From contig JAFSLH010000002.1 in NCBI GenBank assembly GCA_017448545.1, forward strand, positions 1 to 42,127: 42,127 nucleotides of DNA, in the 5' to 3' direction. The notes under the pieces were generated by a model. That model had not been told where the DNA came from. It did no database searches and was given only the letters and a program-made list of their open reading frames with translations. Numbering within the stretch: position 1 is the stretch's first letter; the number at the start of each line of letters is the position of its first letter. The translations under genes and the position numbers were made by a program. Below are positions 1 to 42,127 of this stretch, one piece after another. The stretch is from Clostridia bacterium (lineage in GTDB: Bacteria > Bacillota > Clostridia > Christensenellales > CAG-138).

Positions 1-138
1 GCCTTTTCTCTGATTATATGCCGCAAATTATCCGCGTTTTCGCCCTCGGCATAGCGTCAGTATAGCCTTCGGGACGAAAACGCGAATTCTGCCTGCCTTA
101 TCAACAGCCCCTTACAGCGCTCAAAGAGTTTTGAGACA
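1..138. repeat. MITE-like dispersed repeat, copy 1 (cut by window edge)
   Basis: These bases match the right part of the complete element at 5761-5988 without gaps (position 1 equals 5844 there). The internal inverted repeat CGCGTTTTCG/CGAAAACGCG is present. The right end reads GAGACAACG instead of the GAGACAGCCCC that closes the complete copy, so its right terminal repeat is degenerate. It stops about 15 bases from the stop codon of the minus-strand gene ending at 153. Confidence 0.9.
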
Positions 139-152
139 ACGTCTTCTTTTGC

Positions 153-578
153 TTATATAGCGTTGTGATTCTTTGCCGCGTCGGCCGGAAGGCCGAGAAA
201 CAGGTAGGAGAGCACGCCGACGGCGAGCAGCGCCGTGCCGACGATCCAATAGGCCGCGAGCAGCGGACTGGTTGTCCCGTAGATTTCGAGGGCGCCCGTT
301 ACGAGGCTGCCCACGGTGAGCGTCGCGATGCCCGCGTGGCAGCTGCCGGCGGAGAAAGAAGGGGGATACGCAATCTTATGCGTCATCAGGAAGAAGAAGG
401 GAGTCACTCCGCCGGCAAGCGGGAACGCGAAGGCATACAGCATGGGAAAGGAGAACACGCCGTGCCCGAAGATTTCATAAACGCCGCCGAACAGCGCGCA
501 AAAGAGTGTGACGATCAGGTATGCGGTAACGGTTTTCCGGTACGGGCCTCTGCCTTGCTTAGTATCCGATGTAAACAA
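153..578 (-). CDS. Small polytopic membrane protein of unknown function
   Basis: The 141-residue product has about four hydrophobic segments (roughly residues 16-36, 45-65, 82-100 and 108-130) and a basic N-terminus, so it is an integral membrane protein. I do not recognise the family. It overlaps the upstream glycosidase gene by 20 bases and reads in the same direction, which suggests translational coupling and a shared role at the envelope. The only in-frame start that keeps the first membrane segment is TTG at 578. An AAAGGAG sits 11 bases upstream, a slightly long spacing, so the exact start is uncertain. The gene ends next to repeat copy 1. Confidence 0.6.
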   Translation of the reverse strand: MFTSDTKQGRGPYRKTVTAYLIVTLFCALFGGVYEIFGHGVFSFPMLYAFAFPLAGGVTPFFFLMTHKIAYPPSFSAGSCHAGIATLTVGSLVTGALEIYGTTSPLLAAYWIVGTALLAVGVLSYLFLGLPADAAKNHNAI

Positions 579-1548
579 TATCGCTCACGCTCCTTTCCTT
601 GGTTCTGCTGCCGTTCGAGGTGGGATTGTTGATCAAAGAGCCCTGAAAGACCATCGTGGACGAGCCGCCGCCGTCCAGATTGTAGGCGGTGGTCGCGCCG
701 AGCGTTTTCAGAAACGTCGCAAGCTCATACAACGTCAGGCCGTCGTTGTCGCCGGTGCGGCCGTCGGATACGACGAACAGGTAGTGCAGCTCGTCGACGA
801 CGGCGATCGCCGTGCGCGGATTGCTCGACATCGCGCGGTTGACCTCGTCGGACGGGGAAACAGTCAGTTCGCCGTTTTCCACAAGCGACGGGCCGAAATT
901 CAGAACGTTCCATGCGCCGTCGGCGAGCAGCTGTTCGGCCGAAACCTCGGATTCGTTCACGATCGCAAAGCTGCCGTCGCGATAGATCACGAGCGCTTCG
1001 CCGTTCCGCTCGGCCGTGTTGCGGTACAGAACGCCTTCGCGGATCACGTAGCCGGACTGCCGCGCGCCGTAATAGTCGCCGTTGATGGCAAGGATCGCGT
1101 GAAATTCGTCCGCCATTTCGGAAACGGTTTCGGTCACGTTGCGGCCGTAGGTATTCTCCGCAAACCCGGTTTTCAAATACTCTGCGGAGGAAAGCTGCAC
1201 GTCTGCGACATGGACGGTCGTATCGCTGATCCGGTATTCGGTCAGAACGATCGAGATGTTCCCGTCCCGGTAGGTCGTTTCGGTCGAAACAACGGCGGAG
1301 ACGGACGCTTCGGTCTGCGTGTCGTCGGTGATGACGGAGACGGGCAGGATGGTTTCTGCCGTCGATTCCGGTACGGCCGTTTCGACCGGCCGTACGGTTT
1401 CGGCAACGACGGTTTGGGAGGAGGAAGAAGAAGCGTCCGCGGTTTCATACTTGCGGACGATCACGAAGGTATCGAGCAATACGTACGCGGTGAAGGCGAA
1501 GAGCGCGCATCCGAACAGGATACGGAACAAACGGTTTCGGAGCTGCAT
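559..1548 (-). CDS. Phosphodiester glycosidase (NAGPA) family secreted or anchored protein
   Basis: The 329-residue product has a basic N-terminus, one membrane segment (about residues 9-28), a Ser/Thr/Val-rich linker to about residue 90, and a C-terminal NAGPA domain. The family hallmarks NPRTAIA and LDGGGSSTM are present, as is the INGDYY segment. NAGPA-domain proteins cleave sugar phosphodiesters; in bacteria they are often linked to exopolysaccharide. The substrate here is unknown. I place the start at 1548 because GAGGTGA lies six bases upstream; the ATG at 1578 has no ribosome site. The membrane segment near the N-terminus suggests the enzyme is tethered outside the cell. It is followed by an overlapping membrane protein gene and transcribed away from the two-component pair at 1694. 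Confidence 0.8.
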   Translation of the reverse strand: MQLRNRLFRILFGCALFAFTAYVLLDTFVIVRKYETADASSSSSQTVVAETVRPVETAVPESTAETILPVSVITDDTQTEASVSAVVSTETTYRDGNISIVLTEYRISDTTVHVADVQLSSAEYLKTGFAENTYGRNVTETVSEMADEFHAILAINGDYYGARQSGYVIREGVLYRNTAERNGEALVIYRDGSFAIVNESEVSAEQLLADGAWNVLNFGPSLVENGELTVSPSDEVNRAMSSNPRTAIAVVDELHYLFVVSDGRTGDNDGLTLYELATFLKTLGATTAYNLDGGGSSTMVFQGSLINNPTSNGSRTKERSVSDIVYIGY

Positions 1549-1631
1549 ACGGTTCACCTCGTTTCGGTTGGTTTTCATGGTATCAGCATACGCGGCAAAC
1601 CCTAAAACTACCTTAAATACGAAAAAGTTTT

Positions 1632-1660
1632 TTGCTTTTTTTGATAAATTGTGCTATGCT
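1632..1660 (+). promoter_or_regulatory. Putative sigma-A promoter of the two-component operon
   Basis: TTGCTT at 1632-1637 and TATGCT at 1655-1660 are separated by 17 bases. A TGC directly before the -10 box gives an extended -10. The transcript would start about 27 bases before the response regulator start codon. Confidence 0.5.
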
Positions 1661-1693
1661 GTACGCAGAAGACTCGGAAAGGGATTTGATTTC

Positions 1694-2368
1694 ATGCGGC
1701 TCTTGTTTGCAGAGGACGAACGTTCGCTGTCCCGTGCGGTTGCGGCAATTCTGGTCAAGAACAATTATTCCGTCGACGCAGTGTACGACGGGGAGGAAGC
1801 GCTCGACTATCTGGCGACGGAAAACTACGACGGCGTCATTCTCGACGTGATGATGCCGAAAGCGGACGGGTTCACCGTGCTGAAAAAGATGCGCGCGGCG
1901 GGGAACCATACGCCGGTGCTGATGCTGACGGCGCGTTCGCAGATCGAAGACCGCGTTCTGGGCCTCGACAGCGGCGCAAACGATTATCTGACGAAACCCT
2001 TTGCGATGCAGGAGCTTTTGGCGCGCATCCGCGCGATGACGCGCACGGTCGGCGTGCAGGCGGATACGCGGCTCGTCGTCGGCAATATCACGCTCGATTC
2101 CGCCACCTACGAACTGTCCGCGCCGGGCGGCAGCTATAAGCTCGCGAACAAGGAATACCAGATGCTCGAAATGCTGATGCGGAACCCGAAGAAGCTGATC
2201 TCCGCCGACAACTTCATGGATCGCATCTGGGGCTATGAAAGCGACGCGGAGATGAACGTCGTCTGGGTCTATATTTCCTATTTAAGAAAGAAGCTTGCGG
2301 CGATCGGCGCAAACGTGCAGATCAAGGCGCAGCGCGGCGTCGGCTATTATCTGGAGGTCACCGAATGA
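1694..2368 (+). CDS. OmpR-family DNA-binding response regulator
   Basis: The 224-residue product has a receiver domain (1-115) with acidic residue D8, phosphoacceptor D51 in ILDVMMP, T79 and K101 (LTKPF), followed by an OmpR/PhoB winged-helix domain (about 127-224). It is a transcription factor activated by phosphorylation, most likely by the kinase encoded next. The start at 1694 gives a canonical N-terminus (RLLFAEDE) and has GAAAGGG upstream. Its stop overlaps the kinase start (ATGA at 2365-2368), so the pair is co-translated. The target genes cannot be read from the sequence. The divergent glycosidase operon is a reasonable candidate. Confidence 0.93.
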   Translation: MRLLFAEDERSLSRAVAAILVKNNYSVDAVYDGEEALDYLATENYDGVILDVMMPKADGFTVLKKMRAAGNHTPVLMLTARSQIEDRVLGLDSGANDYLTKPFAMQELLARIRAMTRTVGVQADTRLVVGNITLDSATYELSAPGGSYKLANKEYQMLEMLMRNPKKLISADNFMDRIWGYESDAEMNVVWVYISYLRKKLAAIGANVQIKAQRGVGYYLEVTE

Positions 2369-3711
2369 TCCGAAAACTGCAAAAGCGGTTTGTCGCGGTC
2401 GCCATGGCTTCCGTCTTTCTGGTGCTCACCGTTCTGATCGGCCTGATCAATGTGATGAACTACCGCACGATGCTGTCGGAGGCGGACGAAACGCTGACCA
2501 TCATCGCCAACAACAACGGTATTTTCCCGTCCATGCTGGATTTCCCGGACGGCGAGCTGCCGGAAGGATTCACGCCCGGGGAGCTGCCGGAAGGATTTAC
2601 GCCAGGGGAACTGCCGGAAGGGTTTGCGTCCGACGGATCGTTTAGCGACGGCCGGAATCCCCAGAATAACCGGGGCGGATGGAAACAACGGGAGCAGTCG
2701 GCGGAGCTTCCGTTTCAGACGCGATACTTCACGGTGACGTTCGACGAAGCCGGGGAGGTTGCCGCATCCAATCTGGACAATATCGCCGCGCTGAACGAAT
2801 CCGAAGCGCAGGCGCTGGCAAAAACCGTCTATGCGCTTCGGCGTGAAAAGGGCCTGACCGAGGGCTACCGCTACCGCCGCGCCGCCGTTTCGGACGGAAC
2901 CATGCTGATCTTTTTGAGCTGCGAGCGCGAGCTTACGTCCTTCCGTTCGTCGCTGGTGCTGAGCATCGGGATTTCAGCGGGCGGCATGCTGGCCGTGTTC
3001 CTGCTGATCGTGCTGCTGTCGCGCCGGTTTGTCGGACCGGTGGCGGAGAGCTACGCCAAGCAGAAACGGTTTATCACGGACGCGGGGCACGAACTGAAAA
3101 CGCCGCTGACGATCATCAACGCCGACGCGGACGTGCTGGAAACCGAGCTTTCGGAGCGCAGCGAATGGCTGGACGATATCCGGACGCAGACGCAGCGCCT
3201 TTCCGCGCTGACGAACGACCTGGTGTATCTTTCCCGCATGGAGGAGGACGTGCCGATCCAGCCGATCGTTTTCCCGCTGTCGGACGTCGTGGCCGAAACG
3301 GCGCAGTCGTTCGCAACGATCGCGCGGGTACAGAACAAAACGTTCACGGTAGACGTACAGCCGTCGCTGGAGATGAACGGGGACGAAAAAGCGATCCGCA
3401 AGCTCATTTCGGTGCTGCTCGACAATGCGCAGAAGTATTCGCCGGAGGGCGGTTCGATTCGCGTCGTGCTGCGGCGGGAAGGAAAGCAGCTGCACTTTCT
3501 CGTGCAGAACACGGCGGAGGGCGTGCAAAAGGGCAGCGCCGACCGGCTGTTCGACCGGTTTTACCGCGCGGATCCGTCGCGGAGCGCCGGCGGGTTCGGC
3601 CTCGGGCTTTCGGTCGCAAAAGCGGTGACCGAGGCGCATAAGGGACGGATTCACGCGTTTTCCGAGGACGGCGCGTCGCTTACGGTCGAAGCGGTCTTTC
3701 CGACCGCGTAA
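2365..3711 (+). CDS. Sensor histidine kinase with repeat-bearing extracellular domain
   Basis: The 448-residue product has a first membrane segment (about 12-30), an extracellular sensor (about 31-195), a second membrane segment (about 197-220), a HisKA domain with H242 in the motif DAGHELKTPL, and a HATPase domain with N354 in the N-box (LLDNAQKYS) and a GFGLGLS glycine box. It should autophosphorylate and pass phosphate to the response regulator with which it overlaps. The sensor contains three tandem copies of GELPEGFTP at residues 63-89. The ligand is unknown. The domain order is that of ordinary OmpR-partner kinases without HAMP or PAS between the second membrane segment and HisKA. Confidence 0.92.
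   Translation: MIRKLQKRFVAVAMASVFLVLTVLIGLINVMNYRTMLSEADETLTIIANNNGIFPSMLDFPDGELPEGFTPGELPEGFTPGELPEGFASDGSFSDGRNPQNNRGGWKQREQSAELPFQTRYFTVTFDEAGEVAASNLDNIAALNESEAQALAKTVYALRREKGLTEGYRYRRAAVSDGTMLIFLSCERELTSFRSSLVLSIGISAGGMLAVFLLIVLLSRRFVGPVAESYAKQKRFITDAGHELKTPLTIINADADVLETELSERSEWLDDIRTQTQRLSALTNDLVYLSRMEEDVPIQPIVFPLSDVVAETAQSFATIARVQNKTFTVDVQPSLEMNGDEKAIRKLISVLLDNAQKYSPEGGSIRVVLRREGKQLHFLVQNTAEGVQKGSADRLFDRFYRADPSRSAGGFGLGLSVAKAVTEAHKGRIHAFSEDGASLTVEAVFPTA
2551..2631 (+). repeat. Three 27-bp tandem repeats inside the kinase sensor region
   Basis: Units at 2551-2577, 2578-2604 and 2605-2631 encode GELPEGFTP, GELPEGFTP and GELPEGFAS. The third unit is the most divergent. The unit length is a multiple of three, so copy number can change without a frameshift. 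Confidence 0.95.
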
Positions 3712-3761
3712 CGAAACAGTCATTAAGGGCATACACAGGGAATACGAAGGGGCAATCAAGT

Positions 3762-4550
3762 ATGGAAAAGCTGCATGCGGGCCATCGCGCACGGCTGCGG
3801 GAACAGTTTCTGAAGTCCAATCCGGAAGCGTTTTCGGATCATCAGCTTCTCGAACTGCTGCTCTTTTATGCGATCCCGCGACAGGATGTGAATCCGCTCG
3901 CGCATCGGCTGCTGAAGGAGTTCGGTTCGCTGAACGCGGTTCTGTCCGCAACCGAGGACGAGCTGTGTGCGGTGGAGGGGATCGGCCCGCAGACGTCTGC
4001 GCTGCTCCGGCTGTTTTTTGAACTGCATCGGCGGCTCGATCTGGAACCGACCTTTTCCCAAAGGACGGACTGGTACTTAAAGAGCGTGGAGCAGGCCGGA
4101 CGGTACGCGCTGTATCTGAGCCGGAACGACCGGTACGAAACGCTGCGGCTGCTTTGCTTTGATTCCAAACTGCGCCTGCTGCACAGCTGCGTCCTGGCGA
4201 CCGGATCGAAGAACGCCGTGGACGTGGACCCGCGGAAGATCATCGAAAAGGCGCTGTTCCATCACGCGACGAGCTTTATCCTGATCCACAATCATCCGTC
4301 CGGCTGCGTTCTGCCGTCGCTGGACGATACCGACGCCTACCACGGCATCGACGAGCTGGCCGAGCAGCTGGATCTGAAGCTGAACGACAGTCTGATTCTC
4401 GGCAGCCGCTGCGTTTACAGCTTCCGGCGCGAAATTGTTCTGGAATATTTTCCCGGGAGCGAGGTCAGGACGTATTCGCTCAGCGAGTATACGGCGCTCG
4501 TACAGGAACGCGACCGCGGCGGGGCGGATATTTTGAAAGTATTGAAATGA
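3762..4550 (+). CDS. radC: RadC-family JAB/MPN-domain protein
   Basis: The 262-residue product matches the RadC (UPF0758) layout: an N-terminal helix-hairpin-helix-like region (VEGIGPQTSALL, about residues 69-80) and a C-terminal JAB domain with H176-x-H178 (HNHPSG) and D189, the metal-binding signature of JAMM proteins. Despite the name, the biological role of RadC is unresolved; a DNA repair function was not upheld in E. coli, and JAB domains are often metalloproteases or DNA-processing factors. The C-terminus carries about 40 residues beyond the usual end. The start at 3762 has AAGGGG nine bases upstream. It is 50 bases after the kinase gene with no visible terminator, so read-through is possible. 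Confidence 0.85.
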   Translation: MEKLHAGHRARLREQFLKSNPEAFSDHQLLELLLFYAIPRQDVNPLAHRLLKEFGSLNAVLSATEDELCAVEGIGPQTSALLRLFFELHRRLDLEPTFSQRTDWYLKSVEQAGRYALYLSRNDRYETLRLLCFDSKLRLLHSCVLATGSKNAVDVDPRKIIEKALFHHATSFILIHNHPSGCVLPSLDDTDAYHGIDELAEQLDLKLNDSLILGSRCVYSFRREIVLEYFPGSEVRTYSLSEYTALVQERDRGGADILKVLK

Positions 4551-4638
4551 CCGTTCCGATTTTACCGGATTCGGATAGCATGTTCTTCGGCGATATGGCA
4601 TACTGTATCGCACAATCGTTTGCATGAGGAGTTTTGTT

Positions 4639-5502
4639 ATGGATTGGATCAATGCGACTGCGGGCAGCGTCGCCGCCGAACTTGCCGCGCTGAACAACGA
4701 CCGGGCGGAATCGTTCCTGGTCAGCGGTTTTGGATTGAAGGTCAAGGTGGAGCGGCTGATCCGGCTGCTGCGCTCCGCGATGTTTCCGAGCATCTTTTGC
4801 GAGCAAGCGTTCCCGAAATCGCAGATGCAGGCGATGATCTGCCTGAACATTGAAAAGGCAGGACTGCTGCTGTCGGAAATCTGCAACGATATTCTGACGA
4901 ACCCGCTCACGAATCACAAGGATCTGAAGGCGTGCGACGTCGAATGCATCACGCATTCGTTTCTGAAATCGCTGCCGGAGGTCGCCGCCGTGCTGCACAC
5001 CGATATTTTAGCGGCGTACGCGGGCGATCCTGCCGCCAAATCGGCAGAGGAAGTCCTGCTGGCGTATCCGTCGTTTGAGGCGATCTCGGTGTTCCGTCTC
5101 GCGCATCAATTGCAGATGCTCGGCGTTCCGATGCTCCCTCGCATGATGACCGAGTCGGCGCACAGCAAAACCGGCATCGACATCCATCCGGGCGCGACGA
5201 TCGGAAATTATTTCTTTATCGACCACGGCACCGGCGTCGTCATCGGCGAAACGACCGTCATCGGCGAGCACGTCAAGCTCTATCAGGGGGTGACGCTCGG
5301 CGCCAAGTCCTTCCCGTCCGACGAGAACGGCAATCCGATCAAGGGTATTCAGCGCCATCCGCGCATCGGCAACAACGTCGTCATCTACGCCGGCGCAACG
5401 ATCCTCGGCGGCGATACCGTCATCGGCGATAACTGCGTCATCGGCGGCAACGTGTGGCTGACGCACAGCGTCGAAGCCGGTCAGGTCGTGTATAATCAAT
5501 AA
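4639..5502 (+). CDS. cysE: Serine O-acetyltransferase
   Basis: The 287-residue enzyme should acetylate L-serine with acetyl-CoA to O-acetylserine, the carbon acceptor for cysteine synthesis. The C-terminal half is a left-handed beta-helix of hexapeptide repeats (from TGIDIHPGATIG). D181 and H196 are spaced exactly like the catalytic Asp143/His158 pair of the E. coli enzyme. A long helical N-terminal region (1-170) resembles the EpsC-type form. The start at 4639 is chosen because GAGGAG lies seven bases upstream; an in-frame ATG at 4624 lies inside that ribosome-site region and has none of its own. No T-box or other cysteine-responsive leader is evident, and no cysteine synthase gene is adjacent. 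Confidence 0.92.
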   Translation: MDWINATAGSVAAELAALNNDRAESFLVSGFGLKVKVERLIRLLRSAMFPSIFCEQAFPKSQMQAMICLNIEKAGLLLSEICNDILTNPLTNHKDLKACDVECITHSFLKSLPEVAAVLHTDILAAYAGDPAAKSAEEVLLAYPSFEAISVFRLAHQLQMLGVPMLPRMMTESAHSKTGIDIHPGATIGNYFFIDHGTGVVIGETTVIGEHVKLYQGVTLGAKSFPSDENGNPIKGIQRHPRIGNNVVIYAGATILGGDTVIGDNCVIGGNVWLTHSVEAGQVVYNQ

Positions 5503-5587
5503 CTGCGGCCGCATGGCGGAAATTTCCAGTATCGCAGTGCGCGCTTTTGCATATTCTATGGAAAAAGAACGTGCAGGAGGCGGAACG

Positions 5588-5737
5588 ATGGGATGGGCGA
5601 TCCTCGGCGCGGGCGCAGTCACGTCCGCATTCGTCATGTATTGCTGCTGTACGGCTGCGGGGCGGGCCGACCGCGCGGCGGAACATTTCGCCGAACAAAG
5701 GGAGGGGAAGGAGCATTTCCCCCACGCCGGACAATGA
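5588..5737 (+). CDS. Small single-span membrane protein, DUF3789-like
   Basis: This 49-residue ORF has a textbook ribosome site (AGGAGG, seven bases before ATG). It encodes a hydrophobic segment (residues 3-20) ending in a Cys-Cys-Cys cluster, followed by TAAGRADR and a charged tail. The pattern of a short membrane helix followed by an A-(S/G)-R-A-D motif resembles the small DUF3789 proteins of clostridia; this is from memory and not a search. It lies 85 bases after cysE and 23 bases before the MITE. The function is unknown. Confidence 0.6.
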   Translation: MGWAILGAGAVTSAFVMYCCCTAAGRADRAAEHFAEQREGKEHFPHAGQ

Positions 5738-5760
5738 ATCAAATACCGATTTTCCAAAGG

Positions 5761-5988
5761 AAGGGGCTGTCGCAAAAGGCGTCAGACCATTTGCGGCAAA
5801 TTGGAATTGTTTTAACTTGTATGTGGAAAAGGCGGAAAAAACCGCCTTTTCTCTGATTATATGCCGCAAATTATCCGCGTTTTCGCCCTCGGCATAGCGT
5901 CAGTATAGCCTTCGGGACGAAAACGCGAATTCTGCCTGCCTTATCAACAGCCCCTTACAGCGCTCAAAGAGTTTTGAGACAGCCCCTT
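5761..5988. repeat. MITE-like dispersed repeat, complete copy 2
   Basis: The element is bounded by 17-bp terminal inverted repeats with one mismatch (AAGGGGCTGTCGCAAAA on the left, TTTTGAGACAGCCCCTT on the right). It has no coding capacity. Inside are nested inverted repeats: TTTGCGGCA/TGCCGCAAA, a GGCGG/CCGCC hairpin at 5827-5850, and CGCGTTTTCG (5876-5885)/CGAAAACGCG (5918-5927). Other copies are at 1-138 and 34484-34703. These features fit a non-autonomous element moved by a transposase encoded elsewhere. No clear target duplication is visible. Confidence 0.9.
5827..5850. terminator. Bidirectional intrinsic terminator inside MITE copy 2
   Basis: The stem AAAAGGCGG/CCGCCTTTT with an A6 loop has T-tracts on both strands, so it could stop transcription from either side. 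It would insulate the downstream citrate operon from cysE transcription. Confidence 0.65.
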
Positions 5989-5993
5989 TTTTC

Positions 5994-6021
5994 TTGACAA
6001 ATCCATGGATATGAGTATAAT
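5994..6021 (+). promoter_or_regulatory. Sigma-A promoter of the citrate branch operon
   Basis: TTGACA (5994-5999) and TATAAT (6016-6021) are both exact consensus with a 16-base spacer. The -35 begins eight bases outside the MITE right end, and no other promoter is visible before the 6055 start. Confidence 0.88.
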
Positions 6022-6032
6022 TGTATACACAA
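6020..6032 (+). promoter_or_regulatory. Putative GntR/FadR-type operator
   Basis: TTGTATACACAA at 6021-6032 contains the perfect palindrome TGTATACA and fits the GntR FCD-family operator pattern T-n-G-T-n-n-n-A-C-n-A. It touches the -10 box and covers the expected transcription start, so binding should repress. The GntR gene in the same operon is the obvious candidate regulator. Confidence 0.55.
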
Positions 6033-6054
6033 ATACAGCTAGGATGGGAAAGCT

Positions 6055-7431
6055 ATGTTGGAATTGTCTCCGAAAACCAATCTATTGGAACAGAAAAGCT
6101 ATAAATATGCGCTGCAGGATGTGCCGGACCCGAATTTATACAGGGATTTGTATAATTATACCGAAGTGCCGCGCGTATCGTTCAACCACCGCCGCGTGCC
6201 GATGGGCATGCCGAGCGAGATCTGGATCACGGACACGACGTTTCGGGACGGGCAGCAATCGCGCGAGCCGTACAGCGTGCGCGAGATTGTCGACCTCTAC
6301 CGGCTGATGAGTCGCCTCGGCGGGCCGTACGGGATCATCCGGCAGACGGAATTTTTCGTCTACAGCCAGAAGGATCGGGATGCGATCGAACAGTGTCAGG
6401 CGCTCGGCCTGCGCTTTCCGGAGATCACCACGTGGATTCGCGCGACGAAAGAGGATTTTGCCCTTGTGCGCGACCTCGGCATCCGTGAAACCGGCATCCT
6501 CGTTTCGTGCAGCGACTATCACATCTTCCGGAAGCTGAAGATGACACGCAAGCAGGCGATGGATCAATATCTCGGAGCCGTTGCCTGCGCATTCGAGGCG
6601 GGCGTCATGCCGCGCTGCCATCTGGAGGACATTACGCGCGCGGACTTTTACGGCTTTGTCGTGCCGTTCGTCAACGAGCTGATGAAGATGTCGCGCGATG
6701 CGGGCATCCCGGTGCGGATTCGCGCCTGCGATACGATGGGCTACGGCGTGCCGTATACCGAAGTCGCGCTGCCGCGCAGCGTGCCGGGCATCATCTACGG
6801 TCTGCAGCATTATTCGGACGTGCCGAGCGAAATGCTCGAATGGCACGGCCACAACGATTTTTATAAGGCGGTCGCCAACGCGTCCACGGCATGGCTCTAC
6901 GGCGCGAGCGCGGTCAACTGCTCGCTGCTCGGCATCGGGGAGCGCACCGGAAACGTGCCGCTCGAAGCGATGGTCATGGAGTACGCTTCGCTGCGCGGAT
7001 CGATGGACGGCATGGACCCGACGGTGATCACCGAGATCGGCGAATACTACCGGAAGGAGCTGCACTACGACATTCCGCCGATGACGCCGTTCGTCGGCCG
7101 GTATTTCAACGTGACGCGCGCCGGCATCCACGCGGACGGCCTGATGAAGGACGAGGAGATTTACAACATCTTCGACACGGAACGGCTGCTGCATCGAAAG
7201 CCGTCCGTCCTGCTCGGCAAAACGTCCGGGCTCGCTGGGATCGCGTACTGGATCAACGAAAACTACGGGCTGCCGGAAAGCGAGCACCTGCAGAAGAACG
7301 ATCCGCTGGTCGTGAAGATGAAGGAGTGGATCGACGCGGAATACGCAGGAGGGCGGCAGACGGCGCTCGGCACGGCGGAGCTGGAGAAGCAGATCGAGGA
7401 ATTCTCCGGCGGCAAGTACAAACGGCTGTGA
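6055..7431 (+). CDS. Probable Re-citrate synthase (DRE-TIM metallolyase family)
   Basis: The 458-residue protein belongs to the homocitrate/isopropylmalate synthase superfamily: DTTFRDGQQ at residues 60-68 and the metal-binding HGHND with H264 and H266. It lacks the C-terminal leucine-feedback domain of LeuA. Its length is close to that of the Clostridium kluyveri Re-citrate synthase, which I recall as about 450 residues. The strongest argument is context: aconitase and NADP-isocitrate dehydrogenase follow in the same operon and no Si-type citrate synthase is present, so condensation of acetyl-CoA with oxaloacetate to citrate is the missing step. Homocitrate synthase or isopropylmalate synthase remain possible but fit the neighbours less well. 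It is the first gene after the 5994 promoter. Confidence 0.75.
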   Translation: MLELSPKTNLLEQKSYKYALQDVPDPNLYRDLYNYTEVPRVSFNHRRVPMGMPSEIWITDTTFRDGQQSREPYSVREIVDLYRLMSRLGGPYGIIRQTEFFVYSQKDRDAIEQCQALGLRFPEITTWIRATKEDFALVRDLGIRETGILVSCSDYHIFRKLKMTRKQAMDQYLGAVACAFEAGVMPRCHLEDITRADFYGFVVPFVNELMKMSRDAGIPVRIRACDTMGYGVPYTEVALPRSVPGIIYGLQHYSDVPSEMLEWHGHNDFYKAVANASTAWLYGASAVNCSLLGIGERTGNVPLEAMVMEYASLRGSMDGMDPTVITEIGEYYRKELHYDIPPMTPFVGRYFNVTRAGIHADGLMKDEEIYNIFDTERLLHRKPSVLLGKTSGLAGIAYWINENYGLPESEHLQKNDPLVVKMKEWIDAEYAGGRQTALGTAELEKQIEEFSGGKYKRL

Positions 7432-7441
7432 GGGAAAAGCA

Positions 7442-8110
7442 ATGCTGCATAAAGTGGTTTCATTGGCGGATCAGGTGTATGAACGGCTCGAAGGGGACAT
7501 TCTTTCGGGCAAATATCCGCGCGGGACGGTTCTGACCGAGCTGCGCCTCTGCGAAGACCTCGGCGTCAGCCGCACCCCGGTTCGGGAAGCGCTGCGGATG
7601 CTCGAGCAGGAAAACATCGTCGAAAGCAGCGGCAAGGGCGTCCAGGTACTCAGCATTACGGCGGAGGACGCGGAAGCGATCTACCGGATCCGGGAACGGA
7701 TCGAGGGCATGGCGGCGGCCGGCTGCGCCGAGCATATCACGGACGATCAGCTGCGCGAGCTTGCCGATACGGTGAGCTTACAGGAATACTATGCGGCCCG
7801 GCACGACACCGACCGCGCGCAGGAGCTTGACGGCGAGTTCCACAAACTGATTTACCGGTATTCGGGCAGCGCGATTCTGTTCCATACGCTTTACCCGCTG
7901 CACAAAAAAATACAGAAATTCCGGCGAAACGCGCTGGAATACCCGCACCGCGCCAGCGTATCGCTCGCGGAGCACCGGCGGATTCTGGAAGCGATCGCCT
8001 CGCGCGACCCGGAAGCGGCGGATCGTGCGGTGACGGAGCATGTACGGGCCGCGCATCAGCGGCTGATTGAACTGGAACAGCTCGCCAAGGAAAAGGAGGA
8101 ATCCGTATGA
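7442..8110 (+). CDS. GntR-family (FadR/FCD) transcriptional regulator
   Basis: The 222-residue product has an N-terminal winged helix (1-70; LGVSRTPVREALRML is the recognition region) and a C-terminal helical FCD ligand domain. D130, H134, H178 and H200 fit the metal site that binds a carboxylate ligand in this family. It sits between the citrate synthase-like gene and aconitase, overlapping the latter by four bases (ATGA at 8107-8110). A citrate-pathway organic acid is therefore a plausible effector, though this is inference. The palindrome on the operon promoter at 6021-6032 suggests autoregulation. Confidence 0.9.
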   Translation: MLHKVVSLADQVYERLEGDILSGKYPRGTVLTELRLCEDLGVSRTPVREALRMLEQENIVESSGKGVQVLSITAEDAEAIYRIRERIEGMAAAGCAEHITDDQLRELADTVSLQEYYAARHDTDRAQELDGEFHKLIYRYSGSAILFHTLYPLHKKIQKFRRNALEYPHRASVSLAEHRRILEAIASRDPEAADRAVTEHVRAAHQRLIELEQLAKEKEESV

Positions 8111-10344
8111 ACGGCGTTACCTGGAACGCAGCCGGCGTTCGGCTGGAAAACGGCGTACCGACGCCGTCCGAGCGCGACCGAGCGGGCCGCGAAAAAACGA
8201 TCGCGTACCGGATCCTGCGCGCGCATGAAAAGGGGCACGATTTCGATGCGTTCCGGATTCGGTTCGACGCGCTGATCTCGCACGATATCACCTATGTCGG
8301 CATTATTCAGACCGCGCGCGCGTCGGGGCTGAAGCGGTTCCCGGTGCCTTACGCGCTGACGAACTGTCATAACAGCCTTTGCGCGATCGGCGGGACGATC
8401 AATGAGGACGACCACGCGTTCGGCCTGTCCGCCGCGAAGAAGTACGGCGGCATCTATGTGCCGGCGAATCAGGCGGTCATTCACCAGTACGCACGCGAAA
8501 AGCTGACGGGCTGCGGCCGGATGCTGCTCGGCTCGGATTCGCACACGCGTTACGGCTGCTACGGCACGATGGGCGTCGGCGAAGGCGGCGGCGAGCTCGT
8601 CAAGCAGCTTTTGGAAAACACCTGGGACGTCGCCGCGCCGGAAGTCGTTCTGGTCTGGCTGGAAGGCGCGCCGCGTCGGGGCGTCGGCCCGCACGACGTC
8701 GCGCTGGCGATGACCGCGGAACTGTTCCCCAAAGGGCTGGTGAAAAACAAGATTCTCGAGTTTGCAGGCCCCGGCGTTCGGTCGCTGCGCATGGACTACC
8801 GGATCGGCGTCGACGTCATGACGACCGAAATGGGCTGCCTCAGCTCGATCTGGGTCACGGACGAAGCCGTGCAGGATTACTATGAAACGATCGGCCGGCC
8901 GGAAGCGTTCCGTCCGCTGTCGCTCGCGGACGGCGCGTACTACGATTCGATGGTGACGGTGCGGCTGGACGAGGTCGAGTGCATGATCGCGCTGCCGTTC
9001 CATCCGTCGAAGGCGCTGCCGATCCACACGCTGCAAAGCGATCCCGCTGCGATCCTTTCCGCCTGTCAGGCCGATTGTCAGAAGGGACTGCCGTCCAAGG
9101 TACAGCTCGATTTGCTTTCCTGCATCGACGCAGACGGAAACGTGCGCTGCGAGCAGGGCGTGATCGTCGGCTGCTCCGGCGGCATGTACGAAAACCTGGC
9201 CGAAGCCGCCGCGATTCTGGAGGGCGGCAGCATCGGAAACGGCGCGTTCGATCTTTCGGTCTATCCGGCATCCGCACCGATCAACCTTGCCGTGCTGCGC
9301 GACGGGATTGCGGAAACGTTCCTGTCGGCGGGCGCGGTGATGAAGCCCTGCTTCTGCGGGCCGTGCTTCGGCGCGGGCGACACGCCGGCGAACAATACGC
9401 TTTCGATCCGGCATGCCACGCGCAACTTCCCGAACCGCGAGGGCTCCAAGCCCACGGAGGGACAGATTGCGGCGGTCGCGCTGATGGATGCGCGCTCGAT
9501 CGCCGCGACGGCGAAGAACGGCGGCGTGCTGACGGCGGCGACGGATATTGCGTATTCGTTCGAGCCGAAGCCGTACCGCTACACCGATACCGTCTACGAA
9601 AAACGCGTTTACAACGGGTACGGCCGTCCCGATCCGTCGGTGCCGCTTCGGTTCGGTCCGAATATCGCGGACTGGCCGAAGATTCCGCATCTCGAAGAAA
9701 ACCTGCTCGTGCAGCTCTCCGCGGTGATCCGCGACGAGGTCACGACGACCGACGAACTGATCCCCTCCGGCGAGACGTCGAGCTACCGTTCGAACCCGAT
9801 CCGGCTCAGCGACTTCGCGCTGTCGCGCCGCTGCCCGGACTATGTGGGCAAAAGCAAGGCGGCGCGTGCGCTCGAACAGGCGCGTGCGGCCGGGGAAACG
9901 CCGGCGGCGCTGTCGGACGTGCAGCGCGCGCTGGATATTCCGCTGAATAAAACGTCGGTCGGCAGCGCGATCTATGCGAACCGGCCCGGCGACGGCTCCG
10001 CGCGCGAACAGGCGGCGTCCTGTCAGCGCGTGCTCGGCGGGTTTGCCAACCTCTGCGTCGACTACGCGACGAAGCGCTATCGGTCGAACTGCATCAACTG
10101 GGGCATCGTGCCGTTCACGATGTCGCCGGAGGACGCGGCGGACCTACAGGTCGGCGACTGGGTGTACGTGCCGGACATCCGGGACGGGATCCTTGCCGGA
10201 ACGGAATCGTTCGAAGCATTCGTCGTTTCGGGCGGGACCGTCTCGAAGCGGACGCTGTTCGTGAAGGGACTGACGGTCGAGGAGCGCAGCATTCTGGCAC
10301 AGGGATGCCTGATGAACTACTATGCCGCAGGCGGCAAGGCGTAA
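8107..10344 (+). CDS. Aconitate hydratase family protein
   Basis: The 745-residue product is an aconitase-superfamily hydratase expected to convert citrate to isocitrate. Three cysteines spaced like the [4Fe-4S] ligands of mitochondrial aconitase (358, 421, 424) are visible: C356 in GCSGG, and C417 and C420 in CFCGPCFGAGD. The segment GSDSHTRYG matches the active-site region, and a C-terminal swivel domain (about 560-745) is present. It diverges from AcnA/AcnB in many core motifs and belongs to the clostridial hydratase subgroup. A ribosome site AGGAGG precedes ATG 8107. The neighbours, probable citrate synthase and isocitrate dehydrogenase, support citrate/isocitrate as substrate; another 2-hydroxyacid substrate cannot be excluded by sequence alone. 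Confidence 0.87.
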   Translation: MNGVTWNAAGVRLENGVPTPSERDRAGREKTIAYRILRAHEKGHDFDAFRIRFDALISHDITYVGIIQTARASGLKRFPVPYALTNCHNSLCAIGGTINEDDHAFGLSAAKKYGGIYVPANQAVIHQYAREKLTGCGRMLLGSDSHTRYGCYGTMGVGEGGGELVKQLLENTWDVAAPEVVLVWLEGAPRRGVGPHDVALAMTAELFPKGLVKNKILEFAGPGVRSLRMDYRIGVDVMTTEMGCLSSIWVTDEAVQDYYETIGRPEAFRPLSLADGAYYDSMVTVRLDEVECMIALPFHPSKALPIHTLQSDPAAILSACQADCQKGLPSKVQLDLLSCIDADGNVRCEQGVIVGCSGGMYENLAEAAAILEGGSIGNGAFDLSVYPASAPINLAVLRDGIAETFLSAGAVMKPCFCGPCFGAGDTPANNTLSIRHATRNFPNREGSKPTEGQIAAVALMDARSIAATAKNGGVLTAATDIAYSFEPKPYRYTDTVYEKRVYNGYGRPDPSVPLRFGPNIADWPKIPHLEENLLVQLSAVIRDEVTTTDELIPSGETSSYRSNPIRLSDFALSRRCPDYVGKSKAARALEQARAAGETPAALSDVQRALDIPLNKTSVGSAIYANRPGDGSAREQAASCQRVLGGFANLCVDYATKRYRSNCINWGIVPFTMSPEDAADLQVGDWVYVPDIRDGILAGTESFEAFVVSGGTVSKRTLFVKGLTVEERSILAQGCLMNYYAAGGKA

Positions 10345-10359
10345 GAAAGGGAGAAACCG

Positions 10360-11571
10360 ATGGAAAAGATTCGGATGCAGACGCCCATCGTGGAGATGGA
10401 CGGCGACGAAATGACCCGCGTGCTTTGGGCGTGGATCAAGGAAAAACTGATTTGCCCGTTCGTGGAGCTGAACAGCGAGTATTACGACCTCGGTCTTTTG
10501 CACCGCAACGCGACGCAGGATCAGGTCACGGTCGATGCCGCAAACGCGGCGCGCAAGTACGGCGTTGCGGTCAAGTGCGCGACGATCACGCCGAACCGCA
10601 AGCGCATGGAGGAATACCCGGAACTGACGCAGATGTGGAAGTCGCCGAACGCAACGATCCGTTCGATCCTCGGCGGCACCGTGTTCCGCACGCCGATTCT
10701 GATCGACGCGATCCGTCCGGTCGTGTCGTGCTGGAAGAAGCCGATCAGCATCGCGCGTCATGCGTACGGCGACATCTATAAGGCCGTCGAACTCAAGACC
10801 GACGAGCCGGGCGAATGCTTTTTGACGTTCCGCGGCGAAAGCGGCGCGGAGCAGACCGTTTCCGTGCAGAAGACGAGCGGCCCCGCCGTGTTCCTCGGCC
10901 AGCACAACACCGACGAAAGCATCCGCGCGTTTGCCGACGCATGCTTCGCCTATGCGATCAGTCTGAAGCAGGATCTGTGGTTCAGCTCGAAGGACACGAT
11001 TTCCAAGGTCTACGACGGCCGGTTCCGCACGATCTTTGAGGAGGAGTTCGAACACTACCGCGCTGATTTCGAGCGGCTCGGCATCCGCTATTTCTACACG
11101 CTGATCGACGACGCGGTCGCGCGTGTGATCCGCTCCGAGGGCGGGTTCATCTGGGCGTGCAAGAACTACGACGGCGACGTGATGAGCGATCTCGTTTCCA
11201 CGGCGTTTGGTTCGCTGGCCATGATGACCTCCGTGCTCGTCACACCTGACGGAAAGTTCGAGTTCGAAGCCGCGCACGGCACGGTCACGAACCACTATTA
11301 CCGCTGGCGCAACGGCGAACAGACCGGTACCAACCCGGTGGCCACGATCTTCGCCTGGTCCGGCGCGCTGAAAAAGCGCGGCGAACTCGACGGCAACGCG
11401 CCGCTGGTGCGGTTCGGGGAATCCCTGGAGCAGGCAGTGTTCGATACGCTGGCGGACGGGATCATGACGCCCGACCTCGTGCGGATGACCGTTCCCGGCT
11501 TTTCCGCAACGCCCGTCTGCACCGAAGTATTCCTGGACGAGATCGCAAAGCGGCTTGCCAAAAGTATTTGA
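10360..11571 (+). CDS. icd: NADP-dependent isocitrate dehydrogenase (eukaryote-like dimeric type)
   Basis: The 403-residue enzyme should oxidatively decarboxylate isocitrate to 2-oxoglutarate and NADPH in the cytoplasm. It has the type II features shared with eukaryotic IDH1/IDH2: MDGDEMTRVLW at the N-terminus, CKNYDGDVMSD in the middle, and EAAHGTVTNHY followed by TNPVATIFAW. The length is standard for the dimeric form. It is the last gene of the operon, 15 bases after aconitase with its own ribosome site (AAAGGGAG), and is followed by a terminator at 11653. Together the operon would supply 2-oxoglutarate for glutamate synthesis. Confidence 0.94.
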   Translation: MEKIRMQTPIVEMDGDEMTRVLWAWIKEKLICPFVELNSEYYDLGLLHRNATQDQVTVDAANAARKYGVAVKCATITPNRKRMEEYPELTQMWKSPNATIRSILGGTVFRTPILIDAIRPVVSCWKKPISIARHAYGDIYKAVELKTDEPGECFLTFRGESGAEQTVSVQKTSGPAVFLGQHNTDESIRAFADACFAYAISLKQDLWFSSKDTISKVYDGRFRTIFEEEFEHYRADFERLGIRYFYTLIDDAVARVIRSEGGFIWACKNYDGDVMSDLVSTAFGSLAMMTSVLVTPDGKFEFEAAHGTVTNHYYRWRNGEQTGTNPVATIFAWSGALKKRGELDGNAPLVRFGESLEQAVFDTLADGIMTPDLVRMTVPGFSATPVCTEVFLDEIAKRLAKSI

Positions 11572-11652
11572 AACCCGGAGCGCTCAGAGTCACGGTCTGA
11601 TTCCGGCCCTGCGGTTCGAACAGAAACGGTTTAATGATTGCATGGATACAGG

Positions 11653-11681
11653 AAAGTCCCGACACAGCGCGGGACTTTTTT
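11653..11681 (+). terminator. Intrinsic terminator of the citrate branch operon
   Basis: Stem AAAGTCCCG (11653-11661) pairs perfectly with CGGGACTTT (11670-11678), and a T-run follows. Confidence 0.9.
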
Positions 11682-11738
11682 GGTTTGTGCCCGACTCCGA
11701 ATGTCAAATCCGCGTGAATTTTGTTCGAAATTTCGTGC

Positions 11739-11767
11739 TTGACAAGCAAAAAGGATTACGTTATAAT
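11739..11767 (+). promoter_or_regulatory. Upstream carD promoter (P1)
   Basis: TTGACA (11739-11744), 17-base spacer, TATAAT (11762-11767): a perfect consensus. Confidence 0.85.
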
Positions 11768-11778
11768 ACATAACTTTA

Positions 11779-11808
11779 TTGACAAGCCGAACCCTTTTCC
11801 GTTATAAT
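11779..11808 (+). promoter_or_regulatory. Downstream carD promoter (P2)
   Basis: TTGACA (11779-11784), 18-base spacer, TATAAT (11803-11808). It lies 40 bases downstream of P1 and about 30 bases before the carD start codon, so the gene has tandem consensus promoters. Confidence 0.8.
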
Positions 11809-11837
11809 GAAACCAACAAGGGAAGGGAGGTGTTCGG

Positions 11838-12311
11838 ATGTTCGCTGTCGGGGACCTCGTCTGCTATCCGATGCACGGCGTCGGCCGCGTGGAAACGATC
11901 GAAGAACATACCGTTCTGGGCGAAACCGGGCAGTATTATCTGCTGCGCTTTTTAGGCGGACGCATGACTGCCATGGTTCCGGTGTCCACGGCCGACCGCG
12001 TCGGGCTCAGGGAGCTTGCGGACGCGGAGACGTGCGAATCGGTCATCCGGCTCTTGACCGACGACGCCTGCCTGCCGGAGATCGACAACTGGAACCAGCG
12101 CTATCGCGATAACCTCGACAAGCTGCGCGCCGGCAAGGTGCTGGACGTCGCGAACGTCGTGAAATCCCTTCTGAAGCGCGATCGGGAAAGAGGCCTTTCC
12201 GCCGGAGAACGCAAAATGTTCCTGACGGCGCGGCAGGTTCTGATCGGGGAACTGTCCGCTTCGACCGGGAGACCGGAGTCGGAGCTGCTTTGGCTCGTCG
12301 GCGGAGAATAA
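11838..12311 (+). CDS. CarD/CdnL-family RNA polymerase-binding regulator
   Basis: The 157-residue product begins with a CarD/CdnL/TRCF-type Tudor-like domain (VGDLVCYPMHGVGRVE, residues 4-19, to about 60) that binds the RNA polymerase beta subunit in known members. A helical C-terminal domain (about 65-157) corresponds to the DNA-contacting half that stabilises open promoter complexes. AGGGAGGTG lies five bases before the start. Tandem consensus promoters suggest strong expression. It immediately precedes the rpmH promoter, so it is close to but not part of the ribosomal/RNase P transcript. Confidence 0.9.
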   Translation: MFAVGDLVCYPMHGVGRVETIEEHTVLGETGQYYLLRFLGGRMTAMVPVSTADRVGLRELADAETCESVIRLLTDDACLPEIDNWNQRYRDNLDKLRAGKVLDVANVVKSLLKRDRERGLSAGERKMFLTARQVLIGELSASTGRPESELLWLVGGE

Positions 12312-12347
12312 TCGGCCGCATTTGCCGCCGTTTTCGAAAAATTTTTC

Positions 12348-12377
12348 TTGACAAACCGTGCCCCTTGTCCCTATAAT
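12348..12377 (+). promoter_or_regulatory. rpmH promoter
   Basis: TTGACA (12348-12353), 18-base spacer, TATAAT (12372-12377), about 55 bases before the rpmH start. Confidence 0.85.
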
Positions 12378-12438
12378 ATGGCATGTTATTGTGTCGCACC
12401 GCGGCATAAGAGTTCGATTGTAAGGAGAGTGTTCGGAT

Positions 12439-12573
12439 ATGGTACGGACTTATCAGCCCAAGAAGAGACAGCGCAGCAAGGTGCACGGTTTCCGGAAGCG
12501 TATGGCGACCGCGAACGGCCGCAATGTGCTGAAGCGCAGACGCGCGAAGGGTCGCAAAAAGATCAGCGCATAA
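12439..12573 (+). CDS. rpmH: 50S ribosomal protein L34
   Basis: This 44-residue ORF encodes [18 protein letters not shown] at the start and ends in [13 protein letters not shown], matching bacterial L34 over its whole length. It is an essential very basic large-subunit protein. AAGGAGAG lies eight bases before the ATG. Its position directly before rnpA is the conserved bacterial order. dnaA is not in this window. Confidence 0.98.
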
Positions 12574-12612
12574 TGTGCTTTTGCCCCCTGCATGAACAGA
12601 ATTTAGCGTTTG

Positions 12613-12632
12613 CGGCAAGTGTACGCTTGCCG
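12613..12632 (+). other. Hairpin between rpmH and rnpA
   Basis: CGGCAAG (12613-12619) pairs with CTTGCCG (12626-12632) around a six-base loop. There is no T-run, so it is more likely an mRNA stability or processing element than a terminator. It separates a highly needed ribosomal protein from a low-copy RNase P subunit. Confidence 0.6.
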
Positions 12633-12657
12633 TAATTGCTGTATCACGGGAAACGCA

Positions 12658-13002
12658 GTGAATCGTTCCTATTCTTTGAAACGGCATAAGGAATTCCGGT
12701 ACACGTATCGTGTCGGAAAATCGGTCGGCGCGCATCTGTTTTCGCTGATCTGGGCGAAGAATCGCACCGATTCCGTTAAGGTCGGCTTTTCCGTTTCCAA
12801 GAAGGTCGGCAACAGCGTGCAGCGGAACCGCGCCAAGCGGCGGCTGCGCGCGTGCATCACGCCGATGCTGGAGTCCATTCGGAAGGGGACGAATCTGGTT
12901 TTTATCGCAAGGCGCGACGTGCTTGACGTGCCGTTTGCCGAAATGCAGCGGCAGATGACGGACGTGTTGAAGCGCGCCGGGCTGCTGGAGAAAACGGCAT
13001 GA
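12658..13002 (+). CDS. rnpA: Ribonuclease P protein component
   Basis: The 114-residue basic protein cooperates with the RNase P RNA to trim tRNA 5' leaders. [17 protein letters not shown] at the start and the RNR-box RNRAKRRLR are diagnostic. I use the GTG at 12658 because it gives the family's usual length and N-terminus; an upstream in-frame TTG at 12610 would add a Cys-rich tail not seen in RnpA. The ribosome site is weak (GGGAAA). Its stop overlaps the yidD start (ATGA at 12999-13002). Confidence 0.95.
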
Positions 13003-13223
13003 AGCGCGTTTTGCTTGCATTGCTTCGGTTCTATAAGCGGGAGATTTCCCCGTGCCTGCCGAACGCGTGCAAATATACGCCGACCTGCTCGGAATACGCG
13101 ATGGAAGCGATTGAGCTGCACGGCGCGTTCAAGGGGTCGCTGCTGGCCGCATGGCGGCTTTTGCGCTGCAATCCCTTTTCGCGCGGCGGGTACGATCCCG
13201 TCCCGAAACCGCATCATAAGTAA
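12999..13223 (+). CDS. yidD: Membrane protein insertion efficiency factor YidD
   Basis: The 74-residue product has the YidD pattern: an amphipathic N-terminal helix ([16 protein letters not shown]), then [11 protein letters not shown] and [13 protein letters not shown]. It is a peripheral inner-face membrane protein that assists YidC-dependent insertion. The gene overlaps rnpA by four bases and lies 12 bases before yidC, as in many bacteria. Confidence 0.96.
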
Positions 13224-13235
13224 GGAGTCACCGAA

Positions 13236-14297
13236 ATGACAACGTCCTTCTTTCTGACCCGCTGGCTGTATCTGGCCATGTCGTGGGTATACGAGCAGAT
13301 CTCGCATCTGTTCGGCTCGTCCGCAACTGCCTCCGGGCACGGCGGATTTGTCGTCGTGTTGACGATCTTTATCTTCACCCTGGCGATCCGCGCTGCAACG
13401 TCGTTCGGAGATATCTCCTCCCGCAAGTCTTCGATGAAGATGGCCGTGATCCAGCCGGAGCTCGACCGTTTGCAGAAGAAGTACAAGGACGATCCGCAGA
13501 AGCTCAGCGTGGAGCAGCGCAAGCTCATGAAGGAAAACGGCGTGAGCACGCTCGGCGGCTGTCTGCCGATGCTGTTCATGTTCCCGCTTCTGATCATGTT
13601 CTTCAATGCGTTCCGCGCCTGGGCAAACGAGCAGATGCTCGCGCTGATGATCGCGCTGGAAAACGGCGAGGGGCTCGAAATGTTCCAAAGCTTCCGCTTC
13701 CTCTGGATCACGAACATCTGGCGGCCGGACAATCTGTCGCCCGGCGGCGCCCTGATGAGCGCCAAGGAATTCTGGACGAACTTTTCCGGCACGTACCAGA
13801 TCAAGAATTTTATTTTCTACGCCAACAACAGCGACGTGCTGAATCAGATCCTCTATAAACTGCATTTCTTCACCGTGCAGTTTGACGAGCTCGGCACGAT
13901 GGAATACGTGTATGCGGCGGACGCCGGCGCGGCGTTCAAAACCGCGTACGAGAGCTTTATCCGTCCGATCACGGATACGATTCCGAATTTCAATTACGTC
14001 ACCAACGGTTACGCGATTCTCCCGGTTCTTGCGGGCGCAACGGGCTTTCTGATGTCCTGGCTGCAGCAGAAGATGCAGCCGGCGCAGGCGGCCAAATCGC
14101 AGGCGAACTCCTCGATGAAGACCATGATGTACGTCATGCCGCTGATTTCCGTGTTCTTCTGCTACCGTTATGACGCAACGTTCGCATTCTACTGGACGTT
14201 CTCCAACGTCTTTGCGCTGCTCGTCAACGTGATTTTGAATGCGACCTTCTCCAAAAAACAGAAATCCGACATTGTGGAGGCGAAAGCAAAAGCATGA
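13236..14297 (+). CDS. yidC: Membrane protein insertase YidC
   Basis: The 353-residue insertase has hydrophobic segments at about 38-57, 107-127, 265-281, 298-315 and 320-340. The conserved groove arginine is seen as R52 in FTLAIRAATS, and KYKDDPQK marks the cytoplasmic coiled-coil loop. A large soluble segment of about 130 residues separates the second and third core membrane segments, longer than in Bacillus SpoIIIJ. No lipobox is visible at the N-terminus. AAGGAG lies eight bases before the start. The stop overlaps the jag start (ATGA), which couples insertase and Jag synthesis. Confidence 0.94.
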   Translation: MTTSFFLTRWLYLAMSWVYEQISHLFGSSATASGHGGFVVVLTIFIFTLAIRAATSFGDISSRKSSMKMAVIQPELDRLQKKYKDDPQKLSVEQRKLMKENGVSTLGGCLPMLFMFPLLIMFFNAFRAWANEQMLALMIALENGEGLEMFQSFRFLWITNIWRPDNLSPGGALMSAKEFWTNFSGTYQIKNFIFYANNSDVLNQILYKLHFFTVQFDELGTMEYVYAADAGAAFKTAYESFIRPITDTIPNFNYVTNGYAILPVLAGATGFLMSWLQQKMQPAQAAKSQANSSMKTMMYVMPLISVFFCYRYDATFAFYWTFSNVFALLVNVILNATFSKKQKSDIVEAKAKA

Positions 14298-15094
14298 GAA
14301 GCATGGAGTTTACCGGCAGAAATGTCGATGAAGCGATCTTTCACGGATTGGTCGAAATGGGCCTGTCCATCGACCAGGTAACGACCGAGATCATCCAGAA
14401 AGAGACCAAGGGCATCTTCGGCCTCGGCGCAAAGAACGCCGTCGTGCGGCTGACCGAGCGCGAAGTCCCCGTGGAACCGGTGTTCGAGACCGTTCCGAAG
14501 CCCGAACCGCGTCCCAAGCGTTCCGAGCGTTCCGAGCGTCCGCGTTCCGACGAGCGTCGCGGCGGCAAGAAGAAGCAGGACGGCGAGCCGCGCAAGAAGG
14601 AAAAGCCGGAAGCCCCTGCGATCGAGTACGATCCGGAACTGGCCGAAACGAACGAAGCGGCGCAGTTTCTGCGCGATCTTCTGAAGGCGATGCAGATTGA
14701 AGCCACCGTGCAGGCGGCTGAAACGGACGACGGGCTGCGCCTGAACATCCTGTCCGAGACCGACGGGCTGCTGATCGGCCGTCGGGGCGAAACCCTCGAC
14801 GCGATCCAGTACCTCGTATCGCTGTACTGGAACAAGGACCGCAAGGAAAACGCCTATCGCCGCGTGACGGTCGATACCGAAAACTATCGCGCGCGCCGCG
14901 AGGAAACCCTCCGGAAGCTCGCGCGCCGCACCGCCGTTCGCGTTGCCAAGACCGGCCGCGCCGTTACGATGGAGCCGATGAATCCGTATGAACGCCGGAT
15001 TCTCCACTCCTCGCTGCAGTCTTTCCGCGGCGTCACGACGTACAGCGAAGGCGAAGAGCCGAACCGCGCCGTCGTCATCGCGCCGGATAAGTAA
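14294..15094 (+). CDS. jag: Jag/KhpB RNA-binding protein
   Basis: The 266-residue protein has the three expected parts: a Jag-N domain (about 1-50, including GKN-like TGRNVDEAI), a highly charged Pro/Arg/Lys linker (about 60-115), a KH domain (GRRGETLD) and an R3H domain with NPYERRILHSSL. Family members (Jag, EloR, KhpB) bind RNA and influence cell elongation and division in Firmicutes. It overlaps yidC by four bases. A second in-frame ATG lies at 14303, and neither has a close strong ribosome site, so the start could move by three codons. A terminator follows at 15114. Confidence 0.94.
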   Translation: MRSMEFTGRNVDEAIFHGLVEMGLSIDQVTTEIIQKETKGIFGLGAKNAVVRLTEREVPVEPVFETVPKPEPRPKRSERSERPRSDERRGGKKKQDGEPRKKEKPEAPAIEYDPELAETNEAAQFLRDLLKAMQIEATVQAAETDDGLRLNILSETDGLLIGRRGETLDAIQYLVSLYWNKDRKENAYRRVTVDTENYRARREETLRKLARRTAVRVAKTGRAVTMEPMNPYERRILHSSLQSFRGVTTYSEGEEPNRAVVIAPDK

Positions 15095-15113
15095 TTTCTT
15101 TTATCAACCATAC

Positions 15114-15138
15114 GGGTCGCTTTCTGCGACCTTTTCTT
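15114..15138 (+). terminator. Intrinsic terminator after jag
   Basis: GGTCGC (15115-15120) pairs with GCGACC (15126-15131) around TTTCT, followed by TTTTCTT. It ends only 11 bases before the mnmE start codon. Confidence 0.75.
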
Positions 15139-15143
15139 ATATT
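15138..15143 (+). promoter_or_regulatory. Possible -10 element of a leaderless mnmE transcript
   Basis: TATATT lies five bases before the mnmE ATG, which would place the transcription start at or next to the A of the start codon. There is no convincing -35 box because the corresponding region is occupied by the terminator hairpin. Confidence 0.35.
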
Positions 15144-15148
15144 CGACT

Positions 15149-16456
15149 ATGCGAGATTCGTTTGATACAACCGATACCATCTTTGCGCCGTCCACGGCAA
15201 TCGGCGGCGCGATTGTCGTGCTGCGCGTTTCGGGCAGCCGCGCGGCGGACGTCATGCGCGCGCTGATCGGGCGGGAGCTGAAGCCGCGTATGCTTTGCTA
15301 TGCGCCGCTGCACGACGGCGATACGCTTTTGGACGATGCGATGGCGGCCTGGTTCCCCGGTCCCGGCAGCTACACCGGCGAGGATATGCTGGAGCTGCAT
15401 TGTCACGGCGGCATCCAGACCGTGCGGCGGGTTTCGGAAGCGCTGCTGGCGCTCGGCCTGCGGCCTGCGGAGGGCGGTGAGTTCACCAAGCGCGCGTTCC
15501 TGAACGGAAAGATGGATTTGACGCAGGCGGAGGCCGTGATGGATCTGATCAACGCGCAGGCCGATTCGTCGATGCGCGCCGCGCTCCACCAGCTGAACGG
15601 CGGGATCGGCCGGATGCTGGAGGCCGTGGAAAGCCGGCTGCTGGACGCGCGTTCCGCCGTCGAAGCCGCGATCGACTATCCGGACGAGACGGAAAAGGAC
15701 GTGTACGCCGCGCTGCCGGAACAGATCGCGGGTGCGATCAGGGAGATCGACGGGCTGCTCGAGCGATCGCAGCAGGGCCGGTTCTTGCGCGAAGGGATTC
15801 GCGTCGTGATTCTCGGACGGCCGAACGTCGGCAAAAGCTCGCTGTTCAACGCGCTGCTCGGCGAGGATCGTGCGATCGTGACGAATATCGCGGGCACCAC
15901 GCGCGACGTGCTCGATGAGCGCGTTGCGTGGGACGGCGTTTCCGTTCGGCTGATGGACACCGCCGGCCTGCGGGAAGCTGCGGACGAGGCGGAGAGCATC
16001 GGCGTCGACCGGGCGCGGCAGGCGCTGCGCTATGCCGATCTGCTGCTCGTCGTGCTGGACGGCGGCGCGGGCGTGACCGACGGGGATCGCGCGCTGCTCG
16101 CGGAAACGGACGGGATGCGGCGGATCGTGCTGTCAAACAAAGCCGATCTCGGCGTCGTTCCGGCGGAGCAGGTAATCAGCTGCAAGACCGGCGAAGGAAT
16201 CGCGGAACTGAAAAAGCGCATCGTTTCGGTCGCGGAGCCGGAACGGATGGATACGACCTGCATCACGAATCTGCGGCATATCCGCGCGCTCGAAAATGCG
16301 CGGGAATCGCTGCGCCGTGCCGTCGCGCAGACGGAGCCGGACTGCATCGCGACCGATCTCCGGGAAGCGTCGCACCATCTCGGAACGATCACGGGGACCG
16401 ACGTGGACGAACGATTGCTCGACCGCATCTTTGAAAACTTCTGCGTCGGGAAATGA
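15149..16456 (+). CDS. mnmE: tRNA uridine-5-carboxymethylaminomethyl modification GTPase MnmE
   Basis: The 435-residue GTPase acts with MnmG to modify U34 of certain tRNAs. An N-terminal folate-binding domain (DTIFAPSTAIGGAIVVLRVSG) is followed by a helical domain with an inserted G domain: GRPNVGKSS (about 223-231), GTTRD, DTAG and NKAD. The C-terminal FENFCVGK carries the family's Cys-x-Gly-Lys end. The start is fixed by homology, yet there is no Shine-Dalgarno sequence, only a terminator hairpin and TATATT just upstream. mnmG, the usual next gene, is absent; a LysR gene follows instead. Confidence 0.96.
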   Translation: MRDSFDTTDTIFAPSTAIGGAIVVLRVSGSRAADVMRALIGRELKPRMLCYAPLHDGDTLLDDAMAAWFPGPGSYTGEDMLELHCHGGIQTVRRVSEALLALGLRPAEGGEFTKRAFLNGKMDLTQAEAVMDLINAQADSSMRAALHQLNGGIGRMLEAVESRLLDARSAVEAAIDYPDETEKDVYAALPEQIAGAIREIDGLLERSQQGRFLREGIRVVILGRPNVGKSSLFNALLGEDRAIVTNIAGTTRDVLDERVAWDGVSVRLMDTAGLREAADEAESIGVDRARQALRYADLLLVVLDGGAGVTDGDRALLAETDGMRRIVLSNKADLGVVPAEQVISCKTGEGIAELKKRIVSVAEPERMDTTCITNLRHIRALENARESLRRAVAQTEPDCIATDLREASHHLGTITGTDVDERLLDRIFENFCVGK

Positions 16457-16461
16457 ACCTC

Positions 16462-16490
16462 TTGCGAATTCGTTTCCCATGTACTATAAT
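16462..16490 (+). promoter_or_regulatory. Promoter of the LysR gene
   Basis: TTGCGA (16462-16467), 17-base spacer, TATAAT (16485-16490). A second TATAAT is at 16499-16504 without a good -35. Confidence 0.7.
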
Positions 16491-16534
16491 CATTTTTATA
16501 TAATGCGAATGACACGGAGAGGAACGATTGACGG

Positions 16535-17455
16535 ATGAATCTGCAATATCTGTATCATTTCATGGAGATCGTCGATGCAGGCAGTTTTTCTGCTGCCGCA
16601 CGCAAACTGCGGATCGCGCAGCCCGCGCTGAGCAATCAGGTGAAAGCGCTGGAGGAGCGGTACGAAACGCGCTTGCTGCAGCGCGGAAGCGGCACGCGCG
16701 GTCTGGAGCTGACCGAGACCGGAAAGATTCTGTATGACGCGGCAAAGACAATCCGGGAGGCGGAGGAAAAGGCCGCCGCCGAGATCGGGGAACTGAACGG
16801 AACGGGCGGTGATACGCTGCGAATCGGGCTGACGACCCCGCCCGGCAAGCGATATCTGATGGAATCGCTGCAGAAATACACAGAACAGTATCCGGAATCC
16901 AAGGTCATGGTGCGCGAGGCGAACGAATCGGAGCTTTACCGGATGCTCAGCATGGGAATTGTCGAGGCCATTGTGGCGGCGACGCCGAAGGAAATGCCCG
17001 AGAATGTGGAAGTTCTGGCAAGGTATTCGGACAAGGTGGTCGCAAGCTATCTGCCGCATGCGTTCTTTGCCGGGAACGATCGGAAAACGGTTACGCTTGA
17101 AGAGCTTTGCAAGTTCCCGCTGTGCGTTGCGCAGGACAATCTGAACCGGTTCCGCGAAGTGTTCCGAAAAAAGGGACTTGCATTTATGCCGAAGTACATC
17201 GGGACGGATACCGAATCGTGCCTGATCTGGGCGCGCGACGGCAAAGCCGTGGCGCTTGTGCCGCAGGTCGCACTGGTCAGCGTATTTCACTGGGAAACGT
17301 CGCTTGCCGTGAAGTCAATTGCCGAAAACGCGCTCGGCGGAAACGACATTGCGTTTTTGATCTGGAAGAAGCGGTATCGCTCCGGGCAGCTGAATCGGTT
17401 TTTCGACGTCGCGATGGAGCTTTTGCACGCGTATGGCTTGGAAGGAGAACAATAA
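16535..17455 (+). CDS. LysR-family transcriptional regulator
   Basis: The 306-residue product has the canonical N-terminal winged helix (1-60; FSAAARKLRIAQPALSNQVKALE) and a periplasmic-binding-protein-like effector domain (about 92-300). The effector and targets are unknown. LysR regulators usually control a divergent neighbour, but the gene upstream here is co-directional mnmE, so no target is indicated. AGAGG lies about 12 bases before ATG 16535, a long spacing. The cyclophilin gene starts three bases after the stop, so both are probably co-transcribed. Confidence 0.93.
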   Translation: MNLQYLYHFMEIVDAGSFSAAARKLRIAQPALSNQVKALEERYETRLLQRGSGTRGLELTETGKILYDAAKTIREAEEKAAAEIGELNGTGGDTLRIGLTTPPGKRYLMESLQKYTEQYPESKVMVREANESELYRMLSMGIVEAIVAATPKEMPENVEVLARYSDKVVASYLPHAFFAGNDRKTVTLEELCKFPLCVAQDNLNRFREVFRKKGLAFMPKYIGTDTESCLIWARDGKAVALVPQVALVSVFHWETSLAVKSIAENALGGNDIAFLIWKKRYRSGQLNRFFDVAMELLHAYGLEGEQ

Positions 17456-17457
17456 GC

Positions 17458-18444
17458 ATGAAGCGAATTCTTTTGATCGCGGCGGCGCTTTTGCTGCTGC
17501 TCGGATGCACGGGCGCTCCGTCCGGCGAATGTAAGCACAACTGGCAGCCCGCGACGGCGACGAGCTGCCGCACCTGCTCGCTGTGCGGCGAGAGGGACAA
17601 CAGCGAACCGGCGCTGATCGACGGAACGTATATCTACGCGCCGTCCACGAGGGACGGCAGCTATGCCGAGTATGAGATCGACACGTACAACCTGACGCTG
17701 ACGATCCGTGCGGTGAACCCGTTCTACGACATGGAGCCGCAATTGGTCGGAACCGAAACGCTGACGGTCACCGGCGAGAATGAAGTCGGCGTGGAGAACG
17801 GCATCACTTTTTCGCACAACGACGACGGCTCGGTGGACGTCAACGGCAACGTGGCGACGCTGCAGCGCAAACAAACGGTATTGGAGGACAGCAAAGTGGA
17901 ACAGAACCCGATTGCAACAATTACAATGGAAAACGGTAAGACGATGACGGTCGAACTTTTGCCGGAATACGCGCCGCAGACCGTGGCCAACTTCGTCACG
18001 CTCGCAAACAGCGGCTTCTATGACGGCCTGACGTTCCATCGCATCAACTCCGGCTTTATGATCCAGGGCGGAGACCCGGACGGCAACGGTTTCGGCGGCC
18101 CCGGCTATACGATCAAGGGCGAATTTGCCGCGAACGGTTTCGTGCAGAACACGCTGAACCATCAGCGCGGCGTGATCTCGATGGCGCGCTCCAAGCCGTA
18201 CAACTCGGCGGGCAGCCAGTTCTTCATCATGCACGACGAAGCCCCGCATCTGAACGGCCTGTACGCGGCGTTCGGCATCCTGATCGACGGGTTCGATACG
18301 CTCGACGAGATCGCGGCGACGCCGGTCAAGGCAAACCTGTACGGCGAAGTGTCCGTCCCGACCGAAGAGGTGCGGATCGCCACGGTGCGCGTCGAAACGT
18401 TCGGCGTCGATTACAGCAACTTCACGAAGCTTGCGGGCCGGTAA
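17458..18444 (+). CDS. Lipoprotein peptidyl-prolyl cis-trans isomerase (cyclophilin type)
   Basis: The 328-residue product begins with a lipoprotein signal peptide: LLLLLGC with lipidated C17, so it is anchored on the outer face of the membrane. Residues 25-43 carry a Cys/His cluster (C25, H27, C37, C40, C43) resembling the C-x-H-x-W...C-x-x-C motifs common in clostridial surface proteins. A beta-rich segment (48-145) precedes the cyclophilin domain (about 150-322) with FHRINSGFMIQGGDP, GEFAANG and NSAGSQFFIM. It probably assists folding of secreted proteins. AAGGAG lies ten bases before the start. A terminator follows. Confidence 0.92.
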   Translation: MKRILLIAAALLLLLGCTGAPSGECKHNWQPATATSCRTCSLCGERDNSEPALIDGTYIYAPSTRDGSYAEYEIDTYNLTLTIRAVNPFYDMEPQLVGTETLTVTGENEVGVENGITFSHNDDGSVDVNGNVATLQRKQTVLEDSKVEQNPIATITMENGKTMTVELLPEYAPQTVANFVTLANSGFYDGLTFHRINSGFMIQGGDPDGNGFGGPGYTIKGEFAANGFVQNTLNHQRGVISMARSKPYNSAGSQFFIMHDEAPHLNGLYAAFGILIDGFDTLDEIAATPVKANLYGEVSVPTEEVRIATVRVETFGVDYSNFTKLAGR

Positions 18445-18464
18445 AAAAACAATACGGTGTATGG

Positions 18465-18492
18465 CAGCGCGGAACCGATCCGCGCTGTTTTT
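18465..18492 (+). terminator. Intrinsic terminator after the cyclophilin gene
   Basis: CAGCGCGGA (18465-18473) pairs perfectly with TCCGCGCTG (18479-18487), followed by TTTTT. Confidence 0.92.
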
Positions 18493-18535
18493 GTGCGGCA
18501 AATGTGACAACATTTCAAAACAGCGTTCGCAGCTC

Positions 18536-18564
18536 TTGCTTTTTCAAACCGGACGCGCTACACT
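18536..18564 (+). promoter_or_regulatory. htpG promoter
   Basis: TTGCTT (18536-18541), 17-base spacer, TACACT (18559-18564). The operator at 18565 begins immediately downstream, over the expected transcription start. Confidence 0.6.
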
Positions 18565-18599
18565 ACGTTTGGCACTCCGAAGGGGAGAGTGCCAAATGT
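18565..18599 (+). promoter_or_regulatory. CIRCE-like HrcA operator upstream of htpG
   Basis: ACGTTTGGCACTC and GAGTGCCAAATGT form 13-base arms with one mismatch around a nine-base spacer. The core TTGGCACTC-N9-GAGTGCCAA differs from classical CIRCE (TTAGCACTC-N9-GAGTGCTAA) by one symmetric A-to-G change per arm and keeps the diagnostic nine-base spacing. Confidence 0.85.
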
Positions 18600-18621
18600 T
18601 TTGAAACACGAGGGAGAACCT

Positions 18622-20487
18622 ATGGCAAAGAAACAGTTCAAAACGGAGTCCAAGCGTCTTTTGGACCTGATGATCAATTCGATCTATACACACCGGGAAA
18701 TCTTTCTGCGCGAATTGATTTCCAACGCGTCCGACGCGATCGACAAGCGGTACTATGCCGCGATGCAGGCGGGCAATACGGGCCTGAACCGTGACGAGTA
18801 CGAAATCCGCGTGGAGCCGAACGAAGCCGAGCGGACGCTGACCGTGACGGACGCGGGCTGCGGCATGAGCGCGGCGGAGCTGGAATCGAACCTCGGCACG
18901 ATCGCCCGCAGCGGGACGCGCGCGTTTGCAAAGGAGCTGGACAGTGCGGCGGACGTCAATGTGATCGGCCAGTTCGGCGTCGGCTTCTATTCGGCGTTCA
19001 TGGTGGCGGACAAGGTTACCGTGTATTCGCACAAGGAAGGCGAACCCGCGGCGGTCTGGGAATCGACCGGCGAAGACGGCTATACCGTCAGCCCGTGCGA
19101 CTACGCGCCGATCGGGACGAAGGTCGTGCTGCATCTGAAGCCGAACGGCGAGGAAGCGAATTACGACGAGTTCCTGCAGGAATATCGGCTGTCGTCGCTG
19201 ATCAAAAAGTACAGCGACTATATCCGCTACCCGATCCGGATGCAGGTCGGCAAGCAGGAGAAGAAGGAAGGCAGCGAGGATGAATACGAAACGGTGTACG
19301 AGGATCGCACGCTGAACAGCCGCGTCCCGCTTTGGAACAAGAACAAGAACGAAATCACGAAGGACGAATACAACGCGTTCTACCGCGATACGTTCTACGA
19401 TTTCGACGAGCCGGCGTCCGTCCTGCATATTCGCACCGAGGGCATGCTCTCCTATACGGCGCTGCTGTACCTGCCCAAAAAGCCGCCGTTCGATTTCGGC
19501 ACGAAGGGCTACAAGCGCGGTCTGAAGCTGTACGCAAACGGCGTGATGATCATGGAGCAGTGCGAGGAACTGCTGCCCGAATATTTCGGGTTCGTCAAGG
19601 GCCTCGTCGATTCGCCGGACCTTTCGCTGAACATCTCGCGTGAAATGCTGCAGCACGATCGGCAGCTTTCCGCGATCGCAAACAACCTGAAAAAGAAGAT
19701 TCAGCAGGAGCTTCTGCGGATGCAGAAGGACGAGCGGGAAGCGTACGTCGAGTTCTTCCGTTCGTTCGGCCGCACGCTGAAGTTCGGCGTGTACGACAAC
19801 TACGGCGTGAACGCGGACTTCTTGAAGGACACGCTGCTGTTCCACTCCCGCGCGCTCGAGAAGGAAATCACGCTGAAGGAATATGTCGACGCGATGCCGG
19901 AAGGACAGAAGAGCATCTACTATGCCGCGGGCGACAGTCTGCAGCACGTTCTGAAGCTCCCGCAGACCGAAAAGGTTGCGGAAAAGGGATACGATATCCT
20001 CTGCTGCACCGACGACGTGGACGAATTCGCGCTGCGCGTGCTGCGGGAATACGACGGAAAACCGTTCGCTTCCGTGTCCGATCCGTCGCTCGACCTCGCA
20101 TCCGACGACGAGAAAAAGGCGATGGAGGAGAAAAAGACCGAGAGCAAGGCGCTGCTCGAACGTATCAAGACGGCGCTCGGCGATAAGGTTTCCGACGTGA
20201 TCCTGACCGATCGGCTGAAATCTTCGATCGCGTGCCTGACCGGCGAGGAGGGGCTCTCCGTTGAAATGTACAAGGTACTGCGGCAGATGCCGAACGGCGA
20301 TACCGTTCCGATGACGTTCCGGCTCGAGCTGAACCCGGATCATCCGCTGTTCGCAAAGCTCGGCGGGCTCGACGACGACCGGCTGAAGCAGTATGCCGAA
20401 CTGATTTACGGGCAGGCGCAGCTGACGGCGGGTCTGCCGCTGGACGATCCGGCTGCGTTCTCTGAAGCCGTCTGTGCGCTGATGTAA
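18622..20487 (+). CDS. htpG: Molecular chaperone HtpG (Hsp90)
   Basis: The 621-residue ATP-driven cytoplasmic chaperone has the Bergerat ATP-binding fold with E31 and N35 (LRELISNASDAID), DAGCGMS and GQFGVGFYS, followed by middle and dimerisation domains of normal length. GAGGGAG lies five bases before ATG 18622. An upstream in-frame GTG at 18589 lies inside the operator and is rejected as start. The CIRCE-like repeat implies HrcA-controlled heat induction. In Bacillus subtilis htpG is not in the HrcA regulon, so this would be a different wiring. The gene is monocistronic, with terminators on both sides. Confidence 0.97.
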   Translation: MAKKQFKTESKRLLDLMINSIYTHREIFLRELISNASDAIDKRYYAAMQAGNTGLNRDEYEIRVEPNEAERTLTVTDAGCGMSAAELESNLGTIARSGTRAFAKELDSAADVNVIGQFGVGFYSAFMVADKVTVYSHKEGEPAAVWESTGEDGYTVSPCDYAPIGTKVVLHLKPNGEEANYDEFLQEYRLSSLIKKYSDYIRYPIRMQVGKQEKKEGSEDEYETVYEDRTLNSRVPLWNKNKNEITKDEYNAFYRDTFYDFDEPASVLHIRTEGMLSYTALLYLPKKPPFDFGTKGYKRGLKLYANGVMIMEQCEELLPEYFGFVKGLVDSPDLSLNISREMLQHDRQLSAIANNLKKKIQQELLRMQKDEREAYVEFFRSFGRTLKFGVYDNYGVNADFLKDTLLFHSRALEKEITLKEYVDAMPEGQKSIYYAAGDSLQHVLKLPQTEKVAEKGYDILCCTDDVDEFALRVLREYDGKPFASVSDPSLDLASDDEKKAMEEKKTESKALLERIKTALGDKVSDVILTDRLKSSIACLTGEEGLSVEMYKVLRQMPNGDTVPMTFRLELNPDHPLFAKLGGLDDDRLKQYAELIYGQAQLTAGLPLDDPAAFSEAVCALM

Positions 20488-20503
20488 CACGGAAACCAAC
20501 TTG

Positions 20504-20529
20504 AAACCGCCTTAATCGGGCGGTTTTTT
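20504..20529 (+). terminator. Intrinsic terminator after htpG
   Basis: AAACCGCC (20504-20511) pairs with GGCGGTTT (20519-20526) and runs into TTTTTT. Confidence 0.92.
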
Positions 20530-20583
20530 GCTGAAAGGATTTGTCGGAATTGTCATAAATCTATGAAGATTTCCCGGGCGGGC

Positions 20584-20611
20584 TTGCGAAATCACGCCGG
20601 TGTGGTACAAT
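20584..20611 (+). promoter_or_regulatory. gtrA promoter, probably giving a leaderless mRNA
   Basis: TTGCGA (20584-20589), 16-base spacer, TACAAT (20606-20611) preceded by TGG (extended -10). The gtrA ATG begins eight bases after the -10 box, where transcription should start, and no Shine-Dalgarno sequence lies between. Confidence 0.7.
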
Positions 20612-20618
20612 ACGGATT

Positions 20619-21086
20619 ATGAAACGAACGCTTGGTGAATTGCTGCGCTATTTGCTGACCGGAGGGATCGCAACGCTTGTCGATTGGGCGGTGCTGTATG
20701 TCGCCGGGGAATGGCTGCTTGTGCCGCTCGGAACGGCCGGACTGTATCTTGCGCACGCGCTGAGCTTTTCGGCGGGCTTGCTCGTCAACTATCTGCTGTC
20801 CAACGTGTTCGTCTTTACTGCGGCGCACCAGAAGGGCAAGGGGAACGGCTTGAAAGCATTTCTGCTGTTCGCTGCGATCGGGCTTGTCGGGCTCGGGCTG
20901 ACGGAGCTCGGCGCATGGGCGGCGGACGCGCTGTTCGGCGCCGATACCGTGCTGCTGACCGTCGGCCGGTTCCCGATTCGCGTCTATCTTATGGCGAAGG
21001 TCGTTCTGACCGTGATCGTCCTTGCCTGGAACTATCTGGCGCGAAAGCTGCTGATCTATGATCGAAAGGAACCCGAACATGCGTAA
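20619..21086 (+). CDS. GtrA-family membrane protein
   Basis: The 155-residue product has four predicted membrane helices and the GtrA-type start [16 protein letters not shown], with [10 protein letters not shown] in the second helix region. GtrA-like proteins are thought to flip or present polyprenyl-phosphate-linked sugars for cell-envelope glycosylation. The start is fixed by family similarity but has no ribosome site; it lies directly at the predicted transcription start. It overlaps the next gene by eight bases and heads a three-gene group with an FAD oxidoreductase and a GT-C-like membrane protein. Confidence 0.88.
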
Positions 21087-22623
21087 AACGGCGCTCATCA
21101 TCGGCGCGGGCCCGGCGGGCCTGACGGCCGCCTATACGCTGCTCAACGAAACCGACCTCGTTCCGATCGTCCTCGAAGCGGACGACGCCGTGGGCGGTAT
21201 TTCGCGTACGGTTTTGTATCACGGCAACCGCATGGACCTCGGCGGGCACCGGTTCTTTACGAAGAACGACGAGGTCAACGCGCTCTGGCAATCGCTGATG
21301 CCGCTGCAGGGCGCGCCGGCGTTCGACGATCTTGCGCTCGGGAGGGAAAAGCCGCTCGCGCCGAACGGGCCGGACCCGGAAAAGACCGACCGCGTCATGC
21401 TGGTGCGCGATCGCGTTTCCCGCATCTATTTTTCCCGCAGGTTTTTCGATTACCCGATTTCGATGAAGTGGCAGACGATCCGGAACATGGGATTATGCAG
21501 AACTGTCCGCGCCGGTTTCGGCTACCTCGGCGCCTGCATCTGCAAGCGAAAGGAAACGTCGCTGAAGGACTTTCTGATCAACCGGTTCGGAACGCCGCTC
21601 TACACGATGTTCTTTGAGTCGTACAACGAAAAGCTGTGGGGCCGGAACCCGTCCGAGATCGCACCGGACTGGGGCGCGCAGCGCATCAAGGGCCTTTCGC
21701 TGAAAAAAGCCGTCGTCGAAATGGTGAAAAGCACGTTTGGCATCCGGGGCAAAGGCGCGGTCGAAACCTCGCTGATCGAGCAGTTCGCCTACCCGAAGTA
21801 CGGGCCGGGACAGCTGTATGAGATCATGGCGGAGGAGATCGAGCGGCGCGGCGGAACGATCCTGCGCGGCAAGACGGTCACGCGGCTCCATACGGAAAAC
21901 GGCCGGATCCGATCGGTCGAAACGGCGGACGGCAGCCGCTATGCAGCGGACGTCGTGTTCTCGTCGATGCCGGTCAAGGATCTGGTCGCCGGGCTTGACG
22001 GCCCGGTTCCGGACGACGTGCAGACGGTGGCGGCAGGGCTGCCGTATCGCGATTTTATCACGGTCGGGCTGCTGGTCGACCGGCTGAAGCTGAAGAATGA
22101 AACCGATCGGCGCACGCTCGGCGACATCGTCCCGGATTGCTGGATCTACGTGCAGGAGCGCGACGTGCGCATGGGCCGGATTCAGATTTTCAACAACTGG
22201 TCGCCGTATCTCGTGCAGGACCCGGCGCACTCGGTGTGGCTCGGCCTCGAGTACTTCTGCTCGGAGGGCGACGACCTCTGGACAATGCCGGATGCGGACT
22301 TTCTGCAGATGGCAGAGAGCGAACTCGTTCGCATGGGGATCATCGAAACGGGCGCGGTGCGGGACGGCGTGCGGCTGCGCGTGAAGAAAGCCTATCCCGC
22401 GTATTTCGATACTTATGATCGGTTCGAGGTCGTGCGGAATTACCTCGATTCGTTCGAAAATCTGTACTGCATCGGCCGGAACGGGCAGCACCGGTACAAC
22501 AACATGGATCATTCGATGCTGACCGCGATCGAGGCGGTGCGCGCCTATCGCAACGGAACCGGAAAGGAAGCCGTCTGGAACGTGAACACCGAGGAAAGCT
22601 ATCACGAGGAGAAACAGGCATGA
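21079..22623 (+). CDS. FAD-dependent NAD(P)-binding oxidoreductase, UGM/amine-oxidase-like
   Basis: The 514-residue flavoprotein has an N-terminal Rossmann motif GAGPAGL (residues 9-15), VGGISRT and DLGGHRFF, and a C-terminal FAD segment with [15 protein letters not shown]. These features resemble UDP-galactopyranose mutase and protoporphyrinogen oxidase relatives. The position between a GtrA protein and a GT-C-like membrane protein suggests that it acts on a nucleotide sugar or lipid-linked sugar, but no substrate can be read from sequence. I place the start at 21079, where AAAGGA lies eight bases upstream; an in-frame ATG at 21058 lacks a ribosome site. Its stop overlaps the next start (ATGA). 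Confidence 0.8.
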
Positions 22624-24167
22624 AGTACGGATATACCATGCTGCTTGCCGCGCTCGTGCTGCTGCTGCTCGGCGTGCTGGACGCGCTGCTTGCGCGCCGG
22701 ATGAAAGAGATTCCCCAAAAGGCGAATTGGCGCATGGACGTCGTCCTGTTTCTGAGCGCATGGATCGTCCTGTTCGCGCTGAACAACCATTCATTCGTCG
22801 TTTACAACAACTATTCGTACCTGAGCGAATCGTTTTTGGCGGGACGGCTCGATTCGCCGGACCTCCCGGGCTATCTGGAATCGTTTGAACTCGGCGGTAA
22901 AATCTATATGCACTTTGCGCCGGGCGTTTCGATCCTGCTGACGCCGCTCGTCGCGATCTTCGGCCTGCATTCGGTCAACTACGCATACGTCGGCATCACG
23001 CTCGGCGCGGGGAGCACCGTGCTGTTCTTCCGGTCCCTGGAGAATATCGCCGTCGGGCGCAACGTGCGGGAACGGTTCTGGTGCGCGGTGCTTGTGCTGT
23101 TCGGCACGGTGCATTGCTTCTGCGCCGCGGTCGCGCATTCGTGGTTCATCGGGCATGTCGCCTCGTGGTTTTTGCTGTTCGCATCGCTGTACCTTGAAAC
23201 GCTGCCGACCCGGACGCGCGTCGGCGAAGGGCTTGCGATGTTCTTCGGCGGGCTGCTGTTCGGCCTGTGCGTCTGCTGCCGGTTGTCGAATCTGCTCGGC
23301 GCAGGCGTGTTCGTGTATTTCGTGTTTCGCTATCACCGCGCGACATGGCTGCGGTCGGGACTGCTGTTCGCGCTCGGCGCGGCCGTGTTCGGCGGGCTGT
23401 ATATCGGCATGAACCTCGTCCGGTTCGGCACGGTGATGGATGAGAGCTACAACCTCACGCACCTCAAGGACCTGTTCAAACCGCTGTACTATTTCATGCA
23501 GGAGTACTTTACCGATTCGCGCGATCAGATGGACTTTTTGCACGCGGTGCAGAAAATGGATTGGGACGCGGCGTTCCCGCAGCTAATGGATCGCGCGGCG
23601 TTCCTCAAGTTTTTGCAGAACAACGCGGAGGAGGGTTGGAACTATTGCCGGTACGCGCTGCCGCATACAGCAATTTCGGAGCTGAGCGATTGGCAGATCA
23701 ATTCAACGTTCGACAGCGTCGTCAATACGCATTTTTCGTCGGTCGGCGGCGCGCTGCAGTGGAAGAATGCGTCGTACAACCTGTATTCGATCTTCGGCAT
23801 GCTGCCGGAGTTTTCCAGCGAAGCGCCGTACGTGATTCCGACGCTTGCCGGTGTTTCCGTATCGTTCTGTACGCCGCTGATCTATGCCGGTCTGCTGCCG
23901 CTCTGGACGAAGCGGCGCGACCCGGTCGTCTGGGTGCTGCTCGGCTCGGCGATCATCTGCGCCGTGCCGTTCGTACTCAATTACGGAAACGGCTTCGCGC
24001 AGTTCGGCATGCGCTACGCGATGGACTTTCTGCCGTACGCGCTGCTGCTGACCTGCATGGGCCTGACGACGGGGCGCTGGCATTCCTGGAAAACGGCGCT
24101 CGTTTTGCTCTGCGTTCTGCTGAACGTCTGGGGCCCGATCTACTGGAACTGCTTCTATCTCTCGTAA
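22620..24167 (+). CDS. Polytopic membrane protein, GT-C glycosyltransferase-like
   Basis: The 515-residue protein has about ten to eleven membrane helices. An extracytoplasmic loop after the first two helices contains [14 protein letters not shown], and the last third has [17 protein letters not shown], a pattern I associate with GT-C-type membrane mannosyl- or glycosyltransferase relatives. No classical DxD catalytic pair is certain. With the preceding GtrA and FAD oxidoreductase genes (four-base overlap) it could form a lipid-linked sugar modification pathway at the envelope. Acceptor and donor are unknown. The gene ends about 60 bases before the VanW promoter and no terminator is evident. 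Confidence 0.65.
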
Positions 24168-24228
24168 TCTGCTCGCGCCGACCGACGGCCGCCCGATGCA
24201 AAAAGAGAGAAAAACGGCGGAAAAGGTG

Positions 24229-24257
24229 TTGCCGTTCCGCTGTCGGTTTGTTATAAT
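24229..24257 (+). promoter_or_regulatory. Promoter of the VanW gene, probably giving a leaderless mRNA
   Basis: TTGCCG (24229-24234), 17-base spacer, TATAAT (24252-24257). The ATG at 24264 is seven bases after the -10 box, which leaves no room for a ribosome site. Confidence 0.75.
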
Positions 24258-24263
24258 ACACGC

Positions 24264-26030
24264 ATGGCACAACAAACGTACTACGACCGCTCCGCGCCGA
24301 GCACGGCCGCACCGCAAAAGAATACTGCGCGTTCTTCCGCTTCCGTTCCGAAAAAGGACGGAAGCGTGCAAAAGCGCGCTTCGGCGGCCGGTACGCAGAC
24401 CAAGACCCGGTCGGGTTCGTCGTCGGACGGGACAAAGCGCCGCGTTTCCCGGAGCAAGAAGAAAAAGATGCAGCAGCGCAGACTGATCGTCGCGTCGCTG
24501 TTTCTGGCGTTTGCGATCGTTGTACTGGGAACCGTCGTGATCTTTGCGATCCGGCTTTCGAACCCGGAGCGGCAAAGCTGCCGTCCCGGAACGGAACCCC
24601 TGCCGACGGCGGCGCCTTCCGCAGAGCCGACGTTTGCGCCGGTGACCGACGAATCGGTAATCGAAGGCGACGTTACGGTCAGCGGCGTCCGCTTGACGGG
24701 AAAAAGCGTTGCCGACGCGCGCACGGCGATCGAAACCGCGCTGCAGCAGCAGATGGATCGCCTTGCCGTTACGGTGATTTACGGCGATCTCAGCATGACG
24801 CTGACGGCCGACAAAATCGGCATGTCTTTCGATGCGGACGCGCTGGAAACCGTGCTGCAGCAGGCGGCGAATGAGCGGGACACCGCGGAGCTGTCGGTGC
24901 CGCTGACGTATGACGAAACGATGCTGCGAACGTCGCTGAGCGAACTGAACGATCAGCTGCCGAACCATGCGGTCAACGCGACGGCGCAGATTCTTTGGAA
25001 AGAAAACAAGATCAAGTCGAGCGGCGAGACGTATCTTCAGCCGTATTTCAGCTTCACGGCCGGAACGAACGGCATGGCCGTCGATTCGGAAAGCGTTCTC
25101 GTGCAGATCGAGGAAGCGATTGCGGCGGGCAACTATACGGCCGAAATCCGGCCGGAGGTCACGATTTCCGAGCCGGCGGTGACGGAAGCGATGCTGCGCG
25201 AGCAGTACACGCGGCTCAGTTCGTTCACCACGACGTACCGGTTCCGCGGAACGAGCAGCATGGACGAATCGTCCGTGCTGAACTGCGAGAGCCGCGATAT
25301 CAATATCAGCAAGGCGGTCGACCTGATGCGTGTGATCGAGCTGGATCCCGGCAAGTCGTTCAGCTACAACAACGCGACCGGCAGCCGCACCGAAAAGAAC
25401 GGCTGGGCGCTCGCGAACGCGATCTATCAGGGTTCGCACCGGCCGGAACCGGGCGGCGGCGTGTGCCAGCTTTCCACGACGATGTACAACGCGCTGCTGC
25501 TTGCGAACGTGAAGATCACGTCGCGCCGCGCGCACTCGATGCCGGTCGATTACGTGCCGGACGGCTGGGACGCGACCGTGGACGACGGGCATATCGACTT
25601 CAAGTTCCAGAACAACACGGGCAGCAAGCTCTACGTGTTCTGCTACATCACGAAGAATTCCGAAAGCAGCCGCAAGAAGGACATCCATGTGGAGGTTTAC
25701 GGAAAGGCGTTCCCGGAGGGCGTGGAGTACCGCAAGCGTACGGAGCTCGTGGAGACGCTCCCGATCACGGATGAGATCATCAAGGACAAGACGATGTTCG
25801 TCGGCGACAAGCAGATCGTCGAACGGGAGGGCAAGGAAGGCAAGGTTGTCGACACGTTTATCGACCGGTACGTGAACGGCCGGTTCGACAAGACGGTTTA
25901 CTCGACGACGACGACGTATGAGGCGATCACGCGGCAGATTCGCGTCGGCACCAAGGCCGATCCGACCGCAACGCCGACGCCGAAGCCCACTTCCGTGCCG
26001 GCGACGCCGGATAACTCCATCAACTGGTAA
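24264..26030 (+). CDS. VanW-family cell-wall-associated membrane protein with G5-like domain
   Basis: The 588-residue protein has a basic Ser/Thr-rich cytoplasmic tail (1-73), one membrane segment (74-97), an extracellular helical/beta region resembling a peptidoglycan-binding module (about 130-340), a VanW core (about 355-460; FSYNNATGSRTEKNGW and GGGVCQLSTTMYNALL), a G5-like C-terminal domain (about 490-560) and a Pro/Thr tail. The role of VanW is not known; the name comes from vancomycin-resistance clusters, and such proteins are common housekeeping factors in clostridia. No other van genes are nearby, so resistance should not be inferred. The start codon sits at the predicted transcription start. 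A strong terminator follows. Confidence 0.88.
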   Translation: MAQQTYYDRSAPSTAAPQKNTARSSASVPKKDGSVQKRASAAGTQTKTRSGSSSDGTKRRVSRSKKKKMQQRRLIVASLFLAFAIVVLGTVVIFAIRLSNPERQSCRPGTEPLPTAAPSAEPTFAPVTDESVIEGDVTVSGVRLTGKSVADARTAIETALQQQMDRLAVTVIYGDLSMTLTADKIGMSFDADALETVLQQAANERDTAELSVPLTYDETMLRTSLSELNDQLPNHAVNATAQILWKENKIKSSGETYLQPYFSFTAGTNGMAVDSESVLVQIEEAIAAGNYTAEIRPEVTISEPAVTEAMLREQYTRLSSFTTTYRFRGTSSMDESSVLNCESRDINISKAVDLMRVIELDPGKSFSYNNATGSRTEKNGWALANAIYQGSHRPEPGGGVCQLSTTMYNALLLANVKITSRRAHSMPVDYVPDGWDATVDDGHIDFKFQNNTGSKLYVFCYITKNSESSRKKDIHVEVYGKAFPEGVEYRKRTELVETLPITDEIIKDKTMFVGDKQIVEREGKEGKVVDTFIDRYVNGRFDKTVYSTTTTYEAITRQIRVGTKADPTATPTPKPTSVPATPDNSINW

Positions 26031-26040
26031 CAGGATCCAG

Positions 26041-26078
26041 AAAACGGGCGTTCCCTTTGGTTCGGAACCCCGTTTTTT
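26041..26078 (+). terminator. Intrinsic terminator after the VanW gene
   Basis: AAAACGGG-CG-TTCC (26041-26054) pairs with GGAACCCCGTTTT (26064-26076) with one bulged base, followed by further T residues. Confidence 0.88.
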
Positions 26079-26177
26079 CGTTTGCCTGCAAAACCATCTC
26101 ATATGAGACACTCCCGACGGAGATGTTTCGATCCGACAAAAAATCCCGCGAAGCGAACGATAAAATGAAAAGAAATA

Positions 26178-26206
26178 TTGAATTTTACATCGCAATATGG
26201 TACAAT
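26178..26206 (+). promoter_or_regulatory. Promoter of the hydrogenase operon
   Basis: TTGAAT (26178-26183), 17-base spacer, TACAAT (26201-26206) with TGG immediately before it (extended -10). The leader to the first start codon would be about 90 bases. Confidence 0.75.
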
Positions 26207-26210
26207 CGTA

Positions 26211-26252
26211 TTGCGCAAATGCGCGCTCATTTTGGGCTGCCCATTTGTGCAA
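26211..26252 (+). promoter_or_regulatory. Inverted repeat in the hydrogenase operon leader
   Basis: TTGCGCAAATG (26211-26221) and CATTTGTGCAA (26242-26252) are inverted with one mismatch around 20 bases. Each arm is itself a near-palindrome (TTGCGCAA, TTGTGCAA). The left arm starts at the expected transcription start. It could be a pair of operator half-sites or an mRNA hairpin; it does not match the Rex consensus. Confidence 0.55.
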
Positions 26253-26302
26253 AAAGGAATCGGATAAACGGGTAAAAACCCTATTTTTGACAGGAGGATA
26301 CA

Positions 26303-26800
26303 ATGCAAAACAAAATCACGGAGATCCCGTTCCGCGGCACTGCCGAGCAGGAAGCAAAGCTGAAGGAAATCATTGCCGCGCATAAGGGACAAGACGGCGC
26401 GCTGATGCCCGTGCTGCAGCAGGCACAGGACGTTTACGGCTATCTGCCCGTCGAGGTACAGACGATGATCGCAGACGGTCTCGGCATTTCGCTCGAGCAG
26501 GTCTACGGCGTTTCGACCTTCTATTCGTGGTTCAACCTCGAACCGAAGGGCGAGCATCTGATTCGCGTCTGCCTCGGTACCGCATGCTACGTCAAGGGTT
26601 CGGCGGATATTCTGGCAGAGCTCGAAAAGCAGCTCGGGATCGAAGCCGGCCACACCACGCCGGACGGAAAGTTCACGCTGGAAGCCACGCGCTGCCTCGG
26701 CTGCTGCGGCCTTGCCCCGGTGTTCGTGATCGACGACGACGTGTTCGGTCGCGTCGTTCCGGCTGACATCAAGGGAATTCTCGATAAGTACCGGGCGTAA
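26303..26800 (+). CDS. NuoE-like thioredoxin-fold [2Fe-2S] hydrogenase subunit (HydC type)
   Basis: The 165-residue protein matches the 24-kDa NuoE family: a helical N-terminal bundle (MPVLQQAQDVYGYLP; VYGVSTFYSWF) and a thioredoxin-like [2Fe-2S] domain with ligands C90, C95, C131 and C135 (C-x4-C and C-x3-C). In NAD-linked [FeFe] hydrogenases this small subunit passes electrons to or from the flavin subunit. It opens a co-directional ten-gene operon. AGGAGG lies five bases before its ATG, behind the 26178 promoter. Confidence 0.92.
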   Translation: MQNKITEIPFRGTAEQEAKLKEIIAAHKGQDGALMPVLQQAQDVYGYLPVEVQTMIADGLGISLEQVYGVSTFYSWFNLEPKGEHLIRVCLGTACYVKGSADILAELEKQLGIEAGHTTPDGKFTLEATRCLGCCGLAPVFVIDDDVFGRVVPADIKGILDKYRA

Positions 26801-26805
26801 CGGTT

Positions 26806-27147
26806 ATGACAATCCGGGAAATTGCCGAAAGCCTGAACGCAAACGTCTGCACCAAGAACGATTCGTTGCTGGAGAAGGACGTGGAACATGCGTTCGGAAG
26901 CGATATGATGAGCGATGTGCTCGCCTATGCCGATGAAGGCAGCGTGCTGCTGTCGGGTCTTCTGAATCCGCAGGTCATTCGCACAGCGCACATGCTCGAT
27001 ATGCCGTGCATCGTATTCGTGCGGGGGAAGCTGCCCACGCCCGAAATCCTGATGCTTGCGGAGGAAAGTCATATCGTCGTTCTGTCCACGCCCCTGAGGA
27101 TGTATGCATCCTGCGGCATCCTCTATACCGCCGGTCTGGATAGGTGA
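26806..27147 (+). CDS. DRTGG-like domain protein, first of two
   Basis: The 113-residue protein is a single small alpha/beta domain (IREIAESLNA at the start; GSVLLSGLLNPQVIRTAHMLDMPCIVFVRG in the core, residues about 46-75) of the DRTGG-like type found in hydrogenase operons. The biochemical role is unknown; related domains sit next to CBS or HPr-kinase modules and are thought to bind ligands. It starts five bases after the NuoE-like gene and has a paralogue at 28861 in the same operon. The two flank the HATPase and hydrogenase-like genes. Confidence 0.75.
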   Translation: MTIREIAESLNANVCTKNDSLLEKDVEHAFGSDMMSDVLAYADEGSVLLSGLLNPQVIRTAHMLDMPCIVFVRGKLPTPEILMLAEESHIVVLSTPLRMYASCGILYTAGLDR

Positions 27148-27151
27148 CGGC

Positions 27152-27577
27152 ATGGAAGATCTTCTGCATTACCATTACGACGTAGACGGCGGAAACTTCG
27201 CTTCGGCAGGGGAAGCGTCCGTGCAGGTCAAGCGCGTGCTGCGGCAGATGGGATTTCCGCCGGATCTGATCCGGCGCGTCTCCATCGCGATGTACGAGGG
27301 CGAGATCAACATGGTCATCCACGCCAAGGGCGGCGATGCGGACGTATACCTCAGCCCGGAGCAGATTCGCGTCGTGCTGAAGGACGTCGGCCCGGGAATC
27401 AAGGACGTTGCCCTTGCGATGCAGGAGGGGTATTCCACTGCGCCGGATAACATTCGGTCGCTCGGCTTCGGCGCCGGCATGGGCCTGCCGAACATGAAAC
27501 GATATTCCGATGAGATGACGGTGGAGAGCACCGTCGGCGTCGGAACCACCATTACACTGGTTTTCAATGCGTTTTAA
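27152..27577 (+). CDS. HATPase/anti-sigma-factor-like ATP-binding protein
   Basis: The 141-residue protein is a stand-alone GHKL ATPase domain of the RsbW/SpoIIAB type: YEGEINMVIHAKGG holds the N-box, DVGPGI the G1 box and GFGAGMGLPNMKRYSD the glycine-rich lid. Such domains act as anti-sigma or anti-anti-sigma kinases or as histidine-kinase ATPase modules. No sigma factor or STAS gene is adjacent, so its partner is probably the hydrogenase-like Fe-S protein encoded four bases later. AGGTG lies five bases before ATG 27152; I prefer this start because it follows the previous stop by four bases. Confidence 0.85.
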   Translation: MEDLLHYHYDVDGGNFASAGEASVQVKRVLRQMGFPPDLIRRVSIAMYEGEINMVIHAKGGDADVYLSPEQIRVVLKDVGPGIKDVALAMQEGYSTAPDNIRSLGFGAGMGLPNMKRYSDEMTVESTVGVGTTITLVFNAF

Positions 27578-27580
27578 TCG

Positions 27581-28864
27581 ATGATCGTATATCGGCATTC
27601 CGTCTCTTTGGACGCTGACAAGTGCAAAGGCTGTACGACGTGTCTGCGGCGTTGTCCGACGCAGGCCATTCGTGTGCGCGACGGAAAAGCCTGCATCAAT
27701 CCTTCGCTCTGCATCGACTGCGGCGAGTGCATCCGGAACTGCCCGCATAAGGCGAAGAAAGCGTCGTTCGATTCGCTGGATACGCTGAACCACGACAAGT
27801 TCCTGATCGCGCTGCCCGCGCCGTCGCTGTTCGGCCAGTTTGCCAATCTGGACGAGGCGGACTATCTGCTGCAGGGGCTGATGGATCTCGGGTTCGATGA
27901 TGTGTACGAGGTCGCAAAGGCGGCGGAGATCGTTACGGAATATACGCGGCGTTTCCTTCGCAGGTCGGACGAAAAGATGCGGCCGTTCATCAGCACCGCC
28001 TGCCCCGTCGTGGTGCGGCTCGTTTCGATGCGGTTTCCGAGTCTTCGGAGCAAGCTTCTGCCGATTACGCCCCCGATCGAGGTGGCGGGCAAGCTTGCAA
28101 AGGAACGCGCGCTGCGGGAGCATCCGGAATTGACGGAAGACGACGTCCGAACCGTTTTCATTTCGCCCTGCCCTGCAAAGGTCAGCTGGGTGAAGAACAC
28201 GCCGGCGGATAAGAAGTGCTATATCGACTATGTCGTGTCGATGAGCGATATCTATTTCCGCGTGCTGTCCAAAATGCATCGCGACGAGGTCCCGCAAATG
28301 GAGACCGAAAGCGGCGTCGTCGGGATCAGCTGGGCGTCGAGCGGCGGCGAGGCAAGCGCCTTGATGAACGATAAGTACCTCGCGGCGGACGGCATCGAAA
28401 ACGTCATCCGCGTGCTGGACGATATCGAGACCGGACACTTCCCGGGGCTGGAGTTTGTCGAGCTGAACGCCTGTCCGGGCGGCTGCGTCGGCGGCGTGAT
28501 GGCGGTCGAGAATCCGTTTATCGCGCGCGTCCGGCTGCAAACGCTGCGCCGGTATCTGCCGGTCATGCGGAACTATCTGACCGATGATCCGAATGCGGAG
28601 ATTCCGGAAGCCATGCTTGCGACGCGACCCGGCGAATACAGCAGCGCGGAGATTCTGAACCCCGACCGCGCAACGTCGTTCCGCATGATGATGCAGATTG
28701 CGCAGGTGAAGCAAAAGCTGCCCGGTATGGACTGCGGTTCATGCGGCGCGCCGACGTGCGACGCGTTTGCCGAAGACGTCGTCAAGGGCGAAGCAAAGCT
28801 GACGGACTGCGTGATTCGGATGCGGGACATCCTGAAGCGCTCGGAACAGGAGGAATCCAAATGA
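27581..28864 (+). CDS. [FeFe]-hydrogenase-like Fe-S protein, putative H2/redox sensor
   Basis: The 427-residue protein has two [4Fe-4S] motifs (C15, C18, C21, C25; C44, C47, C50, C54), an H-cluster-like domain and a C-terminal Fe-S domain (C385, C388, C393, C410). The four cysteines expected to hold the H-cluster cubane are conserved: C141, C197, C298, C302. However, the first loop reads STACP, with Ala140 where catalytic enzymes have the proton-transfer cysteine, and the third loop lacks GGGQP (GGCVGGVM). These are traits of sensory [FeFe] hydrogenases. Its neighbours, two ATPase modules and ligand-type domains, support a signalling role. Loss of H-cluster binding altogether cannot be excluded. 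It overlaps the next gene by four bases. Confidence 0.82.
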   Translation: MIVYRHSVSLDADKCKGCTTCLRRCPTQAIRVRDGKACINPSLCIDCGECIRNCPHKAKKASFDSLDTLNHDKFLIALPAPSLFGQFANLDEADYLLQGLMDLGFDDVYEVAKAAEIVTEYTRRFLRRSDEKMRPFISTACPVVVRLVSMRFPSLRSKLLPITPPIEVAGKLAKERALREHPELTEDDVRTVFISPCPAKVSWVKNTPADKKCYIDYVVSMSDIYFRVLSKMHRDEVPQMETESGVVGISWASSGGEASALMNDKYLAADGIENVIRVLDDIETGHFPGLEFVELNACPGGCVGGVMAVENPFIARVRLQTLRRYLPVMRNYLTDDPNAEIPEAMLATRPGEYSSAEILNPDRATSFRMMMQIAQVKQKLPGMDCGSCGAPTCDAFAEDVVKGEAKLTDCVIRMRDILKRSEQEESK

Positions 28865-29190
28865 CAGTTGCGGATCTTGTGCAGCAATCGGGCTGGAGCC
28901 CGATCCTGCTGGCAGACGACACGCGGGAGATTACGGGCGGCTATGCCGGCGATCTTCTGAGCTGGGTTATGGGCCGCGGGCAGTACGGCGACTGCTGGTT
29001 TACGATCATGTCCAACCTGAACGTCATCGCGGTCGCGCAGCTATTGGACGTTGCCTGCGTCGTCTTTACCGAGGGCGTCGTGCCGGACGCAGCCGTGGTG
29101 AACGCGGCGCGGCTGCACGATATCAACCTGATCCGAACCGACGAGCCGACTTATGCGGCGTGCGTGCGGCTCGGAGGATGGATGCAATGA
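28861..29190 (+). CDS. DRTGG-like domain protein, second of two
   Basis: The 109-residue protein is a paralogue-like single domain (ITGGYAGDLLSWVMGRG near residues 24-40; VIAVAQLLDVACVVFTEG in the core) related in layout to the protein at 26806. AGGAGG lies seven bases before its ATG, which overlaps the previous stop (ATGA). Its own stop overlaps the PHP gene start. Tight overlaps across four genes here suggest strict stoichiometry and a common complex. No catalytic residues are evident. Confidence 0.75.
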   Translation: MTVADLVQQSGWSPILLADDTREITGGYAGDLLSWVMGRGQYGDCWFTIMSNLNVIAVAQLLDVACVVFTEGVVPDAAVVNAARLHDINLIRTDEPTYAACVRLGGWMQ

Positions 29191-29906
29191 CCGCTTTTTC
29201 CTACGATCTGCACGTGCATTCCTGTCTGTCTCCGTGCGGGGACGACGATATGACCCCGTGCAACATCGTCGGAATGGCGCACCTGAACGGGCTGGAGCTT
29301 GTCGCGCTGACGGATCACAACGCCGCGCGCAACTGTCCCGCGTTCTTCGCGGCCTGCGCGGAGTACGGTATCGTGCCGGTCGGCGGCATGGAACTGACGA
29401 CGGCGGAGGATATCCACGTCGTCTGCCTGTTCGAAACGCTGGAAGCGGCGCTTGCGTTCGATACGGCGATTCAGCCGTACCGGATGCAGATCCGAAACCG
29501 CAAGGGCATTTACGGCGAACAGATCATCCGGAACGAGAACGACGAGCCGATCGGAGAGGAACCGCTGTTTCTGCCGGCGGCAACGACGCTCGATCTGGAA
29601 GCCGCGGCAAAGCTGGTCGATGCGTACGGCGGCGCGTGCTACCCGGCGCATATCGACCGGGAAGCGAACGGGCTTTTGGCAGTGCTCGGCGCGTTTCCAC
29701 CGGAACCGGTTTTCCGCTGTGCCGAAGTGCATGACGCGGACAAGACCGCGCTGGCCGAGGGCCGAACCGTTGTGGTCAGCTCGGACGCGCATCGGCTTTG
29801 GGAACTGAAGGAGGGCGGCGAGCCGCTGTCCCTGGAGGCGGATAAGGACGACCCCGCGGCGGTGCGGCGCGCGCTGATCGCATACTTGAGGCAGGGCAGA
29901 GCATGA
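29187..29906 (+). CDS. PHP-domain metal-dependent phosphoesterase
   Basis: The 239-residue protein has PHP-domain metal motifs: DLHVHSCLSPCGDDD (first His pair), ALTDHNAARN, a central GMELTTAEDIHVVCLF, AHIDREANG, and SSDAHRLWELK near the C-terminus. PHP proteins hydrolyse phosphoesters, including nucleotides and small phosphorylated metabolites, using two or three metal ions. The substrate here is unknown. The start at 29187 is supported by GGAGG nine bases upstream and by a four-base overlap with the previous stop; an ATG at 29178 would sit directly on the ribosome site. Position inside the hydrogenase signalling set suggests turnover of a signal nucleotide, which is inference. Confidence 0.87.
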   Translation: MTAFSYDLHVHSCLSPCGDDDMTPCNIVGMAHLNGLELVALTDHNAARNCPAFFAACAEYGIVPVGGMELTTAEDIHVVCLFETLEAALAFDTAIQPYRMQIRNRKGIYGEQIIRNENDEPIGEEPLFLPAATTLDLEAAAKLVDAYGGACYPAHIDREANGLLAVLGAFPPEPVFRCAEVHDADKTALAEGRTVVVSSDAHRLWELKEGGEPLSLEADKDDPAAVRRALIAYLRQGRA

Positions 29907-30460
29907 AGGAATTGTCGCTGAACATTCTCGACGTGGCGAAGAACTCCGTCAAGGCGGAAGCATCGCTGATCGAAATCGAGATCGAAGAAACGACGGAAAC
30001 GCTTCTGATTCGAATCCGGGACAACGGATACGGCATGGAGCAGGATTTTTTGGAGCGCGTGCTCGACCCGTTTTCGACGACGCGCACCACGCGCAAGGTC
30101 GGGCTCGGGCTGCCGCTTCTGAAACTGGCGGCGGAGCAGACCGGCGGGACACTGACGATTTCGTCCGTACCGAAGCGGCTTTCGCCGGACGGCTGCGGAA
30201 CGACGGTCGAGGCGCTGTTTTACAAGAACCACATGGACTTCACGCCGCTCGGCGACATTGTTTCGACGGTCACGCTGCTGATCCAGGGCAACCCGGATAT
30301 CGACTTCCGGTTCGTCCATACAATGCCGGACCGCACGGCGGAGCTCGATACGCGCGAGCTGCGTGCGGTGCTCGGGGACGACGTTCCGCTGAGCGACTAT
30401 GAAGTGCTCGCATGGATTACGGATTCCCTTCGGGAGCAATACGGTCCCGATCGAATATAA
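29903..30460 (+). CDS. Histidine-kinase-like ATPase domain protein
   Basis: The 185-residue protein is a second free-standing GHKL ATPase: NILDVAKNSVKAEAS (N-box region), IRDNGYGM (G1) and PFSTTRTTRKVGLGLPLLK (lid, G2), followed by a C-terminal extension (about 105-185) without a recognised domain. It has no HisKA phosphoacceptor or transmembrane part, so it must work with a partner. It overlaps the PHP gene by four bases. Together with the ATPase at 27152 it brackets the sensor-like hydrogenase protein. Confidence 0.85.
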   Translation: MKELSLNILDVAKNSVKAEASLIEIEIEETTETLLIRIRDNGYGMEQDFLERVLDPFSTTRTTRKVGLGLPLLKLAAEQTGGTLTISSVPKRLSPDGCGTTVEALFYKNHMDFTPLGDIVSTVTLLIQGNPDIDFRFVHTMPDRTAELDTRELRAVLGDDVPLSDYEVLAWITDSLREQYGPDRI

Positions 30461-30514
30461 ATTTTGCGAACAACAGGAATCAAACGAGAAATCAAACGAA
30501 AGGATCAAACAATC

Positions 30515-30883
30515 ATGAAATCGTTGGAAGAACTTGCTGCCATCCGGGAACGGATGAAAAACAAGGTCGCGCTTCGGGAAGCGAGCGGTGAGATTCGTAT
30601 TGTCGTCGGCATGGCGACCTGCGGTATCGCAGCCGGCGCGCGTCCGGTGCTGAACGCATTGGTGGAGGCGGTCTCGAAGGAAAAACTCGACAACGTCACG
30701 GTCACGCAGACGGGCTGCATCGGCATGTGCCGTCTCGAGCCGATCGTTGAGGTTTTTGTTCCGGATCAGGAGCGCGTGACGTACGTGAAGATGACGCCGG
30801 AAAAGGTTCCGGAAGTGATCGAACAGCACATCAAAGGCGGCAAACCGGTTGTGAAGTATACCATCGGCGCCGTAGAAGCATAA
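30515..30883 (+). CDS. Thioredoxin-like (2Fe-2S) ferredoxin-domain protein with three visible cysteines
   Basis: The 122-residue protein resembles the C-terminal half of NuoE: a short N-terminal helix, IRIVVGMATCGIAAGARPV, and VTQTGCIGMCRLEP. Three candidate cluster cysteines are present (C36, C68, C72); where the usual C-x4-C motif has its second cysteine there is Gly41. It may bind an atypical cluster or none. The start at 30515 has AAAGGA ten bases upstream; the longer reading frame from 30464 begins with TTG and lacks a ribosome site. It lies 14 bases before the flavin subunit gene, so it may be part of the catalytic complex. Confidence 0.82.
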   Translation: MKSLEELAAIRERMKNKVALREASGEIRIVVGMATCGIAAGARPVLNALVEAVSKEKLDNVTVTQTGCIGMCRLEPIVEVFVPDQERVTYVKMTPEKVPEVIEQHIKGGKPVVKYTIGAVEA

Positions 30884-30897
30884 AGGAGTAATCAAAC

Positions 30898-32691
30898 ATG
30901 ATTCGTACACAAGTTATGATCTGCGGCGGTACGGGCTGCAGCTCGTCCAACAGCATGCTGATCGCAGACCGCATGGAGGAAGAGATCGTTCGGCAGGGTC
31001 TCGGCGACGAAGTCAAAGTCGTTCGCACGGGCTGCTTCGGTCTTTGCGCTCTCGGTCCTGTCATGATCGTTTATCCCGACGGCACGTTCTACAGCCGCGT
31101 GAAGGTGGAAGACGTTCCCGAACTGGTGGAAGAGCACCTTCTGAAGGGCCGCGTCGTCGATCGCCTCGTTTACAAGGAAAACGAGGGCGACGAGAACGTT
31201 GAGGTTCCGTCCCTGCAGGAGACTGGGTTCTACAAGACGCAGCAGCGTGTCGCGCTGCACAACTGCGGCCTGATCGACCCGGAAAACATCGAAGAGTACA
31301 TCGCCGTCGACGGCTATGCCGCGCTCGGCAAGGTTCTGACCGAAATGACGCCGGAACAGGTCATCCAGGTGATGAAGGATTCCGGTCTGCGCGGCAGAGG
31401 CGGCGCGGGCTTCCCGACCGGTCTGAAGTGGGAGTTTGCGGCGAAGAACAAGGTCCCGCAGAAGTACGTCGTCTGCAATGCGGACGAAGGCGACCCCGGC
31501 GCGTTCATGGACCGTTCCGTCCTCGAAGGCGACCCGCACGCCGTGCTCGAAGCAATGGCGATCGCCGGTTACGCGATCGGCGCGAACAAGGGTTATATCT
31601 ACGTTCGTGCAGAGTACCCGATCGCGGTCAAGCGTCTGAACATCGCAATCGGCCAGGCACGTGAATACGGCCTGCTCGGCGAGAACATTTTCGACAGCGG
31701 TTTCAGCTTCGATATCGAAACCCGTCTCGGCGCCGGCGCGTTCGTCTGCGGCGAGGAAACCGCGCTGATCACCTCGATCGAGGGCAACCGCGGCGAGCCG
31801 AAGGCAAAGCCGCCGTTCCCGGCGAACAAGGGTCTGTTCGGCCAGCCGACGATCATCAACAACGTCGAAACGCTCGCGAACATCCCGCAGATTTTCCTGA
31901 AGGGACCGGAGTGGTTCGCTTCGATGGGTACCGAGGATTCCAAGGGCACGAAGGTCTTCGCGCTCGGCGGAAAGATCGTCAACACCGGCCTCGTCGAGAT
32001 CCCGCTCGGCACCACGCTGCGTGAGATCATCTTCGACATCGGCGGCGGCATCCCGAACGGCCGTGAATTCAAAGCGGCGCAGACGGGCGGTCCGTCCGGC
32101 GGCTGCATCCCGGCCAAGTTCCTCGACACGCCGATCGACTACGGCAACCTGACCCGCATCGGTTCGATGATGGGCTCCGGCGGTCTGATCGTCATGGACG
32201 ATACGACCTGTATGGTCGACGTTGCCCGCTTCTTCCTCGACTTCACGGTCGACGAGAGCTGCGGCAAGTGCACGCCGTGCCGTATCGGTACGCGCCGCCT
32301 GCTCGAAATGCTCGATAAGATCACGGCCGGCAACGGCACGCTCGAAGACCTCGACAAGATGGAAGAGCTGTGCAACTACATCAAGGCGAACGCTATGTGC
32401 GCACTCGGCCAGACCGCTCCGAACCCGGTGCTGTCCACGCTGAAGCACTTCCGCGAGGAGTACGAAGCACACGTCGTCGAAAAGCGCTGCCCCGCCGGCG
32501 TCTGCAAGAAGCTGCTGCGCTACGAGATCATCCCCGAGAAGTGCAAAGGCTGCACCAAGTGCGCGCGCAACTGCCCGGTCGGCGCGATCAGCGGCAAGGT
32601 CAAGGAGCCGCACGTCATCGACCAGAGCAAGTGCATCAAGTGCGGCGCCTGCATGGACGGCTGCAAGTTCGGCGCAATCATCAAGAAATAA
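30898..32691 (+). CDS. NAD-linked hydrogenase flavin subunit (NuoF/HydB type)
   Basis: The 597-residue protein has an N-terminal thioredoxin-like [2Fe-2S] domain (C9, C14, C46, C50), an FMN/NADH-binding Nuo51 core (GLRGRGGAGFPTGLKWEF, about 163-180), an SLBB region, a [4Fe-4S] site ESCGKCTPCRIG (C455, C458, C461) and a C-terminal two-cluster ferredoxin domain (CKGCTKCARNCP and CIKCGACMDGC). It exchanges electrons between NADH, ferredoxin-type clusters and the HydA subunit in the cytoplasm. GGAG precedes the start. It is immediately followed by hydA. The domain set matches the beta subunit of trimeric NAD-dependent or electron-bifurcating hydrogenases; which mode operates cannot be decided by eye. 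Confidence 0.95.
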   Translation: MIRTQVMICGGTGCSSSNSMLIADRMEEEIVRQGLGDEVKVVRTGCFGLCALGPVMIVYPDGTFYSRVKVEDVPELVEEHLLKGRVVDRLVYKENEGDENVEVPSLQETGFYKTQQRVALHNCGLIDPENIEEYIAVDGYAALGKVLTEMTPEQVIQVMKDSGLRGRGGAGFPTGLKWEFAAKNKVPQKYVVCNADEGDPGAFMDRSVLEGDPHAVLEAMAIAGYAIGANKGYIYVRAEYPIAVKRLNIAIGQAREYGLLGENIFDSGFSFDIETRLGAGAFVCGEETALITSIEGNRGEPKAKPPFPANKGLFGQPTIINNVETLANIPQIFLKGPEWFASMGTEDSKGTKVFALGGKIVNTGLVEIPLGTTLREIIFDIGGGIPNGREFKAAQTGGPSGGCIPAKFLDTPIDYGNLTRIGSMMGSGGLIVMDDTTCMVDVARFFLDFTVDESCGKCTPCRIGTRRLLEMLDKITAGNGTLEDLDKMEELCNYIKANAMCALGQTAPNPVLSTLKHFREEYEAHVVEKRCPAGVCKKLLRYEIIPEKCKGCTKCARNCPVGAISGKVKEPHVIDQSKCIKCGACMDGCKFGAIIKK

Positions 32692-32703
32692 CGGGAGGCT
32701 GCT

Positions 32704-34467
32704 ATGGAAACCATTAACATGAAAATCAACGGGCTTGCTGTAGAAGTCCCCGCCGGTTCTACCATTCTGGAAGCTGCCGAGATCGCGGGCATCCGCATCC
32801 CGACTCTGTGCTACATGAAGCAAATCAACGCCATCGGCGCATGCCGTATGTGCGTTGTCGAAGTCAAGGGCGCGCGCTCGAACCCGGCGGCCTGTCTGCA
32901 GGTCGTTTCCGAGGGGATGGAAGTGCAGACGAATACGCCGGCACTGCGCGAATCCCGCAAAAAGACGATGGAGCTGCTGCTCTCGAACCATCGGCTCGAC
33001 TGCCTCGGCTGCGTCCGCAGCGGCAACTGCGAATTCCAGGCTCTGTCCCAGGAATACGGCTGCGATCCGGACAAGTACGCTCCGCCGACGCCCGTGAAGC
33101 CGGACATTGACGACAGCGCGATCCATCTGATCCGCGACAATTCCAAGTGCGTCCTGTGCCGTCGCTGCGTTGCGGTTTGCAAAGCGAACCAGCACGTCGC
33201 CGTCATCGGCGCGAACGATCGCGGCTTCAAGACCCACATCGGCAGCGCGTTCGATCTGCCGCTGAATCAGACCTCCTGCGTCAACTGCGGTCAGTGCATC
33301 GCGGTCTGCCCGACCGGCGCTTTGACCGAGCGGGACGATACCGACAAGGTCTGGAAGGCGCTCTCGGATCCGTCGAAGCATGTCATCGTCGGTCCGGCTC
33401 CGTCCGTCCGCGCACAGCTCGGCGAAGAATTCGGTCTGCCGATCGGCACGAACGTCGAGGGCAAGCTGATTGCGGCGCTGCGCCGTCTCGGCTTTGACAA
33501 GGTGTTCGACGTCGACCATGCGGCGGACGTCACGATCATGGAGGAAGGCACCGAGCTGCTGCAGCGTCTGACGACCGGCGGCACCCTCCCGATGATCACG
33601 AGCTGCAGCCCCGGCTGGATCAAGTTCTGCGAGCACTACTATCCGGAATTCATTCCGAACCTGTCCACCTGCAAATCGCCGCAAGGCATGTTCGGCGCTC
33701 TGTGCAAAACGTACTATGCCGAAAAGATGGGCATCGACCCGAAGGACATCTTCGTCGTTTCGATCATGCCCTGCACCGCGAAGAAGTTCGAAGCGGCGCG
33801 TCCGGAGCTCGGCAGAAACGGCTTGCCGGATATCGACGTGTCGCTGACGACGCGTGAGCTGGCGCGCATGATCCGCCGCGCGGGCATCGAGTTCAATAAG
33901 CTGCCCGACGAAGTCTGCGATCCGCTGCTCGGCATCGCGTCCGGCGCAGGCCACATCTTCGGCGCGACCGGCGGCGTTATGGAAGCTGCCCTCCGTACCG
34001 TTTACGAGAAGGTCACCGGCGAAACGCTCGAAAAGGTCGAGTTCCATGCGGTCCGCGGCGTCGAAGCCATCAAGGAAGCGGAATACGATCTGAAGGGCAC
34101 CAAGGTCCGCGTTGCGGTCACCAGCGGCCTCGAGAACGCTTCCAAGCTTCTTGACATGGTCAAGAGCGGCGAGAAGACCTACGAGTTCATCGAGGTCATG
34201 GCGTGCCCCGGCGGCTGCGTCAACGGCGGCGGTCAGCCGATTCAGCCCGGCTACATCCGCAACTTCGTCGATCTGCGCAAAGAGCGCGCAGCGGCGCTGT
34301 ACAGCGAGGATGCGGGCATGCAGCTCCGCAAGAGCCATGAGAACCCCGAAGTCAAGGCGATCTACGACGAGTACCTCGGCGAACCGAACAGCCACAAAGC
34401 GCACGAGATTCTGCATACGCATTATACCGAGCGCGGCAAGTTCAAGGGCCTCTATCAGAAGCCGTAA
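32704..34467 (+). CDS. hydA: NADH-dependent [FeFe] hydrogenase catalytic subunit
   Basis: The 587-residue catalytic subunit has a plant-type [2Fe-2S] domain (C36, C47, C50, C64), a His-ligated [4Fe-4S] site (H96, C100, C103, C109), two [4Fe-4S] motifs (C149, C152, C155, C159; C192, C195, C198, C202) and the H-cluster domain. Loop 2 is MPCTAKKFE (C357) and loop 3 is ACPGGCVNGGGQP (C501, C505), both canonical. Loop 1 reads TSCSPGW (C301, S302) instead of the textbook TSCCPGW. It is the last gene of the operon, 12 bases after the flavin subunit and 16 bases before a MITE copy that carries a terminator. H-cluster maturases HydE, HydF and HydG are not in the window. Confidence 0.96.
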   Translation: METINMKINGLAVEVPAGSTILEAAEIAGIRIPTLCYMKQINAIGACRMCVVEVKGARSNPAACLQVVSEGMEVQTNTPALRESRKKTMELLLSNHRLDCLGCVRSGNCEFQALSQEYGCDPDKYAPPTPVKPDIDDSAIHLIRDNSKCVLCRRCVAVCKANQHVAVIGANDRGFKTHIGSAFDLPLNQTSCVNCGQCIAVCPTGALTERDDTDKVWKALSDPSKHVIVGPAPSVRAQLGEEFGLPIGTNVEGKLIAALRRLGFDKVFDVDHAADVTIMEEGTELLQRLTTGGTLPMITSCSPGWIKFCEHYYPEFIPNLSTCKSPQGMFGALCKTYYAEKMGIDPKDIFVVSIMPCTAKKFEAARPELGRNGLPDIDVSLTTRELARMIRRAGIEFNKLPDEVCDPLLGIASGAGHIFGATGGVMEAALRTVYEKVTGETLEKVEFHAVRGVEAIKEAEYDLKGTKVRVAVTSGLENASKLLDMVKSGEKTYEFIEVMACPGGCVNGGGQPIQPGYIRNFVDLRKERAAALYSEDAGMQLRKSHENPEVKAIYDEYLGEPNSHKAHEILHTHYTERGKFKGLYQKP

Positions 34468-34483
34468 TCAATCCCAAAAGCAT

Positions 34484-34703
34484 GGGGCTGTCGCAAAAGG
34501 CGCCAGACCATTTGCGGCAAATTGGAATTGTTTTAACTTGTATGTAGAAAAGGCGGAAAAAATCCGCCTTTTCTCTGATTATATGCCGCAAATTATCCGC
34601 GTTTTCGCCCTCGGCGTAGCGTTAGTACAGCCTTCGGGACGAAAACGCGAATTCTGACTGCCTTATCAACAGCCCCTTACAACGCTCAAAGAGTTTTGAG
34701 ACA
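34484..34703. repeat. MITE-like dispersed repeat, copy 3
   Basis: The left terminal repeat GGGGCTGTCGCAAAA is intact; the right end is GAGACAACG as in copy 1, not GAGACAGCCCC. About ten substitutions separate it from copy 2. In the right-hand stem, GGCATA/TATAGCC of copy 2 is GGCGTA/TACAGCC here, so an A-T pair is replaced by G-C. It fills the space between hydA and the convergent sigma-factor gene. Confidence 0.92.
34548..34572. terminator. Terminator of the hydrogenase operon, carried by MITE copy 3
   Basis: AAAAGGCGGA (34548-34557) pairs with TCCGCCTTTT (34563-34572) around an A5 loop. T-tracts occur on both strands. It is the first strong hairpin after hydA and could also stop transcription coming from the opposite strand. 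Confidence 0.75.
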
Positions 34704-34720
34704 ACGCCTTCCTTGAGGCG

Positions 34721-35986
34721 TTACAGAAGATAGCTTGTGATACAGTCGTACCAGTGGACGTAGGTTAAGCCGTCCACGGTATACCGCTCGTTTTCCGGCA
34801 GCCGTTCGCTCCACGGTTTTTTGCCGGGTTCGATTGCCCAATCGTCGCGGTTGAAGCGCCGCCAAAGGATCGTGCGCCCGTTTTCATCGAGATACTGCTC
34901 GGTCAGAACGCCGCTTTCGTAGGTGTCCGTGTCCATCAGGCAGATCGTGTCAAAGGTCTTGCCGCCGATCGTGACTGCGTACCGCCCGACGACGTCGAGC
35001 ATAAACGGTTGCCGCTGCGTCGTCAGCGTCCGATCCTGCTTGCGGATCAGCCCTTTTTGCACGGGATGCGTTTCATTGCCGCAGTTGTCCGGCCCGAAGC
35101 CCCAGTTCTGCAGGAATTCGTCGCCGTCCAAAAACGTCCGGAACCGCTTCACGCCGTCCTCAATGTGGCTTTCCGCCAGGATGCGGCAGTGCGTGTCCGT
35201 CAGCTGGACGACGAAGCGACGGTTGTCGGTTTCGCCCATGGTATCGGTTTCGACGGCTTCGATCTCTACGCCTTCCAGTCCGTGCACGGCGGCGCGGCCG
35301 GAAACGGTCATGGTATACGACTCCATCCGCTTGCGCGACGGCAGATCATAGATCGCCCAGCAAAGCCGCTCTCCGGGCTTCGGAACGACGAACCAGCCCG
35401 TCATTTCTTCCCAGCAGACGGCGAACGGTTCGCGCGCGTCCGGCTCGATCCGGTAATCCGGCAGCAGCGCCGGCATCGTGTGCTGCATTGTTTTCATGGG
35501 ATTTCCCCCTTTCGGTTGGTAAGGATACTGTTCCTTGAAGTGCTTTTTCGCCTGAAACAGGCGGCTCTTGACGGTTCCGAGCGGAATGCCGAGCCGCTTC
35601 GCGATCTCCGCCTGCGGCAGTTCCCGGAAGAAATAGAGGTACAGGATCTGCTTGTCCCGATCGCCGAGCTTTTCCAGCGTTTCCCGCACGACCGTTTCCG
35701 TCCGTACGCCGTGCAGCCCCATCGTGACGGCGCGTTCTTCAAGCGATTCGAGCGGAATCTCCATGCGCTTTGCCTGCCGCCGGAAATAGTCGTTGCACTT
35801 GTTCCGCGCAATACCGATGATCCATGGCTTGAACGCATCCGCATTCGAAAGCGTGCCGAACCCGACAAACGATGCCGTATATACGTCCGACAGGACGTCC
35901 TCCGCGTCGTGCGGATTCCCGATCCGAAACCGAACAAATCGCTCAACGGCCGATCGGTTTTCCTGCAGCAGTTCGGAAAACTCCAT
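34721..35986 (-). CDS. ECF sigma factor with a long C-terminal extension
   Basis: The 421-residue product begins with sigma-70 region 2 (about 10-75; PHDAEDVLSDVYTASF, FKPWIIGIARNKCNDYFRR) and region 4 (about 100-155; LPQAEIAKRLGIPLGTVKSRL), typical of ECF sigma factors. Residues 164-421 form an extension I do not recognise; it has no membrane segment and is rich in Trp, Tyr and acidic residues. The start at 35986 is fixed by AGGAGG seven bases upstream; an ATG at 36025 has no ribosome site. At the domain boundary an in-frame ATG (35497) has AAAGGGGG seven bases upstream, so the extension may also be made as a separate 258-residue protein. An ECF-like promoter precedes the gene. Confidence 0.85.
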   Translation of the reverse strand: MEFSELLQENRSAVERFVRFRIGNPHDAEDVLSDVYTASFVGFGTLSNADAFKPWIIGIARNKCNDYFRRQAKRMEIPLESLEERAVTMGLHGVRTETVVRETLEKLGDRDKQILYLYFFRELPQAEIAKRLGIPLGTVKSRLFQAKKHFKEQYPYQPKGGNPMKTMQHTMPALLPDYRIEPDAREPFAVCWEEMTGWFVVPKPGERLCWAIYDLPSRKRMESYTMTVSGRAAVHGLEGVEIEAVETDTMGETDNRRFVVQLTDTHCRILAESHIEDGVKRFRTFLDGDEFLQNWGFGPDNCGNETHPVQKGLIRKQDRTLTTQRQPFMLDVVGRYAVTIGGKTFDTICLMDTDTYESGVLTEQYLDENGRTILWRRFNRDDWAIEPGKKPWSERLPENERYTVDGLTYVHWYDCITSYLL

Positions 35987-36032
35987 GGCGCTCCCTCCTT
36001 TCTTTTGCTCTGAAACCGGTTTCACTGATACA

Positions 36033-36057
36033 GTCGTATCTGTGCCCCGAAAGGTTC
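36033..36057 (-). promoter_or_regulatory. Possible ECF-type autoregulatory promoter
   Basis: On the minus strand, GAACC (36057-36053) is followed after 16 bases by CGAC (36036-36033). This resembles the GAAC-N16-CGTC-like promoters many ECF factors use for themselves. There is no good sigma-A promoter nearby. Confidence 0.4.
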
Positions 36058-36077
36058 ATCCCGAAAAAAAGAATATC

Positions 36078-36110
36078 AAAAAAGAGAATACCGGAGCGAA
36101 AACTCCGGTA
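36078..36110 (-). terminator. Intrinsic terminator after the DUF695/RraB gene
   Basis: On the minus strand TACCGGAG-TTTTCG-CTCCGGTA (36110-36089) is followed by TTCTCTTTTTT. Confidence 0.85.
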
Positions 36111-36165
36111 GTTTGTCAGTGATTACCATTGCGGCCTCGACGAAAAACTGGTTTTCGTCGGAATG

Positions 36166-36903
36166 TCAGTGTCGCTCGATGAATTCCGCGTCGAGGCCGT
36201 CTAGGATGCCGTCGAATTGGACGGCGGAACGGATCGCGCGGGTCGTGCAGCGATTCAGGTCCGGCAGCCGCAGCGTCGAGAATCCGTGGATCGAAACGCG
36301 ATACGGGTGCGTCGGATGGTCGATCGTTTCGCTGACGCCGACGGAGAGCCCGATGCGGGGGAGCGTGTGAATGAAATTCTCGCGCCCCTCAAACGTCGGA
36401 AACGCCATCAGCATTTCAACGCGCCGCACGCAGTCGATGTCGCCGCCGTGCGCAACCACGTTTTGCACATACTCGGCGTTTTCCACGGACTGCAGCTTTG
36501 CGTCGTCGGGGAAGAGGAACCGGTAGTACGTTTTATAGTGCGGTTCTTCCACCTGCCCGTACGTCGTGCGGAGCCGCGTCTCGGCACGGCACAGCGCGGA
36601 CGCGCGATTCAGCAGCGAGGGATCGTCGGCATAAAAGTAGTACTGCCGAAGCGCCGGCGCTTCCAGAAAGCCGACGTGGATCGCATTCCCCTGCAGCGCG
36701 TCCTGCAGCGCAAGATACAGATCAGCCAGGCTCTTTTCTTCCTGCCGCGAGAATGTTTCCGCCTTGGGGTTACGCGGCGCGCAGGCGATGTAGATCAGGT
36801 GTGAATAGGCGAGCGTCGGCAGCAGCTGCCAATACTGCAGGTCCACCTGCACCCAGATCGGCTGCTGCTCCCATTCCCACTCGTACCGCAGCCAATCACT
36901 CAT
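36166..36903 (-). CDS. DUF695/RraB-like domain protein
   Basis: The 245-residue protein has an N-terminal DUF695-like region (about 1-130; WEWEQQPIWVQVDL, HVGFLEAPALRQYYFY) and a C-terminal RraB-like region (about 140-240; EYVQNVVAHGGDIDCVRRVEM, YRVSIHGFSTLRLPDLN). RraB inhibits RNase E in E. coli, but clostridia usually lack RNase E, so the target is unclear. The gene overlaps the end of alaS by eight bases and has no clear ribosome site of its own, which suggests translational coupling. A terminator lies downstream. Confidence 0.75.
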   Translation of the reverse strand: MSDWLRYEWEWEQQPIWVQVDLQYWQLLPTLAYSHLIYIACAPRNPKAETFSRQEEKSLADLYLALQDALQGNAIHVGFLEAPALRQYYFYADDPSLLNRASALCRAETRLRTTYGQVEEPHYKTYYRFLFPDDAKLQSVENAEYVQNVVAHGGDIDCVRRVEMLMAFPTFEGRENFIHTLPRIGLSVGVSETIDHPTHPYRVSIHGFSTLRLPDLNRCTTRAIRSAVQFDGILDGLDAEFIERH

Positions 36904-38692
36904 GCGTCAGAACGGCCTTGATACGGCGCACACCGCTGGAGGATGCTTCTTCCTTCAGGATATGGAAGTGACCGAGGTCGCCGGTATTCTTGGCGTGCGG
37001 GCCGCCGCAGATTTCCTTCGAGAATCGGCCCATCGTGTAGACCTTGACCTTCTCGCCGTACTTGCTTTCGAACAGACCGATCGCGCCCTGCTCCTTGGCT
37101 TCCTTCACGGTCATCTCCTCGCAGGTAATCGGAACCTTCGCGGCGATCGCTTCGTTCACGAGCTTTTCTACCTCGGCGAGCTCTTCCGGCGTGACCTTGC
37201 GGCCGAAGCTGAAGTCAAAGCGCAGCCGTTCGGCGGTGATGTTGCTGCCCTTCTGCGCAACGGAATCGTCGTGCAGTACCTTGCGCAGCGCGGCGTGCAT
37301 CAGGTGCGTTGCGGAATGCAGCGCGGCCGTCGCTTCGCTGTGGTCGGCCAGACCGCCCTTGAACCGCTGTTCTGCGCCGGCCTGCGACTTCTTCTGATGC
37401 TCCTCGAACGCGGCGCGGAAGCCCTCCACGTCCACGGTATAGCCCTGTTCCTCGGCGAGCTCCATCGTGAACTCGATCGGAAAGCCGTAGGTGTCGTACA
37501 GATGGAACGCGTTGACGCCGTCGATCTGCTTGCCTTCGAGCGAATGCGTCAGCTTGCCGAATTCGCGGATGCCCTTCTTCAGCGTGTCTGCAAACCGGTT
37601 CTCCTCCTTGCGCAGCTCGGAGACGATCTTGTCGTGGTTCTCCTTTAGTTCGTTGTAGAACTCGCCGTACGTTTCGATGACCTTCTCCGCGATCGTGCAG
37701 AGCGCATAGCGCGGCATGCCGAGCTGCGAAGCGTAGCGAATGCTGCGGCGGATCAACCGGCGCAGGATATAGCCCTGGTCGACGTTCGACGGCGTGACGC
37801 CGCGCTGGTCGCCGAGAATGAACGTCGCGCAGCGGATGTGATCCGCGACGATGCGGAACGCGCGCGTCGTTTCGGGATTGTCGCGATAGCCCTTGTGCGA
37901 AAGCTCCGCAATCAGCGCAATGATGCCGGAGAATGCGTCGGTATCGAACACGCTCTCCACGCCCTGCAGCGTCGCGACCGTGCGGTCAAGACCCATGCCG
38001 GTATCGACGTTCTTCTGCTTCAGCGGTTCGAAAACGCCGTCCGCAACCTTGTTGTACTCCATGAACACGTTGTTCCAGATCTCCAGATACTTATGGCAGC
38101 TGCAGCCGGCTTTGCAGTCCAGGCCGCAGGGCTCTGCGCCGGTATCGTAGAAAATCTCGGTGTCCGGGCCGCACGGGCCGGTCTGACCGGCGGGGCCCCA
38201 CCAATTATGCTTCTTCGGCAGATACACGATGTGCGACGGATCGACGCCCATCTCCACCCAGCGATCGTGCGCAACCGTATCGCGCGGCGCGTCCTTGTCG
38301 CCTTCGAAGCAGGTGAAGAACAGTTTTTCCTTCGGGATGCCGAGCCACTTTTCGTCGGTCAGAAACTCCCAGGAATACGCGATGCTCTCGGCCTTGAAAT
38401 AGTCGCCGAGCGACCAGTTGCCGAGCATCTCGAAAAACGTGCAGTGCGATGCGTCGCCGACTTCGTCGATATCGCCGGTGCGGACGCACTTCTGCACGTC
38501 GCAAAGACGGGTGCCCATCGGGTGCTTTTCGCCCATCAGGTACGGAACCAGCGGGTGCATGCCCGCGGTGGTGAACAGAACGGTGGGATCGTTCTCCGGG
38601 ATCAGCGATGCGGACGAAATGACCGTATGCCCCTTGGAACGGAAGAAATCGAGATACAGCGAACGCAGCTCTCGACTTGTTAATGAACGCAT
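36896..38692 (-). CDS. alaS: Short alanyl-tRNA synthetase lacking the C-terminal domain
   Basis: The 598-residue enzyme has the class II aminoacylation core from SRELRSLYLDFFRSKGH, including NDPTVLFTTAGMHPLVPYL, then the tRNA-recognition helical region and an editing domain with the zinc motifs H459-SAT-H463 and C562-GGP-H566. It ends right after the editing domain (SSSGVRRIKAVL), whereas typical bacterial AlaRS has about 870 residues with a coiled-coil and C-Ala domain. This is a natural short form or a second AlaRS copy; no frameshift or remnant of the missing part is seen downstream. The start at 38692 has AGGAGG six bases upstream. Its promoter is TTGACA/TAAAAT at 38749-38721. Confidence 0.92.
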   Translation of the reverse strand: MRSLTSRELRSLYLDFFRSKGHTVISSASLIPENDPTVLFTTAGMHPLVPYLMGEKHPMGTRLCDVQKCVRTGDIDEVGDASHCTFFEMLGNWSLGDYFKAESIAYSWEFLTDEKWLGIPKEKLFFTCFEGDKDAPRDTVAHDRWVEMGVDPSHIVYLPKKHNWWGPAGQTGPCGPDTEIFYDTGAEPCGLDCKAGCSCHKYLEIWNNVFMEYNKVADGVFEPLKQKNVDTGMGLDRTVATLQGVESVFDTDAFSGIIALIAELSHKGYRDNPETTRAFRIVADHIRCATFILGDQRGVTPSNVDQGYILRRLIRRSIRYASQLGMPRYALCTIAEKVIETYGEFYNELKENHDKIVSELRKEENRFADTLKKGIREFGKLTHSLEGKQIDGVNAFHLYDTYGFPIEFTMELAEEQGYTVDVEGFRAAFEEHQKKSQAGAEQRFKGGLADHSEATAALHSATHLMHAALRKVLHDDSVAQKGSNITAERLRFDFSFGRKVTPEELAEVEKLVNEAIAAKVPITCEEMTVKEAKEQGAIGLFESKYGEKVKVYTMGRFSKEICGGPHAKNTGDLGHFHILKEEASSSGVRRIKAVLTHE

Positions 38693-38720
38693 AAATTGCC
38701 TCCTATTTGATATCATTCCT

Positions 38721-38749
38721 ATTTTAATGAAAAGCGGGAAGCTTGTCAA
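38721..38749 (-). promoter_or_regulatory. alaS promoter
   Basis: On the minus strand TTGACA (38749-38744), 17-base spacer, TAAAAT (38726-38721). Confidence 0.82.
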
Positions 38750-38762
38750 CAAGAAGCTTCCC
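38736..38762 (-). promoter_or_regulatory. Perfect inverted repeat over the alaS -35 region
   Basis: GGGAAGCTT and AAGCTTCCC form perfect nine-base arms around nine bases that contain part of the -35 box. It also lies 26 bases after the stop codon of the upstream transporter-kinase gene, so it may be a weak terminator, an operator, or both. Confidence 0.6.
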
Positions 38763-38787
38763 GGAACGCGTAAAAAACAAGGATTTC

Positions 38788-40212
38788 TTACTGCAGCGCA
38801 GCGCCGATCGCGGTCACATACGCCGCGCGGTCGGAATACACGAACCGGATTCCGTGCAGGGCGGCGACCTCGGAGAGCGCGTCCTCGGCCAGCTTGCCGT
38901 GCTCCAGAATCGAGCCGCAGACGAACACCGTGCGGACGAAGTGATGCTTCGCCGCAAACGCCGCCATCACGCCGATGCTCTGAAAGACCACGTTATAGAG
39001 GCCGTGGGCGAGCGCTTCGTCGGAAGCCGTACCGGCCTTGGCAAGGTTCGCGACCGTCGTTTCGGGCTTCAGGTTCGAGATCGTGCCGCGGCAAACGTCC
39101 CGGAGCGTCAGGTCGACCTCCTCCAGCACGCCCGCTTCCGCCATCGCGGCAACCTCATCGGGAACGTACCGGCCGAACAGCCGCTCCGAAAGCCCCTTCA
39201 GCATCCCGCCGCCGACGCCGGTTCCGCCGATATGGAAAACGGAGAACGGCGTAACGCGCACGAACGACGTGCCGGTGCCGACGCTGCAAACGATCAGATT
39301 CCGCTTCCGGGTCAGAAGCTGCGCCCCTTTGCCGAGCGAGCGGAACTCTCCGACGCGTACGGTCGGGATGCCGCACAGATCGTGCGAAAGCATCGAAGCG
39401 CCGACGCCGGTCACGCAGATTTTTTTCAGCTTCGGCAGCGCCATTTCCGAAATCGCCTGCTCCAGATCGACGTTCTGGCCGATCCGCGCCGTCCATTCAA
39501 TCCGCTCGCCGCGCAGCAGCGCGACTTTTGTTGCCGAAGTGCCGATGTCAATGCCGAGCACACGTGCCCGCGGCACGAGCGCATATCCGACGCCGACCGC
39601 CGCCAGCGCGCCGATAACAAGCTCCGGGATCCCGTTTGTTAAAACGACTGTTCCGATCACAGACAGCAGCCACGCCATCGCGTTTTCGGGCGCTGTGCCG
39701 CCTGCAAAGACGGCCGCCACATACTGCCGACCGATCAGCAGGTACGTCAGCCCGAGCACCAGCACGGTCGTGACCGCGCTGCCCGCCGCGCCGGCAAGCG
39801 CATAGGCCAGTCCGTCGCGTCCCTGCATCCGCTTGACCAGGCGGCAGACCTCACCGGCCACAACGCCGATCAGAATCCGCGGCACGAAGCAGATCAGAAG
39901 ACTCCAGCCGCTGCCGGAGATTTCGCCGAGCTGGCAGAACGGCGTAAACATAAACGCCGTCGGGTTCGCGGGCTGCACGAACGTCCAGTACAGGAAGCTG
40001 AGCAGACCGAACACAAACCCCATAAACGCGCCCTCCGCCGTGCCGAGCACGACGGCTGCAACGATGACCGGAATATGGCCGAGCGTCGCGGCGATCGGGC
40101 CGATCTGAATCGTTCCGAGCGGGGTAAACGCGATAATCGCTTCGAGCGCGACGAGCACGGCAAGCTCCGTCAGCCGCTTGATGCGATCCCGATTGGAAAC
40201 CTTTAACTGCAT
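38788..40212 (-). CDS. Fusion of ECF-transporter S component and type II pantothenate kinase
   Basis: The 474-residue protein joins two enzymes of one pathway. Residues 1-212 form a six-helix ECF S component of the pantothenate (PanT-like) kind (FTPLGTIQIGPIAATLGHIPV; PANPTAFMFTPFCQ). Residues 217-474 are a CoaW-type kinase: GIDIGTSATK (220-229), CSVGTGTSFV, GGTGVGGGML and an FVCGSIL segment near the end; the length fits a complete kinase. The kinase identity, which I rate higher than the S-component ligand, argues that the transported vitamin is pantothenate. Both active parts appear intact. GGAGG lies six bases before the start at 40212. The energising EcfA/EcfT proteins must be encoded elsewhere. 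Confidence 0.88.
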   Translation of the reverse strand: MQLKVSNRDRIKRLTELAVLVALEAIIAFTPLGTIQIGPIAATLGHIPVIVAAVVLGTAEGAFMGFVFGLLSFLYWTFVQPANPTAFMFTPFCQLGEISGSGWSLLICFVPRILIGVVAGEVCRLVKRMQGRDGLAYALAGAAGSAVTTVLVLGLTYLLIGRQYVAAVFAGGTAPENAMAWLLSVIGTVVLTNGIPELVIGALAAVGVGYALVPRARVLGIDIGTSATKVALLRGERIEWTARIGQNVDLEQAISEMALPKLKKICVTGVGASMLSHDLCGIPTVRVGEFRSLGKGAQLLTRKRNLIVCSVGTGTSFVRVTPFSVFHIGGTGVGGGMLKGLSERLFGRYVPDEVAAMAEAGVLEEVDLTLRDVCRGTISNLKPETTVANLAKAGTASDEALAHGLYNVVFQSIGVMAAFAAKHHFVRTVFVCGSILEHGKLAEDALSEVAALHGIRFVYSDRAAYVTAIGAALQ

Positions 40213-40243
40213 GAGAATCCTCCAGTAAGAGAGTCGTTTCAGT

Positions 40244-40278
40244 ATCAAAATGACCACCGGTTCGGTGGTCATTTTGAT
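40244..40278 (-). terminator. Terminator of tRNA-Leu
   Basis: A perfect 15-bp stem, ATCAAAATGACCACC (40244-40258) with GGTGGTCATTTTGAT (40264-40278), starts two bases after the tRNA 3' end on the minus strand. The 3' arm contains TTTT. It also separates the tRNA from the transporter-kinase gene. Confidence 0.8.
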
Positions 40279-40279
40279 T

Positions 40280-40362
40280 TGGTGCGGTAGATGGGACTTG
40301 AACCCATACGCCTTCGCATACGCCCCTCAAACGTACCTGTCTGCCAATTCCAGCACTACCGC
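40280..40362 (-). tRNA. tRNA-Leu (anticodon GAG)
   Basis: The 83-base gene folds as a class II tRNA: acceptor GCGGTAG/CTACCGC, anticodon stem TACGT/GCGTA around loop TTGAGGG (anticodon GAG), a long variable arm, T arm ATGGG-TTCAAGT-CCCAT, discriminator A and an encoded CCA end. It reads CUC/CUU leucine codons. Confidence 0.97.
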
Positions 40363-40372
40363 GAACATTTAG

Positions 40373-40401
40373 ATTATAAGCATTGCAGCGCAAAATGTCA
40401 A
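40373..40401 (-). promoter_or_regulatory. tRNA-Leu promoter
   Basis: On the minus strand TTGACA (40401-40396), 17-base spacer, TATAAT (40378-40373): a perfect consensus promoter 11 bases before the mature tRNA 5' end. Confidence 0.92.
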
Positions 40402-41516
40402 CTATTATTTTTGAAATTCGCGAATTTCGCGGAAAAGTCGCGCAAAACCGTTTTGCAAAGCTGTCGGAGCAGTTCGGCTACCTGTACCGCATTGCAGTAT
40501 ACGATTGCACCGTCACATGGAAGAACGGCGACACGGTCGTCAAGACGGACACTCTGGTGTGCGGCACGCAGCCGAAGTACGAAGGCGCGTCTGTGAAGAA
40601 GAACGACGAGGACTTCCTCTATACGTTCACCGGCTGGAATGACGGTACAACGACCTATGCGCCCGATGAGTTGCCGATTCTGACCGGCGACGTGACCTAT
40701 ACGGCGGTCTTTACCTCCACGGCGAAGTATGAAGCGGGCTATTACATTGTCGGCAATATGAACGACTGGAAGCCCAATACGGCTTATCAGCTGACGCGGA
40801 ACGAGGGAGCGACCGGCGTTACGGAATACATGTTCAACGGTCTTTCGCTCACGACTTCGAGCGAGTTCAAGGTTGTGTATGCCGCGCCGAACGCGGAGAA
40901 TCCCGGCGCGACCCGGACGTGGTTCCCGAATTGGGGCGACAACTACGGCCGGAACGGTGAGATTACCGCGAACGGCGTTTACAACGTCTACTTCCGCCCC
41001 GATTACAACGGCGACGGCAGCTGGTTCAATAACTGCATCTATGTCAGCACGGTTTCGGTATCGAAGGTTACGTTCCTCGGCGCCGGTCTGCAGCGCCGCG
41101 TCCTGAACGAAACCGGCGAAATCATCGATTATGCGACGAATATCCGGTTCGGTTTTGAATTCGATCTCCCGGAAGGCGCCGTAATCGACACGGATCAGTC
41201 CTACTTCCGCTGGAGTCTCTACAACGCGGCAACGGCGGACAACGGCAACAGGATCAATATCAGGAACGTAGACAACAGCGGCGAAAAACCCGTCGTGAAC
41301 ATGGTCATCACCGGCGTTCCGAAGGACTATTATACGGCGAACATCACCTGCTTCATCCACCTCGTTTACACGGTCGGCAACGATACGTTTACAGAGGAAC
41401 AGGGCGGATTCGTCCGCAGCGTGGAACAGGTCTGCAACGGTCTGATCAACGACGCCGGCACGCTGGACGTCTGGAAGACCTATGCGCAGTCGCTGCTGGA
41501 TGCAATTCCGGCATAA
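40398..41516 (+). pseudogene. 5'-truncated surface protein with InlB-type repeat and CBM-like module
   Basis: The open frame encodes one InlB/Listeria-Bacteroides-type repeat (from about 40490: VTWKNGDTVVKTD, YTFTGWNDGTTTYAP, VTYTAVF), then a carbohydrate-binding-like beta module (YYIVGNMNDWKPN...), and a C-terminal region ending in DVWKTYAQSLLDAIPA. There is no signal peptide, ribosome site or promoter. The first codons overlap the -35 box of the opposite tRNA promoter, and residues before the repeat look unrelated to a secreted protein. The likely history is loss of the 5' end of a large secreted protein by rearrangement next to the tRNA. The 3' end and the small gene after it appear intact. 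Confidence 0.75.
40413..40456. repeat. Two adjacent palindromes beside tRNA-Leu
   Basis: GAAATTCGCGAATTTC (40413-40428) is a perfect 16-bp palindrome. GCAAAAC-C-GTTTTGC (40442-40456) is a second inverted repeat. They lie where the truncated surface gene meets the tRNA region and may mark a recombination joint or an operator. Confidence 0.55.
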
Positions 41517-41541
41517 CGGAAGACAAAAAGGAGAAACAGCC

Positions 41542-41682
41542 ATGAAGAAAACGTATACAGCGGCCGAAATCGAGCTGATCCTGTTTGCCATGCAGGACAT
41601 CGTCACGGCAAGTCTCACCGGAACGTATTCGGGTGATCAGGCGCAGCCGGGCGACAATTCCGGCGGATTCATCATTCCGTAA
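41542..41682 (+). CDS. Small peptide following a surface protein
   Basis: This 46-residue ORF has AGGAG eight bases before ATG and begins MKKTYTAAEIELILFAMQDI, then VTASLTGTYSGDQAQPGDNSG and ends in FIIP. Peptides with an MKK-x-Y...E-x-x-x-F...D-(I/V)-x-T-A-S core and Gly/Pro-rich tail are frequent downstream of surface proteins in gut clostridia, from memory. The role is unknown. It lacks a signal peptide or membrane helix, and the tail could be a modified or processed segment. A hairpin CGGCAGC/GCTGCCG follows at 41688-41705 without a T-run. Confidence 0.6.
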   Translation: MKKTYTAAEIELILFAMQDIVTASLTGTYSGDQAQPGDNSGGFIIP

Positions 41683-41717
41683 CCATACGGCAGCGTTTGC
41701 TGCCGGGACAAAAAAAC

Positions 41718-41958
41718 GGCTCTTCAACATAATGTGTGGAAAAACAGTCCCTCCGATCACTCCATTCTTCGAACGAGAATAGAAAGATTCTTCGACTCGG
41801 TCGCAGGCTCCCTCGCTCAGAATGACAAAAAGAGCGAAGCGACACTCACTTGTCATCCTGAGCGAAGCCACGAAGCGGCGAAGTCGAAGGATCTGAAAGA
41901 CAACGGGCAACAAAGAGTGATCGCTTCGTTCTCGTTCCACAAAAAACGTTGAAGAACC
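41718..41958. mobile_element. Non-autonomous ISL3-like element (MITE)
   Basis: GGCTCTTCAACATAATGTGTGGAA begins the left end as two blocks: GGCTCTTCAAC (41718-41728) and GTGTGGAA. The right end is GTTGAAGAACC (41948-41958), whose complement is GGTTCTTCAAC followed by TGTGGAA at the same distance. The 241-bp unit has no coding capacity and lower GC than the chromosome around it. The ends look like ISL3-family terminal repeats, by memory only. Confidence 0.6.
41785..41894. repeat. Imperfect long inverted repeat inside the element
   Basis: The left arm (41785-41827) contains TTCTTCGACTCGG and CTCGCTCAGAATGACA; the right arm (41851-41894) contains TGTCATCCTGAGCGAAG and GAAGTCGAAGGATCT, its imperfect complement. 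This TTCGACT...CTCAGRATGACA pattern occurs widely in bacterial genomes as an extragenic palindromic repeat. Confidence 0.8.
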
Positions 41959-41986
41959 AAAAAACCGATGTGAATACAAAAACACC

Positions 41987-42127
41987 GGTTCTTCAACGAT
42001 AAGTGTGGAAAAAAAGGGTTGAAAAAGAGCACAAGAAGCTTCATCATTTAAGTTGACGAGACTAAATGGAAAGGAAGCAAGCTTGTGCTCGATACATATA
42101 TTACCACAGATTTGTTCAATTGCCAAC
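41987..42127. mobile_element. Left end of a second ISL3-like element, running off the window
   Basis: GGTTCTTCAACG followed by GTGTGGAA (41987-42009) repeats the terminal sequence of the preceding element in the same orientation as its left end. The following 110 bases are AT-rich. A possible start, GTG 42085 with AGGAAG seven bases upstream, opens a plus-strand frame that continues past the window end and could be a transposase. That frame is too short to identify. Confidence 0.4.

Follow-up and report, generated by a model that had tools for sequence, protein, structure and literature searches.

What would a bacterium take up through a protein that carries an energy-coupling factor (ECF) transporter S component and a pantothenate kinase-like enzyme in a single chain, and what would become of the cargo once inside? 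The question is raised by a gene of a gut bacterium of the Clostridia (assembly GCA_017448545.1, contig JAFSLH010000002.1), which lies in the 42,127-nucleotide stretch of DNA analysed here, referred to as the window. A sequence-only reading of the window had described the gene as a fusion of a pantothenate S component with a type II pantothenate kinase (PanK).

Structure of the fusion gene

The open reading frame translation gives 474 codons and a stop codon on the minus strand, running from 40212 to 38788 (Table 1); the plus-strand translation of 38788-40212 is interrupted by stops. The extent and codon count in the sequence-only reading were exact, and the strand, on which it was silent, can now be added. 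The hairpin listed in Table 1, which has long matching arms, is judged from its sequence to be probably the terminator of the tRNA-Leu upstream of the fusion gene. In the alignment of fused proteins, the junction from the end of the last helix to the first kinase strand motif is free of methionine in 25 of 26 sequences (the exception is G403), so that, considering ATG codons only, these 25 have no ATG restart there.

Table 1. Positions in the window of the fusion gene, its parts and selected residues, and the features upstream of it
Feature	Position	Strand	Basis
Whole gene: 474-residue ECF S component/type II pantothenate kinase-like fusion, and stop codon	38788..40212	-	Reading frame, Pfam, NCBIfam
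S half, residues 1-214, six helices, PanT-like	39571..40212	-	Pfam, PDB matches, Foldseek
Linker, residues 213-217, V-P-R-A-R	39562..39576	-	Alignment of fused proteins
Kinase half, residues 218-473, type II PanK-like (CoaW/Fumble)	38794..39561	-	Profile and PDB 2ews_A matches
Phe68, at PanT Trp64 (changed)	40009..40011	-	Alignment
Arg112, at PanT Arg95 (kept)	39877..39879	-	Alignment
Thr148, at PanT Asn131 (changed)	39769..39771	-	Alignment
Glu289, at Glu70 of S. aureus CoaW	39346..39348	-	Retained in 26/26 fused proteins
His327, at Arg113 of S. aureus CoaW	39232..39234	-	His in 26/26 fused proteins
Ribosome-binding site GGAGG, 6 bases 5' of the ATG start	40219..40223	-	Sequence
Hairpin with long matching arms, between tRNA-Leu and the fusion gene	40246..40276	-	Sequence
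tRNA-Leu, upstream of the fusion gene	40280-40362		

Apart from the fusion gene itself, no conserved gene neighbourhood was found between the window and loci L002-L006. Several other genes of the window deserve mention in their own right. A short alanyl-tRNA synthetase of 598 amino acids (36897-38692, minus strand) is missing the usual C-terminal part; it matches the short NCBIfam family PRK01584 almost end to end and is therefore ordinary. Its end is overlapped by a few bases by a gene (36169-36903, minus strand) that combines DUF695 and an RraB-like domain in a single 245-residue protein. The gene at 34724-35983 (minus strand) encodes an ECF-type sigma factor (residues 2-152) followed by about 270 residues with no Pfam match at E 0.1. 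A homocitrate/isopropylmalate-synthase-like gene, an aconitase-like hydratase and, by eye, an isocitrate-dehydrogenase-like frame lie at 6055-11571 (plus strand) and may represent a route to 2-oxoglutarate by way of a Re-type citrate synthase.

The S half

The S half matches Pfam ECF_trnsprt (PF12822) over residues 12-205 (E 2.3e-16; 60.7 bits against a cut-off of 30.7; profile positions 1-165 of 169). Residues 14-77 also match the Pfam thiamine-transporter family, though at 22.9 bits, under its cut-off of 25.8, and the NCBIfam ThiT and folate S-component models match the fusion protein weakly, far under their cut-offs. The nearest solved structures are those of PanT (4rfs_S, 4e-13; 6zg3_C, 1.7e-6), followed by ThiT at 0.16. 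Structure prediction, named as a check in the sequence-only reading, points to the PanT fold for the S half, but the model, built from seven sequences, is poor overall (mean pLDDT 53, residues 282-439 below 50). Its S half has six helices of at least 10 residues, at pLDDT 40-83 by 10-residue blocks. Foldseek with this model placed 4rfs_S on top (TM-score by target 0.73, rmsd 4.6), and 6zg3_C reached a TM-score by target of 0.76. Both parts of the original description, six helices and the pantothenate-transporter type, agree with these matches. Grouped by eye, the hydrophobic stretches of the S half number six, and Lys and Arg residues stand at 4-13, 124-132 and 215-217; a predicted N-in/C-in topology, with both termini cytosolic, fits.

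The kinase half

Pfam Fumble (PF03630) matches residues 307-473 (E 7.1e-16; 58.7 bits against a cut-off of 28.5), and the NCBIfam type II PanK model PRK13317 matches residues 218-473 (E 1.5e-53). The latter score, 182 bits, falls below the equivalog cut-off of 234, and on this profile evidence the kinase half is therefore assigned to the wider type II PanK family alone and not to the CoaW equivalog PRK13317. The nearest solved structure is S. aureus CoaW (2ews_A, E 9.9e-17), matched over the length of the domain. S. aureus PanK was also the second Foldseek match, but the kinase half superposed on it poorly (rmsd about 14).

The catalytic base of S. aureus CoaW, Glu70, has a counterpart in every fused protein (Table 1). 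The phosphate-binding glycine motifs, GTGT and GGG, are invariant in all 26 when aligned to the S. aureus enzyme. The sequence-only reading had recognised a complete CoaW-like kinase by its phosphate-binding motifs; that identification stands, and these catalytic residues have not been lost.

The histidine at the Arg113 site was considered as a mark of a dead or re-targeted fused kinase and rejected. The same His is found in the free CoaW of near clostridial relatives, with Arg in deeper branches, and is therefore a trait of the lineage that is independent of the fusion. Type II PanKs are dimers, and dimeric kinase halves would bring two S domains together.

Distribution of the fusion and its unfused relatives

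The two-domain architecture, for which the sequence-only reading had suggested a survey, recurs in 28 of the 103 genomes of the window's family. Twenty-six copies are full length; the copy in G490 is truncated where its contig stops, and that in G444 extends across two contig ends. The genomes span five genera: g1 (the window's), g272, g276, g286 and g290. Leaving the window itself aside, the fused proteins (26, from separate assemblies) share 35-82% identity with that of the window. Contigs of five other Clostridia assemblies (five of the family loci, counted once) hold full-length copies that are 78-82% identical, which disposes of the assembly error that had been named as a possible refutation. 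One of these contigs is titled sheep ileum and three have RUG names, which we take to denote rumen genomes.

In a phylum sample of 398 genomes, both halves were found in one frame in the window's own genome only, and in none of the 397 others. Of 396 genomes sampled from the order, 34 belong to the family; among the matches listed, and with at most four candidates scored per genome, full-length single-frame matches came from the family alone and from none of the 362 genomes outside it.

Unfused states occur as well. Loci L007-L009 match the S half only. The S component and kinase are separate adjacent genes in G096 and G283 of the phylum sample and in G398, G430 and G427 of the family; in G427 the TGA stop of the S gene is followed by AGGAG and then by the ATG of the kinase. 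Of the 52 coaX places in the family (51 genomes; the two pieces of G424 counted as one, two matches below the cut-off excluded), 44 lie no more than 700 bases from an S match, and at 21 the contig also carries CoaBC at a distance of up to 4 kb. The S frame adjoins CoaX in 21 of the 25 CoaX loci read in detail. The proximity of S-type genes to CoaX, with CoaBC nearby, links the S family to CoA precursors; judging from these gene arrangements, it travels with CoA-precursor kinases of two types.

Free-standing CoaW genes present a different state. Fifteen non-tandem loci were available and 11 were read (about 2 kb on each side where the contig allowed); no S gene was linked to CoaW at any of them (L068-L070 and L072-L079, genera g270, g279 and g289), and CoaBC was found only in G485.

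A few further frames show S-like domains in other company. At L119, L120 and L121 (G688, G754 and G657) the S and coaX frames are in-frame with a single stop codon between them (L120 by Pfam), a state one step short of an S-CoaX fusion. A 436-residue frame in G610, of the same order (L122, 1424-2731, plus strand), combines ECF_trnsprt (residues 18-201, 3.9e-9) with 5-formyltetrahydrofolate cyclo-ligase (residues 250-425, 4.3e-38) and looks like a folate importer fused with its own salvage enzyme. In G433 (L123, 834-2666, minus strand) one 611-residue frame appears by eye to consist of an S-like domain followed by a long acidic tail.

Origin of the fusion

The 26 fused kinase halves form one clade. 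Support is good but mixed: SH-aLRT 99 in a quick tree, and bootstrap 94 with SH-aLRT 51 in a careful tree built without three long-branch rows. The S halves do not form a single clade. In trees built without SX_L091 (short) and the long-branched S half of G403, a single origin of all fused S halves was rejected by the AU test (p 0.0036), as was a union of the window's clade A with clade B (p 0.00067); a union of clades B and C was not rejected (p 0.525). The clade A S halves group with the S genes beside CoaW in G427, G398, G283 and G096 (100/99). A corresponding grouping of the window-clade kinases with the kinases of the tandem genomes G427, G430, G096 and G283 was tried and rejected (p 2.6e-50). 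On the simplest history suggested by these trees, the fusion would have arisen once and the window's lineage would later have exchanged its S half; that this kinase lineage was fused a second time is also conceivable.

CoA pathway gene content

Gene absences were counted in incomplete genomes throughout. The sole marker used for de novo pantothenate synthesis, panC, was found in none of the 103 family genomes (9 of 14 controls). Type I PanK was over its cut-off in none of the 103, with sub-threshold matches in 83. CoaX was over its cut-off in 51 family genomes, and CoaBC (PF04127) was found in 45 of the 103 and in 14 of 14 controls.

CoaBC is distributed by kinase type. PF04127 was found in none of the 28 fusion genomes, including the 13 that are at least 90% complete, and TIGR00521, which spans CoaB and CoaC, had no match in the same 28. 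By class, CoaBC is present in 0 of 26 genomes with the fusion only, 0 of 2 with fusion and CoaX (G472, 62% complete, and G403), 1 of 17 with free CoaW only (G485), 0 of 1 with free CoaW and a partial CoaX (G421), 43 of 48 with CoaX only and 1 of 9 with neither kinase. At a completeness of at least 90% the counts are 0 of 13 for the fusion, 1 of 14 for free CoaW only and 21 of 22 for CoaX only. The difference between CoaW-only genomes (1/43) and CoaX-only genomes (43/48) has a Fisher p of 4.6e-19, a value that overstates the case since the genomes are related. The pattern recurs within g1, g279, g282, g286 and g289, each of which has both states. Five CoaX-only genomes, 67-92% complete, are exceptions in having no CoaBC match (G411, G432, G446, G496 and G498), and one of these, G496, has a CoaBC fragment by TIGR00521.

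CoaD is over its cut-off in 24 of the 28 fusion genomes; the window's own genome is 60% complete and has CoaD only below the cut-off. A match to the EcfT family (PF02361) is present in 27 of the 28, all except G460 (84% complete). In the window's own genome (G000), G459 and G494 this match is of a weaker kind, at 2e-24 to 3e-30, whereas most of the other genomes reach about 1e-46 or better. The fusion genomes, incomplete as they are, have the gene pattern of the pantetheine shunt, in which a kinase and CoaD are present and CoaBC is not found. Outside the family, 12 of 18 CoaW genomes have CoaBC, including the tandem-gene genomes G096 and G283, and six do not (G270, G069, G167, G020, G233 and G392). 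CoaW in general is therefore no sign of CoaBC loss or of a shunt.

Binding-site residues

According to the available text of PMC7755397, which cites the work, mutation shows a role for Trp64, Arg95 and Asn131 of L. brevis PanT in pantothenate binding. The window protein has Phe, Arg and Thr at these sites. Clade B (11 proteins) has Phe, Arg and Asn; clade C (8 proteins) has the complete triad of Trp, Arg and Asn; and the divergent G403 has Trp, Ser and Phe. All six proteins of the window's clade A are changed at the Asn131 site (Thr in five, Ala in one). Arg95 is retained in 65 of 66 S sequences. Asn131 is found in 36 of 40 unfused relatives and Trp64 in none of the 40, so that the Trp is not diagnostic. 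Because Trp64 and Asn131 are both replaced in the window protein, its S half is filed here, by alignment, as PanT-like rather than PanT.

When alignment columns were compared between S sequences from genomes having CoaBC (36 rows, partly assumed from context) and those lacking it, with L105, L106 and G403 left out, the change at Asn131 was the one difference to emerge, and it was confined to the window's clade. No ligand-linked column difference was consistent in clades B and C. Since these two clades are unchanged at Asn131 though their genomes are equally without CoaBC, the S pocket as read from the alignment neither proves nor rules out pantetheine as the ligand.

Proposed function and its alternatives

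That uptake and a CoA-precursor kinase are combined in one polypeptide, as the sequence-only reading proposed, is upheld to the extent that a PanT-type S component is joined to a type II PanK-like kinase and that the fusion is conserved. We consider it to be an uptake-and-trap device for a CoA precursor, most probably pantetheine, and give this reading, in which the ligand is inferred from gene content, a probability of roughly 0.65.

The S half would bind the precursor outside the cell and dock on the shared ECF module (EcfA/A'/T), which would make it topple inward in the manner of other group II ECF transporters. Since the S half is predicted to have its two termini in the cytosol, the kinase would be placed at the inner face of the membrane, about five linker residues from the last helix. 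It would phosphorylate the released precursor with ATP before escape, leaving it trapped. Pantetheine, or a pantetheine disulfide once reduced in the cell, would thereby yield 4'-phosphopantetheine as the useful product, and CoaD followed by CoaE would convert this product into CoA. The fusion would thus replace three genes of sister genomes, panT, coaX and coaBC, which are often adjacent.

Gene content argues for pantetheine because, with CoaBC missing, phosphopantothenate would be a dead end by the known route and pantetheine would still be usable. Type III kinases are described as unable to use pantetheine in passages of PMC8721197, and CoaX as highly selective for pantothenate in passages of PMC11487621. 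An organism with CoaX only therefore cannot bypass CoaBC, and the observed pattern, CoaX with CoaBC and CoaW without it, is as expected from these kinase selectivities. A pantetheine shunt has been proposed for CoaBC-less gut bacteria (Rodionov et al. 2019, PMC6593275); the available part of that study reports that, among gut genomes, only 12% of about 90 predicted pantetheine auxotrophs had a known B5 transporter.

Pantothenate, the cargo originally suggested, has become doubtful and is somewhat unlikely, yet it survives best among the alternatives. The product would then be 4'-phosphopantothenate, with the CoaB and CoaC steps carried out by unrecognised non-homologous enzymes or with the fusion existing besides another phosphopantetheine route. 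The S half is closest to pantothenate transporters, and the nearly universal Arg95 and the full triad of clade C fit pantothenate at least equally well. The tandem S and kinase relatives in G096 and G283 have CoaBC, as does the family CoaW genome G485, and high concentrations of pantetheine lower the activity of S. aureus PanK-II, as stated in the available text of PMC12570885; both points stand against pantetheine. However, CoaBC was missing from the matches of all 28 fusion genomes and found in every control, its loss accompanies the switch from CoaX to CoaW in five genera, and the window protein has lost Asn131, along with the rest of its clade.

A bolder version of the pantetheine reading is distinctly less probable. 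Here the protein would be a pantetheine-specific, ATP-driven group translocator in which the toppled S domain hands its cargo to the tethered kinase, with release only as 4'-phosphopantetheine. Phosphorylation would contribute to drawing the vitamer inward, whether or not the ECF module assists, and one gene would stand in place of panT, coaX and coaBC, with the S half exchangeable and the kinase staying.

Import independent of the ECF module, with the kinase taking the substrate from the S domain and phosphorylation alone as the driving force, appears very improbable. The covalent join, the linker of about five residues and the lack of an EcfT match in G460 would suit it, but the other 27 fusion genomes have EcfT-family matches, and S components are thought to require the module for toppling (PMC7755397, in its available text).

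We give hardly any credence to a sensor in which the S domain would be a receptor controlling the kinase. S-component folds are joined to signalling domains in the 5TMR receptors (PMC11109136, as far as its available text goes), and in G246 a 1079-residue frame (L124, 3093-6329, plus strand) starts with an S-like membrane domain and, judged by eye, resembles a PAS/hybrid histidine kinase that includes a receiver domain, in agreement with published S-fold receptors. Against this, the fused kinase is a type II PanK, a metabolic enzyme, and in 26 of the 28 fusion genomes no other PanK was found; the free S relatives adjoin CoaX, CoaW or CoaBC. An assembly join or read-through of two genes is scarcely credible, since, although unfused neighbours exist (G427), 26 full-length fused proteins from separate assemblies are open across the junction.

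Relation to known systems

The S half shares fold and family, and the retained Arg95, with PanT of L. brevis (4rfs) and L. delbrueckii (6zg3), and its free relatives adjoin pantothenate-kinase genes, with coaBC close at some places. In contrast to PanT, the window protein is fused to a kinase, Trp64 and Asn131 are replaced in its clade, and CoaBC was not found in the fusion genomes. S. aureus CoaW (2ews) matches over the domain length and has the catalytic Glu and the glycine motifs in common with the fused kinase, which differs in having His for Arg113 and in being tethered to the membrane via the S component.

At the level of the pathway, the fusion genomes resemble the 'Apn' variant, the pantetheine shunt of Rodionov et al. 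(2019, PMC6593275), in having CoaW and CoaD with CoaBC and panC not found. That study proposes the route and leaves transport mostly unknown; its available text mentions no fused transporter-kinase. Two B. subtilis systems are described in the available text of PMC11487621. PanU (YhfU) is likewise an ECF S component for uptake of a CoA precursor, encoded by a separate gene. TcyJKLMN similarly feeds a pantetheine kinase through uptake of a pantetheine derivative, but there cysteinopantetheine enters by a cystine ABC importer rather than an ECF transporter, and the genes are separate. The 5TMR receptors, as presented in the available part of PMC11109136, also have an S-component fold covalently joined to a cytosolic domain; their outputs are signalling ones, whereas the partner here is the first enzyme to act on the cargo. 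Among the matches listed in the open-licence literature, no description of an S component fused to a pantothenate kinase was found.

Significance

It is unusual for the substrate-binding subunit of a transporter to be linked covalently to the enzyme that acts first on its cargo, and the fusion offers a handle on possible substrate channelling from an S component as it topples. Inside five genera, the exchange of CoaX and CoaBC for CoaW without CoaBC provides a natural replicate set for the study of pathway replacement. If the shunt reading is true, the free-CoaW genomes of g270, g279 and g289 would have a pantetheine transporter still to be found. For the CoaBC-less gut bacteria, the fusion is a single-polypeptide candidate for the transporter of the pantetheine shunt, tied to the enzyme that would use its cargo.
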